Assembly (NCBI GenBank): GCA_944319735.1 | Contig: CALUEU010000001.1 | Location: forward strand, 186,001-250,000 | Length of the DNA stretch: 64,000 bases | Source of the DNA: an uncultured Methanomassiliicoccus sp. | GTDB lineage: Archaea > Thermoplasmatota > Thermoplasmata > Methanomassiliicoccales > Methanomassiliicoccaceae | Reading direction: 5' to 3' | Shown here: in pieces, positions 1 to 64,000 of the stretch | Position numbering within the stretch: position 1 is the stretch's first letter | Layout of the letters: each line of letters starts with the position of its first letter | Program-made: the position numbers and the translations under genes | Notes under the pieces: model-generated | Database searches by the model: none | The model's input: only the letters and a program-made list of their open reading frames with translations | Told to the model about the DNA's origin: nothing

Positions 1-549
1 CCGGCCTACGTGTATTTCAATCCAAGGCTGTCGACAGAACGCCATAGAATAGCATCTCTGGTAAAGGATGATGAGATTGTAGTGGATATGTTTGCCGGCG
101 TCGGACCTTTTTCTGTAATGATTGCCAAATATGCCAAGCCTAAAGTCATATTCTCAATGGATCTTAATCCATATGCAATTGATTACATGAAAAAAAATAT
201 TGAGATAAATAAAGTAAAAAACATAATCACCCTGGAGGGGGACTCCGGCGCGATGATTCATGATCTTCCGCCTGCTGACAGGATCATAATGAACCTGCCG
301 CATTCAGCCCACGAATTCTTTTATGATGCTCTCACATGTCTGAATCCAGGCGGAATTATTCATTTCTACACGATCTGCGAGAGAGACTGCGTAGACTCAG
401 TGTTCATGAAACTCTCTATGCAGGCAAGAAGCATGGGATCCAAGATTGTCATTGATAGACTGGAAGAACTCAAAACATATTCACCGACAATGAGTGTTTA
501 CAGTGCAGACATTAGATTTTCAGCGCTGGATCTTGTCGAGGACTGGTGA
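1..549 (+). CDS. trm5: tRNA (guanine37-N1)-methyltransferase Trm5, C-terminal part
   Basis: The reading frame is open from the first base (codons for P-A-Y before the first possible GTG at 10), so the gene begins outside the window. The visible 180 residues hold a class I SAM-methyltransferase core: the VYFNPRLSTER lead-in typical of Trm5, the SAM-binding motif VVDMFAGVGPFSV, an acidic SDLN-like strand end (SMDLNPYA) and the catalytic-loop motif NLPHSA. Trm5 puts the m1G37 methyl group next to the anticodon and prevents frameshifting. Its 3' end overlaps the convergent dcd gene by about 30 nt. The family call is firm; the exact Trm5 subtype cannot be told without the N-terminus. Confidence 0.85.
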   Translation, partial: PAYVYFNPRLSTERHRIASLVKDDEIVVDMFAGVGPFSVMIAKYAKPKVIFSMDLNPYAIDYMKKNIEINKVKNIITLEGDSGAMIHDLPPADRIIMNLPHSAHEFFYDALTCLNPGGIIHFYTICERDCVDSVFMKLSMQARSMGSKIVIDRLEELKTYSPTMSVYSADIRFSALDLVEDW

Positions 550-1020
550 AAGAGTTATTCCTTTCTGCCCCTGATAATTTCCACTTCTTTTTTCATAGGA
601 GATTAAAGCCGGAGAATGCAGGGTTTCAAAAACTATCTGCACAAATCTGTCTGAGATGGAGAGCTCAATTTCATTGTTAGATGCGTTATAACCCATAAAT
701 GTCAGGGTGCCTTTGAATCCAGCATCCACTTTTCCCAATCCAGCAAGTATTCCTTTTCGAATCCAGGAGGTTCTTAACCATAATTGTGCAGAGATGTAAT
801 TCGGCAATTCTACTCTTTCAATCGTAGACACGTAAAACATAGTTTTGGGTGGAATCTTTGCTTTCCCATCAGTAACGATTAATCCAGAATCTAGCATGGA
901 TATCTCAGCAATTCTCAGATCATAGCCGTTTGGTGTTAGAGATCCATCATAAAAATCGCTGATGTTTAATATTCCATTCTGAATGTGAGATAGAATTTCA
1001 TGATCTGGCAAAATGCACAT
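520..1020 (-). CDS. dcd: dCTP deaminase / dUTPase-family nucleotide hydrolase
   Basis: A 166-residue protein of the trimeric dUTPase-fold family. LTPNGYDLR near residue 29, WLRTSWIRKGI near 81, the VDAGFKGTLTF strand near 98 and a C-terminal GQKGIT glycine-rich loop are the usual landmarks. Family members deaminate dCTP to dUTP, and some archaeal forms also hydrolyse dUTP to dUMP, supplying dTMP synthesis and keeping uracil out of DNA. I cannot decide between mono- and bifunctional forms by eye. It is transcribed convergently with trm5 and divergently from ilvE, with a 67-nt shared upstream region. Confidence 0.8.
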   Translation of the reverse strand: MCILPDHEILSHIQNGILNISDFYDGSLTPNGYDLRIAEISMLDSGLIVTDGKAKIPPKTMFYVSTIERVELPNYISAQLWLRTSWIRKGILAGLGKVDAGFKGTLTFMGYNASNNEIELSISDRFVQIVFETLHSPALISYEKRSGNYQGQKGITLSPVLDKIQR

Positions 1021-1040
1021 GATGCCCGAATATACATCTC

Positions 1041-1062
1041 AAATAAATAGCTCCTCCGAGGA
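1041..1062 (+). promoter_or_regulatory. ilvE core promoter with short palindrome
   Basis: An A/T-rich TATA-like stretch (aaataaatag, 1041-1050) is followed at once by the perfect inverted repeat TCCTC-C-GAGGA (1052-1062), about 25 nt before the ilvE start. A repressor bound there would cover the initiation region. The palindrome is seen; its role is inferred. Confidence 0.4.
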
Positions 1063-1087
1063 TGGATAGAAATATCTGATATGCATT

Positions 1088-2176
1088 ATGGGTCTGAAAT
1101 GTGGCGATATCGTGAGTATTGAAATTCACAAAGTTGAAAAAAGCAGAATCGACGAAGTCGACTTTGATAATTTAGTGTTCGGACATACTTTTTCCGATCA
1201 TATGTTCCAGATGGAGTATCGCAACAATGAATGGGACTCTCCAGCAATTGTTCCTTTTGGAAAGATCGAAGTGTATCCATCACTATCAAGCCTGCATTAT
1301 GGACAAAGCATATTCGAAGGGCTAAAGGCCTTCCGTTCAGCAGATGGGTCTGTAAACATATTCAGATTGGATAAACACATTGCTAGAATGGAAAAATCAT
1401 GCAAGAGGATGTGCATTCCAACTTTAGACAGCGAGCTTTTCAAAGAAGCGGTGATTGAATTAGTCGGGCTGGACAGGCAATGGATACCTAAAGCAAGAGG
1501 ATCTTCGCTATACATAAGGCCGTTCATATTCGCTTCAGAAGATTATATTGGAGTTAGAGTTTCAGAAAAGTATGATTTTTACATACTTACTGGACCTGTT
1601 TCAACATACTTCAAAGAGGGTCTGAGTCCTGTTAAACTGATAACGTCTGAAGGATATGTTAGAGCTGTCCGCGGTGGTCTTGGAGAAGCTAAGACGGCTG
1701 CAAATTATGCTGCATCTCTGCTGCCTGCAATGGAAGCTCAGAAAAGAGGCTTTTCACAAGTGCTGTGGCTAGATGCTCTGGAAGGAAAATACATTGATGA
1801 AGTAGGAACGATGAACATCGCATTCGTCAAAGACGGTGTGTTAGTCACTCCACCGCTTGAAGGTACAATCCTCCCGGGAGTTACGCGTGACAGCGTAATT
1901 CAGATTGCAAAGGATAAAGGCATGAAGGTTGAGGAAAGAAGAATTTCAATCGACGAAGTGATGGAGTCTGTCAAAGACGGAAGCATGACTGAGATCTTTG
2001 GAACCGGAACTGCTGCAGTCATCTCACCAGTTGGAGAAGTGTATCACGACGGAGAAAGTGTAACTGTCAACGGGTTCAAAACCGGTCCGGTTGCAAAAAT
2101 GTTCTACGACGAAATCACTGGAATCCAGTATGGAGAGAAAGAAGACAGATTCGGGTGGATAACAAAGATTCAATAA
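1088..2176 (+). CDS. ilvE: Branched-chain amino acid aminotransferase
   Basis: PLP fold-type IV aminotransferase of the roughly 360-residue (eukaryote/actinobacteria-like) group, catalysing the last step of Leu, Ile and Val synthesis with glutamate as amino donor. Visible motifs: FGHTFSDHMF near residue 31, HYGQSIFEGLKAFR near 75, the PLP lysine in GGLGEAKTAANYAASL near 200 and EVGTMNIAFV near 237, with a C-terminal TGTAAVISPVG glycine loop. The start could also be the GTG at 1112, which would remove eight non-conserved residues. dcd lies divergently upstream and pelota 30 nt downstream. ilvD is elsewhere in the window (35.9 kb). Confidence 0.92.
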   Translation: MGLKCGDIVSIEIHKVEKSRIDEVDFDNLVFGHTFSDHMFQMEYRNNEWDSPAIVPFGKIEVYPSLSSLHYGQSIFEGLKAFRSADGSVNIFRLDKHIARMEKSCKRMCIPTLDSELFKEAVIELVGLDRQWIPKARGSSLYIRPFIFASEDYIGVRVSEKYDFYILTGPVSTYFKEGLSPVKLITSEGYVRAVRGGLGEAKTAANYAASLLPAMEAQKRGFSQVLWLDALEGKYIDEVGTMNIAFVKDGVLVTPPLEGTILPGVTRDSVIQIAKDKGMKVEERRISIDEVMESVKDGSMTEIFGTGTAAVISPVGEVYHDGESVTVNGFKTGPVAKMFYDEITGIQYGEKEDRFGWITKIQ

Positions 2177-2209
2177 AAGCCACAAGGGCGAGAGTTGAAA
2201 TAATCTTTG

Positions 2210-3259
2210 ATGTATGAGATTCTCATGCGCGTTCTTAATCAGGAAGAACAAACTGGAGAAATCAAAGTCCTTATTGAGACTCTCGACGACCTGTGGCACC
2301 TATACAATATCATCATCCCCGGTGATATTGTTATAGCCGTCACGTTCAGAAGAGATGAAGTAAAAGCTGACAAGATCCGTGCAGAACGTGCAGAAAAAAA
2401 GAGAATGGTTTTAGGAATCAGAGTTGAAAAAATAGAGTTCCATGATTCTGAATCTAGACTCCGCATATTGGGTGTGATTGAAGAAGGACCGCAGGACATA
2501 GGTGCACATCACACACTGATTCTAGGTGAAGGAGAAAGTCTTACAATTCGAAAAGATGAGTGGAGCCGCGTAACTTTAGAAAGGATTACAAGAGCGGTTG
2601 ATGATTCTAAAAAGCCAAAGATATTGTTTGTATCAATAGAAACAGATGAAGCATACATAGCAGCATCCAGACAGTTTGGGATACAAGAAATAGCAACAAT
2701 TAATGCTTCTTCATCAGGAAAAATGTACGAACAAAAAGAATCTGGAGATTTTTACGGAGAAGTGCTGGAAAAAATAAAAATGAGTTACGAACCAGGAACT
2801 CCGGTTGTGATATTGGGTCCCGGATTTGCAAAAGAAACGTTGATGTCTCTGGGAAAATCAAAAGAGCCAGAAATATTTTCAAATGCATACATATACCATA
2901 CGGGACAGGCCGGCACTGCAGGAATTCAAGAACTGATGAAATCAGGAATGGGTTCTGAAGTCATCAAAGATTCTAGAATATCTCTGGAAACTAAGCTGGT
3001 AGAAGAAGCATTGGAGAGAATTGCCAAAGATCATCTTGTCTCATACGGCCCGGCGGAAGTAAAACATGCCGCCGATGTTAGCGCCATTGATACACTATTA
3101 GTTCTTGATTCAGAAATAAGAAAAAATAACATAGAAGATGTTATGAATCAAGTTGAAGAATCAAGAGGAAAGGTAGTAGTAATAAGTGAAAATTTTGAAG
3201 CTGGAAAAAAGCTTGAATCAATCGGTGGGATTGCAGCTCTCTTGCGCTTCAATATTTAA
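2210..3259 (+). CDS. pelA: mRNA surveillance protein Pelota (Dom34)
   Basis: Archaeal Pelota, an eRF1 paralogue that enters the A site of stalled ribosomes with aEF1alpha and, with ABCE1, splits them. The N-terminal Sm-like domain is clear (GEIKVLIETLDDLWHLYNII, then PGDIVIAVTFRR); the middle domain includes ILGPGFAKETL, and the C-terminal domain ends with the KVVVISENFEAGKKL segment. It lacks the GGQ loop of true release factors, as expected. ATG codons at 2210 and 2225 are both possible; the family usually begins close to M-R-x-L, which favours 2225. The stop overlaps by 4 nt the stop of the convergent AbrB-PhoU gene. Confidence 0.92.
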   Translation: MYEILMRVLNQEEQTGEIKVLIETLDDLWHLYNIIIPGDIVIAVTFRRDEVKADKIRAERAEKKRMVLGIRVEKIEFHDSESRLRILGVIEEGPQDIGAHHTLILGEGESLTIRKDEWSRVTLERITRAVDDSKKPKILFVSIETDEAYIAASRQFGIQEIATINASSSGKMYEQKESGDFYGEVLEKIKMSYEPGTPVVILGPGFAKETLMSLGKSKEPEIFSNAYIYHTGQAGTAGIQELMKSGMGSEVIKDSRISLETKLVEEALERIAKDHLVSYGPAEVKHAADVSAIDTLLVLDSEIRKNNIEDVMNQVEESRGKVVVISENFEAGKKLESIGGIAALLRFNI

Positions 3260-4278
3260 TTAGAGTTTGAGTTTTCAGCTGATCTCATAGCATCATTTAT
3301 TGCAAGTTCAGCAATGTCTGCAGAATACATTGCAACTCTGCTCACAGAGTCTAAGATTGACATTACTTCAGCAGTGAAATCATTTTCACTTGAATAAGCC
3401 GTCTCTTTTATTTTCTCAGAGAGTTCATCAGCAGAATCAATGACATTATTTGCTTTATCAACATCCCTGGAGAAGAATGATTCAGTAGCCATAGATAGGA
3501 TATTTACGCTTTCTTCACTAAATCTGACAATAGTATCCATTTCTTCCTGAGAAGCTTTTTGAGATTTTCTTTCAAGAACATGCTTTGCAATTTTTTCTGC
3601 ATGGTCTCCGATACGTTCTATTGCTCTTGCAACAAGCATTAGGCTCATGGAATCGTAAATATTGGTACCTACGATCTCAGCGAGTTTGCGATCTTTTTGA
3701 ATTAAGTTAAACTGTTTCACAGTCATCCAGTATAATCTGTCTATGTCTTGATCCCGGTCAATAACATCCTCAGCAAGAGCTGAATCTAACGAAATGTATG
3801 AGGTTATTGCATCCTTGTACATCGAACCTACCAAAAGATGCATTCTCCGTACACATTTTTTCTGTGGCAGCTCAACAGGATCTGAAAGGTCATGCAATGT
3901 GATTGAGTTGCTGGTTTCTTCTATAACCTCAGGACCTATGACCAGTCTTGAGAATGCTTTGATGACATGTTTCATCTCTAAACCGATTCTTTCTTTGGAT
4001 TTTACCTCGATTATATCAAAGCCTGCAAGATACGCGCCTATAAGCTTACGACCCAGATGCTCTGCCTCACCTTCACCTACTTCGATGATGCTTTTAGCAG
4101 GTACCGATTTTTTTCTTTCACCGGCATCTATGCATAGGGTCCCATCGTCAGTGATGCACATATTCACCCTATCGCCTGCCTTTATATTGTTAGAATCTAT
4201 CCAGCTCTTAGGAAGAGATACTGTGATTGTTGATGTGCCTGTTTTTTGCACTTTTCTAGATTCGTTATTGCTAGGCAT
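3256..4278 (-). CDS. AbrB-domain/PhoU-domain phosphate regulator
   Basis: 340 residues: an N-terminal SpoVT/AbrB swapped-hairpin DNA-binding domain (RKVQKTGTSTITVSLPKSWI, residues 8-27, then KAGDRVNMCITDDGTLCID) followed by two PhoU-type three-helix bundles (about 115-330) with the IGDHAEKIAKHVLERKSQ metal-binding helix. PhoU proteins repress phosphate import when phosphate is plentiful. This fused form adds its own DNA-binding head and is the natural candidate to act on the pst promoter, from which it diverges. A TATA-like aatatatt near 4310 and AAGGTAG just before the ATG suit a short-leader transcript. The regulatory role is inferred from domains and position. Confidence 0.85.
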   Translation of the reverse strand: MPSNNESRKVQKTGTSTITVSLPKSWIDSNNIKAGDRVNMCITDDGTLCIDAGERKKSVPAKSIIEVGEGEAEHLGRKLIGAYLAGFDIIEVKSKERIGLEMKHVIKAFSRLVIGPEVIEETSNSITLHDLSDPVELPQKKCVRRMHLLVGSMYKDAITSYISLDSALAEDVIDRDQDIDRLYWMTVKQFNLIQKDRKLAEIVGTNIYDSMSLMLVARAIERIGDHAEKIAKHVLERKSQKASQEEMDTIVRFSEESVNILSMATESFFSRDVDKANNVIDSADELSEKIKETAYSSENDFTAEVMSILDSVSRVAMYSADIAELAINDAMRSAENSNSN

Positions 4279-4409
4279 AGAACTACCTTAATATGTAAAA
4301 GTATGATGTAATATATTCTTTTCGTCTGAATATGACTTAAATGTAATTAAACATACATACAATATAGTTTAACAATACAGTACAGTTATTATCAAAAATA
4401 TATTTACAG

Positions 4410-4428
4410 TATATAGGTAACCTATATA
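4410..4428 (+). promoter_or_regulatory. 19-bp palindrome on the pst TATA box
   Basis: TATATAGGT-A-ACCTATATA is a perfect inverted repeat. Its right half is the best TATA box for pstS, about 46 nt before the ATG, so a bound protein would compete with TBP. It lies in the 195-nt region between the divergent AbrB-PhoU gene and pstS. Candidate operator; the binding protein is unknown. Confidence 0.55.
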
Positions 4429-4473
4429 ATTCGTAATTTAATTTAAGTTTCAAACCCGTTTGGATGTGAATAA

Positions 4474-5418
4474 ATGGGCAATAAGCTAATAGCTGGAGGA
4501 TTTGTAGTACTTGTCGTACTTTCTACAGTATTAGCCATGTTCACAAGCATGAGTTTTCCTGGAGTCGGTGTTTTAAATATTCAAGATGGTGATGAACTCA
4601 GTTATTCGCCCTTGGAAAATCCAGAAGAATATCCGATTACACGACCTTTATACATATATACTGACGGAGTACCAGCAGAAAATAGCTCCCTTTATCAATG
4701 GCTTGAATACATTTATTCGGATGATGGGCAGTTATATGTTAAAAATGCAGGTTTTTATCCAGTTGGTTCTGAAGTAAAAGATAAAATGAAGGCTCAGCTT
4801 AATAGCGGCACAACCAATGATAAATATGGAAACGGTGAAATAACTCAAAGCGGGTCCACAACTTTGGGCGATTTGTCAACATTGTGGGCCAATGATTTTC
4901 AAAAAAAATATAATATTCATGTGGTGCTTAATACACCTGGATCTGGAACCGGGATAACTAATCTGATTAATGGTTTCGTAGATGCTGCACAGTCATCCAG
5001 AGAAATAAAAGATGTTGAGCTGGAAAGTGCAAAAAACAATAATGTAAACGTCACAGAATGGGTTGTGGCGTACGATGCCCTAGCAATAATCGTTCACAAA
5101 GATAATCCAATAAAGAATCTCACTGTTGAAGATTTAAAAAATATCTACACCGGAACATACACAAACTGGAGTGAGGTGGGAGGCTATGACCATCCAATTG
5201 TATTGTACGGAAGAGATAGTGCATCTGGAAGCTATGACTACTTTAAAGAAGCAGTATTGGATGGAGAAAGCTACAGCATCAAAATGCAACAATTTTCATC
5301 CAATTCACTTATTGTAGCTGAAGTGGAAAACAACCTCGGCGGAATTGGTTATGTAGGTGTAGGTTATGCAGAAGAATCACTAGCGGATGAGTGGGCGGAG
5401 GAACAGAATGGACACTAA
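4474..5418 (+). CDS. pstS: Phosphate-binding protein PstS, apparently circularly permuted
   Basis: Membrane-anchored phosphate-binding component of the Pst ABC importer (N-terminal hydrophobic segment residues 7-27). Phosphate-site motifs are present: SGSTTLGDL near 126, TPGSGTGI near 154, SSREIKD near 174, and YGRDSASGSYDYF near 248. Unusually, the segment that normally forms the C-terminus of PstS (YPITRPLYIYTDG, helix, DDGQLYVKNAGFYPV) sits at residues 53-97, before the canonical beginning, and the protein stops right after IGYVGVGYAEES where an ordinary PstS would continue into that segment. Overall length (314) is normal. First gene of pstSCAB-phoU; its end overlaps pstC. Confidence 0.88.
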   Translation: MGNKLIAGGFVVLVVLSTVLAMFTSMSFPGVGVLNIQDGDELSYSPLENPEEYPITRPLYIYTDGVPAENSSLYQWLEYIYSDDGQLYVKNAGFYPVGSEVKDKMKAQLNSGTTNDKYGNGEITQSGSTTLGDLSTLWANDFQKKYNIHVVLNTPGSGTGITNLINGFVDAAQSSREIKDVELESAKNNNVNVTEWVVAYDALAIIVHKDNPIKNLTVEDLKNIYTGTYTNWSEVGGYDHPIVLYGRDSASGSYDYFKEAVLDGESYSIKMQQFSSNSLIVAEVENNLGGIGYVGVGYAEESLADEWAEEQNGH

Positions 5419-6316
5419 GATATACAAACGAGAAAACCGGGCTCGCCGTTATGCTGAAGGAGGCATTACTGGAATACTTGGAGCCTGTGGCATTCTTTCT
5501 GTTCTTATCCTTGCATTAGTTTTCATATTTTTAATAACGAACTCCATTCCATTTTTTCAGAGTGTAGGTCTGGTAAACTTCTTTACAGGTACGCAGTGGG
5601 ATCCATTTGCCAGTGAAGCCATGTGGGGAGTGCTGCCACTTCTTACAGGTACAATATTGGTGAGTTTTGTAGGTGCCATAATCGCCATCCCCATTGGACT
5701 CGGCTGTACGATTTATTTGTCTGAACTGGCTGATTCCAAAGTAAAAAAAATATTGAAACCAGCAATTGAAATATTAGCCGGTGTACCTTCAGTTATTTAT
5801 GGTTTGTTTGCAGCATTGGTCCTTTCTAATTGGATCATGGAAATATTTGATCCATCATATAGGCTGAATGCATTGAATGGAGCTATAATTTTAGCAATAA
5901 TGATGATTCCAATTCAAGTTTCAGTTTCTGAAGAAGCTATGAATGCTGTGCCCAGAAACCTTAGGGAAGCATCATATGCAATGGGAGCTACCCGATGGGA
6001 GACTATAAAAAGCGTCATAATTCCTGCAGCGTTGCCAGGCATAATAGCCTCGATAGCTCTTGCAATTGGAAGAGCAGTTGGAGAAACAATGGCTGTGTTA
6101 ATGGCCACAGGAAATGCATCACAGTTTTCGTTTGATATTCTTACATCCGTGAGAACAATGACAGCGGCTCTAGCGATTGATGTGCCAGAAGCAGCTATCG
6201 GATCGTTACAATATCAAGGACTATTTGCAGTAGGACTGCTTCTATTTATAATAACATTTGTAATTAATTTGATAGCAGACATGGTCCTCTCAAAATATCA
6301 GGAGACATACAAATGA
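5408..6316 (+). CDS. pstC: Phosphate ABC transporter permease PstC
   Basis: Inner-membrane permease of the phosphate importer, about six transmembrane helices (first near residues 25-50), with the EAA-type cytoplasmic loop (REASYAMGATRWETIKSVII) that docks on PstB. The ATG at 5408 is preferred over an in-frame ATG at 5387 because GGAGG (5398-5402) is correctly spaced in front of it. That start overlaps the last codons of pstS, and the gene end overlaps the pstA start (ATGA), so the operon is translationally coupled. Confidence 0.92.
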   Translation: MDTKIYKRENRARRYAEGGITGILGACGILSVLILALVFIFLITNSIPFFQSVGLVNFFTGTQWDPFASEAMWGVLPLLTGTILVSFVGAIIAIPIGLGCTIYLSELADSKVKKILKPAIEILAGVPSVIYGLFAALVLSNWIMEIFDPSYRLNALNGAIILAIMMIPIQVSVSEEAMNAVPRNLREASYAMGATRWETIKSVIIPAALPGIIASIALAIGRAVGETMAVLMATGNASQFSFDILTSVRTMTAALAIDVPEAAIGSLQYQGLFAVGLLLFIITFVINLIADMVLSKYQETYK

Positions 6317-7176
6317 TGTTGAGTCGAAAAAATAAAGAGCGTATGTTTTTCTGGTTGTTCAGAGGCTGTGCGGCGGCAGTAGTTGCTTTTTTAACAATCA
6401 TCATAATGTTTGTAATTGTAAATGGTGCAGGAACAATAACCTGGGATTTTCTAACACAGAATCCAATGCCCAATGATACTGGAGCTCTAGTATCTGGAGG
6501 AATCCTTAGTCCGATAATTGGTACTTTGATGCTTATGGGACTTGTCTTGGCGATAGCTATCCCAATCGGAGTTTTCGGAGCAGTATTCCTAGTAGAATAT
6601 TGTGGATCGTATAAATGGTCCCGCTACATGTGGATGACTGTTAACAATCTTGCAGGAGTTCCTTCAATAGTCTGGGCATTGCTTGGTGTAGGCGTATTCG
6701 TATATTATTTAGCATTTGGACTAAGTTTGATCTCTGCTGCCATCACCCTGAGCTTAATGATTCTCCCAATCGTGATGGTATCTACTAAAGAAGCACTAGA
6801 AGCCATTCCAAGTTCCATATATGATGCATCCATAGGTCTTGGAGCTACAAAATGGCAGACGATTCTTCATCATATTCTCCCATACTCAGCATCTGGAATA
6901 ATAACTGGAATAATATTGTCATTGTCCAGAGCCGGTGGAGAGACAGCTCCATTGTTGCTTACTGGTGTCGCCTTAAATGCAACAATTCCACTATCCATAT
7001 TTGACCAGTTCCAAGCTTTGCCGTATTACATTTATATGATGACTTCTGCATCTGACAGGGCCAATGCATATCCCATGGCATATGGTGCTGCATTAGTTCT
7101 GATAATACTTATGATGATTATGAATCTCGCCGCTGCTACATTGCGTAGCAGGTATCGTGAAAAATATAAGTGGTGA
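6313..7176 (+). CDS. pstA: Phosphate ABC transporter permease PstA
   Basis: Second membrane subunit of the Pst importer, 287 residues with six predicted hydrophobic helices and the EAA loop [20 protein letters not shown] near residue 173. [15 protein letters not shown] and [15 protein letters not shown] are family landmarks. It begins inside the pstC stop (ATGATG) and ends 20 nt inside pstB, consistent with one polycistronic message. Confidence 0.92.
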
Positions 7177-7987
7177 TCAAATATCAAAAATACAAGTAAA
7201 AGATCTGAATCTTTGGTTTGATACTAAACATGTTTTAAAAGATGTTAGTATCGAAATATATGAAAAAGAAATCACTGCAATAATTGGGCCATCTGGGTGT
7301 GGTAAATCAACATTCCTGAGATGCCTCAATCGAATGAATGATCTCATACCATCTACAAAGATAGAGGGTGAGATATTATTAGATGGTAAAAACATATTAG
7401 AAAATGACATAGATCCAGTAGACTTGAGAAAAGATGTCGGAATGGTATTTCAGAAACCAAATCCATTCCCTAAAAGCATTTACGAAAACATAGTGTTCGC
7501 ACCTAAAATTCATGGCATAGAAGAGATTAAAAAAGATCCTAAAACCGGGAAAGAAAAAATTGTGCGCAGAAAACCAACAAAGGAAGAATTGGATCAGATT
7601 GTTGAAAAATGTCTAAAAAGGGCAGCTCTTTGGAATGAAGTTAAAGACCGACTAAACAAGTCAGCATATGATTTGTCAGGTGGACAACAACAGAGATTGT
7701 GCATCGCCAGGACAATGTCAATTGAGCCAGAAGTAATCTTATTTGATGAACCTTGTTCGGCATTAGATCCAATAGCAACCGCAAAAATCGAAGATTTGTT
7801 AGTTGATCTACGTAAAGATTATACAGTAGTTATTGTAACCCATAACATGCAGCAAGCTGCTAGAGTGGCTGATAGGACAGCATTTTTCTACATGGGCGAC
7901 CTTGTTGAATATGGTCCAACTAAAAGATTATTTGAAAAACCAGAAAAAGAGCTTACAGAGCAGTATCTGACAGGGAGAATGGGATAA
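7157..7987 (+). CDS. pstB: Phosphate ABC transporter ATP-binding protein PstB
   Basis: ABC ATPase of the Pst system. Walker [10 protein letters not shown] (residues 44-52), Q-loop [16 protein letters not shown], signature [13 protein letters not shown], Walker [14 protein letters not shown] and the switch histidine in [14 protein letters not shown] are all intact. There is a lysine-rich insert around residues 120-150 ([20 protein letters not shown]) that is longer than in most bacterial PstB. GTG start overlapping pstA; the stop overlaps the phoU start. Confidence 0.95.
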
Positions 7988-8646
7988 TGGTTTCAAGAAC
8001 TGTTTTTACACAAGAAATGAAAACCTTAGATCAAGAAATGATTCAGATGGGTAATTTAGCTGAAAAAATGATAAAAACTGGAACCAAGGCATTTGTGGAA
8101 GGCGATGCTAAATATCTTGAAGAAATGAAAAAACTAGACCGTGAGCTGCACTTCATGGATCAAACAATAGAAAAACACTGTCTTGATATCATAGCCCTTC
8201 ATCAACCACTGGCAGTAGACCTCAGAACAGTATCATCAATATTGAAAATAATAACTGATCTTAACAGGATAGGGAGATACGGAAGAGACTTAGCTGAAAC
8301 TGGTGATCCTGATAAATCAAAACATGTCCCTCAGGCCTTAATTACTATGATCAGTGAAGTTCTGTCACTTGTATCAGATGCCATTAGGAGCTTTGTAACC
8401 CGAGACATTGAGTTGGCTAAAAGCATATCTAACCGCGATGATACTATTGATGAACTGTGGAAACAGACTTTAAAAGAATCATTAGATTATATAAAAGAAA
8501 ATCAAAAATGTAAAACTAGTGTTTCTGTCGGAGCCGAAGCCATATTAGCATCAAGGTATCTGGAACGCATTGCGGATCATGCGTGCAATATAGGAGACAG
8601 AGTTGTGTTCATGATCTCTGGACAAAGGCCAGATCTGATTGTTTAA
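7987..8646 (+). CDS. phoU: Phosphate transport regulator PhoU
   Basis: A 219-residue two-bundle PhoU protein without a DNA-binding head. It contains the DLNRIGRYGRDLAE and ERIADHACNIGDRVVFMISG metal-site helices typical of the family. PhoU proteins act at the cytoplasmic face of the Pst transporter to damp phosphate uptake. As last gene of pstSCAB-phoU (ATG inside the pstB stop) it probably contacts PstB directly, while the AbrB-fused paralogue across the promoter could handle transcription; this division of labour is inference. Confidence 0.9.
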   Translation: MVSRTVFTQEMKTLDQEMIQMGNLAEKMIKTGTKAFVEGDAKYLEEMKKLDRELHFMDQTIEKHCLDIIALHQPLAVDLRTVSSILKIITDLNRIGRYGRDLAETGDPDKSKHVPQALITMISEVLSLVSDAIRSFVTRDIELAKSISNRDDTIDELWKQTLKESLDYIKENQKCKTSVSVGAEAILASRYLERIADHACNIGDRVVFMISGQRPDLIV

Positions 8647-8655
8647 AATAAGCTT

Positions 8656-8829
8656 TCAGAACTTCCTTCTTTGTTCTTCCTGTTCCTCTTGTTCTTTTTC
8701 CATCATTTTTGCAATGCACCACACAACTCCATGAGATCTGCTAGCAAAATCGCGTTTCTCTACTTTTTCATCTAACCAGTTTAATAGCTCCAATGGAAGT
8801 CTTGTTACTATAGGTTGAGATTTAGGCAA
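8656..8829 (-). CDS. Small ribbon-helix-helix (CopG/Arc-type) DNA-binding protein
   Basis: A 57-residue protein read from the minus strand with a TTG start at 8829: it opens with MPKSQPIVTRLPLELLNWLD and continues with DEKVEKRDFASRSHGVVWCI, then a charged KEQEEQEEQRRKF tail. The short beta-strand with alternating residues (PIVTRLP) followed by two helices joined at FASRSHG is the RHH/MetJ-Arc pattern. The frame is stop-free from 8844, and no other start is available except ATA/ATT. It is convergent with phoU. The target is unknown; the pst and aro palindromes are possible sites but nothing links them directly. Confidence 0.65.
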   Translation of the reverse strand: MPKSQPIVTRLPLELLNWLDEKVEKRDFASRSHGVVWCIAKMMEKEQEEQEEQRRKF

Positions 8830-9117
8830 GGTATCAATATCTAGGAATATGAATTACCTAAATAACTAATGTAACTCAATGTAATACCATGTATTATTTT
8901 GTAGTGTAGATTTAAAAATGTAAGACATATTTTATGAAAATACAGATCGTTTTAGAATGAAAATGCATTCATTGCAAAGATCGTGTATGTTATTAAAATG
9001 TCCAAATTTTTTAAAAAAAAAGATGGAGGAGTGTTAAAAATTTCAGTGGATGTTGAGTTTAATGAACATAACTAATTTGTTTCATGAGACCTTTTGTGAA
9101 AAATGAATGGTAAAAGA
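8830..9117. other. Intergenic region upstream of the aro operon
   Basis: About 290 nt of AT-rich DNA without a convincing gene. A 25-codon ORF at 8998-9075 (MSKFFKKKDGGVL...) has a Lys-rich start but nothing else to support it. The aro promoter lies at its right end. Confidence 0.5.
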
Positions 9118-9145
9118 TTATATACGTGCTAGAGTTTGTCTAGCA
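9118..9145 (+). promoter_or_regulatory. aro operon promoter and operator-like inverted repeat
   Basis: TATA box ttatatac (9118-9125) followed by the perfect inverted repeat TGCTAGA-gtttg-TCTAGCA (9127-9145). With the usual TATA-to-start distance, transcription would begin about 9146, so the repeat fills the space between TATA and the start site, 10 nt before the ATG. That is the expected place for a repressor of an amino acid operon. Repeat seen; function inferred. Confidence 0.6.
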
Positions 9146-9155
9146 TGAGAGTATT

Positions 9156-9947
9156 ATGTCCGGTAAAGAAATTAGAATAGAAAGAATATTGGATAGAAAC
9201 ACGAAAAAGGCAGTTGTGGTACCATTGGACCATGGAGTTTCAATGGGTCCAATTCCGGGAATTGTTGATCTGAAAGATACTGTCGATAAAGTAGCAGAAG
9301 GTGGAGCTACTGCAGTTATTGAACATAAAGGCGCAATACCATACGGACATCGTGCATTAGGTAGAGATGTAGGTCTGATTGTTCATATGTCTGCATCATC
9401 TTCATTATCTGTAGATCCCAACTCTCGCGTCTTAGTCTGTGAAGTTACAGAAGCTCTTAAAATGGGTGCTGATGCTGTTTCAATTCACGTAAACATTGGT
9501 GCTGATACGGAAGCTGACATGTTACGAGATTTTGGATATGTTTCTAGAGAATGCACTGAATGGGGAATGCCGTTAATAGCGATGGTATACCCACGCGGAC
9601 AGAAAATAAAAGACAGTTTCGACGTCGATATGATAAAACGCTGTGCCCGCATAGCTCAGGAATTAGGAGCAGACATTGTAAAAACTTCGTACACTGGAGA
9701 TATTGACACATTTAAAGAAGTTACGAAAGGAGTTTCAATACCAGTATTAGTGGCAGGTGGCCCACAAATGTCATCAACGAGAGAGATATTGCAAATGGTA
9801 CGTGATTCGATAGACGCTGGAGCAAGTGGAACCAGTATCGGAAGAAATGTATTTCAGCATGAAAATGTAGTTGGAATAACAAAAGCAATATCAGGAATTG
9901 TATTTAACGATCTAAACGTTGATGAAGCAATGAAGTTTCTAGAGTGA
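9156..9947 (+). CDS. aroA': 2-amino-3,7-dideoxy-D-threo-hept-6-ulosonate synthase
   Basis: Class I aldolase-fold enzyme that joins L-aspartate semialdehyde and 6-deoxy-5-ketofructose 1-phosphate, the first step of the archaeal shikimate route that bypasses DAHP synthase. 263 residues; PLDHGVSMGP near 24, KGAIPYGHRALG near 57 and the Schiff-base lysine in ADIVKTSYTGD near 177 match the MJ0400 type rather than fructose-bisphosphate aldolase, and the next gene (DHQ synthase II) confirms it. First gene of a roughly 11-kb operon that also carries asd, the source of its aldehyde substrate. Confidence 0.92.
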   Translation: MSGKEIRIERILDRNTKKAVVVPLDHGVSMGPIPGIVDLKDTVDKVAEGGATAVIEHKGAIPYGHRALGRDVGLIVHMSASSSLSVDPNSRVLVCEVTEALKMGADAVSIHVNIGADTEADMLRDFGYVSRECTEWGMPLIAMVYPRGQKIKDSFDVDMIKRCARIAQELGADIVKTSYTGDIDTFKEVTKGVSIPVLVAGGPQMSSTREILQMVRDSIDAGASGTSIGRNVFQHENVVGITKAISGIVFNDLNVDEAMKFLE

Positions 9948-9953
9948 TTTGAC

Positions 9954-10982
9954 ATGAATAACAAGATCGTTTGGATTAGATCAGACCTACCAGATAAGTA
10001 TGATGACCGAAAGGAGATAGTATCTGCAGCACTTGAAGCAGGATTTACTGAGATTATAATTAGAGCAGAAGACAATCAACTTAAGCATCTGGGCAGATTT
10101 AATGCCATAGTGTATGATAATGGCGATTATATCCTCAATGGAGAAAAAATAGGTGAAGAAGTAACAATAACTTCCTCTAAAGATCAGGACTTTGCTGCTA
10201 CTTTGGCAGGAAGGATGACTAATGTAGTAATCTCTACAGAAAACTGGAAAGTTATCCCATTAGAAAATCTGATAACAGTATTTCAAAAAACAGATACGAA
10301 TCTAATAGTATCATCATCAAATCCAGACGATGCAAAATTATTTTTAGAGACTATGGAAGTAGGATCAGATGGTGTAGTAATTAATATCTTGGATTCAGCG
10401 GATGTAAATAAATTTTCATTCTTGATTGAAAATTATGAATCTGTCTGTCTTGATGAAGTAAAAATAACAAAGATTGAAACATTAGGCATTGGAGACAGAG
10501 TGTGTGTAGATACGTGTTCCCTCATGGAAATTGGTGAAGGAATGCTTGTTGGATCACAATCATCATGCCTATTCCTAGTTGCATCTGAAAGCATGGAAAG
10601 TGAGTATGTGGCATCAAGACCATTTAGAGTTAACGCAGGGGCTGTCCATGCTTACATTATGACTTCATCGGGACGTACAAAATACCTATCAGAAATAGGA
10701 TCTGGTGATGAACTTCTTGCAGTAAAAAGCGATGGAAGTGCAAGAAAGGTCAATGTAGGAAGAGCTAAGGTTGAGAAACGCCCACTGCTTCTAATTGAGG
10801 GTGAGCATAAAGATAAAAAACACAGTATAGTTCTTCAAAATGCTGAAACAATACGACTTTGCACAAAAAACAGCACAGTATCTGTTTCTGAGCTAAAGAT
10901 AGGAGATTGCGTTTTAGCCAGAATTGAAAAAGGCGGCCGCCACTTTGGACGCGTGATTGATGAAACGATTGTGGAATTATAA
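9954..10982 (+). CDS. aroB': 3-dehydroquinate synthase II
   Basis: Archaeal DHQ synthase that oxidatively deaminates and cyclises the product of the preceding enzyme to 3-dehydroquinate. 342 residues, starting MNNKIVWIRSDLP. The GIGDRVCVDTCSLMEIGEGMLVG block near residue 176 and SRPFRVNAGAVHAYI near 220 are the conserved core of this family, which is unrelated to bacterial AroB. Spaced 6 nt from the first gene and overlapping the next start. Confidence 0.93.
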   Translation: MNNKIVWIRSDLPDKYDDRKEIVSAALEAGFTEIIIRAEDNQLKHLGRFNAIVYDNGDYILNGEKIGEEVTITSSKDQDFAATLAGRMTNVVISTENWKVIPLENLITVFQKTDTNLIVSSSNPDDAKLFLETMEVGSDGVVINILDSADVNKFSFLIENYESVCLDEVKITKIETLGIGDRVCVDTCSLMEIGEGMLVGSQSSCLFLVASESMESEYVASRPFRVNAGAVHAYIMTSSGRTKYLSEIGSGDELLAVKSDGSARKVNVGRAKVEKRPLLLIEGEHKDKKHSIVLQNAETIRLCTKNSTVSVSELKIGDCVLARIEKGGRHFGRVIDETIVEL

Positions 10983-12403
10983 TGATCTGTGCGGCCATAT
11001 CTGAACAATCCACTGAGAGTGCTATAGATACAGGTATTAATTCAGCATCGATGGGAGCAGATATTGTAGAAATAAGATTTGACTCCATGATTGAGATGCC
11101 TCAAGACTTGGACTTATTCAAAAAGATATCTGTTCCCAAAATAGCTACGCTTAGGACGACATCACAAGGCGGGAAATGTAAGTTTGATGAGGAACGTTTA
11201 GATTTCTTTAAAAAATGTTCAGGATGCTTCGAATACATCGATATTGAAGATGATTCTAAACTCTCAGAAATGCAATTCAAAGATTGCAAGAAGATAGTTT
11301 CTTTTCATGATTTTTCAAAGACTCCGTCTGCAAATGAGATTAAAGAGATAATAAATAATTTACAAAAAAAATCAGATATCGCAAAAGCTGCATTTTATGT
11401 AAGATCGATTTCAGACTTATATGAGATCATAATTGCATCTCAACATCTCGAAGGTCGTTACATACTGATTGGCATGGGTGAATTGGGAGAGATCACTCGG
11501 ATTTGTTATGATAGATTAGGTTCAGAAATAACATATGTATCCCCTTGCATTGGCAAAGAGACTGCTCCTGGACAGATTGATGTTCAATCTTTAAAAAAAC
11601 TCAGCAAAGATAACTGTTTAACAGGAATAATTGGAAATCCCGTTAACCATTCTAGATCCCCTGACATGCACAATGCTGCTTTCAGATCTTTGGGAATTAA
11701 TGGACGATATTTCAGATTCAAATGTGAAGAAGATGAGCTAGGAAAAATTGTAGAAATTATAAAAATTCTGGGAATGAGGGGTGTCAATGTAACTATTCCC
11801 CATAAACAAACAATCATGGCATATTTAGATGAACTAGATGAAACATCTAAAGCTGCTGGTGCTGTAAACTGTATAATAAATGATGGAAATAGTCTGAAAG
11901 GAGTTAACACCGACATAGCAGGATTTAGAGAATCATTTAAAGCAGTTGGAGCCAGTGTATGTGGCAAAAATTCTTTAATAATTGGAGCCGGAGGAGCAGC
12001 TAGAGCTTGTGCTGCATTTCTTTCAGAAGGACGTGCAGAGATAAAAATTATCAATCGTACAAAGGAAAAAGCAGAAAGATTGGCAAAAGAGTTCAACGGC
12101 ACAGCAGTTGATTCTATCGATACTGACTTTGACATTATTGTAAATTGCACTCCGATGGGAATGGAAGGTTTCGATGAAGGGACTTTTTTTCAAAATTGTA
12201 TATTCCATAAAGAGCAGACTGTAATGGATGCAGTTCCAGTACCAGAAATAACCAAGTTTTTAGAGAGAGCTGAAAAATGTGGAGCAGATGTAATTTCCGG
12301 CAGAGAAATGCTAATCTATCAAGCCCTTGATGCATTTAAAACTTGGACGGGATGTAAACCCGATTACTCTATCATGTCTAAAGCATATGGTGAAAAAAGA
12401 TGA
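10982..12403 (+). CDS. aroDE: 3-dehydroquinate dehydratase-shikimate dehydrogenase fusion
   Basis: Bifunctional 473-residue protein catalysing steps 3 and 4 of the shikimate pathway. Residues 1-205 are a type I dehydroquinase: VEIRFDSM, active-site His109 in SFHDF and Schiff-base Lys135 in IAKAAFYV. Residues 212-473 are AroE: GNPVNHSRSPDMHN, the catalytic lysine in NVTIPHKQT, NTDIAGF, and the NADP loop GAGGAARACAAF followed by NRTKEKAERLA. The fusion would channel dehydroshikimate; the same domain order occurs in plants and some bacteria. It overlaps both neighbours by a few bases. Confidence 0.95.
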   Translation: MICAAISEQSTESAIDTGINSASMGADIVEIRFDSMIEMPQDLDLFKKISVPKIATLRTTSQGGKCKFDEERLDFFKKCSGCFEYIDIEDDSKLSEMQFKDCKKIVSFHDFSKTPSANEIKEIINNLQKKSDIAKAAFYVRSISDLYEIIIASQHLEGRYILIGMGELGEITRICYDRLGSEITYVSPCIGKETAPGQIDVQSLKKLSKDNCLTGIIGNPVNHSRSPDMHNAAFRSLGINGRYFRFKCEEDELGKIVEIIKILGMRGVNVTIPHKQTIMAYLDELDETSKAAGAVNCIINDGNSLKGVNTDIAGFRESFKAVGASVCGKNSLIIGAGGAARACAAFLSEGRAEIKIINRTKEKAERLAKEFNGTAVDSIDTDFDIIVNCTPMGMEGFDEGTFFQNCIFHKEQTVMDAVPVPEITKFLERAEKCGADVISGREMLIYQALDAFKTWTGCKPDYSIMSKAYGEKR

Positions 12404-13254
12404 AAGGAACTGGCACAGCGTATAGTGCTGCAACCATAGTGAATGCTATGGCCACTGGATACGGGGCAGCATTCGGCATAGATTTAAAAACAGAAGCAAA
12501 TGTTACAATCGGCTCAGGCCAAGGAATCTGCGTAAAAACAGATGTTGATGAATCTCCACAATTGGTAACGCTATGCATTAAAAGATTTTTGGAAAAATTT
12601 GCACCTGGAGAAGAATATTACATAAATGCTGAATTAACATCAAATATACCAGTATCACGGGGGCTTAAAAGCAGCAGCGCTGCATGCAATGCGGTTCTAG
12701 AGGCAATGAAAAACGCTATGTCGGTGGAATGTGACGTTTTAGAATTAATAAAAATAGGTACTGCAGCATCAATTGATTGCGGAGTATCATTGACAGGAGC
12801 GTTTGATGATGCTTGTGCATCCATGCTAGGCGGAGTTGTATTGACGAATAATGCTTCAAATGAATTAGTAAAAAGAAGACCGCTTGAAGAAGATGTGGCG
12901 GTAGTAATTGATATTCCAGAGTATCAAATAAGAAAACCATCCCTTGACCGTACTAGAATCAAAGCTATAGCACCGATAGCAAAAATTGCATTTGAGAAAG
13001 CAAACGAAGAAAGATACTGGGAAGCTTTGACTCTAAACGGTATGTGTTACTCAGCAGCCTTCAATCTTGATCAGGAAATTTCAATCCGTGGATTGTGCAA
13101 TGGTGCACTTGCTTCAGGTTTGACAGGATCCGGACCTGCAACAATAATGGTAGTTAACAAGGATAAATTAGATAAATTCATAGAAAATATGGGTGAGCAT
13201 CGATTAATTGTCGCTAATGTAAATAACGGGGATTTTAATGAAACTTCAGGTTAA
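12400..13254 (+). CDS. aroK: Shikimate kinase, archaeal GHMP type
   Basis: GHMP-superfamily kinase making shikimate 3-phosphate, non-homologous to bacterial AroK. 284 residues; the ATP loop SRGLKSSSAACNAVLEA near residue 86 and the C-terminal GLTGSGPATIMVVN motif near 238 are typical. N-terminal GTAYSAATIVNAMATGYGAA matches archaeal shikimate kinases rather than homoserine kinases, and operon position settles the substrate. Its end overlaps aroA by 17 nt. Confidence 0.92.
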   Translation: MKGTGTAYSAATIVNAMATGYGAAFGIDLKTEANVTIGSGQGICVKTDVDESPQLVTLCIKRFLEKFAPGEEYYINAELTSNIPVSRGLKSSSAACNAVLEAMKNAMSVECDVLELIKIGTAASIDCGVSLTGAFDDACASMLGGVVLTNNASNELVKRRPLEEDVAVVIDIPEYQIRKPSLDRTRIKAIAPIAKIAFEKANEERYWEALTLNGMCYSAAFNLDQEISIRGLCNGALASGLTGSGPATIMVVNKDKLDKFIENMGEHRLIVANVNNGDFNETSG

Positions 13255-14494
13255 ACCATCCGAGATAAATGGCACGATGACTGCACCTCCATCAAAAAGT
13301 TGTACACATCGAGCAATAGTGTTAGCCTCTTTAGCTAAAGGAACATCAAAAATAGAGAAGGCGCTGAGAAGCAGAGACACCTTGGCCACAATGCATGCGA
13401 TGGAAGCGTTTGGAGCATCCATTAAGGAAGATGGTGAAACACTGGTTATTCGCGGTGGAAGATTGAAATCTCCGATTAATCCCATCGACTGTCTGAATTC
13501 GGGAACTACTTTGAGGTTATGCTGCGGCATAGCTTCTCTTCTTGACAATAATATCACATTTACCGGTGATGACTCCCTAAAAGGCAGACCCATGAAACCG
13601 TTGTTGAACGCATTCACAGAGATGGGCGTTTATTGTACATCCACTTCACAAGGAATAATAATCAGAGGGCCAAACAATGGAAGATGGACCCACATACGAG
13701 GTGATGTTTCTTCACAATTCATATCTTCATTATTGATCTCTTCTGCACTAAAGCCAAGAGACACTGATGTTGTAATCACATCTCCACTTGTATCCAAACC
13801 ATATGTAAATATTACAGTAAACATGATGTCTCAGTTCGGAGTCAAATGTGCTGAAACCAAAGATGGATATCGAATAATGGGAGGGCAGTCATACAGATCC
13901 AGAGATTATACTGTTCCCGGCGATTATTCATCTGCTGCATTTGCACTAGTGGCTGGTGCGATATCTGGAAAAGTAACAGTTACTGGCTTAAATCCAAATG
14001 ACATTCAGGGAGATAAAGCAATAATTGATTTTTTAAGAGAATTTGGTGCAGACATCGATGTATGTGGAGATGCAGTGACTGTTAAAAAATCAGAACTGAA
14101 AGGAATAAATGCAGATGTTGGCGGTTGTCCAGATTTGTTTCCCATTCTAGCAGTCCTCGGAACGCAAGCTGAAGGAGAGACTGTGCTGTATAACGCTGCC
14201 CACTTAAAACATAAAGAAAGTGACAGGATAGCGTCAGTGGTTGCATTCCTAAAAAATATGGGTGCTAATATAGAAGAAAGAGATGATGGCTGCATAATAA
14301 AAGGTAAAAACAGCCTAACTGGATGTGTAGTAAATCCAAATGGAGACCATCGCATACTAATGGCAGCAGTTGTAGCTGCCACAGTAGCAAGCGGAAAAAC
14401 AATAATAACAGACGGCGGCTGCTACGATGTATCATATCCTGCATTTATTAGAGATTTTAAGAGCTTAGGAGTAGATCTGGAGGAAGTCGAGTGA
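13238..14494 (+). CDS. aroA: 3-phosphoshikimate 1-carboxyvinyltransferase (EPSP synthase)
   Basis: Transfers enolpyruvyl from PEP to shikimate 3-phosphate. 418 residues in the two-domain inside-out barrel pattern: APPSKSCTHRAIVLASLA near 16, LNSGTTLRLCCGIASLL near 87, SSQFISSLLISSALK near 155, GDYSSAAFALVAGA near 228 and HKESDRIASVVAFLKNMG near 327. Start lies inside the end of aroK and the stop overlaps aroC's GTG. Confidence 0.95.
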   Translation: MKLQVKPSEINGTMTAPPSKSCTHRAIVLASLAKGTSKIEKALRSRDTLATMHAMEAFGASIKEDGETLVIRGGRLKSPINPIDCLNSGTTLRLCCGIASLLDNNITFTGDDSLKGRPMKPLLNAFTEMGVYCTSTSQGIIIRGPNNGRWTHIRGDVSSQFISSLLISSALKPRDTDVVITSPLVSKPYVNITVNMMSQFGVKCAETKDGYRIMGGQSYRSRDYTVPGDYSSAAFALVAGAISGKVTVTGLNPNDIQGDKAIIDFLREFGADIDVCGDAVTVKKSELKGINADVGGCPDLFPILAVLGTQAEGETVLYNAAHLKHKESDRIASVVAFLKNMGANIEERDDGCIIKGKNSLTGCVVNPNGDHRILMAAVVAATVASGKTIITDGGCYDVSYPAFIRDFKSLGVDLEEVE

Positions 14495-15570
14495 ATACGA
14501 TCGGGACCAGATTCCAAGTTACTCTTTTCGGCGCAAGCCATGACACATGCATTGGCTGTGTGATCGATGGCATTCCTGCAGGAATTGAGATAGATCTGGA
14601 GTATATTCAAAAAGAAGTTGATAGCAGGAAACCTGTAGCACTTATCGGCACTCCAAGAAAAGAAGAGGATAAAGTAGAGATAGTTGCCGGATTGAAAAAT
14701 GATATTACAACAGGAACTCCACTAGTAATTCAGATAAAAAATTCCAATACAGATTCTTCAAAATATGAGAAATTCAAAGTTGTGCCCAGGCCAGGACACG
14801 CAGACTTCCCCGCATTTGAAAAATATGGGCCAGCTCATGACATAAGAGGTGGCGGCCAGTTCTCAGGGAGAATGACTGCACCGCTGACTGCAGCCGGTGC
14901 AGTAGCAAAAGAAATGCTACTAGGCATAGACGTTAAGATAGCAGCTTACACGCAGAGCATCGGGTCCATACATGATGTTTCAGAACACTCATTTAAAGAG
15001 ATTAAACGAGAAACAAAAGAGAATCCCGTTCATGCTGCTGATTCAGAAATTGCACTGGATATGCTTAATGAAATTCTAATTGCCAAAGAAGATGGAGACA
15101 GCGTAGGAGGGACAATTCGCTGTTTAACTGAAGGCTTGCCAATTGGAGTGGGAGAACCATTCTTTGATACATTGGATGGGGAAATTGCAAAAATGATGTT
15201 TGCGATTCCTGGTGTAAAAGGGATAGAGTTTGGAGCAGGATTCAGAGCTGCAGAGATGAAGGGATCAATACATAATGATCCATATGTAATCGTAGATGAG
15301 TATCAAATTAAAACAGATACCAATAATGCTGGTGGCGTATTAGGTGGTCTTTCAAATGGTATGCCATTAGACTTCAGGGTTGCGTTTAAGCCGACTGCAT
15401 CTATATTCAAAGAACAGAAAAGTGTTAATCTCGGGAAAATGGAAGAAGAAACGCTTCTTATTGAAGGCAGGCATGATCCTTGCATCGTTCCAAGGGCAGT
15501 TACACCGATAGAAGCTACAACGGCAATAGTACTGACAGATTTATGTTTAAGGGGAGATTTTATTGCGTGA
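14491..15570 (+). CDS. aroC: Chorismate synthase
   Basis: FMN-dependent trans-elimination of phosphate from EPSP to give chorismate, the branch-point of Phe, Tyr and Trp synthesis. 359 residues; GASHDTCIGCVIDGIPAG near 11, RPGHADFPAFEKYGPAHDIRG region near 105, GRMTAPLTAAGAVAK near 126 and GRHDPCIVPRAVTPIEA near the C-terminus are signatures. GTG start (14491) inside the aroA stop. The 3' end overlaps tyrA by 8 nt. Confidence 0.95.
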   Translation: MNTIGTRFQVTLFGASHDTCIGCVIDGIPAGIEIDLEYIQKEVDSRKPVALIGTPRKEEDKVEIVAGLKNDITTGTPLVIQIKNSNTDSSKYEKFKVVPRPGHADFPAFEKYGPAHDIRGGGQFSGRMTAPLTAAGAVAKEMLLGIDVKIAAYTQSIGSIHDVSEHSFKEIKRETKENPVHAADSEIALDMLNEILIAKEDGDSVGGTIRCLTEGLPIGVGEPFFDTLDGEIAKMMFAIPGVKGIEFGAGFRAAEMKGSIHNDPYVIVDEYQIKTDTNNAGGVLGGLSNGMPLDFRVAFKPTASIFKEQKSVNLGKMEEETLLIEGRHDPCIVPRAVTPIEATTAIVLTDLCLRGDFIA

Positions 15571-16630
15571 AGATATAGATGATATTAGAAAGCGCATAGA
15601 GAAGATCGATAATGAAATACTGCGCATGATGGCTAATAGAACAGCAGCTGCCGTTGAAATGGGTAAAAGAAAAGCTTCAGATTCTCTACCTTTACGTGCT
15701 CCAGATGTAGAAGAAAAAGTCATTGGGAGATATGTCAACAAAGCTAAAGAATTTGGAATGTCGGAGAATTCAGCAGCCACTATAGCTAGACTGCTGATTC
15801 ATGAATCAATAGAACAACAAGGACTCATTCCCCGTCCAGCAAAATCAAAAAGAATGCTGATTATAGGAGGAAATGGGAAAATGGGGCAATGGTTGTGTAA
15901 GTTTTTTGCCTCACGCGGACATAAAATAAAGATATATGATACAACAGAAAATACAAAATATCCTTGTGAAAAAGATTTGAAACAAGGAGTTTTGGAAGCA
16001 GAAGTTGTAATAATAACTGTACCGATTTCAATTACAGCAAAGATGTTGGAAGAAGTATTATCGTACTCTCCATCTGCATTGATATTTGATGTTTCATCCG
16101 TTAAAACTCCTTCAGCTGCAATTTTGAAAAAGGGTGCTAAAACTGCAGAAGTCTGTTCCGTGCATCCCATGTTTGGACCAGAAACTAACTCAATCATAGA
16201 TGAAAATGTTGTCATATGCAACTGCGGATCATACAGCGCAGTTGACAAAGCTGAAGAGTTGTTTGACGGTGCCAATATCACAAAGACAGAGTTAGATGAA
16301 CACGATAAGCTAATGGCATACGTTTTAGGACTAAGTCACGCTACCAATATCGCATTCTTTGAGACTTTGAATAGAAGCGGTAAGAGTTATTCAGAATTGT
16401 CAAGAGTGGCATCTACAACATTCAAAGATCAAGTGGAGACATCTCACAATGTTGTATCTGATAATGCACAATTATACTACGAAATTCAAAATCTCAACCC
16501 CTATGAACAAGAAGTTCTTAGTACTCTTGTAGATTCAGTGAATACAATAAAAGATGCCGCAAACAAATGCAATAAAGAAGCCTTCACCAAAATGATGAAT
16601 GAAGGAAAAGAATACTTTGGAGGCAATTAA
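15563..16630 (+). CDS. tyrA: Chorismate mutase-prephenate dehydrogenase fusion
   Basis: 355 residues. Residues 1-90 are an AroQ helical chorismate mutase (DDIRKRIEKIDNEILRMMANR; later LIHESIEQQG), and residues 95-355 are a prephenate dehydrogenase with Rossmann loop IIGGNGKMGQWLCKFF, SVKTPSAAIL, the SVHPMFGP motif and the LGLSHATNIAFFE helix. The protein takes chorismate to 4-hydroxyphenylpyruvate for tyrosine. The start is the TTG at 15563; no ATG or GTG in frame keeps the mutase helix. Phenylalanine is served by pheA behind the his operon. Confidence 0.92.
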   Translation: MREDIDDIRKRIEKIDNEILRMMANRTAAAVEMGKRKASDSLPLRAPDVEEKVIGRYVNKAKEFGMSENSAATIARLLIHESIEQQGLIPRPAKSKRMLIIGGNGKMGQWLCKFFASRGHKIKIYDTTENTKYPCEKDLKQGVLEAEVVIITVPISITAKMLEEVLSYSPSALIFDVSSVKTPSAAILKKGAKTAEVCSVHPMFGPETNSIIDENVVICNCGSYSAVDKAEELFDGANITKTELDEHDKLMAYVLGLSHATNIAFFETLNRSGKSYSELSRVASTTFKDQVETSHNVVSDNAQLYYEIQNLNPYEQEVLSTLVDSVNTIKDAANKCNKEAFTKMMNEGKEYFGGN

Positions 16631-17692
16631 ATGTCAAAAATAAATGTAGCAGTTCTGGGAGCTACTGGGATGATCGGGCAGCGATTTATACAGCTGCTAG
16701 AAGACCACCCTTGGTTCGAAATCGGAGGATTATATGCATCTGAACGCTCAGAAGGTAAAAAGCTCAAAGACGTACTCAAAGTCAGAGATCACAGCTTTAA
16801 TGACGAAACACTGGAGATGACCATTGAGCGTCTTGAAACTAAAAAGATCTCAAGTTTGAACAGAATTGCATTCTCTGGCCTTCCTTCAGACATCGCTGGT
16901 CCAATAGAGAGTGACTTGGCGGATGAAGGCGTAGCTGTTTTTTCAAATGCTGCTAACCACAGAATGAGAGATGATGTGCCGTTGCTTATTCCTGAATGCA
17001 ACTCATCTCATCTAGATGCAGTTAAACAGCAGAAAACATACAGCAACGGAGGGTATATCGTCACAAATGCCAATTGTTCAACTACTGGCATTGCTGTACC
17101 TCTGAAAGCAATTGACGAGGCGTTTGGATTAAAAATGGTCAGTATATCTACATATCAAGCTGTTTCAGGTGCTGGATATCCAGGAGTTCCTTCTTTGGAT
17201 ATACTTTGTAATGTGGTGCCGTATATTAAAAACGAAGAAGAAAAAATGGAAATGGAACTGACAAAAATTTTAGGGAGCTATGACGGTTCAAAATTCATAG
17301 ATGCTAAAATCAATGTGCTTTCAAACTGTGTGCGTGTACCAGTAATAGATGGGCATCTTGAATCACTGGTGTTTAACTTATCCAAAGATGCCGATGTAAG
17401 TAAGCTGGCAGAGGTAATGCATTCTTTTACGGCAGAACCGCAGAAACTAAAACTACCATCTGCACCAATTATACCGATCATTGTACGCGATGAGCCAGAC
17501 CGCCCACAGCCTGCATGCGATGCTTTTGCCGGATCACCAGCAAGAGCACGTGGAATGGCATGCACAGTCGGTAGAATTCGTGAAAAAGACAATTATTTCA
17601 AGATGTTCGTACTATCACATAACACTTTACGTGGCGGAGCAGGCGGATCTGTGCTTAATGCTGAATTGGCTGTAGCAAGAAATTTGATATGA
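16631..17692 (+). CDS. asd: Aspartate-semialdehyde dehydrogenase
   Basis: NADPH-dependent reduction of aspartyl phosphate to L-aspartate semialdehyde. 353 residues of the archaeal/fungal type: VLGATGMIGQRFIQLLEDHP at the N-terminus, the catalytic cysteine in VTNANCSTTGIAVPL near residue 149, QAVSGAGYPG near 172 and the histidine in VIDGHLESLVF near 236. Directly adjacent to tyrA. Its product feeds the first aro enzyme and the next gene's homocysteine reaction, as well as Thr/Met/Lys routes. Confidence 0.95.
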   Translation: MSKINVAVLGATGMIGQRFIQLLEDHPWFEIGGLYASERSEGKKLKDVLKVRDHSFNDETLEMTIERLETKKISSLNRIAFSGLPSDIAGPIESDLADEGVAVFSNAANHRMRDDVPLLIPECNSSHLDAVKQQKTYSNGGYIVTNANCSTTGIAVPLKAIDEAFGLKMVSISTYQAVSGAGYPGVPSLDILCNVVPYIKNEEEKMEMELTKILGSYDGSKFIDAKINVLSNCVRVPVIDGHLESLVFNLSKDADVSKLAEVMHSFTAEPQKLKLPSAPIIPIIVRDEPDRPQPACDAFAGSPARARGMACTVGRIREKDNYFKMFVLSHNTLRGGAGGSVLNAELAVARNLI

Positions 17693-17702
17693 GGCTAATA
17701 TA

Positions 17703-18872
17703 ATGAAGAGGACATACGAAGAAATAAACGCCAAAATAAAAAATGGCGACGCAGTAGTCATGACGGCTGAAGAGGCCATCGCACTCGCTGAAAGCAAAGG
17801 TGTTGAAAAAGCAGCAGCGGAAGTGGATGTCGTGACCACCGGCACTTTCGGGGCCATGTGCTCATCTGGAGCATTTGTAAATTTTGGACACTCAGAACCG
17901 CCGATTCGTATGTCTAACGTTACGTTGAACGGAGTTCCAGTATGTGCAGGTTTGGCTGCGGTTGATGCCTACATAGGTGCTACTGATGAACGTCCAGATT
18001 CTGAACCTAAGTATGGTGGAGCCCATGTGATAGAATCCCTTGTCAAGGGAGAAGCTGTACATCTTAAAGCCACAGCCTCAGGAACAGACTGCTATCCAAG
18101 ACAAGAAATAGATACGTACATATCTTTAAAAACTCTGAATCAAGCATATTTATACAATCCAAGAAATATGTATCAAAATTATGCTGTGGCTACAAATTCT
18201 TCTGAAAGGACTTTGTTTACATACATGGGTAAGCTGCTTCCAGAGTATGGAAACATGACATACAGCAGTGCTGGCCAACTTTCACCATTGCTTAAAGATC
18301 CAACTCTACGCACTATTGGAATAGGCACAAGAATATTCTTAGGTGGCGGTGTAGGATACGTGGCATGGGAAGGTACACAATATAAAACAAACGTACCAGT
18401 AAGAAATGGTGTGCCGTCAGCGTCTGCACGCACACTAGCAGTAATTGGAGATCTAAAAGGAATGAGCAGCGAATTTCTGAGAGGCTTGAGCATTCATGGA
18501 TATGGTGTTTCTCTCGGAGTAGGAATTGGTGTTCCGATACCAATCTTAGATGAAGATTTGATGAAAACTGCAGTCACCACTGATAACGATATATATGCAC
18601 CTGTGCTGGATTATTCAACACCTTCCAGGGATAGACGTCCAATAGGTGAAGTAAGCTATGCAGAACTTAAGAGTGGTAATGTAGAGATTCTTGGAAAAAG
18701 CATTAAAACTTCATCCTTGTCTTCTTATAACAAGGCTCGTGTAATTGCAGATAAGCTGAAAAATATGATAACAAATGGTGAATTTTTGCTCACGCAACCT
18801 GTTGAGAAACTTCCCGAGGAGCGCAAGCAAAAACCATTGAATATCTGTTCAAAAGACGAGGTGGCTCAATGA
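17703..18872 (+). CDS. L-aspartate semialdehyde sulfurtransferase (DUF39, homocysteine synthesis)
   Basis: 389-residue DUF39 protein. In methanogens this family, with a dedicated ferredoxin, converts aspartate semialdehyde plus sulfide to homocysteine, replacing the O-acylhomoserine route. Two conserved cysteines are present: Cys53 (FGAMCSSGAF) and Cys130 (SGTDCYPRQE), the latter at the position of the essential persulfide cysteine of the characterised Methanosarcina homologue. Other blocks: NFGHSEPPIRM and LGGGVGYVAWEGTQ. It follows asd by 10 nt and overlaps the ferredoxin gene by 4 nt. Confidence 0.92.
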   Translation: MKRTYEEINAKIKNGDAVVMTAEEAIALAESKGVEKAAAEVDVVTTGTFGAMCSSGAFVNFGHSEPPIRMSNVTLNGVPVCAGLAAVDAYIGATDERPDSEPKYGGAHVIESLVKGEAVHLKATASGTDCYPRQEIDTYISLKTLNQAYLYNPRNMYQNYAVATNSSERTLFTYMGKLLPEYGNMTYSSAGQLSPLLKDPTLRTIGIGTRIFLGGGVGYVAWEGTQYKTNVPVRNGVPSASARTLAVIGDLKGMSSEFLRGLSIHGYGVSLGVGIGVPIPILDEDLMKTAVTTDNDIYAPVLDYSTPSRDRRPIGEVSYAELKSGNVEILGKSIKTSSLSSYNKARVIADKLKNMITNGEFLLTQPVEKLPEERKQKPLNICSKDEVAQ

Positions 18873-19276
18873 TGGTCAAAAAGAAAGTTAAATTGAGATT
18901 CGTACCAGAACAAGCCAATGAGCCAATAACATATGTCCTTGTAAAAGATTACAATTTGAGATTTAATATTCTCCAGGCTAAAATAATAGATGGCGGTGGA
19001 AAACTTCTATTGGAAATAGAAGGAGAAGAGAAATGCGTTGATGCTGGTCTAAAATATCTTCGCGACTGTGGCGTCTCAGTTAAAGAAGTATGTGACTTTG
19101 TATCCAAGGATGAAACCAAATGCACAAACTGCGGACTGTGCGTTTCAATATGTCCTGCAGAAGCAATAGACATGGACAGGGATACTTGGGTTGTTAAATT
19201 CAACACTGAAAAATGCATAGGTTGCTTCATGTGTGTTGAGGCTTGCCCGCTAAATGCAATGATTTTGAAAATATGA
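18869..19276 (+). CDS. NIL-domain ferredoxin partner of the homocysteine sulfurtransferase
   Basis: 135 residues: an N-terminal NIL domain (about 6-78) followed by two [4Fe-4S] ferredoxin motifs, CTNCGLCVSICPAEAID and CIGCFMCVEACPLNAM. It probably supplies the electrons needed to reduce the disulfide or persulfide on the DUF39 enzyme. The gene starts in the DUF39 stop (ATGA) and its own stop contains the next start, so the trio is tightly coupled. Confidence 0.93.
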   Translation: MMVKKKVKLRFVPEQANEPITYVLVKDYNLRFNILQAKIIDGGGKLLLEIEGEEKCVDAGLKYLRDCGVSVKEVCDFVSKDETKCTNCGLCVSICPAEAIDMDRDTWVVKFNTEKCIGCFMCVEACPLNAMILKI

Positions 19277-19986
19277 TCGTCCGCAGACATTTTGAAGTGG
19301 AAGAAACGGCCGTCACCATCATATGTGATGAAGAATACGTCTCATCCATTCAAAATTCCATTTTTGATTCTAGAGAGATCGTTAAAAAATGTATCAGAGA
19401 CTTTCCTGAGTTTCAATGGTCATTGGAACCATTGGACATCAGCGGTGAGGATCTAATAGAAAAAATGTGCCTGGCTGCAAAACAGGCTGGGGTTGGACCC
19501 ATGGCCGCTGTGGCCGGTGCAATTGCCGAAAAAGCTGTCCAAATGGCTGTATATGAGGGATCGACTCACTGCATAGTTGAAAACGGCGGAGACATTGCAT
19601 TGATTTTAGAAAAACCAGTGAATATAGGAATATTTGCACCTGCCCTCGAGAGTGTTGGGTTGCAAATAGATCCAGTAGATCACATTCTTGGCATATGCAC
19701 ATCATCTGCAAGCGTGGGGCCATCGATATCATTTGGAAAATCAGATGCATCATTAGTCATATCCCAAAATGTGTGTCTTGCTGATGCATGTGCTACAAAA
19801 TTAGGAAATCTGGTGACATCAGATGACGATGATGTCATAAAAAAAGCAATGGATTTTGTATGCAACATTAACGGAATAGATGGAGTGCTTGTATCAATAA
19901 ATTCAAAAATCGCTATGAAGGGATCTCTTCCACAATTATGCAAAGTTCATTTCGATGATTCTTCAATAACTAAAATTGAATTTTAG
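19273..19986 (+). CDS. UPF0280 (ApbE-like, COG2122) protein of the homocysteine cluster
   Basis: Starting at the ATG that overlaps the ferredoxin stop (MIVRRHFEVEETAVTI) gives 237 residues. GVGPMAAVAGAIAEKAVQ near residue 76, ENGGDIALIL near 105 and CTSSASVGPSISFGKSD near 143 are UPF0280/ApbE-like motifs. Family members accompany the DUF39 and NIL-ferredoxin genes in Methanosarcina and have been tied to sulfur assimilation, but the reaction is not established. Last gene of the aro/homocysteine operon. An upstream in-frame ATG at 19243 would add 10 residues inside the ferredoxin gene and is less likely. Confidence 0.85.
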   Translation: MIVRRHFEVEETAVTIICDEEYVSSIQNSIFDSREIVKKCIRDFPEFQWSLEPLDISGEDLIEKMCLAAKQAGVGPMAAVAGAIAEKAVQMAVYEGSTHCIVENGGDIALILEKPVNIGIFAPALESVGLQIDPVDHILGICTSSASVGPSISFGKSDASLVISQNVCLADACATKLGNLVTSDDDDVIKKAMDFVCNINGIDGVLVSINSKIAMKGSLPQLCKVHFDDSSITKIEF

Positions 19987-20021
19987 TAAAAATTATTAAC
20001 ATATGTGTATATACTCACCGG

Positions 20022-21506
20022 ATGTCCAAGTCTGCAAAAAGTCTAATTGCGATAGCTATTATTTTAGTGCTGGCATGCATATTATTATATCCATCTCTGT
20101 CAGATGAATTATCCAGTGAAGAAAAGCCCGACGGATATACAGTCACATTTATGAACGATAATATTGAGTATGCTACAGTAAATGTGGATGCCACTAGCCC
20201 AGTTATCGGAAAAAACATGCCTGATGCACCACCTGTTGAAGGGAATAGGATTTTTGTGGGCTGGAATACAAAAACTGATGGATCTGGCAGCAATATAACA
20301 TTAGATACGCAGATTGACAGGGACATTATAGTTTACGCAATTTGGACTGTTAAAGGAGAGTCTACAGACACAGGATTTATTTCTACATCAGATCAATCAT
20401 TCAAAATAGATGATAAAACTGTGGAGATTGTGTTAGGAAACTTAGATCCTATTCCAAGATTAGATGAAGTTACTGTGGTAATATATGATCCAGAAACTGG
20501 AAAGAGATGTAGTGGGTCGTTCAGCGGATCTGAGTATACGTTATCATTCGATAATGTAAACGTAAGTTTTCAAGACATCGATAAAGATGGATTGATGGAC
20601 TCCAATGAAAAACTAATTTTCAAAGCAGATGACGGTTTAGCAACAGGAATCTGGAATGTTGAGTTAAACTATAACAATTACCAAGCAGGAAATAATCAAT
20701 TCCATTTCCACATATTTGAAAATGGCATAGAGAGCTATACTGAAAATGTAAGAGTTAACTTCTTGGATGTGGGACAGGCTGATTCAGCACTAATATTCAC
20801 ATCAGATAACAAAACAATTCTGATTGATGCTGGAGTACCCCTATATAAAAAAACCCAGTATGTTCCAATACTTCTTGACCAATTAGAAAAACTCAATGTA
20901 GAAAAGATAGATGCAATGATACTGACACATCCGGATTATGACCATATTGCAGGTGCAGAAGCCGTGCTGGAAACATATGATGTTTTAAATGTATATATGT
21001 GTAAGACAGTGGGTGAGAGTACTACTTATACTAAATTATTAAATGCAATAGATAAAGAAGGCTGTGAAAAACATATCGGCGATTTTTCATCTGGGGATTA
21101 TCTGAATCTTAGTACCACTGAAAACTTCAGAGTTCTGTCCGTAGACAGTAAGAATGATGCTAATTCTGCAAGTATCGTTATACGAATGAGCTGCGAATCG
21201 AGTTCATTCTTGTTTACTGGCGATGCTCCAAAGAAAGTTGAAAAAGAGATGCTGCAAAACTACTCTGAAGAACTTGATGTTGATGTACTTAAAGTCGGTC
21301 ACCACGGTTCTAGTACTTCAAGTTCAGAAGAATTTTTACAGGTTGTTACTCCGCACATATCTGTAATTTCATGTGGCAAAGATAACAGATACGGACATCC
21401 CCATGAAGAAACTTTAGAGAGGTTGGAGATTTATTCAGATGTGATTATTAGAACAGATTTCACCGGAGCGTATAATTGCATATCATCTGGAAAGATTATC
21501 GATTAA
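20022..21506 (+). CDS. Exported InlB-repeat/ComEC-like metallo-beta-lactamase
   Basis: 494 residues. An N-terminal hydrophobic signal/anchor (about 6-24), one Listeria-Bacteroides (InlB B-type) repeat at about 40-113 ending VYAIW, a beta-rich segment with a calcium-like DIDKDGLMDSNE near 187, and a C-terminal metallo-beta-lactamase domain from about 245 (VNFLDVGQADSALIF). Metal ligands: HPDYDH near 302, FTGDAP near 398, GHHGSS near 426 and the GHPHEETL end motif. This is the ComEC/Rec2-type hydrolase domain without the channel, so an extracellular phosphodiesterase or nuclease-like role is plausible; the substrate is unknown. It stands alone between two biosynthetic operons. Confidence 0.85.
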   Translation: MSKSAKSLIAIAIILVLACILLYPSLSDELSSEEKPDGYTVTFMNDNIEYATVNVDATSPVIGKNMPDAPPVEGNRIFVGWNTKTDGSGSNITLDTQIDRDIIVYAIWTVKGESTDTGFISTSDQSFKIDDKTVEIVLGNLDPIPRLDEVTVVIYDPETGKRCSGSFSGSEYTLSFDNVNVSFQDIDKDGLMDSNEKLIFKADDGLATGIWNVELNYNNYQAGNNQFHFHIFENGIESYTENVRVNFLDVGQADSALIFTSDNKTILIDAGVPLYKKTQYVPILLDQLEKLNVEKIDAMILTHPDYDHIAGAEAVLETYDVLNVYMCKTVGESTTYTKLLNAIDKEGCEKHIGDFSSGDYLNLSTTENFRVLSVDSKNDANSASIVIRMSCESSSFLFTGDAPKKVEKEMLQNYSEELDVDVLKVGHHGSSTSSSEEFLQVVTPHISVISCGKDNRYGHPHEETLERLEIYSDVIIRTDFTGAYNCISSGKIID

Positions 21507-21521
21507 GAATGTCTGAAAAAC

Positions 21522-21542
21522 GGGGATCGTGGACTCATCCCC
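21522..21542 (+). terminator. Small hairpin after the metallo-beta-lactamase gene
   Basis: GGGGAT (21522-21527) pairs with ATCCCC (21537-21542) around a 9-nt loop, 16 nt after the stop codon. It could aid 3'-end formation; there is no strong T-run, so this is a weak call. Confidence 0.3.
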
Positions 21543-21579
21543 TAATTCCTGACACGGCATGACCAGTTGGGCAAGATTC

Positions 21580-21606
21580 TTAATATATGGGCGCAATGAT
21601 TGCCCC
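21580..21606 (+). promoter_or_regulatory. his operon promoter with inverted repeat
   Basis: TATA box ttaatatat (21580-21588) is followed directly by GGG-C-GCAAT-G-ATTGC-CCC (21589-21606), an inverted repeat with one unpaired C. It ends about 22 nt before the hisG ATG and would overlap the expected transcription start, the position of an archaeal repressor site. Function inferred. Confidence 0.5.
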
Positions 21607-21627
21607 ACGGATATACTGGTGAATCAG

Positions 21628-22491
21628 ATGCCCATCAAACTGGCTGTACCAAATAAAGGACGATTAAATGAGCGCTCACTGGAGATGCTGAAGCGTGCTG
21701 GATTAGAAATAGAAAACGGTGGAGACAGACTCCTATTTGCATCTGTCAAAAACGGAAATTTTTCCGTTCTATTTCTGAGGGCTCAAGATATTGTAAGGTT
21801 TGTACAAACCGGTGCAGTCGATGCAGGCATTACCGGTTGGGATCTTGTCTTAGAAAATGGCAATGATGTCGAATTAGTAAGAGAAATGGGTTTTGGAAAA
21901 TGCAGACTTTCCGTAGCCGTACCAGAATCATCAGGAATCAAAACCATTGAAGATATTCCCAATGGTTCCAGAGTGGCAACTTCATTTCCCAACATGACGA
22001 AGCAGTTCTTCGAAAAAATAGGAAAAAAAGTAGAAATTGCAGTCATCTCCGGAGCTGCAGAAGTTATGCCGCGCATGGGTGTGGCTGATTTTATTACAGA
22101 CCTAGTGTCGAGTGGAAGCACTTTAAAAAGCAATAATCTCAGAGAAATAGCGGTCATTTCAGACTCTCAAGCTGTCCTGATAGCATCTAAAAGATTAGAT
22201 TCAGAGAAAATGAGAGAATTGGAAGAGCTTGCCAACGCCCTTGAAAGCGTAGAGATTGCTGAACATAATAAATATCTGATGGCAGACGTACCAGTGGCTG
22301 CATTAAAGGAGATAAGATCGTTTCTGCCGGGAATTGATGGCCCGACTGTTATGAATATTGCAGGAAGAGATGATGTTGTGGCAATTCATGTTGTTGTTGA
22401 TAAATCACAGATATATAATACAGTAAATAAACTCAAGAAGCTAGGGGCGTCCGGCATTTTGATTGTACCGATTGACAGGATGGTGCCGTGA
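21628..22491 (+). CDS. hisG: ATP phosphoribosyltransferase, long form
   Basis: First step of histidine synthesis, condensing ATP and PRPP. The ATG at 21628 (MPIKLAVPNKGRL) is chosen because GGTGA lies 5-10 nt upstream; this gives 287 residues with the long-form C-terminal ACT-like regulatory domain (VDKSQIYNTVNKLKKLGASG) that binds histidine for feedback inhibition. DAGITGWDLVLEN and the PRPP loop region TDLVSSGSTLKSNN are visible. It has its own C-terminal domain and therefore does not need HisZ. Overlaps hisC at the stop. Confidence 0.94.
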   Translation: MPIKLAVPNKGRLNERSLEMLKRAGLEIENGGDRLLFASVKNGNFSVLFLRAQDIVRFVQTGAVDAGITGWDLVLENGNDVELVREMGFGKCRLSVAVPESSGIKTIEDIPNGSRVATSFPNMTKQFFEKIGKKVEIAVISGAAEVMPRMGVADFITDLVSSGSTLKSNNLREIAVISDSQAVLIASKRLDSEKMRELEELANALESVEIAEHNKYLMADVPVAALKEIRSFLPGIDGPTVMNIAGRDDVVAIHVVVDKSQIYNTVNKLKKLGASGILIVPIDRMVP

Positions 22492-23534
22492 TGGAAGAGT
22501 GTCTCCGAAGCACGGTGAGAGATTTAGAATTATATTATAATCCAAAAATAAAAGCTATCCGGATGGATACATCGGTAAATGTAGTCGGCCCTAACCCAGC
22601 GGTAAAAAAAGTACTTGAAAACTGTATGGACATGGAAGTTAATCAATATCCATCACCCTATTCAGACGATTTACGCAAAGCTCTAGCTGAAAAATATGAT
22701 CTGGATGAAGATAATTTTGTGGTCGGAAACGGATCTGATGAGCTTTTAGACGTTTCATTTAAATCATTTTTAGAATCCGGAGATGTAGTTGTTGCACCTC
22801 ACCCGTCTTACGTACTGCATAGCTTCTTTGTAAAAATAAATGGAGGGAAGTTTGAGACTGTCGATTTGCTTCCTAGTTTCCAACTAGATGTGGATCGGAT
22901 GCTGGAAAAAAAGAGCAAGATGATGATCTTATGCACTCCAAATAATCCAACATCAAACTGCTTCAAAGAGGATGATGTGAAACGGTTGATTGAAGAGTAT
23001 GAAGGGCCGATCATCGTAGATGAAGCTTATGCAGAGTACTCTTCAGAAGGGTTTATTCGACATGTAAATGAGTTTGACAATCTAATAGTAACAAGAACAT
23101 TTTCAAAAGCATACGGGCTTGCTGGCATGAGGGTTGGATACTTGGCTGCCAACAAGAAGCTGGCAACTATGATGCAGAAGGTAAAAATTCCATATTCCCT
23201 AAACAAGATAAGCGAAGCTGTAGCCATCGCTGCTCTTAAAAATACTGAATACCTTGAAAAAGGGCAGAAAATTGTAAACGAGCAACGTGAGAAGCTGTCG
23301 AAAGGATTGCATGAGCTTGGATTTGAAGTGTTTCCTTCAGAAGGTAATTTCATTATGTTCAGGGTTAACGTACCGTCTGATGAGTTTGTCTTAAGGCTAG
23401 CTGAAAAAGGCATATTGATCCGTGACTTTGGAAAACGCAGAATGCTTGAAAATTGCGTACGAACCACGATCGGAACAGAAGAGCTCAATGAGTTGCTCCT
23501 GAAAAAAATAAAAGAGGTGAATGAGGAGTGGTAG
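22491..23534 (+). CDS. hisC: Histidinol-phosphate aminotransferase
   Basis: PLP fold-type I aminotransferase converting imidazole-acetol phosphate to histidinol phosphate. Conserved points: NQYPSPYSDDLRKAL near residue 43, VGNGSDELLD, TPNNPTSNCF, VDEAYAEY and the PLP lysine in TRTFSKAYGLAGMRVGY near 203. ATG at 22491 within the hisG stop (a GTG one codon earlier is equally possible). 347 residues; its end overlaps hisH. Confidence 0.94.
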   Translation: MEECLRSTVRDLELYYNPKIKAIRMDTSVNVVGPNPAVKKVLENCMDMEVNQYPSPYSDDLRKALAEKYDLDEDNFVVGNGSDELLDVSFKSFLESGDVVVAPHPSYVLHSFFVKINGGKFETVDLLPSFQLDVDRMLEKKSKMMILCTPNNPTSNCFKEDDVKRLIEEYEGPIIVDEAYAEYSSEGFIRHVNEFDNLIVTRTFSKAYGLAGMRVGYLAANKKLATMMQKVKIPYSLNKISEAVAIAALKNTEYLEKGQKIVNEQREKLSKGLHELGFEVFPSEGNFIMFRVNVPSDEFVLRLAEKGILIRDFGKRRMLENCVRTTIGTEELNELLLKKIKEVNEEW

Positions 23535-24193
23535 AGATTCGGCGTTCGGTGAAATATCCTGAATCCAATGATTCGTATAGGATCGGCCAGAGGCCAAAAG
23601 TAAAAGTTTCCATTGTCGATTATGGTGTAGGAAATCTTCATTCAATAAGAAAAGCGCTTGAACTGGCTGGTGCAAGGCCAGTCATAGAATCAAACGTAAG
23701 AAATCTCTTGGATTCCGAAGTAATGATCTTTCCTGGTGTTGGGGCATTCGATCCTGCTGCAGAGAAGTTAGAACCATATAAGGAGATTATATTAGATAGG
23801 TTAAATGCAGGCACACCCTGTTTAGGAATCTGTATAGGGACTCACATACTTTTCGAAAAAAGTGAAGAAGGTTCCATACCGGGACTGGGATTTATGAAAG
23901 GCAAAGTGGAAAAACTTCACAGTGAAAAAGTCCCACACATTGGATGGAATGAAGTAACTACCGATGATAAATATTTCAGCGGCGTAGAATCACCTTACTT
24001 CTATTTCGCACATTCATATAAAGCAAATCCAGAAGAAGATATTGTTAAAGGAACTACTGAATATTATGAAACATTTCCCTCAATAATGAGAAAGAAAAAC
24101 ACTGTAGCAGTTCAATTCCATCCAGAAAAAAGTGGAGCCTCCGGTGCAATATTTCTCAAGAACTTCGTAAAATTCATTGAGGAAAAGTTATGA
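23528..24193 (+). CDS. hisH: Imidazole glycerol phosphate synthase glutaminase subunit
   Basis: Class I glutamine amidotransferase that feeds ammonia to HisF. The triad is visible: nucleophilic Cys in CLGICIGTHILF near residue 100, and His/Glu in AVQFHPEKSG near 198. The start GTG at 23528 is preceded by GAGGAG, which means about 25 extra residues precede the usual KVSIVDYGVGNLHSI beginning; the only other in-frame start is GTG 23549, which still leaves an extension. hisF lies three genes downstream. Confidence 0.92.
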   Translation: MVEIRRSVKYPESNDSYRIGQRPKVKVSIVDYGVGNLHSIRKALELAGARPVIESNVRNLLDSEVMIFPGVGAFDPAAEKLEPYKEIILDRLNAGTPCLGICIGTHILFEKSEEGSIPGLGFMKGKVEKLHSEKVPHIGWNEVTTDDKYFSGVESPYFYFAHSYKANPEEDIVKGTTEYYETFPSIMRKKNTVAVQFHPEKSGASGAIFLKNFVKFIEEKL

Positions 24194-24891
24194 TAGTGAT
24201 CCCAGCAGTTGATATTCTTGGTGGAAGGGCCGTTCAATTAGTAGGAGGAAAGCCAGGAACTGAAAAGATCAGTTTGCCTGACCCTTGGGATGTCGCGAAG
24301 ACTTGGGAAAATAAAGGGGCTGAACGTCTGCATGTTGTGGATTTAGATGCCGCTATGGGTAAAGGAGATAATCTAGCTGCAATTTCATCAATAGTTAGCA
24401 ATACAAACATACCTGTAGAAGTTGGAGGAGGCATAAGAACAACAGAAAAGGCGGAGTCGCTGCTTGATCTGGGTGTCGATGTTGTGGTCGGAACCCGCGC
24501 CGTCATGGATCGTAAATGGTTAGACGATTTAGTAAGTTCCTATCCAGACCGCGTCATTCTGGCATTAGATGTCAAAGAAGGAAAAATACAAGTAAAAGGA
24601 TGGAAAGAGTCCTCCTCAGAAACATTAGAAAATATGCTTAAAAACACATCAGATATGCAATTAAAAGGTGTACTTCATACCAACGTTGATGTCGAAGGAC
24701 AGAATATGGGAATAAATATAGAAGAGACAAAAAGTTTTAGATCGATGTGTCCGCACCCCATAATAGAATCTGGTGGAATCTCAAGCAAGTCAGATCTAGA
24801 ATTGTTAGAGAAAATCGGCATTGAATATGCAGTGATTGGGATGGCAATATACACAGGAGCCATAAAACCAGAAGAAATATGGAGGAAATAA
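24190..24891 (+). CDS. hisA: ProFAR isomerase HisA
   Basis: (Beta-alpha)8 isomerase opening the ribose of ProFAR to PRFAR. The two catalytic aspartates sit in IPAVDILGG near residue 8 and LALDVKEG near 127, and the half-barrel repeat shows in EVGGGIRTTEKAESLL and ESGGISSKSDLELL. 233 residues, starting in the hisH stop. Confidence 0.94.
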   Translation: MIVIPAVDILGGRAVQLVGGKPGTEKISLPDPWDVAKTWENKGAERLHVVDLDAAMGKGDNLAAISSIVSNTNIPVEVGGGIRTTEKAESLLDLGVDVVVGTRAVMDRKWLDDLVSSYPDRVILALDVKEGKIQVKGWKESSSETLENMLKNTSDMQLKGVLHTNVDVEGQNMGINIEETKSFRSMCPHPIIESGGISSKSDLELLEKIGIEYAVIGMAIYTGAIKPEEIWRK

Positions 24892-24892
24892 A

Positions 24893-25441
24893 ATGAGGTC
24901 GACGCATTTAAAAAGAAAAACTAAAGAAACTGATATTTCTGTAACACTTAATCTAGATGGCACAGGCCTGTCTACAGTATGCATAGAAGATCAGTTTCTC
25001 AAACATATGCTTGAAACGTTCAGCAAATACAGTTCGTTTGACCTGAATATAACTGCAACTGGAGATAATATGCACCATCTGATTGAAGATGTTGCTATAA
25101 CACTTGGTGATGCTTTTAAATCAGCACTCGGAGAGACTCCAGTAGAAAGAGTTTCATTTTTCATACTGCCAATGGACGATGCCCTTGTGATGGCATCGGT
25201 AGATCTAGTGGACAGACCTTGGTGTGATGCTGACTGTCCAGATGACTTATATCTACATTTCTTCCGTTCGTTTGCTATGTCTTCTGGAATGACACTTCAC
25301 ATTATGGTTTACCGCGGTTTTGATGATCACCACATTATTGAAGCTTCATTCAAAGCACTGGGTAAAGCCCTGAAAAGTGCAGTAGTTGTCAGAAAAGACA
25401 TATTAAGTACTAAAAATAAAGTAATTATGGAGAGTGATTAA
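24893..25441 (+). CDS. hisB: Imidazoleglycerol-phosphate dehydratase
   Basis: Mn-dependent dehydratase, monofunctional (182 residues, no histidinol-phosphatase domain). Metal-binding histidines appear in NMHHLIEDVAITLGDA near residue 62 and DDHHIIEASFKALGKAL near 145. In many homologues the first motif is preceded by HFLDHM-like residues; here the equivalent is DQFLKHMLETFSKYS. One base separates it from hisA's stop, and hisF follows directly. Confidence 0.92.
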   Translation: MRSTHLKRKTKETDISVTLNLDGTGLSTVCIEDQFLKHMLETFSKYSSFDLNITATGDNMHHLIEDVAITLGDAFKSALGETPVERVSFFILPMDDALVMASVDLVDRPWCDADCPDDLYLHFFRSFAMSSGMTLHIMVYRGFDDHHIIEASFKALGKALKSAVVVRKDILSTKNKVIMESD

Positions 25442-26194
25442 TTGCTTACTAAGAGGATAATACCCTGCCTTGATGTTACAGATGGGAAGGTTGTAAAAGG
25501 AGTTAAATTCCAAAATCTTAAAGGCATAGGATATCCACCAGATCTTGCTCATATATATGAACAGCAAGGTGCTGATGAGATTACATTTTTAGATATTACC
25601 GCCTCATCTGATGCAAGAGAAACACTTCTGAACATTGTGGAAAAAACTGCTGAAAAGATTTTTGTTCCTTTGACTGTAGGTGGAGGAATCAGATCTAAAG
25701 AGGATATGCGCTCTGCTCTTAAAGCAGGTGCAGATAAAGTATCGATAAATACAGCAGCTGTACAAAATCCAAGCATTATATCAGAATGTGCAGAGGAGTT
25801 TGGAAGCCAATGTGTAGTGGTTGCTATCGATGCTAAAAAAGATGAGGATTCGTGGAGTGTCTATACACACGGTGGCCGAAACAAGATCGAAATGGATGTA
25901 GTAGACTGGGCACAGAAAGTTGAAGATCTGGGTGCCGGAGAGATCCTATTGACCAGCATGGATGCTGATGGGACCACAGATGGATATGATTTAAAACTGA
26001 CAGAAAAAGTCGCAGATCAGGTGAATATTCCAGTCATAGCATCAGGTGGCTGTGGTACTTTAGAGCATATTTATGAAGTTTTTTCACAGACTAACGCGTC
26101 TGCAGCACTGGCGGCTTCGATATTTCATTACGGAACATATACTGTAAGTGATGTGAAGACTTATCTCCGTGACAGAGGAGTGCTTGTAAGATGA
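25442..26194 (+). CDS. hisF: Imidazole glycerol phosphate synthase cyclase subunit
   Basis: Barrel subunit that uses ammonia from HisH to form imidazole glycerol phosphate and AICAR. Catalytic aspartates in [17 protein letters not shown] near residue 10 and VVAIDAKKD near 128; [13 protein letters not shown] and [13 protein letters not shown] are conserved. The start is TTG 25442, directly after the hisB stop; the protein would otherwise lack the essential first strand. 250 residues. Confidence 0.95.
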
Positions 26195-26802
26195 AATTAA
26201 ACTTTGATTCCAATGGTTTAATACCAGTAGTTGTTCAAGATTACTTAACTAATGAAGTTTTGATGGTAGCTTGGGCAAACGAAGAAGCTTATGAAAAAAT
26301 GCTTACTACTGGAAAAACACACTTTTGGTCAAGATCCCGACAAAAATTGTGGATGAAAGGAGAAACATCAGGGCACATTCAGGACATAGTATCTATACAA
26401 ACAGACTGCGACGCAGATACTTTACTTGTAAAAGTAAAACAGACTGGTAATGCATGTCATCTTGATAAACCATCATGCTTTGATGAAGTATTATATGGAA
26501 GCACGGAAAAAACAGCGGCTATAATTCCTGAGCTTGTTAGGATAATTCATGATAGGAAAGAAAATCCCAAAGAAGGCAGCTATACTAATGCACTCCTCAA
26601 TGATGAAGATAAAGTTCTCAAAAAAGTTATAGAAGAAGCAGGAGAAGTGGCAATAGCTGGAAAAGGCAAAGATAGAGATGCACAGATTTGGGAAGCTGCT
26701 GATTTAATTTATCACCAGCTTGTGATGTATGAATATCTAGGTCTTCCAATGGATGAAGTATTTGGAAAATTAACTCGCCGGCATGGGGGATCTAAAGAAT
26801 GA
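26191..26802 (+). CDS. hisIE: Phosphoribosyl-AMP cyclohydrolase / phosphoribosyl-ATP pyrophosphatase fusion
   Basis: Bifunctional protein for steps 2 and 3 of histidine synthesis. Residues 1-105 are HisI with zinc/metal ligands in [20 protein letters not shown] and [18 protein letters not shown]; residues 110-203 are the HisE MazG-like helical domain ([20 protein letters not shown], then [12 protein letters not shown]). Overlaps hisF and the PHP gene by 4 nt each. Confidence 0.95.
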
Positions 26803-27452
26803 GAATAGATCTCCATATGCATACGTTTCTCAGTGATGGGGAACTTTTACCAATAGAGCTGGCAAGAAGGGCAGCGGTAATGAATCATGAAGTAATTGCA
26901 TTCACAGATCATGCTTCACTAAGTAACTTGGAAGATATCATCTTAAAATGCACTAAGGATGCAATTCTTGCTGAAGAGTATGGATTGAAAGTTCTTCCTG
27001 GGGTGGAAATTACACACGTTCCGCCATCTAAAATTGCAGAAGTTTCTGAAAAAGCCAAGAAACTAGGGGCTAAAATAGTGGTAATTCATGGAGAGACTAT
27101 CTCTGAGCCAGTAGCACCAGGAACAAATCATGCTTCAGTCATGTGCGAATATGTGGATATTTTAGCACATCCAGGATTTATAACTGAGACTGATGCTAAA
27201 TTAGCTGCGGATAACGGCGTTATTTTAGAAATTACATCTAGGCCGTCACACGCATTGACGAATGGGCATGTTGCTGCCACAGCAAAAAAATGCGGTGCTG
27301 AGATGGTTGTTAACACGGATACGCATTCTCCCAAAGACATAATCACAGAAGAAAGAGCGATGCAAATTGCAATGGGAGCTGGCCTTACAAGTTCAGACGC
27401 AGAAAAATGCGTTTATGATATTCCTAAAAGCTTGGTAAGGAAATTAATATGA
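26799..27452 (+). CDS. PHP-domain phosphoesterase, candidate histidinol phosphatase
   Basis: 217-residue PHP (polymerase and histidinol phosphatase) metal hydrolase: DLHMHTFLSDGEL at the N-terminus, AFTDHASL near 34, VIHGETIS near 88, HPGF near 125 and NTDTHSPKD near 172 supply the trinuclear metal ligands. It is embedded in the his operon with 4-nt overlaps on both sides, and no HisB-N-type phosphatase is present. That makes it the obvious candidate to dephosphorylate histidinol phosphate, although it is shorter than HisJ/HisK and resembles general archaeal PHP proteins. Activity is inferred. Confidence 0.8.
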   Translation: MRIDLHMHTFLSDGELLPIELARRAAVMNHEVIAFTDHASLSNLEDIILKCTKDAILAEEYGLKVLPGVEITHVPPSKIAEVSEKAKKLGAKIVVIHGETISEPVAPGTNHASVMCEYVDILAHPGFITETDAKLAADNGVILEITSRPSHALTNGHVAATAKKCGAEMVVNTDTHSPKDIITEERAMQIAMGAGLTSSDAEKCVYDIPKSLVRKLI

Positions 27453-28261
27453 AGTTTCGAATTGCTTTTCAAGGAATTAAGGGAGCATATAGTGAAGATG
27501 CTTGTAGCAAGATATTCGGCAAATCTGAAACTATACCTTGCCATGACTTTTATGAGTTATTTTTAAAAGTAGCTTGTGGAGATGCCACTCATGGGGTAGT
27601 ACCTGTAGAGAACTCACTTCATGGGAGCGTCACTCAAGTAAATGACCTACTGTTGGAAAATGACCTAACTGTCACAAAAGAAACCGTTATCCAGATTAAA
27701 CATTGTCTGATAGTGCATCCAGAATCAGATATATCTAAGATAAAAAGAGTATATTCTCACCCACAAGCACTGGGACAATGCAGTAGATATCTTAATGAGA
27801 TGTCATGGGAGATAATGTCTGCGTATGATACAGCAGGTTCGGTAAAGATGATTGCAGACAGCGGTAATGAGGATGAAGCTGCAATAGCATCAAAGCGTGC
27901 AGCAGAAGAATATGGTATGAAAGTTGTCGCAGAAAATATACAAAATGAGCCTCAGAATTACACTAGATTTTTTGTTATAGAAAAAAATCCTGAAAACATA
28001 GATGGAAATCGTCTTTCTATAGCGTTTGCGGTGAGAGATGCCCCAGGTGCATTGTATGGAGCACTAGAATCCTTTGCGAAAAATGATGTTAATCTTACCA
28101 GATTAGAATCAAGACCAAGAAAAAATCATCCCTGGGAATATGTATTTTATGCAGATATGGATTGGAGTGAAAATGCATCAAAAGCAACAGCAGAATTGAG
28201 TAAAAAAGCTGCATTTGTAAAAATAATTGGAAGATATTCACGAATAACAGATGAAATATAA
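27449..28261 (+). CDS. pheA: Prephenate dehydratase
   Basis: Converts prephenate to phenylpyruvate. 270 residues: catalytic domain 1-180 (FQGIKGAYSEDA, VPVENSLHGSV, the TRF motif in NYTRFFVIEK near 170) and a C-terminal ACT domain (about 190-265) carrying the ESRPRKNHPWEYVFYAD motif for phenylalanine feedback. It overlaps the PHP gene by 4 nt, so an aromatic gene ends the histidine operon, separated from the aro operon that makes its substrate. Confidence 0.94.
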   Translation: MKFRIAFQGIKGAYSEDACSKIFGKSETIPCHDFYELFLKVACGDATHGVVPVENSLHGSVTQVNDLLLENDLTVTKETVIQIKHCLIVHPESDISKIKRVYSHPQALGQCSRYLNEMSWEIMSAYDTAGSVKMIADSGNEDEAAIASKRAAEEYGMKVVAENIQNEPQNYTRFFVIEKNPENIDGNRLSIAFAVRDAPGALYGALESFAKNDVNLTRLESRPRKNHPWEYVFYADMDWSENASKATAELSKKAAFVKIIGRYSRITDEI

Positions 28262-28297
28262 CCAAAATCTTTATTCTACATATTTAATCACCTTTCA

Positions 28298-28852
28298 ATG
28301 GCAAGACGTAGACGCGGTAGCCCAATTGAAGAAGAGAAGCCAATTTATACTGAAAAAATACCCTTGAGCCTCATGCCAAGAAAATGGATGAGAGGTAAAA
28401 AATGGAGTAGACTTGAAAATCTAGGAAGATTTGTTGGCATATTTCTCATATTTATGGCAGTCTTGACTGCAGCCTACGATCTGGAAATAATCTATTCTGC
28501 CATATTTCTAATTGGAGCAGTACTTGTATTTTATATAACTGAAGTATTGAGCCCAGATGCTCAAAGGGTGATCAGGCCCATTAGAGTATATAAAAACGGA
28601 GTTTTAGTATACACAACCAGCTTTGAAAAAGCATTAGGAAAAAGGTCATTTTTGACATCAGATGATGTTAAGGGAATTAAAGTGAGGAGAATGAATCTTC
28701 AAACTGAAGAAGGTATACAAAATCTTCCTACTCACCTAACTTTCGTACTCAACAACAATATGAAAATTAAAATGGGCAGAAGAAATTGTACAGAACTTCA
28801 AACAATAATTGGTATGTTGGATGATCTTGGCATCAAAGAAATTGGACTGTGA
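28298..28852 (+). CDS. Two-helix membrane protein of unknown function
   Basis: 184 residues. A very basic N-terminus (ARRRRG, later RKWMRGKKWSR) precedes two hydrophobic helices at about 47-64 and 66-84, followed by a soluble C-terminal domain of about 95 residues (beta-rich, perhaps PH-like: VYKNGVLVYTTSFEKAL). I recognise no family. It follows pheA by 36 nt and may have its own promoter (tatttaatc near 28279). Confidence 0.65.
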   Translation: MARRRRGSPIEEEKPIYTEKIPLSLMPRKWMRGKKWSRLENLGRFVGIFLIFMAVLTAAYDLEIIYSAIFLIGAVLVFYITEVLSPDAQRVIRPIRVYKNGVLVYTTSFEKALGKRSFLTSDDVKGIKVRRMNLQTEEGIQNLPTHLTFVLNNNMKIKMGRRNCTELQTIIGMLDDLGIKEIGL

Positions 28853-29019
28853 GATCTGTACAAACAATAATCACACAGCAGAGATGATAAAAGCTGTCTA
28901 AATGAGATTGTCAATGTTGTGCTTGAATTAGTCATATCTAACTTCAAATTTCATAATGAATTGTCTCAAATCTACCATGATCCAATAACTAAAATATATT
29001 AACAATGTATCTTAACAAC

Positions 29020-29802
29020 ATGCAGCCAAAAATCGGCATTGTTGGGGGTACGGGTGTATACCCAGATAAATTAGAGATAACAAATGAGATTGATGTTCAT
29101 ACTCCATATGGTCCTCCATCTAGCTCAATAGCCATAGGAATAATAAATGAGATAGAAGTAGCATTTCTTCCCCGCCATGGTAAAAACCATACAATTCCAC
29201 CACATATGATCAACTATAGAGCTAACATATCTGCACTAAAACAAATTGGAATTGAAAGAATAATCTCACCCTGCGCGGTAGGATCTCTTAAAGAAGAGTA
29301 CAAACCAGGTGATATGGTCATAGTGGACCAATTTATTGACTTCACGAAATCAAGAAAATATACATTTTTTGATGGCCCCAAAACTGAGCATATTGCAATA
29401 CCTGATCCGTTCTGTCCAGAATTAAATGAAATTGCAAAAGAAGAGTGTAAAAAGCTAAGTATAAATTCACATGACAAAGGGACCTGTGTATGTATTGAAG
29501 GACCGAGGTTCTCAACTCGTGCAGAATCAAAGATGTTTAGACAATTTGCTGATATAATTAGTATGACCTTAGTTCCAGAATGCCAATTAGCAAGAGAGAT
29601 GAATATGTGCTATATGTCTCTGGCAACAATTACGGATTATGATGCATGGTCTGAAGAAACTGTTGATGCCATGACAGTATCAAAAGTCATGGAAGAAAAT
29701 TCAGAAAAGATTAAGAATCTATTAGGGGCAATTATACCAAAAATACCAGTTGAAAAAGAAAAATGCAACTGTTCCAATACCTTGGAACTATCAGCATTAT
29801 AA
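29020..29802 (+). CDS. mtnP: S-methyl-5'-thioadenosine phosphorylase family
   Basis: Phosphorolysis of 5'-methylthioadenosine (or methylthioinosine) in methionine salvage. 260 residues: GIVGGTGVYPD, RHGKNHTIPPHMINYRANI near 51, CIEGPRFSTRAESKMFR near 157 and MTLVPECQLARE near 182 are the MTAP/PNP type II landmarks. The TATA box at 28991-29000 puts transcription at about 29020, so the second ATG (29020) is preferred to that at 29005, giving a leaderless message. The C-terminus has an unusual KCNC cysteine pair. Confidence 0.88.
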   Translation: MQPKIGIVGGTGVYPDKLEITNEIDVHTPYGPPSSSIAIGIINEIEVAFLPRHGKNHTIPPHMINYRANISALKQIGIERIISPCAVGSLKEEYKPGDMVIVDQFIDFTKSRKYTFFDGPKTEHIAIPDPFCPELNEIAKEECKKLSINSHDKGTCVCIEGPRFSTRAESKMFRQFADIISMTLVPECQLAREMNMCYMSLATITDYDAWSEETVDAMTVSKVMEENSEKIKNLLGAIIPKIPVEKEKCNCSNTLELSAL

Positions 29803-29813
29803 TATTTTTACAT

Positions 29814-29844
29814 AATGGGGGGCATGTAATCTAAGCCCTCCATT
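29814..29844 (+). terminator. Hairpin between mtnP and the 23S rRNA 3' end
   Basis: AATGGGGGGC (29814-29823) pairs with GCCCTCCATT (29835-29844), one mismatch, 11-nt loop. It sits 12 nt after the mtnP stop between two convergent transcripts and is likely to mark a 3' end. No further gene is visible between here and the rRNA. Confidence 0.4.
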
Positions 29845-29973
29845 ATCTTTGTAATAAATCAGGCTGATTAACATCATCCTCTTTTGAAAAAGCCTACGCC
29901 TTAGAAAAAACATTAAAAGTAGAACTAAAATAACAAAATAAACCAAAAAAATCCCAATTAAGGGATGGAAGAA

Positions 29974-29996
29974 GATCATACGCAATTCGATTGACT

Positions 29997-30009
<13 letters not shown>
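29974..30009 (-). repeat. 3' arm of the 23S rRNA processing stem
   Basis: Complementary to 32936-32971: an outer 16-bp helix (GATCATAYGCAATTCG), a non-matching 10-nt centre, and an inner 10-bp helix (AAGTCGACAC) forming the end of helix 1. This helix-internal loop-helix layout is the bulge-helix-bulge type substrate of archaeal splicing endonuclease used to excise pre-23S. Confidence 0.75.
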
Positions 30010-32935
<2,926 letters not shown>

Positions 32936-32950
<15 letters not shown>

Positions 32951-32971
32951 ACGTCCGAATTGCATATGATC
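32936..32971 (-). repeat. 5' arm of the 23S rRNA processing stem
   Basis: Pairs with 29974-30009 (26 of 36 positions complementary, in two blocks flanking a 10-nt unpaired centre). The inner block belongs to mature helix 1 and the outer block to the spacer. Confidence 0.75.
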
Positions 32972-33190
32972 GAATTCACTGAACAATAACGTTATCTTCC
33001 AAACCATTATTGTTCTCCATCTCTTCCCCGGGAAATACATTTCTCGGGTGCACATTAAATGTTACGGTAATTGCGTCCGAATATTTCTATTCGACCGCAG
33101 CTCCCCTCCATATCTGAAGGAGTATATATAGCTTAGCATAGGAAACAATCCTACACCCCTGAAGTCTTACCGACTTACTCAGGTATCCCA
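32972..33190 (-). other. Structured leader of the 23S rRNA transcript
   Basis: Between the promoter and the processing stem the leader folds into a series of strong hairpins: GAACAATAA/TTATTGTTC (32981-33015), CCCGGGAAAT/ATTTCTCGGG (33027-33048), CGAATA-TTTC-TATTCG (near 33078-33093), and a long arm near 33135-33197 closed by TAGCATRGGA pairing. No tRNA or 5S sequence is in it. Confidence 0.6.
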
Positions 33191-33210
33191 TGCTATACAC
33201 AACTAGTATA

Positions 33211-33218
33211 TAAATATT
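33211..33218 (-). promoter_or_regulatory. 23S rRNA promoter TATA box
   Basis: Minus-strand TTTATATA, about 25 nt before the start of the structured leader. The same TTTATATA octamer is found before the 16S gene (near 55,733). Confidence 0.6.
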
Positions 33219-33406
33219 TCCAAGAAACACATCTTGGCTACATTAAAGTAGCACAAAACATGATGCACAGGAAGCTATACCATTAGATGATAAGAACATC
33301 TCAGTACTTAATGATGCTACATTTATGATTTATACTGCAAAAATATAGCATTTTGGGGCTTTCAATCGAAGTTTATATATGTAAGTGTACAATACAGGGA
33401 AATATA

Positions 33407-33478
33407 GGGCTGATAGATCAGCGGTAGATCGCATGATTTGCAATCATGAGGCCGCGGGTTCAAGTCCCGCTCAGTCCA
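33407..33478 (+). tRNA. tRNA-Ala (anticodon TGC)
   Basis: Complete cloverleaf: acceptor GGGCTGA/TCAGTCC including the G3-U70 wobble pair that specifies alanine, D-arm, anticodon stem CATGA/TCATG around loop TTTGCAA, T-arm GCGGG-TTCAAGT-CCCGC, discriminator A. CCA follows in the genome (33479-33481). TATA box tttatatat (33371-33380) is about 27-30 nt upstream. It diverges from the 23S gene, although in many archaea tRNA-Ala(TGC) lies in the 16S-23S spacer. Confidence 0.97.
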
Positions 33479-33481
33479 CCA

Positions 33482-33958
33482 TTTTATAATTTTAAAAAGA
33501 ATAGAGCTTGTGCTTCATTATGCTATAAAAAGCATAACCTAATCATACTGGAATATTGCTCTTACAATAGCCTTCTGAAAATAATTAAATCAACATTATT
33601 AGAAACCTATCATGATTGTGAGAGTTGCTGGATATCTTAAAATCATATCTGAAGCAGATGAAAGATCCATGCTCCACACATCCATCTAAAGATAACAAAA
33701 TTAGATTGTTATTTTTCAGAAAGACAGGCTAATGCAGCCAAGATTAAAAGAAGATTAAATCGAATATGATGCTTACAGCATCTAAATCTGGTTATGCGAA
33801 TATCGGAGCATAAAAACATCAAAGAGATTGATGTAACACAGATTGCACACTGAGAAGCCATATGAGATACGTATCTAATGGGTTAAAACATAAATGGAGT
33901 GTTTATTCCATCAATAATAATGATCGCATTAAAAAAAATTAAAAGGAGCTTAATCAGA
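33482..33958. other. Gene-free stretch after tRNA-Ala
   Basis: About 480 nt of AT-rich sequence with no ORF showing a start, codon bias or recognisable motif. Short fragments such as MIVRVAGYLKIISEADERSM (from 33611) and SHMRYVSNGLKHKWSVYS (near 33,860) are broken by stops and could be gene remains, but I cannot assign them. Confidence 0.5.
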
Positions 33959-35413
33959 TTAAGCCCCATTTAGTCTATAATCATATTCTCCATCACGCAG
34001 TCTTTCCATTATTCGATCTGAAACTTTTGAAAGTTCATTCTCATAAAAATATCCAGAAGTGATGTTGCGTTCGCCCATTGATGACAGTAATGAAATTTTA
34101 CATTTTGCAAGATCAAAATGCCTGGCTATATGGGAAGAACGTGTTTCTATTATCTGAACTCTATCGTATGAAACAATAGATGTCTCTCTATCCACTATCC
34201 CATTTACAAATGTAAATAGGTCTTTTCCCATGTCAAATTCTCGTATGGTGTAAGACTGATGAGCAGCCACAAATAATGAAGCTACAGTCAATACTGCCAA
34301 TAGACCAAATATGTAGACGATCGAAGACGAACTGTTTAAGCCACCAATATCTAATATATATGGCATAGAGATGAATCCAACAGCTACAAGAATTAAGACT
34401 GCAACGATGGCTGCTAATGAGTATCCAAATAATATTGGATATTTGGCTACTGCTGGTTGTTTGATTGAATGGTGGTCATAAATGAATTCCGGTAAAAGTT
34501 CATTCATGACTCCAGGTATAAGAGCATCATTTGCAAGAAGACAGATTGTTGGTTGTTTACCATTTGAATCACTTAGCCCGACAACCTCCAACTCAATTGA
34601 TGATTTTTTTAATAATCTAGCCAGAAATGGTTGTTTTATACAAACTGCATTTATCCTTGAAATTTTGAATGATGACCTATACGTCTGAAGCATCCCATGC
34701 TGGACATGTATTGAATCTCCATTGCGATACATTTTAAAATTGTAAAACTTTATTACGCCTCCTAAAGATGGGAGTATTTCTGTCAATATAAACAAAATCA
34801 GAGGAACCATTACTCCAGAACCTTGTAAGAATAAAGATATAATAGTCCATGCCAAAAATATCAATGCAAGAAGTGATTGTCCCGTAGGCATTCCAAAGAT
34901 ACTGTGGATTAATATGTCTTTGAATGTAAAGTTGATTAGTGGCTTGACGTCATCAGCAGCAACACATTCAGCATACGAATGGTCAAATAGTTTAGCTGAA
35001 AGTTCTGCTCTAACTTTTACAGCAAAATCCTCCTTGAATACCAATGTTGCTTCTGGTTCTAATGCATTAACACCAGAGTTTATGTTTATCTTAAGAGCAG
35101 AAGTTCCAAACAATCTATTCAAAATTTTACGCTCTATATTTACAGACGCTATTTTATTGTAAGGTATAGTTTTTTTTACCTTTGATACTAGATTTCTCTC
35201 TATCACCAATTCATCGTCTTCAAAATAGATCAATGTCTTTTTCCACCACAGATATGAAACTATCACGCTGATAATCGCCAATAAAAAAAGATATTTAGAA
35301 TACGAAGTTGTTTCATAGAGCACAAAAAACAAGATTGCTAAAGTAAATAAAACCCCCAATAATTGCTCAATAATGATTGATGGGTGGTGTCTGATCCCTT
35401 CACTGCTGTTCAA
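33959..35413 (-). CDS. Multi-pass membrane protein with PH-like (YdbT/DUF304-type) domains
   Basis: 484 residues with paired hydrophobic helices (about 18-52, 185-225, 335-385), each pair followed by a bacterial-PH-like beta domain; the last one contains the VSYDRVQIIETRSSHIARHFDLAKCKISL pattern, the hallmark of YdbT-type proteins. Three such units appear, as in YdbT. Function is unknown; bacterial YdbS/YdbT pairs are linked to membrane stress and bacteriocin tolerance. Its start overlaps the end of the upstream small PH protein by 14 nt, so the two are made together. Confidence 0.75.
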   Translation of the reverse strand: MNSSEGIRHHPSIIIEQLLGVLFTLAILFFVLYETTSYSKYLFLLAIISVIVSYLWWKKTLIYFEDDELVIERNLVSKVKKTIPYNKIASVNIERKILNRLFGTSALKININSGVNALEPEATLVFKEDFAVKVRAELSAKLFDHSYAECVAADDVKPLINFTFKDILIHSIFGMPTGQSLLALIFLAWTIISLFLQGSGVMVPLILFILTEILPSLGGVIKFYNFKMYRNGDSIHVQHGMLQTYRSSFKISRINAVCIKQPFLARLLKKSSIELEVVGLSDSNGKQPTICLLANDALIPGVMNELLPEFIYDHHSIKQPAVAKYPILFGYSLAAIVAVLILVAVGFISMPYILDIGGLNSSSSIVYIFGLLAVLTVASLFVAAHQSYTIREFDMGKDLFTFVNGIVDRETSIVSYDRVQIIETRSSHIARHFDLAKCKISLLSSMGERNITSGYFYENELSKVSDRIMERLRDGEYDYRLNGA

Positions 35414-35900
35414 TTGAACTACCTCTGTTTTTGATCATGGATCGAATAAATTCATTTAGCATTTCAGCAATTTGTTCTGCATCCTGGCTATCTAAAAATT
35501 CCAGTTTGACTTTTCCACCTGCGGTTGTAACTTCTATATCTGCAAGGCCAAGTGCATTGTTTATAGGCCCTTTTGTTATCTCAACTTGATGAATTCTTTC
35601 AATTGGAACTAAAATACGTCTCAAGATGATTATTCCACGTCTGATGTCTATTTTTTCATTAGTGACTAAGTATCTGTAATGGCGATAATAAATGTGTGGC
35701 GCTATAATAATATAAATAATAGTGATAAATGTCAATGCAATCATCACATATTTTGCATAGTCTAGATATTCATTGTTGTATATACCCATTAGATAATAAA
35801 TACCATAAAATATAATAATTAAAAATATGAAAGATATTGCATATCCTATGTACATTGAGGTTATTGATTTTCGATTAAGCATTTTGTAGTCATCGTTCAT
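35400..35900 (-). CDS. Small PH-domain membrane protein (YdbS-type)
   Basis: 166 residues: two N-terminal transmembrane helices (about 16-38 and 47-68) and one bacterial PH domain (RYLVTNEKIDIRRGIIILRRILVPIERIHQVEI). This is the YdbS layout, and a YdbT-like partner follows in an overlapping gene. ilvD lies 4 nt upstream in the same direction, so the pair may be co-transcribed with it without obvious functional reason. Confidence 0.75.
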   Translation of the reverse strand: MNDDYKMLNRKSITSMYIGYAISFIFLIIIFYGIYYLMGIYNNEYLDYAKYVMIALTFITIIYIIIAPHIYYRHYRYLVTNEKIDIRRGIIILRRILVPIERIHQVEITKGPINNALGLADIEVTTAGGKVKLEFLDSQDAEQIAEMLNEFIRSMIKNRGSSIEQQ

Positions 35901-35904
35901 AATT

Positions 35905-37551
35905 TCACTCCAGGTATGCTCCTTCAGAAGCGTCTTGGACCAATGCCCTGTATTTTTTCAAAACTCCGGTGGGTTTACGGTCTAGAATCTTGATATGTTC
36001 CATACGTTCAGTCAATTCTTCATCGGGAATACATATAGTTAATTTTCTTTCAGGAATATTTATTTCAATAATGTCTCCATCTTTCACTGCGGCAATGGGG
36101 CCATTGTTAAAAGCTTCTGGGGATACGTGACCAATGCTACCACCACGCGTAGCACCAGAAAACCTGCCATCCGTAATGAGTGCAACAGAATCGCCAAGAC
36201 CCATACCTGCAATTAAACTAGTGGGTGAAAGCATTTCTGGCATTCCCGGAGCACCTTTGGGACCTTCATAACGAATAACAACGACCGATCCCGAGATTAC
36301 TTTTCCTGCCATTATCGAATCTATAGCGGCCTGTTCAGAATCAAATACTATGGCAGTACCTTTGAATTTCATCATTTTATCACTAACAGCGGCTTGTTTG
36401 ACTATCGCACCTTTAGGAGCTAGATTTCCTTTTAGGACCGCTATGCCACCTTCCTGATGAAACGGATCATCTAGGGGTCTGATTATTGTCTCGTCAATTA
36501 TTTTGGAGTTTTCTGCAATAGCCATTAATGATTTGCCATTTACTGTCGGAGCATCCTCTAAATGATTTTTCAATCGATTTAAGATTGCAGGCACACCGCC
36601 TGCATTGTCTAGGTCCCGTATGCTGTATGGGCCACTAGGCCTCAGACTGGTTATATGAGGGACCTGTTTAGAAATCGAGTCGAATTCATCCAATGAAATA
36701 GAATATCCAAATGATTTTGCAATTGCGGGAATATGCAATGCGGTGTTTGTAGATCCACCTATAGCCATATCAACTCTTATTGCATTCCTAAAAGATCTGA
36801 GATCTATTATGTCATGAGATCTTGTATTATTCTTTACTAATTCTACAATTTTATGCCCTGTTTCCCTTGCAATTTTTAATTTTTTATCATCAACTGCCAG
36901 AGAAGTTCCACATCCTGTCAGACTTAAACCAAGTACTTCAGTAAGACAAGCCATTGTGTTTGCAGTAAATAAACCTGAACAACTTCCTTCACCAGGGCAA
37001 GCAGCACACTCTATACCTGTTACATAGGATTCGTCAACTTTACCTGCTTTGCATTCCCCAATTGCTTCAAAGATGGATTGCAGGTCTAATTTTTTTCCAT
37101 CTTTTACTCCAACTTCCATTGCTCCACCAGTAAGCATCACTACGGGAATGTTCATTCTGCCGGCTGCAATTAACATACCTGGTGTAACTTTATCACAATT
37201 TGTTACTCCAACCCATCCATCTAGAGCATGGCCTTCCACCATAATTTCGCAACAGTCTGCAATCGTTTCCCTGGAAACCAGAGAGTATCTCATTCCTTTA
37301 TGGCCCATTGCAATACCATCACAAACTGCTGGGACTCCAAAAACAAAAGGAACTCCTCCTGCCTCAATTATTCCTTTTTTAACCTCATCAACAAGACGAT
37401 TTAGATGTATATGTCCGGGAACAATCTCATTCCAAGAATTAGCAATACCAACAAAAGGTTTCTTCATTTGTTCATCAGTTAAACCAGTTGCACGCAGCAA
37501 ACTACGACTTGGCGCCTTTTCAAGTCCGGTCTTTATCTGATCGCTTCTCAT
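35905..37551 (-). CDS. ilvD: Dihydroxy-acid dehydratase
   Basis: Fe-S dehydratase forming 2-keto acids for Val, Ile and Leu. 548 residues; cluster cysteines in GVTNCDKVTPGM near residue 117 and ACPGEGSCSGLFTANTMACL near 190, plus the Mg-binding and C-terminal TDGRFSGATRGGSIGHVSPEA block near 456. Its product goes to IlvE (1.1 kb). The start ATG is preceded by a TATA-like element about 25 nt upstream, suggesting a leaderless message. Confidence 0.95.
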   Translation of the reverse strand: MRSDQIKTGLEKAPSRSLLRATGLTDEQMKKPFVGIANSWNEIVPGHIHLNRLVDEVKKGIIEAGGVPFVFGVPAVCDGIAMGHKGMRYSLVSRETIADCCEIMVEGHALDGWVGVTNCDKVTPGMLIAAGRMNIPVVMLTGGAMEVGVKDGKKLDLQSIFEAIGECKAGKVDESYVTGIECAACPGEGSCSGLFTANTMACLTEVLGLSLTGCGTSLAVDDKKLKIARETGHKIVELVKNNTRSHDIIDLRSFRNAIRVDMAIGGSTNTALHIPAIAKSFGYSISLDEFDSISKQVPHITSLRPSGPYSIRDLDNAGGVPAILNRLKNHLEDAPTVNGKSLMAIAENSKIIDETIIRPLDDPFHQEGGIAVLKGNLAPKGAIVKQAAVSDKMMKFKGTAIVFDSEQAAIDSIMAGKVISGSVVVIRYEGPKGAPGMPEMLSPTSLIAGMGLGDSVALITDGRFSGATRGGSIGHVSPEAFNNGPIAAVKDGDIIEINIPERKLTICIPDEELTERMEHIKILDRKPTGVLKKYRALVQDASEGAYLE

Positions 37552-37562
37552 TGGGTTTGCGA

Positions 37563-37572
37563 TGACATGTCA
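37563..37572 (-). promoter_or_regulatory. Palindrome in the ilvD promoter
   Basis: TGACATGTCA is a perfect 10-bp palindrome lying between a TATA-like TATTTTTATG (near 37578) and the ilvD start. Same relative position as the palindromes of ilvE, aro and his but a different sequence. Candidate operator. Confidence 0.35.
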
Positions 37573-37694
37573 CATAAAAATACTTGTCTAGTAAATGTCG
37601 ATAAAAGTATACAGAATGCAGACATAATGTGCATTTTAAAAACAATTAGATAGTACAAAAATAGAATAAAGAAAGAGGTTTAAAAGGTGTTGGT

Positions 37695-38012
37695 TTAAGA
37701 TCTTAATACGATCTCAATATTTACGCCATCAGGAACTTGAATTCTCATAAGCTGCCTTAAAGCACGCTCATCAGCATCAAGATCAATCAGACGCTTGTGG
37801 ATACGCATTTCCCAACGGTCCCATGTTTCGGAACCTTCTCCATCAGGGCATTTCCTAACTGGAACAACCAACCTTTTGGTTGGAAGTGGGATAGGCCCAC
37901 GGATCGCAACCCCAGTTCTTTGAGAAATAGATTTGATCTGACCACAGACACTATCTACTTTCTTGGGGTCTGTACCGCTTAGTGATATTCTTGCTCTCTG
38001 TGCCATAGACAT
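37695..38012 (-). CDS. rpsJ: Ribosomal protein uS10
   Basis: Small-subunit protein S10, about 105 residues. [41 protein letters not shown] and [20 protein letters not shown] are diagnostic. An in-frame upstream ATG at 38063 would run into the EF-1alpha gene; ATG 38012 (or 38006, M-A-Q-R) gives the normal archaeal length. Last gene of the str operon; the spacer from EF-1alpha carries a small CCCAA/TTGGG hairpin. Confidence 0.95.
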
Positions 38013-38043
38013 TCGCCCCAAAAAAATTGGGAGGTGAAGAAGA

Positions 38044-39309
<1,266 letters not shown>

Positions 39310-39386
39310 TTCTATATCTCCTGAGTATGTTATATCGGAATTGGTTTCACTTCATTATGTTTGTTGTATATAACGCTTATTCACAA

Positions 39387-41585
39387 TCATGCTGAGTAAT
39401 AAGCTGCATCGTAAGGTTCTGGCTTTAGACCTTTTCTTGTTCTGATTTGTTCCACTACTTTGGTTTGTAATTCAGGTGGAACTGGTACAAATCCAGAGTT
39501 TTCTGTAGACCATAATGCACGACCTTGGGTAGCTCCACGGATAGTAGATGCAAATCCAAACATCTCAGCTACAGGTGCTCTAGCAACAATCACAGTTGCT
39601 TCTCCTTCCTGTGAGATCTCGTCGATTATGCCTCTTCTCTGCTGTAATTCACGTAAAGCATCACCCATTACAGATTCTGGACAATTAATGTAAATCTTAG
39701 TCAATGGTTCCATCAGAACTCTTTTTCCTAAGCACATCGCACCATAAACAGCAGAACGGAAAGCAGGAATAACCTGAGCTGGTCCTCTGTGAATGGAGTC
39801 TTCATGAAGTTTAGCATCCAAGAGCTTAACTTTCAAGCCCATTACTTTCTCCTGAGCCAGGGGTCCAAGGTTCATAGCCTCTTCGAAACCTTGTTTGCAC
39901 AATTCAATGGTCTCATTAAGATACTGAATACCTTTTGTTCCATCGATGAAAACGTTGTTGTCTTTGAACATTACAACGCCTTTTGCTTCATCACGATCCA
40001 TTCCAAGGTCTTGCAATTTCTTTGCGAGTTCTTTGGTATCTTTGATCTTACCATCTACTGAGATTTCACCAGTCTTGATCGCATCAATAATAGGCTGCTC
40101 AAGCGGAGAAACTTCTACGAAGAAACGGTTGTGCTTGTTTGGAGATTTTCCTTCAAAGGTTTCACTTCTGCCTTTTACACATTCCCTATATACGACGATT
40201 GGTGGGGACTGGTTGATTTCAATCTTGAAATCATTTACAATACGGTAAGTTGTGATTTCTAAGTGAAGCTCACCCATACCAGATAACAAGTGTTCTCCAG
40301 TTTCATTGTTAATCTCAACTTGGATAGAAGGATCTGCTTTTGCTACAGTTCTTAAAACTTCTACAAGTTTAGGTAAATCCTTCATATGTTTTGCTTCCAA
40401 TGCAACTGTAACTACTGGTTCTGTATAATGGCTGATCTTTTCAAATGGTTCAGCATCTTTGACTGATGTTACGGTTGAACCTGCGATAGCGTCTTTAAGA
40501 CCAGCTACTGCCACAATATTTCCTGCAGTCATTGCATCTACAGGAATACGGTCTGCACCAACGCTTAATGATACGGTCTGAGAGCGCTGCACATTTGGCA
40601 TGCCGGCAATCCAGAGCTCTTGACCTCTGGATAACGTTCCAGAGAATAGTCTACCAAGTGCCACTTCACCAGCGTGTGGATCGATTACAATTTTTGTAAC
40701 CATTAATGCTACTGGACCGTTTGGATCACACTTCATCATGGATTTTCCAATCTCAGAATCCATATTACCTTTCCAGATTACGGGAATACGAAGTTTCTGA
40801 GCCTCGACTGGATTGGGCACATGCTCAATTGCCATGTTGAGAAGAACTTCATGAACTGGTGATTTTTTAGCCAGTGATTTTTGATCTTCATTCTTACAGA
40901 ATTCATAGACATCTTTGAAGTTGATGCCGCTTTTCTGCATGAATGGTACATTAACAGCCCAGTTGTGGAATGCACTTCCAAAAGCAACACTTCCATCTGC
41001 AGGGTTGACTTGCCATTCCTTATTCAAAGGTTCTGGCAACTGAGAAGCAATACGACGATTTACTTCGGTAATGATGGAAGTAAATCTCTTCTGCATTTCT
41101 TCTGGAGTTACTTTAAGTTCGTTGATTAATCTATCAACTTTGTTTATGAATAATAAAGGTCTGACACGTTCCTTGATGGCCTGTCTAATCACAGTTTCTG
41201 TTTGTGGCATTATGCCTTCAACAGCACAAACTAAAATGATTACACCATCTAGAGCTCTCATTGCCCTTGTAACGTCTCCACCGAAGTCCACGTGACCAGG
41301 TGTATCAATCAAGTTGATGAGATACTCCTGTCCGTTGTATTTATGGACCATAGATGCATTGGCTGCATTAATCGTAATTCCCCTGGCCTGCTCCTGCTCA
41401 TCAAAATCCAGCATACGCTGCTGACCAGCAAGCTCTTCGGACATCATACCTGCACCAGCGATCAAATTATCGCTTAGTGTGGTTTTTCCATGATCGATGT
41501 GAGCAGCTGTGCCTATGTTTCTTATGAATTCAGGGTTTTTAGCTACGGCCTGCGCCCTAGCAACATTCTCTTCTTTACGTCCCAT
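39387..41585 (-). CDS. fusA: Elongation factor 2
   Basis: Translocation GTPase, 732 residues. G1 AHIDHGKTTLSDNL near residue 28, G3 DTPGHVDFGGDVTRAMRA, G4 NKVDR, and the C-terminal domain IV with the sequence LHEDSIHRGPAQVIPAFRSA, in which the histidine after the I-H-R-G pattern is where archaeal EF-2 carries diphthamide. Located between S7 and EF-1alpha with short spacers. Confidence 0.97.
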   Translation of the reverse strand: MGRKEENVARAQAVAKNPEFIRNIGTAAHIDHGKTTLSDNLIAGAGMMSEELAGQQRMLDFDEQEQARGITINAANASMVHKYNGQEYLINLIDTPGHVDFGGDVTRAMRALDGVIILVCAVEGIMPQTETVIRQAIKERVRPLLFINKVDRLINELKVTPEEMQKRFTSIITEVNRRIASQLPEPLNKEWQVNPADGSVAFGSAFHNWAVNVPFMQKSGINFKDVYEFCKNEDQKSLAKKSPVHEVLLNMAIEHVPNPVEAQKLRIPVIWKGNMDSEIGKSMMKCDPNGPVALMVTKIVIDPHAGEVALGRLFSGTLSRGQELWIAGMPNVQRSQTVSLSVGADRIPVDAMTAGNIVAVAGLKDAIAGSTVTSVKDAEPFEKISHYTEPVVTVALEAKHMKDLPKLVEVLRTVAKADPSIQVEINNETGEHLLSGMGELHLEITTYRIVNDFKIEINQSPPIVVYRECVKGRSETFEGKSPNKHNRFFVEVSPLEQPIIDAIKTGEISVDGKIKDTKELAKKLQDLGMDRDEAKGVVMFKDNNVFIDGTKGIQYLNETIELCKQGFEEAMNLGPLAQEKVMGLKVKLLDAKLHEDSIHRGPAQVIPAFRSAVYGAMCLGKRVLMEPLTKIYINCPESVMGDALRELQQRRGIIDEISQEGEATVIVARAPVAEMFGFASTIRGATQGRALWSTENSGFVPVPPELQTKVVEQIRTRKGLKPEPYDAAYYSA

Positions 41586-41600
41586 ATGTATTCACCCTGA

Positions 41601-42197
41601 TTACCTAGCAGATGCAGCTACACGCTCAAGTTCTTCTTTCTTAGCAACAGCAAAGGAAGTCATATCTCCTTTAGAAGCAAGGATTAATTCTTCAGCGAGA
41701 CAGTCGCCTGCTGATTTTTTGCTTTTGAAAGAAGCATCAACTGATCCTTTGGCAATATTTCTGAGAGCAATGTCTAATCTCCTAGCGGGAGAAATATCCA
41801 CAGCTTTTGGTACAGAAATTCCACCAAACTGTAACCTTGTGATTTCTTCACGAGGGGCAGCGTTTTCAATAGCCTCTACAAGTATCTGGAGAGGGTTGTT
41901 TCCAGTTCTTTTTTCAATTATCTCAAAAGCATCCTGTACAACCTTGATGGATTTTACTTTCTTGCCAGTATACACTTCGGTTCTCATGAGATTGTTGACT
42001 AATCTTTCAACAACGCTCATCTTAGACTTTGCAAATGACTTGTTGGCATGCTTTCCACCAGAATGCGGTACGGTGATGGGGGAGAGGTCTATGTATTTAG
42101 CTAATCCACCGTCCCTGATGGCGATGTCAGTCATACCATACTTACCGAAGAGCAAGATATTGCTCTGAATTTGAATTTCTCCGTCCACAGTTTTCAC
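41601..42197 (-). CDS. rpsG: Ribosomal protein uS7
   Basis: Small-subunit head protein contacting 16S rRNA and the E-site tRNA. 198 residues; [47 protein letters not shown] and the C-terminal [15 protein letters not shown] are family features. Overlaps rpsL by 4 nt. Confidence 0.97.
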
Positions 42198-42622
42198 CTA
42201 ACCGGCTTCTCCTTACGACCTCTTACAAGCTCGTTAAGGGAAACGTTGTTTACTAAGATGACCTTATAACGGACACCAGGAATGTCTCCATATGACCTTC
42301 CCATTCTACCACCGATGCCTTCTACCATGACTTCATCATGTTCATCAATGAAGTTGATGGCACCATCGCCTACTGCAAAAGCAGTAATTTGACGTCCGTT
42401 CTTGATGAGTTGAATCTTTACGCATTTCCTGATAGCGGAGTTAGGCTGTTTTGCTTCGATACCGACTTTTTCCAAAACGATACCGCGGGCTTGAGCTGCA
42501 CCTTCTAATGGGTCAGACTTCTCCCTTAATTTCAACATTCTCCGCTTGTATTTGCTGTCAGACCATCTAGATTTCTGATGATCGTGTTTCAGCTTACTAG
42601 CAGTATATAGACCTCTAGCCAA
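42194..42622 (-). CDS. rpsL: Ribosomal protein uS12
   Basis: Decoding-centre protein, 142 residues, with the conserved [20 protein letters not shown] loop and [14 protein letters not shown]. The start is TTG 42622 with AAGGTGA correctly spaced ahead. First gene of the str operon here: the ribosomal L30e and NusA genes that usually precede S12 in archaea are absent, and a TATA-like element lies only about 45 nt upstream. Confidence 0.96.
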
Positions 42623-42920
42623 TGTTTCACCTTCTTATGTCAGAAGCGGTTCCCCATAATGGTAGCTATATTTAATAGTTAAGGGTCAAGAACCCTGCTG
42701 AATTGCATGATTCTAGTTAAATTGTGATATTCGCTTCACGACTTGATAAGCTTGGAAGATAGCTTACCTATATTAGATTATTGATGACGGCACTGTTAAA
42801 ATCAGACCGCAAAAAGCATTATTTTTCACATGCAAGGCAGTATTCAAACGTCATCAAATGCATATTGCAAACTGAATTATGAATGAAGCAATGATCTCTG
42901 TAATATAATAATTAAGAATA
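42623..42920. promoter_or_regulatory. Region between pth2 and rpsL with the str operon promoter
   Basis: 298 nt without a gene. On the minus strand, attaaatatag (42664-42674) is a good TATA box for rpsL, predicting a leader of about 25 nt that includes the AAGGTGA ribosome site. The rest is AT-rich and shows nothing I can name. Confidence 0.45.
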
Positions 42921-43274
42921 TTACATAAGCTTTAGATGTCCTGTGAGTTTATCTAAAAGTTCATTAGATCCTGGACCAAATCCAATACATGTGACTGTAC
43001 CAGGAGGTACTTCGGTTAATCCAGCGTCAATAACCGTTGAAGAAATTATCCCCATTGACTCAGCTGAGGCTTTGAGTTCATAAAGTTCCCTCAAGGTGTC
43101 GACTTTTACAACTATTTTTCTTTGGCCTTCTGCATACCATTTTTCAAATACCGATGGATTTTTCTTTTTAGACGCAAAGGAGCATGAAACTGCAGCATGT
43201 GCAGCTTGTGCAGCCATCTTTCCGGGAGAGAGTTTTATTTCTTTCCTGATGGCGATTACCATTTTATATTCCAT
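42921..43274 (-). CDS. pth2: Peptidyl-tRNA hydrolase, archaeal type Pth2
   Basis: Recycles peptidyl-tRNA released from stalled ribosomes. 117 residues matching the Pth2 fold: KMVIAIRKEIKLSPGKMAAQAAHAA at the N-terminus (catalytic lysine region), then VIDAGLTEVPPGTVTCIGFGP. Divergent from tgtA with a 95-nt shared upstream region. Confidence 0.95.
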   Translation of the reverse strand: MEYKMVIAIRKEIKLSPGKMAAQAAHAAVSCSFASKKKNPSVFEKWYAEGQRKIVVKVDTLRELYELKASAESMGIISSTVIDAGLTEVPPGTVTCIGFGPGSNELLDKLTGHLKLM

Positions 43275-43369
43275 GACTAATGAGAATCTTGAAAACTATA
43301 TTAAGATTCAGTGTGGCAAACCATCGAGACTGCAAATAATTTAATTAATCAGTATTGTGTCTTCCAAGC

Positions 43370-45328
43370 ATGTTTGAATTAATCCGTAGAGATGGGTTAG
43401 CAAGAACTGGAAAGCTAACTACACCTCATGGGATCCTTGAAACTCCTGCATTATTACCAGTCGTCAATCCAAAACTCAGCACTGTGCCTCCGAGGGAGCT
43501 GTATGATATTTTTGGATTTAAGGCGATAATTACCAATTCATATATCATAAGAAGTGATGAAAAACTGAAAGAGAGAGCTCTGAGCGAGGGTTTACACCAA
43601 ATGTTGGATTATCTTGGCGTGATTATGACTGATTCTGGAACTTTTCAGTCTCACATGTATGGAGAAGTTGAAGTTAAGAATGAAGATATAGTTAATTTTC
43701 AGAGAGACATTGGTTCAGATATAGGAACCGTTCTTGATATATTTACAGAGCCGGAATGGAGTGAAGATAAGACTGCTCATGCAGTAGATGTAACTCTAGA
43801 TCGTACAGACGAAGCGGTGAAGCTCAAAGGAGATATGCTGCTCGCGGGAGTTATTCAAGGCTCTGTATATCAGAACCTAAGAGAAAACTGCGCTAAACGT
43901 ATGGCTCTCTTGGATGTTGATGTTCACCCGATTGGGGGCGTTGTTCCGCTTATGGAGCAATATCGTTTTTCTGATCTGGTAAATGTAATTATTTCGTCTA
44001 AAAAAGGATTGGATCCAAGCAGACCAGTTCACTTATTTGGAGCTGGCCATCCCATGGTGTTTGCATTAGCTGCACTTCTTGGATGCGATATGTTCGACTC
44101 TGCATCTTATGCAAAATTTGCTAGAACAGACCGTTTCATGTTTCCAGAGGGTACTGCAGGACTGCAAGACATGAAAGGTCTTCATTGCAATTGTCCAGCC
44201 TGTAACGGCCATAGTTATGATGAAATCGTAAAAATGAAACCTGCTGAAAGGACTGCACTTATAGCAAGGCACAATCTATGGGCTTCAAAGTGTGAGATTG
44301 AAAGGGTAAAAAGAGCAATACTTGAAGGCGACATCTGGGAGTTGGCAGAAAGAAGATGTCGTGCCCATCCAGCCCTTCTTAGTGCATTGAGAAATCTTGA
44401 AAAGCATAAAGAATTCTTAGAACAATATGAGCCTTTGAGTAGAGATAATTCCGTATTATACACTGGAACTGAAACGCTCAACAGACCCGTGTTTCTCCGC
44501 TACTCAAAAAGATTCTTTTCAAGATATGAATATCCTCAATCTGAAGCACTTGTGGTATTCGAAGATAGTACAGGTAAACCATACCATAGATACAGAGAAG
44601 GGGAAATCAACAAAATTTCAGAGAAATATGATGCCCATTTCATGGTTCACACTCCATTCGGACCTGTTCCGATTGAATTGGATGAGATTTACCCAATTGC
44701 ACAATCTTTGTTTCCTGATCCCGAGGATATGGAGACAAAAGAACATTCTCGTACCCAGATGGAGCACATGTCTCATAAACACCCCTATGCAGTCACGATG
44801 ATGTGGGATGAGAACAGTACGATGGAAGCATTGGATATGATGTGCCAAGAAACTCCTAAGTTCGATATGGATAAAGCTCGTGTAAAAGCAGTTTCAGATT
44901 ATCAATTCGGAAATGGTGCTGGAAATGCATTTTTAGATGGTGATGTATCGATTATAAAATCAAAAAGCACTGGTAAGATTAGAAATGTGCTTCTTGATGG
45001 TCGACATATATTATCTATGCGCGCCAATGATGGTTTCTTCACTCTCAGGCCTGAAGGAGCTAAGATCCTTATGAAGACTTTTCTTGCTCCAAAACTAAGG
45101 GTTGTTGTGAATGATGATGCTGTTCCATTCAATAAAGAGGGAAAAAATGTATTCTGCTCTTTTGTTGAAGAATGTGATAAGGATATTAAACTGATGGATG
45201 AAGTCATAGTGGTAGACTCCTCGGACAACCTGGTGGCAATAGGCCGCGCAATGATGATCAGAGATGAAATGCTATCATTCCAGACTGGGATAGCTGTTAA
45301 AGTAAGAGAAGGAATAAAAGAAGCTTGA
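43370..45328 (+). CDS. tgtA: Archaeosine tRNA-guanine transglycosylase
   Basis: Exchanges guanine-15 of the tRNA D-loop for preQ0, first tRNA step to archaeosine. From ATG 43370 (MFELIRRDGLARTGKL) 652 residues: barrel catalytic domain with the nucleophilic aspartate region MTDSGTFQSHMYGEVE near residue 88, zinc ligands in HCNCPACNGHS near 272, middle domains, and a C-terminal PUA domain (about 570-645). An upstream in-frame TTG (43355) is less likely. Pcc1, another tRNA-modification protein, is convergent downstream. Confidence 0.95.
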   Translation: MFELIRRDGLARTGKLTTPHGILETPALLPVVNPKLSTVPPRELYDIFGFKAIITNSYIIRSDEKLKERALSEGLHQMLDYLGVIMTDSGTFQSHMYGEVEVKNEDIVNFQRDIGSDIGTVLDIFTEPEWSEDKTAHAVDVTLDRTDEAVKLKGDMLLAGVIQGSVYQNLRENCAKRMALLDVDVHPIGGVVPLMEQYRFSDLVNVIISSKKGLDPSRPVHLFGAGHPMVFALAALLGCDMFDSASYAKFARTDRFMFPEGTAGLQDMKGLHCNCPACNGHSYDEIVKMKPAERTALIARHNLWASKCEIERVKRAILEGDIWELAERRCRAHPALLSALRNLEKHKEFLEQYEPLSRDNSVLYTGTETLNRPVFLRYSKRFFSRYEYPQSEALVVFEDSTGKPYHRYREGEINKISEKYDAHFMVHTPFGPVPIELDEIYPIAQSLFPDPEDMETKEHSRTQMEHMSHKHPYAVTMMWDENSTMEALDMMCQETPKFDMDKARVKAVSDYQFGNGAGNAFLDGDVSIIKSKSTGKIRNVLLDGRHILSMRANDGFFTLRPEGAKILMKTFLAPKLRVVVNDDAVPFNKEGKNVFCSFVEECDKDIKLMDEVIVVDSSDNLVAIGRAMMIRDEMLSFQTGIAVKVREGIKEA

Positions 45329-45347
45329 GTTCTCAAATTTTAACAAT

Positions 45348-45581
45348 TCATTCTCCACTGGCTGCATCAAATGTCATTTCTGCAATTTTGATGCATGCCA
45401 GCAAATCTTCCATTGTATGTAACATCTGCATAGATGTATCAGAAGAAGAAGTTATGATTATTTTTTTACCATTTGCGTGCGCATCAACATAATTGAAGTT
45501 GTCAGGGGATATTGATTTTAGAACTACATTTGCTTCTTCATCAGAACGGTATTCTAGTTCAAGCTTACAACTCAAAGCCAT
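45348..45581 (-). CDS. pcc1: KEOPS complex subunit Pcc1
   Basis: 77 residues with the small beta-alpha-beta Pcc1/CTAG pattern: CKLELEYRSDEEANVVLKSISPDN, then KKIIITSSSDTSMQMLHTMEDLLACI. Pcc1 dimerises and bridges Kae1 in the complex that installs t6A37 on ANN-decoding tRNAs. It is convergent with tgtA with 20 nt between the stops. The MtaB-type enzyme at 51 kb would use its product. Confidence 0.85.
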   Translation of the reverse strand: MALSCKLELEYRSDEEANVVLKSISPDNFNYVDAHANGKKIIITSSSDTSMQMLHTMEDLLACIKIAEMTFDAASGE

Positions 45582-45665
45582 GCATGTTGAATGTATTGAT
45601 ATAGAATAAACTTTCTGATGATTATTGATAAAAAAAATAATTAATAAATGGTTTAAAAATATTAA

Positions 45666-46878
45666 TTAAATCTTATTTTTGTATAGCAGATATGCTAATA
45701 TTGCTACAATAATGCAGATTATTGCAATAGCTGTGTAAAACCAATTTGGCTGATTGCTTCCACCATTATTTTTAGTATCGATGACTGGATCTGCTAATTT
45801 TTCCCATTCTGCAACTAATTCAAGATCGCTCATTACTGCAGAAGTAAAATCATACTCTGTGCCCTCCAGGCTCCAGTGAGTAAATTTATACCCATCTTTT
45901 GTAGGTGCAGCCGGAACTTCAACGAGTTTTCCAGACTCAACTTTAGCTGATGAATATTGATTTTCATCCACTAAAAATAACACGGTATAATCTGGTATTT
46001 TTTCCCATTCTGCAACAAAATGTATTGATTTTGAAGGCATCCTGAAGCTATCTCCCTGTTGATATACAATACCACTATATGACCAGCCAGCAAAGGTAAA
46101 ACCATCCTTTACCAGATTTCCTGGTCCAGGAAGTTTAAATATATCTCCCGACTCAAAATATGAAGTTCTTGGAGCTGTTCCGCTAGTGCTATCATTATCA
46201 TCATAACGAACTTGGTAATCAATAGAATATGTGTACCATTTGGCGTATAAAGTAGTATCTTCTATTATGGGTTCATTTATAAAGAATGGATTTTTAAATT
46301 CTTTATCCAGATACCACCCCATAAAGGTGCTATTAGATCTTACTGGATCGTCTGGTAAGGTTAAAACATAATTATAATTAAGCTGAACGGGGGATATTGT
46401 TGTGCCACCGAAGGTCTCAAACGTGACTGTTAAAACATATGGATTCCAAATTGCATAAAAGTCTATGTGTTTTGAGTATGCACTGTATATATCACCAGTG
46501 GAATATATGTAAGGGCCGCCATTTGGATCATCACACCATCCAAGAAAATTAAAGTCACTAGATAATAACCCAAGTGCAGTTGGCGATTCAAGACGTACAA
46601 ACGTTAAATCATACGATTTATCTATGGTGTTGTTCGCTCCATTATTGGAATGATATGTAATAGTGAGCGGTTTTTCACCAGTTTCATCTGATAAAATAGG
46701 AATATTTTCTAAAATGGTGTGTGAAGGTGAGTTTAATTCATCATATGAATTATTTTGTAAATCTTCAATTTTGATACCCCCCCCCCCCGGAGAGGTTTGG
46801 GTCAGGGCATACAGTAGTTAAACAAAGAGCTAGCAACAAAATTGCCGAGATAGATATCAATGCATATTTCTTGAGGAT
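45666..46878 (-). pseudogene. InlB-repeat surface protein interrupted at a 12-G tract (phase-variable candidate)
   Basis: An uninterrupted frame from the G tract to 45666 encodes about 370 residues: at least three Listeria-Bacteroides (InlB B-type) repeats, each ending in a FYAIW/LYAKW/FVAEW/LVAEW-type strand, then a linker and a C-terminal membrane anchor (WFYTAIAIICIIVAILAYLL, KNKI). Upstream of the tract a different frame encodes a signal-like peptide (LKKYALISISAILLLALCL) leading to PDPNLS-GGGG. With 12 Gs the two are out of frame and translation ends at TGA soon after; 11 or 14 Gs would join them into about 403 residues. GGAG precedes an ATC codon (46878) where the signal peptide should start; the nearest standard start is TTG 46860. 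So it is either switched off, decayed, or misassembled. Confidence 0.75.
46777..46788 (-). repeat. Homopolymer of 12 G (minus strand)
   Basis: Twelve consecutive C on the plus strand in otherwise AT-rich DNA, located just after a signal-peptide coding segment and exactly where the reading frame shifts. Such tracts are classic sites of slipped-strand mispairing. Confidence 0.9.
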
Positions 46879-47083
46879 GTTATCATACTCCGTGTATGTA
46901 GATTACTACAAAGTATCTGCGACAAAAATAGTACTTTGAGTATTTATAAATGAAGCCCTATGGTATACCATATAGATGCCTATCTAGTACATGAATGGAA
47001 TCGCTATAAACTCAAATCAATCTTGGATTACCGCACTTCGAACAAAAAATGATGATATAAAGGACGATACACACTCATAACAT
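46879..47083. promoter_or_regulatory. Divergent upstream region of the surface protein gene and the cca leader
   Basis: On the minus strand tttataaata (near 46942-46951) could drive the surface protein. On the plus strand gatataaagg (47054-47063) is a TATA box whose start site falls at about 47084, the first base of the GC-rich hairpin. No gene is seen here. Confidence 0.45.
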
Positions 47084-47149
47084 CTGGAAGCGGGGCCCGA
47101 CTTTTCCTCCTAAGCGACAGTTCTAAGAATCCCCACTGCCCCGCTCCGG
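47084..47149 (+). ncRNA. GC-rich structured RNA element in front of cca
   Basis: CTGG-A-AGCGGGGC (47084-47096) pairs with GCCCCGCT-CCGG (47138-47149): 12 base pairs with one bulged A closing a 41-nt loop that contains CCTCCT (47106-47111), the same sequence as the 16S anti-Shine-Dalgarno. It stands out as GC-rich in AT-rich surroundings and begins where the TATA box predicts transcription. It could be a separate small RNA or the leader of cca (ATG 43 nt downstream). It fits no tRNA, 5S, SRP or RNase P pattern that I know. Confidence 0.5.
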
Positions 47150-47191
47150 ATTCATAGCAAAGGTTTTGATGTAAAACGAGATTTCGATTTG

Positions 47192-48520
47192 ATGTCTTTA
47201 GAAACTGCCATCCTAAGAAAAATATCACCCTCTGCAGGAGACATTGAACGTGTGGAACTATGCGCTCAAAAAGCCCTTGAGGAAATAACAAATGATGATC
47301 TTGTAAAAGAACATAACGCAGAGGTCATGCTTGTCGGATCGGTAGCTAAAGGTACGTTTCTAAAAAACCCAGATATTGATCTGTTTATTCTTTTTCCCAC
47401 TTCAACAGACAGAAGTCAATTACAAAAAGTAGGGTTGCAAATTGGTAAAAAACACTTAACCACGTATGAAGAACGATATGCTGAACATCCTTATACGCAT
47501 GGAGTCAGAGACGGATATGAAATGGATATAGTACCCTGTTATAAGCTGGAATCAACTGAAGATCTTAAATGTGCAGTTGATAGAACTCCATTTCACACAG
47601 AATACATAAAAGTAAATATGGACTATGAAATGAAAAATCAAGTCAGACTGCTCAAACAGTTCACAAAAGGCATTGGTGTGTATGGAGCAGAGTCCAAGAC
47701 AGAGGGAATGTCTGGCTACTTGATTGAGTTATTGATAATACGTTACGGTGATTTTAAAAGAGTTATGAAGGCAGCATCAGAATGGAAACTAGGACAAGTA
47801 GTGTTTCCTAAAAATAAGAAAAAATTTGAAAGAGATGCACTGATTGTTCATGATCCAGTCGATTCTAATCGAAATGTAGCTTCTGCTGTATCCATCCAAT
47901 CATTTTCAAAATTCATATTTGCTGCCAAAAAATACCTTGAAAATCCATCAGAGTTGTTTTTCTTTCCAAACTCAAGAGATGAATATTCACTTGAGTATAT
48001 CAAAAAGTTTGTCTCTAAGAGAGATACAGAGATGGTTGTGGTTGAACTAGATAGACCTAGACTAATTGATGATAATCTATATCCACAAATCAGAAAGACT
48101 CTAGAAGGAATTATCTCCACATTACAAAAAGAGAGTGTTTCCATAATAGATTCAGCCTATGAAGTTAAAGAGAAAAAAGTAAAATTTGCGATAGAGGTTG
48201 AGTCGCTGGAATTGCCATTGATTAAATCCCATTATGGTCCCCCCGTTTGGAGTGATAATGCCTCTTCTTTTGTAGATAAATGGAAGTCTAATGAATTTGA
48301 ACCATATTTAGAAGGAAGTGTATGGAAGGTCATGGTGTACCGTGATCATACGGATGCAATGTCATACCTAGCTAAAAATCTAAAAATGTCTGCTCTAGGG
48401 AAAGATTTTAGAGATCTGAAGGGCATGAAAATCACAGGTAATGAAGAAGCAATATGTACTGAAAACATATCGATTCTATCAAAAATGATAGATAAAAGAA
48501 TGAGTTGGGAAGTAGTTTAG
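47192..48520 (+). CDS. cca: CCA-adding tRNA nucleotidyltransferase, class I
   Basis: Adds or repairs the 3' CCA of tRNAs without a nucleic acid template. 442 residues; the polymerase-beta-like catalytic motif is GSVAKGTFLKNPDIDLFILF near residue 50, with the third carboxylate in DGYEMDIVPCY near 110. KTEGMSGYLIELLIIRYG near 171 is the archaeal CCA-enzyme helical region. Preceded by the structured element at 47084-47149. The stop overlaps a convergent small membrane protein gene. Confidence 0.95.
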   Translation: MSLETAILRKISPSAGDIERVELCAQKALEEITNDDLVKEHNAEVMLVGSVAKGTFLKNPDIDLFILFPTSTDRSQLQKVGLQIGKKHLTTYEERYAEHPYTHGVRDGYEMDIVPCYKLESTEDLKCAVDRTPFHTEYIKVNMDYEMKNQVRLLKQFTKGIGVYGAESKTEGMSGYLIELLIIRYGDFKRVMKAASEWKLGQVVFPKNKKKFERDALIVHDPVDSNRNVASAVSIQSFSKFIFAAKKYLENPSELFFFPNSRDEYSLEYIKKFVSKRDTEMVVVELDRPRLIDDNLYPQIRKTLEGIISTLQKESVSIIDSAYEVKEKKVKFAIEVESLELPLIKSHYGPPVWSDNASSFVDKWKSNEFEPYLEGSVWKVMVYRDHTDAMSYLAKNLKMSALGKDFRDLKGMKITGNEEAICTENISILSKMIDKRMSWEVV

Positions 48521-48873
48521 ATAAATGGTTCATTTATCATTAGGATCCACACGCCGAGTGCTAATAAAGCATACAGCAGAATGTTACCAACCAGACTCAT
48601 TTTTTCAACTTCTTCCTTTTTAAGGCCGGCTAGTTTATATGCTCTGGTCATCAAAATTGCACCAACTATCCATCCAATGAAACCATAAGCATTATTTCCC
48701 AGTCCCCTGCCAATCAATGCAGAGATTATACCAAAAACAATAGCGATAACTGCGGCTATTGCTAGAAGCTTAGTGCTCAGAATATCCTTTTTAAGGAATG
48801 CTTTCTCATCAAATTCTGGAGGTACCCAGACATATTCTTCTTCCAGCTCTTTCTTTTTTCTTTTCTGAGCCAT
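48517..48873 (-). CDS. Small membrane protein of unknown function
   Basis: With the ATG at 48873 (MAQKRKKKELEEEYVWVPP) the protein has 118 residues: a charged cytosolic head, then three hydrophobic helices (about 38-58, 64-80 and 92-112). A minus-strand TATA element tttataatatg (48892-48902) about 25 nt upstream supports this start and a leaderless message rather than the earlier ATG at 48924. No family recognised. Confidence 0.65.
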   Translation of the reverse strand: MAQKRKKKELEEEYVWVPPEFDEKAFLKKDILSTKLLAIAAVIAIVFGIISALIGRGLGNNAYGFIGWIVGAILMTRAYKLAGLKKEEVEKMSLVGNILLYALLALGVWILMINEPFI

Positions 48874-48965
48874 GCGTTTCAGATATCGTAAGCATATTAT
48901 AAACTTTCTCTCAGATTCAAACAAAATGGGAGTTTAAAATCCAAAATGATGCACTAAGCACTGCA

Positions 48966-49607
48966 TCAATGGGCTTTTTCTAAATGTGTAGCTAAATCCT
49001 TTGCTTTTCTAAAACTATCTGCTAAAATATCAAGACGGCCATTGATTATTTCATATGACCATCCAAAACAGTTTGCAAACTTCTTAGAATTACGTTCACA
49101 CGCGGATTGATCTTCTATCCCCAAGCGGATATGAAGACATCTTTTATAGCCATCAAAGTACTGTTTTACAAACCAATCTAAGCCGACATCGACTAGTAAT
49201 TCTTCATCCACTTCAGAAGCAAACTTATCATAATATCGCTCAAGTATATCATTTCTTGAAAGATATGGAGTGGCGTAATATGTGCCAGCACATTTTTGAC
49301 GTTCATCAAGATAAATAGAAGGAGTCAGTAGAGCAGAGATGCAATCGTCTGTTTCAATCATAACAGTAGGCACATTCAACTCAGATGTTATCCCTTTTAA
49401 TGATCTGCACCAAGCATACCCTAAGAAAACTGCATCCACTTTTCCAAATAAGTTATTCACATGAATTTTGACTTCCTCTTTCAGATCGTTTGGTCTCTCG
49501 TGTAGCTTATAGGGGAGATACTCTACAAAAACTACATCAGGATCATTTTGAACTAAGTGATCAACTTCCAGTTGCAATGATTCACAAGCGACCACACCCA
49601 GTTTCAT
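48966..49607 (-). CDS. DUF1638-like protein
   Basis: 213 residues, soluble. The pattern FLGYAWCRSLKGI, MIETDDCISALLTP, then GTYYATPYLS resembles DUF1638, a family common in methanogens and in bacteria with corrinoid-dependent methyltransferases; the conserved Cys, Asp-Cys and Gly-Thr-Tyr positions suggest a metal or cofactor site. The reaction is unknown. tRNA-Gln lies just upstream on the same strand. Confidence 0.6.
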   Translation of the reverse strand: MKLGVVACESLQLEVDHLVQNDPDVVFVEYLPYKLHERPNDLKEEVKIHVNNLFGKVDAVFLGYAWCRSLKGITSELNVPTVMIETDDCISALLTPSIYLDERQKCAGTYYATPYLSRNDILERYYDKFASEVDEELLVDVGLDWFVKQYFDGYKRCLHIRLGIEDQSACERNSKKFANCFGWSYEIINGRLDILADSFRKAKDLATHLEKAH

Positions 49608-49680
49608 GAATACAGATACTCAGTCTTAGGCTATACTTATTTTGCAAAAAGACAAAGATGCAGCTATTTAAAAAGAATGG

Positions 49681-49753
49681 TAGTCCTGAGCAGATTCGAA
49701 CTGCTGTCCCCGGCTCCAAAGGCCGGGATGATTGACCACTACACTACAGGACT
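49681..49753 (-). tRNA. tRNA-Gln (anticodon TTG)
   Basis: Cloverleaf on the minus strand: acceptor AGTCCTG/CAGGACT, anticodon stem CCGGC/GCCGG around loop CTTTGGA, T-arm with GTTCGAATC, discriminator A. CCA is present next to it (49678-49680). TTG reads CAA and, by wobble, CAG. The D-arm is AGTGTAGTGGTCAATCAT. Confidence 0.96.
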
Positions 49754-49852
49754 TTCAAACGTGCATTACGCTTCTGGTATACATATTTTCTTTTAATGTG
49801 TTAGAGAACATGCCGTGAGATATATACTCTTTAAAAATATCAGGTCAATTAA

Positions 49853-50884
49853 ATGAAAAAAGTAAAGAACCAAGTTCTCATCTCAACAGCAATAATACTG
49901 ATTTTGGTTGTGGCAATTATAGCCTCTGCCGTGTATCTCAATGCAAATGAAAAAGAGAATGAGAAGACCATAATCTTAGTTGTAGAAGAAGAAGCGATCG
50001 GCGATGGCAGCTACAATGATTTGGTGTTTAAAGGAATAAAATCTGTATCATCTGGAGCTAAAATTTCATATATCGCTGGCAATGAAAGTATGAAGAGTAA
50101 GTTGGATAAAGCAATTTCTCAAAATGCAGACATCATCTGGACTGTTCCATCCATAACAAGCAATGAAGTAATCGCTTCAGCAAAAGCAAATCAAAATGTT
50201 ACATATGTAATGGTTGATTTTAAATCTGAAGAAAATTTAGATAATCTGATAACTATTTCATTTAACTCATATGAGTCTTCATTCTTAGGTGGATGTGCCG
50301 CGGCGATGTTTACTGAAACTAATACAGTAGGCTTTGTAGGCGGACAAGAATCAGAAGTTATCGAGGCATTCAAATATGGATATAAGGCTGGTGTTGAATA
50401 TACAAGTAAGATCTTGGGAAAAAATGTAAAGACAATCTCACAATATGCTAACACCTTCTCTGATGAAAATAAGGGTAAAACCATAGCCCAAGAGTTGTAT
50501 AAAGAAAACTGCGATGTTATATTCCACGCGGCTGGTGTCACTGGAATTGGGGTTATCAAAGAAGCAGAGATTCAAAACAAATGGGCGATTGGAACAGATG
50601 TGGATCAAGAATACTTAGCCCCAGACAATGTGATTACATCAGTCATTAAAGAAATCACAAAAGCAACATCTTCAGTTAATGAACGACTGATAAACGGTGA
50701 AGATCTGGCTGGCCAAAATATAGTATTTAATTTTTCAAATGGTGCTGAAGGGATAGTCCAAGGAAACTTATCTGACAAACAATACAATGAAATAATGCAG
50801 ATAAAAGAAAAGATAGTATCTGGTGAAATAATTGTACCAGATAATGAACTGGATTATGAAAAATTTTTACAAAGCTTAACGTGA
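49853..50884 (+). CDS. BMP-family (PnrA-like) substrate-binding lipoprotein/anchored protein
   Basis: 343 residues with an N-terminal membrane anchor (about 9-31), then a type I periplasmic-binding fold of the basic membrane protein family: GDGSYNDLVFKGI near 51, SFLGGCAAAMFTETNTVGFVGG near 143, DVIFHAAGVTGIGVI near 222, GTDVDQEYLAP near 247. Such proteins deliver purine nucleosides or related ligands to an ABC importer, but no ATPase or permease gene adjoins it, so it may serve as a sensor or work with a distant transporter. TATA gatatatac near 49,820 gives it its own promoter. No lipobox cysteine is seen. Confidence 0.85.
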   Translation: MKKVKNQVLISTAIILILVVAIIASAVYLNANEKENEKTIILVVEEEAIGDGSYNDLVFKGIKSVSSGAKISYIAGNESMKSKLDKAISQNADIIWTVPSITSNEVIASAKANQNVTYVMVDFKSEENLDNLITISFNSYESSFLGGCAAAMFTETNTVGFVGGQESEVIEAFKYGYKAGVEYTSKILGKNVKTISQYANTFSDENKGKTIAQELYKENCDVIFHAAGVTGIGVIKEAEIQNKWAIGTDVDQEYLAPDNVITSVIKEITKATSSVNERLINGEDLAGQNIVFNFSNGAEGIVQGNLSDKQYNEIMQIKEKIVSGEIIVPDNELDYEKFLQSLT

Positions 50885-52114
50885 TTAAGGGATGACCACT
50901 TCGCCAAAGAGGTATGTGGATTTGGAGTCTGTTATCCTAACACATACCTCAGACCCCAGTGGAAGCTTCTCGTGAATGACAACAGGTCTGTATGCATTTG
51001 TACGAACAATCATAGTACCAGGTTTCCCAATCTCTGACACAATTCCTGGAAAATTTTTACCAATCAGTGATTTATTCTTACTTTCACTAATTGAAAATCT
51101 TAACTTAGTCAGCTCTCGGGAACGTTCTTTAGAAATCCAGCCTGGGACTTGATGTTTGAATGAGGCGGCGGGAGTGTTTGGTCTTACCGAATATCTGGTG
51201 ACATTTACAGTATCTGGCAATATTTCATTGATTAGCTCTACTGTTTGCTTATGATCTTTTTCAGTTTCCCCAGGAAATCCTGTTATTATGTCCGTTGAAA
51301 TTGAAATTTCAGGACAATATGAACGAAGTTTAGCGACTAGATTTTTAAATTCTTCTGGAGTATATGATCGTTGCATTGATTCGAGAACTTTTAGACTGCC
51401 GCTTTGAACTGGTATGTGTATGAATTTGTAAACCTTGGTGTTTGTCCACACTGGCATGAAGTCATCTATAATTTTCATTAGGTTATTTGGATTCATCATA
51501 CCTATTCTTATCATGAATTTACCATCGATCTCAGTCAAAGATCGTATCAGATCAGTTAAACTCAGACCAATATCGAATCCATAACATGCTGTATCTTGAG
51601 CAGTTACTAAAAGTTCTTTTGTTCCAGTATTTATAAGACTTTTAGCTTCCGATACTAAATCCTGTAGCGGATAGCTGCATAGAGTACCTCTTGCAAACCG
51701 AGTAATGCAATATGTGCATGATCCTAAACACCCTTGCGCGATAGGTAATATGGAAGTAACAGTGGGATTTTTAATCACAGGTATTCCACCACTTCCAACT
51801 AAAGAAGGAAATTTGGAGTAATTTCTTGGTTCAATTATTTGAGCGTCTGGAGCCACAGAAATCACATCATCAGGCTGTATAGAAGCCATGCAACCCGAAA
51901 CGATTAATTTTTTACCACTTTCAGAAATTTCTTTTACACGTTTCAACATTTTATTTTGTGTTTCGGTGATTACTGTGCAGGTGTTAAGAACTATCATATC
52001 TGCATTGGAAGGATCTGAAACAATCTCATGCCCAAGCAAGGACAATGTCGTTTCTATTTTTTCACCTTCCCCATGATTCATGGTGCATCCATAACTTTCA
52101 ACATACACTTTCAC
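50885..52114 (-). CDS. tRNA-t6A37 methylthiotransferase (MtaB/CDKAL1 type)
   Basis: Radical-SAM enzyme converting t6A37 to ms2t6A37. 409 residues: N-terminal UPF0004 domain with cluster cysteines (ESYGCTMNHGEG, LNTCTV, SGCMA), radical-SAM motif CLGSCTYCITRFARG near 142, and a C-terminal TRAM domain. The start is GTG 52114, with GGTGA 6 nt ahead. It depends on t6A made by the KEOPS complex, whose Pcc1 subunit is at 45 kb. Confidence 0.92.
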   Translation of the reverse strand: MKVYVESYGCTMNHGEGEKIETTLSLLGHEIVSDPSNADMIVLNTCTVITETQNKMLKRVKEISESGKKLIVSGCMASIQPDDVISVAPDAQIIEPRNYSKFPSLVGSGGIPVIKNPTVTSILPIAQGCLGSCTYCITRFARGTLCSYPLQDLVSEAKSLINTGTKELLVTAQDTACYGFDIGLSLTDLIRSLTEIDGKFMIRIGMMNPNNLMKIIDDFMPVWTNTKVYKFIHIPVQSGSLKVLESMQRSYTPEEFKNLVAKLRSYCPEISISTDIITGFPGETEKDHKQTVELINEILPDTVNVTRYSVRPNTPAASFKHQVPGWISKERSRELTKLRFSISESKNKSLIGKNFPGIVSEIGKPGTMIVRTNAYRPVVIHEKLPLGSEVCVRITDSKSTYLFGEVVIP

Positions 52115-52137
52115 AGTTTTTCACCACGTAAATTTAA

Positions 52138-53784
52138 TCAATCAGACGGAATGTGTAAGTTTCTATCCACAAGACGCTGTCTGCGAGAGACTGCTGCTTT
52201 TACAAGTCCCAAATGCAGCGGAGACGGCTTTCCAGGACGGGATTTAAACTCTGGGTGAAACTGAGATGCCATGAAATAAGGATGGTCTTCCAACTCCGCG
52301 ATTTCCATCTTGATTCCATCTTCAGACCTTCCAGTGAATTTCCACCCTACAGATTCTAGTTTATCAATATATTCTGGATTGACCTCATATCTGTGACGAT
52401 GACGTTCGCTTATTTCTCGAGCTCCATAAAGTTCATATGCATTCGATTCTTCGGAAATCATAATTTTTTGAGCGCCTAAACGCATTGTTGCCCCTTTATC
52501 GGTGATGTTTATCTGATCTGGCAGTAAATCCACTACTGGGTATTTTGTTTCTGGATCAAATTCAGTGCTGTTAGCGCCATCAAGATTTGCAAGATTTCTT
52601 GCGATTTCCATAGTAGCAACCTGAAATCCAAGACAGACTCCCAAAAATGGAATGAAATTTTCTCTTGCGAATTTAGCTGTTAAAATCTTGCCATTGACTC
52701 CGCGGTTTCCAAAACCACCTGGAATCAGAATTCCATCAACATTTGCAAGATCTTTTGGTATACCATTCTGTTCAATTTTCTCTGAATCAAAAAATACGCA
52801 TTCAACTTGGGTACCGAATTCTGCAGACGCATGATGAAATGCTTCCAAATGTGACAAATAGCTATCAGCCAGATTAGTATATTTTCCAACTAATGCAATC
52901 TTTACAATATTTGTTGGATAATGAATACGATCCAGGTACTCTCTCCAAGAAGTGAGATCCTTAGTCGTGGTTTCAATCCCCATTTTCTTCAGAAGATAGT
53001 CGGTGATTCCTTGTTCTTCAAGTACGATCGGAATTTCATAAATTGAACTAGCATCAGCAGCTGAAACAACTGCTTCAATCGGAACGTCACAAAACAAAGA
53101 AATCTTTTTCCTGATTGAATAGTCAAGAGGTTCTTTGGCTCTTGCAACGATAATATCTGGTTGAATACCGATAGAACGTAACTCTTTGACAGAATGTTGT
53201 GTTGGTTTTGTTTTCTGTTCACCAACTGATCCCATAACAGGAACTAATGTTGTATGAACAAATATGCAGTTAGTTCCTTTCCCTAACTCACTTCCCATCT
53301 GTCTAGCTGCCTCCAGAAAAGGCATAGACTCTATATCACCTACAGTTCCACCAAGTTCTACAATACAAACATCAGCACCTGTGCTTTCGGCTACCGACTT
53401 AATCCTATGTATTATTTCATTGGTTATGTGTGGTATGATCTGTACGGTTTTGCCAAGGAAGTCACCGGCTCTCTCTTTTTCAATTACAGTCTTGTATACT
53501 TTTCCTGTAGTTATGTTGTGATCGCTACTTAGACTGATATCAAGAAATCTCTCATAATTTCCAAGATCTAGATCAACTTCTCCACCATCATCTAAAACAT
53601 AGACTTCACCATGTTCGAACGGATTCATAGTTCCAGCGTCAATGTTGAGATACGGATCTATCTTGATGGCAGTAACCTTTAATCCACGTGATTTTAAAAG
53701 ACGTCCCATTGATGAAGCTGTAATACCTTTTCCTAATCCAGAAATAACTCCACCAGTGACGAATATATATTTCATCATCTGCAT
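52138..53784 (-). CDS. pyrG: CTP synthase
   Basis: Glutamine-dependent amination of UTP to CTP. Synthetase domain begins [20 protein letters not shown], followed by [19 protein letters not shown]; the C-terminal glutaminase has GGFGNRG, the nucleophile in [11 protein letters not shown] and [15 protein letters not shown]. The ATG at 53784 (M-Q-M-M-K-Y-I) lies about 30 nt after a TATA-like ttaaatat, whereas an upstream ATG at 53808 would sit inside that box. About 548 residues. The 16S gene is directly upstream. Confidence 0.95.
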
Positions 53785-53890
53785 GGGATTTTGAGATGAA
53801 GATAACATGATATTTAAAGTTAGCTTACAATCTTCATATTAAAAAACTAAATAAAAAACAGACATTGACGTTCGATGCAAATTTTTGGTG

Positions 53891-53904
53891 CTTGGAATCC
53901 TACC
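53891..53904 (-). repeat. 3' arm of the 16S rRNA processing stem
   Basis: cttggaatcctacc complements 55479-55492 except for a G-U pair and one mismatch, and the match continues weakly beyond. It flanks the mature 16S at both sides, as expected for the precursor stem cut by the splicing endonuclease. Confidence 0.6.
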
Positions 53905-53956
53905 GGGAATTGGGCAGAGAAAGGCACGGGGCCTCTCCTTGCTTAATATATTACGT

Positions 53957-55424
<1,468 letters not shown>

Positions 55425-55478
55425 CCATTATTCCACAATCAACAAAGAGTTGTTGCAGGACACACTTAATTTAAGATT

Positions 55479-55492
55479 GGCAGGATACCAAG
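55479..55492 (-). repeat. 5' arm of the 16S rRNA processing stem
   Basis: ggcaggataccaag, complementary to 53891-53904 with one G-U pair and one mismatch. It lies 55 nt before the mature 5' end. Confidence 0.6.
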
Positions 55493-55740
55493 TTTCACCA
55501 GCGTAACCACGCTGATATTCTTGTACTCACGTTATAATTTTGATTTGGGTTACATTTTGCATCGAACGTCAGAACCAAGAGTGCACGCTTGATAGCGGAG
55601 ATCTTAGTCCTCCATGTTTGTCCAATCGCTTTGGATACGAATACTTCACAGCTGATCTTCCGATCTTGGCTCTGTTCCGTTTCGCAGCGTTGGTTGCTGT
55701 TGAACGCAGCTTTCCCTCCAAAGAAGAGGAGGTATATAAA
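55493..55740 (-). promoter_or_regulatory. 16S rRNA promoter and leader
   Basis: Minus-strand TTTATATACC (complement of ggtatataaa at 55730-55739) is a strong TATA box, the same TTTATATA as before 23S, predicting transcription from about 55707 and a leader of about 280 nt. Inverted pairs such as GCTGCGTTC/GAACGCAGC-like segments near 55,690-55,715 suggest structure. The several overlapping ORFs here have no coding support. Confidence 0.55.
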
Positions 55741-56036
55741 GGTTTTGGGACACAACCCGAAGCCTTCAAATTTTGCGTTCTCTGAGGGAGTGTACACATA
55801 TGTTCCCACATGCCTCAGTATTTCCGTCTAAAACACAAGTTGTATTTAAAACCTTCGTACATTTCAAAGTCTTTTCTAATCTGAGAGAAAAAAGAGGGGG
55901 TGAAAATGAGTTTTTAGAGTTTTATAAGATGTTATTATGTAATGAATACATGCAAATAACGATGACGTGGGGAATTGTTCAAAATCCCCTATGCCCACAA
56001 AAGCTTTAAATCCCGCATTGTATTGGGAGTGGCTAA
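55741..56036. other. Gene-free region between the 16S promoter and tRNA-Ser
   Basis: No supportable gene. A 78-codon ORF (55773-56009) has no recognisable motif or ribosome site. gctttaaatcc (56003-56013) is the probable tRNA-Ser TATA box. Confidence 0.5.
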
Positions 56037-56120
56037 GCGGAGGTGGCCCAGCCCGGCAAGGCGTTGGATTGCTAATCCAATGTCCGCAAGGACTCGGGGG
56101 TTCAAATCCCTCCCTTCGCG
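56037..56120 (+). tRNA. tRNA-Ser (anticodon GCT)
   Basis: Class II tRNA: acceptor GCGGAGG/CCTTCGC, anticodon stem TTGGA/TCCAA around loop TTGCTAA, long variable arm TGTCCGCAAGGACT, T-arm with GGTTCAAATCC, discriminator G. No CCA is encoded, unlike the other three tRNAs in the window. Confidence 0.96.
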
Positions 56121-56177
56121 CTTTATTTTCTAACAACATCCAAAGAATTGATATTCAACATAAACATCATGATTTTG

Positions 56178-56969
56178 ATGAAACCGCATCTTAAAGAATA
56201 TGCATATCAATCCATAATCGAATTCATAAAATGTCAAACTGAACAAAAGGATTACGCGGTTATCGGTTTAAGCGGAGGAATAGATTCAGCCGTTGTATCC
56301 AAATTATGTTGTGATGCACTGGGTCCAGAGCGCGTATTCAATATAATCATGCCATCAAATGTTTCATCAAGAAAAGACGTTGAAGATGCACAGGATTTTT
56401 GTAATAAATTTGATATGAGCTATAAAATAATACATTTGGACTCTGTAATCAATACATTCTCTCAAATGTTGAATGCTGAAGACCCTTTATTAAAAGGCAA
56501 TATAATGGCGCGCAGCCGCATGATTATTCTATATAACTACGCTCACTCCATGAATGGCATGGTAATTGGCACCGGAAATAAAAGTGAATTATTGACTGGA
56601 TATTTTACAAAATACGGAGATGGCGGGGTAGACCTGTTACCCATTGGTGATTTGTATAAAACAGAAGTCAGAGAACTTGCAAAACAGATACAAATTCCAG
56701 AGTGTATAATTTCAAAATCACCAAGTGCTGGGCTTAGGTTAGGCCAAACAGATGAAGAAGATATGGGCATTTGTTATAATGACCTTGATGAGATTCTTTT
56801 TGATCTGGAGCAGATGATGACAATAGATGAGATATATGACGATACTGGCATTGACAGAGATTTAATCAAATCAGTACTTGATAGATATAAATCATCAATT
56901 CACAAAAGAAAAATGCCATTAATACCAAAGCTTGGGATTAGAACGATTGGTTGTGATTGGAGAGAATGA
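56178..56969 (+). CDS. nadE: NH3-dependent NAD+ synthetase
   Basis: Adenylates and amidates nicotinate adenine dinucleotide to NAD+. From ATG 56178 263 residues; PP-loop SGGIDSAVVSKLC near residue 36, GTGNKSELLTGYFTKYGDGG near 132 and KSPSAGLRLGQTDEEDMG near 178. No glutaminase domain, so free ammonia is the nitrogen source. ATG 56169 and 56148 are alternative starts. nadX, the first enzyme of the same pathway in this organism, is 3 kb downstream. Confidence 0.93.
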   Translation: MKPHLKEYAYQSIIEFIKCQTEQKDYAVIGLSGGIDSAVVSKLCCDALGPERVFNIIMPSNVSSRKDVEDAQDFCNKFDMSYKIIHLDSVINTFSQMLNAEDPLLKGNIMARSRMIILYNYAHSMNGMVIGTGNKSELLTGYFTKYGDGGVDLLPIGDLYKTEVRELAKQIQIPECIISKSPSAGLRLGQTDEEDMGICYNDLDEILFDLEQMMTIDEIYDDTGIDRDLIKSVLDRYKSSIHKRKMPLIPKLGIRTIGCDWRE

Positions 56970-57101
56970 TTGCAACCATCAAAACTATATTTTTAAATAC
57001 TATCTATAAAAAAAAGTCTGTTGTGATTTGTAATTGTAAATCAATGACGGCACGAATGATGGAAAGATTAATATATTCCACGCCATTTTGCACCTTATCA
57101 C

Positions 57102-57174
57102 GCTCTTGTAGTGTAGCGGCCAATCATGAAGCCCTCTCGAGGCTTCGACTCGGGTTCAAATCCCGACAAGAGCA
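57102..57174 (+). tRNA. tRNA-Glu (anticodon CTC)
   Basis: Cloverleaf: acceptor GCTCTTG/CAAGAGC, anticodon stem AAGCC/GGCTT around loop CTCTCGA, T-arm CGGG-TTCAAAT-CCCG, discriminator A and genomic CCA (57175-57177). TATA-like ttaatatatt lies 57068-57077, about 28 nt upstream. Confidence 0.96.
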
Positions 57175-57220
57175 CCATACAACTATTATTTTTCTATTTT
57201 GTCCTGACACAGATGAGAAA

Positions 57221-58300
57221 TTATTGAAGAAATCTCTCATCCAGAAACAGTGTAGGTGTTTTATGATTCACATTGGTTACAAGTGGAGCAGACAGCTTGC
57301 TAGAGTTCAAAAGATCATTTATGAGATGCTTATTTGCTGGAGACTCCCGAATAACATCATTGGACCAGTTTTCTACTAATTCTTCTACATGGCTTTTGCC
57401 AGAGCTTTGAAATACATCTGCAAGGAATGAAAGGATCGTAGTGTCTTCAGAAACTACTGCTATATCTGAACTGACAAGAGCTAGTGGTGTAGCATTAAAG
57501 GCCACGACGAGCCCTCCGGATTCCCTGACCATATGGGCAATCAAAGAATCTGAGTCTGTAGAACAAACCAGCATAACATCATCTGCATCTAATGCAGTTT
57601 TTCTTCGAATATCTAAAAATGAAGAAGCCTTCTCTTCACCACCTAGAGGCGATGATGCAGAAAGCAATCTAAATGATTGAAGTCCAACCAATTCATCTTC
57701 AAAAATTTCATCAAGTCTCAATAAAGTGTTTTTATCTGTTTCAGAAATATCGTCCATAGTATATTCATCAGATGGCCTTTGTATGATGGGCATTGAAGCG
57801 ATTTCATCACCGAGTTTTTTAAGAGTTGATTCTTCATCTCTGGATATGTCCCAATAATCTAAATCTAGACTCATTGAATACGTATTGTCCATTGGAAGAT
57901 CTAATGCTTCACATGCTTCACAGACATAGTGTTCATACGATGATGAAATTATAAATGGAAGACTTATTTCCTGTGCAAAACGCATAGTGCGACGGGAGCC
58001 TGGTATTAAGTTGAGATTGTTTTTAAAATACTGCTTTAATGAGGTATTGGATAGTCCATGTGCTCTTAAAAATGGCAATATCAATCGAAAAACATCTTCT
58101 CTCCGATATGCAGGACGTTCGACTGACATTATTGAAAAGGATGTGTAGCTATACAGAACATCATAGAGTTCAGAGCCTTTTGGGATTTTATTTGAGCACA
58201 CATCTCTGATTACATTTTTTGGAAATATCGTGCCTTCTCCACATGCTATAAAAAATTTCCATCCATCATATGATGTGTTGTCCATTAGTTCAAAATCCAT
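57221..58300 (-). CDS. HAD-like protein (COG4030/EhaR-like) with degenerate active site
   Basis: 359 residues from ATG 58300, which has GGAGAG 6 nt upstream (an in-frame TTG at 58318 is the alternative). The middle (GSRRTMRFAQEISLPFIISSSYEHYV) and the end (HMVRESGGLVVAFNATPLAL, then SDIAVVSED) resemble the archaeal HAD-like COG4030 family, annotated EhaR in some methanogens. However, the motif I position reads FFIACGEGTIF, without the expected nucleophilic aspartate, and the usual GDSITD-like motif reads CSTDSDS. It may be a binding or regulatory protein. It directly follows the PfkB-like gene, so the two probably act together. Confidence 0.5.
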   Translation of the reverse strand: MDFELMDNTSYDGWKFFIACGEGTIFPKNVIRDVCSNKIPKGSELYDVLYSYTSFSIMSVERPAYRREDVFRLILPFLRAHGLSNTSLKQYFKNNLNLIPGSRRTMRFAQEISLPFIISSSYEHYVCEACEALDLPMDNTYSMSLDLDYWDISRDEESTLKKLGDEIASMPIIQRPSDEYTMDDISETDKNTLLRLDEIFEDELVGLQSFRLLSASSPLGGEEKASSFLDIRRKTALDADDVMLVCSTDSDSLIAHMVRESGGLVVAFNATPLALVSSDIAVVSEDTTILSFLADVFQSSGKSHVEELVENWSNDVIRESPANKHLINDLLNSSKLSAPLVTNVNHKTPTLFLDERFLQ

Positions 58301-58314
58301 AAAGGTCTCTCCGT

Positions 58315-59250
58315 TCAAGGTAGTATGTTTTTTAGAAACTTCGAATTTGGGTATGAGTCTCTGCCATATGAAGTGCTGGTTAATGCGGCGATTGTTGCCC
58401 CTGCGTTACCGCAAACATCAAGATCGAATCCCTCAACATATGCAGATAAAAATCCTGCAATGTATGCATCCAGGAAATCACTATTGTCTTTTAAGATTGT
58501 CTTTTTAAAAGGTAATGTGTAATCAGAATGTCTGGAGATAATTGAAACATCACTATCATTCATACATACCACAACCCTTGCGCCTTCTTCTATCATTGCT
58601 TTACAGCCATCATGAGTATCTGAAGAAGTTAAAAGTTCAACCTCACTGCTTGTGACAAAGACGATACGCGCTTTGGAAATTATATCTCCAAGCTGTTGAA
58701 GTCCGAGTGAAGCACATTCTCTTCCCGGGGCATAGAATATATAAATGGATTCATCAATGAAATTTAGAAGCTGTTTATATGAATTGACCGGACTCCCATT
58801 TTCGACCGGTCCAAGATAGATATAATTTGATGAGTTTATAATCGGCAGATCGTCTTCTATAAATGACAGGTAATTATTGGAATTTGGAAATTTTAGATAA
58901 GTGCTCTCTTTTCCATGGAAGATGTGGACAGAGATGCCAGATGATTCATATTTTCTGATTAATCGAGTATCAACACCATTAAAGAAAGATAAAATCTCTT
59001 TAGAATACTCATCATTTCCTACAATTCCTAGATAACCAACTCGGTATCCCAGTCGCGACAGAGCGTATATTGTGTTTGCACTGCTGCCGCCAATTCCATG
59101 ATATAGCGGTCTGCAGACATCTTTAAGCTTTTTTAAGATTTGATCTGGCTCTGAAGAATCTGCAAGAATCTCTTCCAGTGACATATTTGAATTTTTAGGA
59201 AGATCATACATGATTTCATAATATACTGAGCCTGCGCCGAGCAAATCCAT
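58315..59250 (-). CDS. PfkB-family kinase-like protein with altered GAGD motif
   Basis: 311 residues from ATG 59250 (MDLLGAGSVYYEIMYDLP), with GTGGGGA ahead of it. The N-terminal substrate motif HGIGGSSANTIYALSRLG and IVGNDEYSKEIL match ribokinase-like PfkB sugar/nucleoside kinases. In the C-terminal signature, canonical D-T-x-GAGDAF is DNSDFLDAYIAGFLSA here: the catalytic Asp position is retained but both glycines of the anion hole are gone. Catalysis is therefore doubtful or specialised. Overlaps the degenerate HAD gene's earliest start; archease lies upstream. Confidence 0.7.
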   Translation of the reverse strand: MDLLGAGSVYYEIMYDLPKNSNMSLEEILADSSEPDQILKKLKDVCRPLYHGIGGSSANTIYALSRLGYRVGYLGIVGNDEYSKEILSFFNGVDTRLIRKYESSGISVHIFHGKESTYLKFPNSNNYLSFIEDDLPIINSSNYIYLGPVENGSPVNSYKQLLNFIDESIYIFYAPGRECASLGLQQLGDIISKARIVFVTSSEVELLTSSDTHDGCKAMIEEGARVVVCMNDSDVSIISRHSDYTLPFKKTILKDNSDFLDAYIAGFLSAYVEGFDLDVCGNAGATIAALTSTSYGRDSYPNSKFLKNILP

Positions 59251-59308
59251 ATCAATCCCCACTATGAAAGAGAATATATAATTAATCATTTAAAATCTAG
59301 ATTTTGAA

Positions 59309-59713
59309 CTATACGTCAAATAAAACAGTGATCGATGGTTCGTTTAAATCTATATTCATTTTATGATACGTTACTGCTTTTATTTCCGTTTTGGGATCAT
59401 GCTTTGTTGGATTGTATTGCTCACCTTTTGATTCACAGGCTAAAGTATTCTGGTTAAATGAGACTTTGAACTCCGCTGGAACAAAATGTTCAGCATCAAA
59501 AAGATATAACAGCTCTGATAAAAAATTGTAAAGTTTATCGTATAGATTGTCGCCATCTATTGAAAAACGCATAGTTTCTAGAGGCTCAACTGCAGAAACA
59601 TTGAGTATTGTATCAAACATGGCAAATGCCGCACTTTCAAAACATTCTTCAATTGAGTTACCAAAGGCTTTTACCAAAACATCAGCTGTATGGTCAAGCC
59701 TTTCGTATTTCAT
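59309..59713 (-). CDS. Archease
   Basis: 134-residue archease: YERLDHTADVLVKAFGNSIEECFESAA at the N-terminus and EIKAVTYHKMNI near the C-terminus; the conserved aspartate/histidine metal-site residues are present. Archease activates the RNA ligase RtcB, used in tRNA splicing, by promoting guanylylation. No rtcB lies in the window. Confidence 0.93.
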   Translation of the reverse strand: MKYERLDHTADVLVKAFGNSIEECFESAAFAMFDTILNVSAVEPLETMRFSIDGDNLYDKLYNFLSELLYLFDAEHFVPAEFKVSFNQNTLACESKGEQYNPTKHDPKTEIKAVTYHKMNIDLNEPSITVLFDV

Positions 59714-59784
59714 ATGATTGTATATACGTTGAATGTATGAAAATGTTTCCTAAGGATTATATGTAAGTCAAAGGATGCAGAATT

Positions 59785-60597
59785 ATGCGCATACTAATCA
59801 TTGGTTGCGGTTCAATAGGATCTGTGCTCGCTAAAACAGTCCATGACATTCCAGAAGTGGATCATATATATGTTACAGATCAAAAAAAAGATTTTGCTGT
59901 TCATCTCATTGACTCACTAGATAAGATAAGTTTTGTTGACATATCCGAAATAGATAGAATATTGACTGAAGTGCATCTTGTAGTAGAAGCCGCAAGCCAA
60001 ACTGCTGCTAAGAAATATGTACCGCAGCTACTGAAAAAAGGAATTGATGTAATGATGATGAGTGTCGGTGCTTTTTCAGATGAGGGTTTTAAAAATGAAT
60101 GTTTTGAATTGGCAAAAAATAATCATGCCAAAATATATATTCCATCTGGCGCTGTGTGTGGGACGGACGGAATTCACGCGGCATCATCTGGAGCATTTGA
60201 TGAAATTCATCTGATAACGACTAAAGGTCCAAAAAGTCTGAAGGGGGCTCCAGGAATAATTAAATCAGGAATTGATCTTGATTCATTGATTGAACCAACT
60301 GTGGTGTTTGACGGAAAAGCCAAAGATGCAGTTGATAAATTTCCTAAGAACATAAACGTAGCTGCCACAATATCTTTACTTGGCATAGGATTTGAAAAGA
60401 CCAAAGTAACTATCATCTGTGATCCAAACACCAACAAGAATTCTCATATACTGATTGCCAAGGGTAATTTTGGAGAGATGAAATGTGAGGTGAATAATGT
60501 GCCGTCGCCTATGAATCCAGCTACTAGTTACCTTGCTGCTCTTTCAGCAGCTTCTTCAATTAAAAGAATACTTGGAAATGTATGGATAGGAATATGA
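59785..60597 (+). CDS. nadX: L-aspartate dehydrogenase
   Basis: NAD(P)-dependent oxidation of aspartate to iminoaspartate, the first step of NAD synthesis, replacing NadB. 270 residues: Rossmann loop IIGCGSIGSVLAKTV, VVEAASQTAAKKYV near 70, IPSGAVCGTDGIHAA near 120 and a C-terminal AALSAASSIKRIL helix. Its own promoter region is shared divergently with archease. NadE is 3 kb upstream; nadA and nadC are not here. Confidence 0.92.
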   Translation: MRILIIGCGSIGSVLAKTVHDIPEVDHIYVTDQKKDFAVHLIDSLDKISFVDISEIDRILTEVHLVVEAASQTAAKKYVPQLLKKGIDVMMMSVGAFSDEGFKNECFELAKNNHAKIYIPSGAVCGTDGIHAASSGAFDEIHLITTKGPKSLKGAPGIIKSGIDLDSLIEPTVVFDGKAKDAVDKFPKNINVAATISLLGIGFEKTKVTIICDPNTNKNSHILIAKGNFGEMKCEVNNVPSPMNPATSYLAALSAASSIKRILGNVWIGI

Positions 60598-60652
60598 TTA
60601 TGATGTGGGATGACGTGTAAACTCATCCGCACATACATTTAAAGTTTTAATT

Positions 60653-61033
60653 TCATCTTTTTGATTTTGGCTTAGATGAACTTTTAGGCTTGTTGGATTG
60701 TTTTGGTTGTTGTTTGGAAGGGGCCTTTGTGGAAGCTTTTGGTTTTGAGCTTGATTTTGGCTTAGATGAACTTTTAGGCTTGTTGGATTGTTTTGGTTGT
60801 TGTTTGGAAGGGGCCTTTGCTTGAATTGTTTCTGCCAATACTATATCTTCTACAGATTCGTCTACTTCCTCGTAATCAAGGAAATCAAGTAATTTGTTTT
60901 CAAGATCTAGCAGTAATTTTGCTGCCTCATCATCCTTGTTGTCATCCATAAGATCCAAAGCTTCTGAAACTATGTCTAACATACTTTCAAGCTCGTCTTC
61001 AATGTCTCCAAAAGCTGTTCCTAGTGTAACCAT
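60653..61033 (-). CDS. Acidic-head, basic-tail protein with internal repeats
   Basis: About 126 residues. Residues 1-65 are acidic and helical (DIEDELESMLDIVSEALDLM, DDEAAKLLLDLENKLLDFLD), the rest a Lys/Pro/Ser/Gln-rich tail in which PSKQQPKQSNKPKSSSKPKS occurs twice. The tail should be disordered and could bind nucleic acid. ATG 61033 is preferred because GGTGA lies 5 nt ahead; an ATG at 61045 is possible. No family is recognised. Confidence 0.65.
   Translation of the reverse strand: MVTLGTAFGDIEDELESMLDIVSEALDLMDDNKDDEAAKLLLDLENKLLDFLDYEEVDESVEDIVLAETIQAKAPSKQQPKQSNKPKSSSKPKSSSKPKASTKAPSKQQPKQSNKPKSSSKPKSKR
60661..60819 (-). repeat. Two identical 69-bp direct repeats, period 90 bp
   Basis: 60661-60729 and 60751-60819 are identical base for base, separated by 21 bp. 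They lie in frame in the basic tail of the surrounding gene. Identity in silent positions points to recent duplication or gene conversion. Confidence 0.95.
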
Positions 61034-61149
61034 TTTGTTCACCATTTTAATTACTCTAAAGTAATTCGGATATATTAAATGTCAGTTATTAAACAAATCA
61101 CCAAGGGCGATGACAAACACGAAATATTGGTATTGATGATGGGTGAGTT

Positions 61150-62250
61150 ATGAAAGAAAGAGTTGGCAAAATATTCTCCAAAATGGAGGAAGAATGTGAT
61201 GCTATTGTTCTGATGAATGGACAAGAGCCTATGCTTGACGCTTCGTTCTATTATGCCTGTGGATTAGACTCTGGCCTCTTTGAAGAATGCACTGCTATCC
61301 TGCTTCCAGACAATGGTGCCACATTAATAACATCCCAGCTTGAAGAGAGTGCAGCAAAAAATTCATCAGCAGAAATAATCACATATTCAACTCAGAAAGA
61401 AAGAGACGATGCCATTAAAGACGTTTTAAAAAATTCAAGTAAGATAGGCGTAAATAGCCGCGGGATTACATATTCATCCATACAACATCTGATGAAAATA
61501 ATCAATGACGTTAAATTTATTGATGCGGGAAATGCATTGATAAAGGCCAGGATGATTAAGGATGCAAATGAAATTGAGAAGATACGCTCTGCATGTAAAA
61601 TAGCATCAGCCGTAGCAGACCGCATTCCAGAAGTTCTGTCATACGGTAAAACAGAGTATGAAATGGCTGCAGAAATTGGATACAATATGCAGAAAATGGG
61701 AGCGTCCTCAACCTCATTCGACACTATCGCTGCATTTGGAAAAAGCGCTGCTGAACCTCATCATCTTCCTGAGAATTACAAACTGCAGAAAAGCGACATG
61801 GGGCTGTTTGATTTTGGATGCAGAATATCCAGATACTGTTCGGATATAACAAGAACTTTTGCACCGATTGAGTCTTCAGAACTTTTCAAAAAGGTGTATG
61901 AAACCGTACTCAACGCTCAAAGTCTTGCCATTGAAAATATCAAACCTGGCATATGTTCTGCAGACATTGACAAAGTTGCAAGAGACCATATTGATTCCAT
62001 TGCAGAGTTCAAAGGCAGGATGATCCATTCGCTAGGACACGGATTGGGTCTTGATGTTCATGATGGCGGTTCATTTTCTCCTCGATCACAAATAATTCTT
62101 GAAGAAAACATGGTGATGACGGTAGAGCCAGGAATTTACATACCTGGATGGGGAGGAGTAAGAATTGAAGATGATGTGCTGGTAACAAAAAATGGGTGTG
62201 AGTTGCTCACACACGCAAAGAAAGAACTTGATGAAGTAAGAATATTTTAA
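61150..62250 (+). CDS. M24-family metallopeptidase (Xaa-Pro dipeptidase-like)
   Basis: 366 residues with a creatinase-like N-terminal domain (1-130) and a pita-bread catalytic domain. Metal ligands: two aspartates in LFDFGCRISRYCSDITRTF near 222, His in HSLGHGLGLDVHD near 295, Glu in MTVEPGIYIPG near 330 and Glu in GGVRIEDDVLV. Likely an aminopeptidase P or prolidase removing residues before or after proline during peptide turnover. Its stop overlaps that of the convergent hypothetical gene. Confidence 0.92.
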   Translation: MKERVGKIFSKMEEECDAIVLMNGQEPMLDASFYYACGLDSGLFEECTAILLPDNGATLITSQLEESAAKNSSAEIITYSTQKERDDAIKDVLKNSSKIGVNSRGITYSSIQHLMKIINDVKFIDAGNALIKARMIKDANEIEKIRSACKIASAVADRIPEVLSYGKTEYEMAAEIGYNMQKMGASSTSFDTIAAFGKSAAEPHHLPENYKLQKSDMGLFDFGCRISRYCSDITRTFAPIESSELFKKVYETVLNAQSLAIENIKPGICSADIDKVARDHIDSIAEFKGRMIHSLGHGLGLDVHDGGSFSPRSQIILEENMVMTVEPGIYIPGWGGVRIEDDVLVTKNGCELLTHAKKELDEVRIF

Positions 62251-62717
62251 GACAATATCCAGGGGATATTCGTTTTGATTATTCCAAACAAAACATCTCC
62301 GCTTTTCCCAGAAAGCAGGGCACCATAAGGAAAATTATTAGCTGGGTCTACGAATTGTTCCACCTTCAAGGTGCCGTTCTCTTTTTCTTCTATCCGCATA
62401 AATTTTTCCAGTTCTTTGTCCCCAAACGGAGTGGGAACTTTTTCCTTTCCTATCTTTATGCCGTCAAATACTACTGACCAACCAGCTACTATTCCGCCCA
62501 GATTTGATAAGTCATTTCCAGACCATGGAAAATCAAGCTTTGCAGGATTCATAAAAGGTATGTCTTTTGGCAAAACAGCAACCTTGAATCCTTTGTCTGT
62601 AGTGGAAATTACTTTTACTGCCAATATCCCTTCTACATCCTTGTCTCCAAGTTTCCCTGTAGCCGAATAGATATAATAATCACCCTTGTTGAGAAGATGT
62701 TTCTTTTTTGAGATCAT
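62247..62717 (-). CDS. Uncharacterised protein next to the cyclophilin-like gene
   Basis: 156 residues from ATG 62717, directly after the upstream stop (an in-frame TTG at 62726 is possible). Predicted soluble, beta-rich: DYYIYSATGKLGDKDVEGIL, then KGFKVAVLPKDIPF and WSVVFDGIKIGKEKVPTPFG. No signal peptide, no cysteine motif, no family I recognise. Tight coupling to the cyclophilin-like gene suggests related function. Confidence 0.6.
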   Translation of the reverse strand: MISKKKHLLNKGDYYIYSATGKLGDKDVEGILAVKVISTTDKGFKVAVLPKDIPFMNPAKLDFPWSGNDLSNLGGIVAGWSVVFDGIKIGKEKVPTPFGDKELEKFMRIEEKENGTLKVEQFVDPANNFPYGALLSGKSGDVLFGIIKTNIPWILS

Positions 62718-62718
62718 A

Positions 62719-63090
62719 TTATACAAGCCTCACAGTAACTTTAGTTCGGTCACCGACCTTCTCAAGAAGTTCTACTGGGCAGTCTATTTTTCCAACCGGT
62801 GTCACTTCAGAAATTGCAGCTGGTTGATCTCCTTTACCTACAGGTGTTGGACCGAAGAATATGCATAGGGCTTGCCCCTCTGGCCAATAAGCTATCTCGC
62901 CAGGCTTCATTATTTTTCTGCCATTCTCAAGCCTTGTTTTAACAGGTATTTCAAAATATATTTCTCCACCCCACACATTAGTGTATGAGGTGAAAGGAGC
63001 AGCAAGCCAGATTGCGTTAGCAGTGTCTGAATCATTGAGCTCTGCCTCAAACTCAATGTTGCCGATTAGGAAAGATATTCTGTTTCCCAT
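62719..63090 (-). CDS. Cyclophilin-like (TM1367-type) protein
   Basis: 123 residues matching the small archaeal/Thermotoga cyclophilin-like family: FEAELNDSDTANAIWLAAPF near 13, NVWGGEIYFEIPV near 38, GEIAYWPEGQALCIFFGPTP near 64. The fold is that of a peptidyl-prolyl isomerase but the usual catalytic arginine pattern is missing, so activity is uncertain. It follows CDC48 by 40 nt, which fits a protein-quality-control setting. Confidence 0.75.
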   Translation of the reverse strand: MGNRISFLIGNIEFEAELNDSDTANAIWLAAPFTSYTNVWGGEIYFEIPVKTRLENGRKIMKPGEIAYWPEGQALCIFFGPTPVGKGDQPAAISEVTPVGKIDCPVELLEKVGDRTKVTVRLV

Positions 63091-63130
63091 ATGCTGCCCT
63101 TAATTGAATAAAGGTATTAGCGTTTTGCCT

Positions 63131-64000
63131 TCAGAGATAGTTTTCAGCCTTTCTGTTGGCAGGATTTAGCTTCTTTACAGCAGAAAGGAAGGAAGACATC
63201 GTGACTTTGGCATCGTTCAGACTCTCATCGGTCATGTCGTCATTTTTGACTAGTTCCCTTACAGCATCCATGATTGCCTCATTAACAACAGCAGACAGAT
63301 CTGCACCTGTGTACCCTTCAGTTTTTTCTGCGATTGTGTTTATATCAACATCGTCAGCTAACGGAGTATTTGCTGTCTGTATAGTTAAGATGCTCTTACG
63401 GCTCTCTAAGTCTGGTAGACCTATTTCCACCATACGGTCAAACCTGCCTGGACGCAGTAAAGCCGGATCTATCATATCGGGACGGTTAGTAGCGGCGATG
63501 ATTACAACATCTTGGAGTCCTTCCAGTCCATCCAGTTCTGTAAGAAGCTGAGAAATCACACGTTCTGTTACGTGTGAATCGTCACCGCTTCCTCTGGATG
63601 AGGCTATCGAATCAATCTCATCCATGAATATCACACATGGAGATGCTTGCCTGGCCTTGCGGAAAGTTTCCCTTACTGCTTTTTCGGATTCTCCCACCCA
63701 TTTGCTTAGGAACTCTGGTCCTTTTACGGAAATGAAGTTTGCCTCAGACTCTGTAGCAACTGCTTTTGCAAGCATTGTCTTACCCGTTCCTGGAGGTCCA
63801 TACATCAGTATTCCTTTTGGCGGATTTGCATTCATTTTTCTGAAGATCTTTCCATATTTAAGAGGCCATTCAACGGCTTCCTTCAATTGGCGTTTGGCAT
63901 CCTCTAATCCACCGATATCTGTCCAGTGAACATTTGGACGCTCCACCAGCACTTCTCTCATGGAAGACGGCTGCATTTCCATGAGTGCACCCATGAAGTC
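63131..64000 (-). CDS. CDC48/VCP-type AAA+ ATPase, C-terminal (D2) part
   Basis: The reading frame is open to the window edge (D-F-M-G-A-L upstream of the first internal ATG at 63994), so the gene begins outside. The visible part is the D2 AAA module: linker [20 protein letters not shown], Walker A GPPGTGKT, Walker [16 protein letters not shown], sensor 1 AATNRPD, arginine fingers in [13 protein letters not shown], and the C-terminal [14 protein letters not shown] helices. CDC48 unfolds proteins for the proteasome. The short [14 protein letters not shown] end lacks a long adaptor-binding tail. Confidence 0.93.

Follow-up and report, generated by a model that had tools for sequence, protein, structure and literature searches.

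Poly-G slippage switches are well known in bacteria. In Campylobacter and Helicobacter, a small genome carries many tracts of about 8 to 15 Gs in genes for surface structures, each gene is ON in one of three registers, and MutS repair is reduced or absent. The homopolymeric adhesin switches of Neisseria and Helicobacter pylori, SabA (PMC2715451) among them, carry the tract in 5′ coding sequence or close to the promoter. One survey (99 prokaryotic genomes, of which 18 were archaeal) was concerned mainly with short poly-A/T tracts and among archaea named only a Methanoregula, for overrepresented poly-A/T tracts of 8 to 9 bases (PMC2831843), and a 2025 review of phase variation names the archaeal distribution as open and leaves it to the future (PMC11868660). 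Our search of the open-access literature, with subscription papers and preprints outside its scope, returned no report of archaeal phase variation by homopolymer tracts. For the Methanomassiliicoccales, the repeat repertoire has been counted, with “Candidatus Methanomassiliicoccus intestinalis” described as an outlier that has 26 Listeria-Bacteroides repeat gene clusters; the relevant passages of that paper mention neither tracts nor switching (PMC7883539).

The locus described here lies in a window of 64,000 nucleotides, the whole stretch of DNA analyzed, from the genome of an uncultured Methanomassiliicoccus sp. (1,774,839 bases in 21 contigs). Our best reading of the sequence is that this archaeon has a set of surface genes forming a poly-G contingency repertoire; the window gene would be an OFF, perhaps damaged, member of it. 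Like the poly-G/C loci of Campylobacter and Helicobacter, the set comprises multiple G tracts at surface genes with one ON register each, and MutS is absent here too; unlike them, it belongs to an archaeon, has its tracts mainly at the junction between a signal peptide and a giant repeat protein, and is a predicted switching system. With the Neisseria and H. pylori switches it shares adhesin-like genes and this position of the tract, but the proteins are unrelated, those described here having InlB/PF09479 repeats and a C-terminal membrane anchor. With 110 PF09479 matches, the genome resembles the repeat-rich “Ca. Methanomassiliicoccus intestinalis” as portrayed in the passages cited above (PMC7883539); that the two are the same organism is a guess. 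The features of the window gene (L039) are as follows.

46943 to 46950, minus strand: TTTATAAA, a possible TATA element with the leader downstream of it, from sequence reading
46888 to 46891, minus strand: GGAG, a possible Shine-Dalgarno motif 9 nt 5′ of the ATC codon, from sequence reading
46789 to 46878, minus strand: secretion-leader frame ILKKYALISISAILLLALCLTTVCPDPNLS, 30 codons; its first codon is ATC, where paralogues have ATG
46777 to 46788, minus strand: homopolymer of 12 Gs, the presumed switch, in the OFF register; ON would need 11 or 14
46765 to 46776, minus strand: OFF-frame stretch behind the 12 Gs, translated as Y-Q-N-stop
45666 to 46775, minus strand: ON-frame ectodomain, 369 codons plus the stop codon at 45666 to 45668
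46452 to 46664, minus strand: PF09479 (Listeria-Bacteroides, or InlB B-repeat), a weak match of 22.7 bits in the profile search
46239 to 46430, minus strand: PF09479 repeat, 59.4 bits in the profile search
46074 to 46217, minus strand: partial PF09479 repeat, 27.2 bits in the profile search
45810 to 45989, minus strand: PF09479 repeat, 46.6 bits in the profile search
45669 to 45746, minus strand: hydrophobic C-terminal anchor NWFYTAIAIICIIVAILAYLLYKNKI, read off the translation

The tract, 12 Cs on the plus strand and 12 Gs on the minus strand, lies inside a reading frame. The leader frame enters it as STYTEYDNILKKYALISISAILLLALCLTTVCPDPNLS-GGGG and in the assembled sequence runs into a stop codon three codons beyond it (YQN*). 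The OFF state, one of two possibilities raised in the earlier note, is the register of the gene as assembled; the other, a mixed population, is conjecture. The note's description of the architecture, a leader frame followed by 12 Gs and then by an InlB-type ectodomain with an anchor in another frame, was likewise borne out: all 369 ectodomain codons are open, and the profile search placed the ectodomain above the curated PF09479 cut-off (134 bits against 27). One register in three yields the full-length protein, while the others lead to an early stop. Five overlapping 8-G matches were found in the window, against an expectation of 0.41, and all five belong to this one tract. The neighbors, named from sequence reading, we take to be a CCA-adding-enzyme-like open reading frame (ORF) on one side and, on the other, a Pcc1-like ORF and then an archaeosine tRNA-guanine transglycosylase. 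Because housekeeping genes thus flank it on both sides, the tract belongs to a single stand-alone gene. The transglycosylase is at best 75% identical to those of named relatives, the nearest of which place the genome in the Methanomassiliicoccaceae; its genus is represented by one species.

The window tract is very probably a slipped-strand contingency switch and part of a genome-wide poly-G repertoire of this Methanomassiliicoccaceae archaeon. With 11 or 14 Gs, the leader, the glycine-coding tract, and the InlB-type ectodomain would share one frame, and the product would be secreted and anchored; with 12, translation would end at the stop just described. Replication slippage would add or remove one G in some cells, aided by the absence of MutS and NucS, and a clone would thus come to carry differing sets of surface proteins. 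We infer that tract lengths vary within the population and alter its surface.

Genome-wide, 17 G-runs of at least 7 were found, 15 of which are 11 to 15 long. In the approximately 325 kb of the genome in which shorter runs were counted, runs of length 3, 4, 5, and 6 numbered 2,651, 466, 108, and 10, respectively, and none occurred from 7 until 11. Under geometric extension with an extension probability of 0.18, about 0.02 runs of at least 11 would be expected in the whole genome, against the 15 observed. Large same-strand ORFs start near 13 of these 15 tracts, compared with a fraction of 0.196 at random positions in the same DNA; when a nearby hydrophobic segment is also demanded, the figures are 12 of 15 and 0.049. 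The same placement test on the opposite strand was passed by a single tract of the 15. Nine tracts lie directly behind the signal peptides of large surface proteins, three just upstream of giant surface genes, two in one acyltransferase gene, and one before an ABC ATPase gene. The G run encodes glycine in every register and is a harmless linker. As assembled, four of the signal-peptide tracts are ON and five OFF, although single calls may be off by one base because assemblies miscount homopolymers. The loci are the following.

Window gene (L039): 12 Gs behind the signal peptide, OFF
L043: 13 Gs behind the signal peptide, OFF
L044, L047, and L050: 11 Gs behind the signal peptide in each, OFF
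L048: 11 Gs behind the signal peptide, ON, more than 4,700 codons
L049, L051, and L052: 12 Gs behind the signal peptide in each, ON
L041, L042, and L045: giant ORFs with signal peptides of their own, preceded by a tract at a distance of about 80 to 380 nt
L046: 15 Gs before an ABC ATPase gene
L040, 7131 to 7773: acyltransferase-3 gene with two tracts of 11 Gs, neither of them in frame

The acyltransferase gene matches a single profile, Acyl_transf_3, in two pieces, positions 9 to 226 before and 242 to 323 after the second tract; since neither tract is in frame, switching the gene ON would take two independent events. The ABC gene of L046 apparently contains further frame breaks. L049, ON across its 12-G tract, has a frame break about 1 kb downstream (near 8572), with no obvious repeat at that point.

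Paralogues within this one genome differ in tract length. Upstream of the tract, L043, L049, and L052 are identical at 115 to 118 of 120 positions and carry 13, 12, and 12 Gs, respectively; the flanks of L043 and L052 match at 117 of 120 positions, with 13 versus 12 Gs. Between L042 and L048, all 66 of 66 nt upstream agree, with 12 versus 11 Gs, while only 10 of 30 positions agree downstream, and L043 and L052 likewise diverge beyond the tract. From such sequence comparison, the length differences are attributable to slippage between recent copies. Two contigs have 77 bases in common at their ends, 66 nt plus 11 Gs, and then diverge (L042, 1 to 78; L048, 14360 to 14437), as if the assembly had broken at a common leader-plus-tract.

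A rival explanation would be that homopolymers were miscounted and that in-frame genes only look broken. Homopolymers are indeed hard to sequence, a resequencing study of model archaea takes poly-G differences as probable errors (PMC11834397), and the two contig ends with the same 66 nt and 11 Gs speak for trouble in assembly at such sites. A one-base error, however, cannot make 15 tracts of 11 to 15 where runs of 7 to 10 are almost absent, a miscount cannot put tracts at the starts of surface genes, and tracts of equal length occur in different registers; we therefore consider an artefact very unlikely. RNA polymerase can slip on long homopolymers, and the frame might be set at the RNA level, by polymerase or ribosome slippage on a DNA tract of fixed length that yields a fraction of full-length product. 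Such a mechanism would tolerate the observed mix of ON and OFF DNA lengths. It leaves the tracts upstream of start codons (L041, L042, and L045) unexplained, and near-identical paralogues differ in the length of the tract in DNA, which indicates slippage of DNA over that of RNA, so that we regard this account as unlikely. A role for the G runs as recombination or gene-conversion junctions, at which 5′ cassettes are swapped among surface genes with slippage as a by-product, would fit the near-identical upstream and divergent downstream flanks of L042/L048 and L043/L052, and a second family has about 290 to 330 nt of common 5′ sequence and no poly-G. But that family is homogenized as well, and conversion therefore needs no tract; moreover, the acyltransferase, ABC, and window tracts have no such cassette, and junctions of this kind appear a highly improbable account of the set. 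A contingency switch operating by slippage of the DNA tract remains our preferred reading of the repertoire.

For the window gene itself, a further alternative carries more weight. Its leader frame contains no ATG and no GTG, and the only canonical start candidates are TTG codons within the hydrophobic core. In a gap-free alignment to the closest paralogous leaders, MKNKAKLILASAVFVAALMLLVPLAQTDMS and MNKKSKLILASAVFIAALMLLVPLSQANVP (30 codons each), the window leader likewise spans 30 codons, a length common to L043, L044, L047, L049, and L052, and the codon at the position of the paralogues' ATG is ATC (46878 to 46876). Position 46878, the end point given in the earlier note, is the first base of this ATC codon and not of a start codon. 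The body of the gene is intact, and the start position holds ATG in every paralogue that can be aligned; the ATC at the aligned start means that in the window copy either the start is very unusual or there is a second lesion. The note's expectation of one protein regained with 11 or 14 Gs accordingly stands as far as the joining of the frames is concerned, and is weakened by this second possible lesion. Similarly, for the proposal of phase variation by poly-G slippage, the design of the tract is strongly supported by the 14 other tracts of the genome, found at gene 5′ ends and mostly those of surface genes, by ON and OFF registers, and by length differences between paralogues, whereas restoration by Gs alone is called into question by the ATC. 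There is a real, if lesser, chance that the window copy alone is a dying pseudogene, its start codon lost and its tract a relic, in a genome whose poly-G system is real. This reading is limited to the window copy and is compatible with a contingency switch as the explanation of the whole set. The ATC in place of ATG, a leader frame devoid of ATG and GTG, and a tract that is out of frame favor it, and yet 369 codons are still open, the anchor is intact, the tract is 12 perfect Gs, and the leader has kept exactly the 30 codons of its paralogues. TTG starts are apparently used elsewhere, in the giant genes of L042 and L045 and in rps12 in the window, but none is well placed in the window gene. 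A TTG start coupled to an overlapping mini-ORF, MITSSRNMH, is possible, but GGAG lies one base from the ATG of this mini-ORF, and the leader, if started at TTG, would have no positive charges. The window gene is thus the least certain member of the set and may be locked off or decaying.

Five surface genes of the same genome that carry no poly-G, at the end of L218 and in L219, L220, L221, and L222 (contigs C2 at its end, C5, C13, C15, and C16), are exactly alike over about 150 to 185 nt upstream and 130 to 145 nt of 5′ coding sequence (MKTEKRLTMALSVLVALMMLAVPLASSSNLFVDGGQTNSNGDAP) and then diverge, a pattern suggestive of gene conversion or of an exchange of 5′ cassettes. In L225 (contig C20), a tandem pentamer, (TTAGA)n, is located at the 3′ contig end.

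Profile searches, with positive controls, detected neither MutS nor NucS in this genome, and MutS_V exceeded the cut-off in 0 of 147 genomes of the order. Permissive mismatch repair often accompanies poly-G phase-variable loci, which do not depend on it. Tracts of at least 11 are few or absent in most genomes of the order, and the lack of MutS is therefore permissive and not sufficient. Loss of MutS alone was rejected as the cause of the tracts, since its absence is order-wide and most genomes are nonetheless tract-poor.

Relatives were compared using one genome per species. In a sample of about 310 genomes from the phylum outside the order, the highest count of tracts of at least 11 was 6, compared with 15 in the present genome and 76 in G056, which belongs to the other large family of the order. 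In G056, tracts of 11 to 12 Gs lie within the N-termini of a paralogous family of leucine-rich-repeat (LRR) surface proteins, before a membrane segment. In G034, assembled as a single contig, tracts occur behind signal-like segments, and in G066 (L262) a tract separates a signal peptide from PF09479 and LRR repeats. Genus g18 (G073, G075, G098, and G100) has giant surface ORFs with 11-G tracts about 40 to 60 nt ahead of their starts, and 12 of 20 tracts pass the placement test against 0.09 to 0.15 expected per genome. G057 (GC content about 59%) has many tracts, some of them apparently intergenic. Within the family of the present genome, G015, G018, and G022 have tracts mostly 10 to 11 long in chance-like positions; a system common to all relatives was rejected, as the tracts of these three lie at surface genes no more often than chance predicts. 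The family yielded only weak repeat matches to the ectodomain and no orthologue, and leader-plus-tract patterns had no match in viral contigs. Tract positions differ between genera, from which we infer more than one origin; because some genomes are fragmented, contamination of single contigs is possible among the relatives. The tract-rich genera are presumably gut-dwelling, judging from named members of their family.

Phase-variable restriction-modification genes define phasevarions, and none were found in the present genome. In G056 (L200, L202, and L206), tracts of 10 to 12 Gs interrupt a D12 adenine methyltransferase gene, lie where an HsdS gene ends, and occur in a type III restriction helicase-like gene. 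These could represent an archaeal phasevarion or contaminating contigs. Taking the order as a whole, in which MutS does not exceed the cut-off, we lean slightly toward the view that surface poly-G phase variation arose more than once in host-associated Methanomassiliicoccales (here behind the signal peptide, in G056 before a membrane segment, and in g18 ahead of the start codon) and that one genus has it in DNA methyltransferase and specificity genes as well, which would be archaeal phasevarions.

If the contingency reading is correct, a classic bacterial bet-hedging mechanism extends to archaea, in gut methanogens that depend on cell contact, and the clonal surface diversity of archaea becomes testable by ordinary deep sequencing. 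It would also help to explain how gut archaea cope with viruses, with partners, or with the immunity of the host, and a surface gene that is split in an archaeal assembly might be a switch rather than a pseudogene. The longest tract seen, a run of 23 Gs, occurs in a repeat-rich surface-like ORF of G073 (L245, position 1502).
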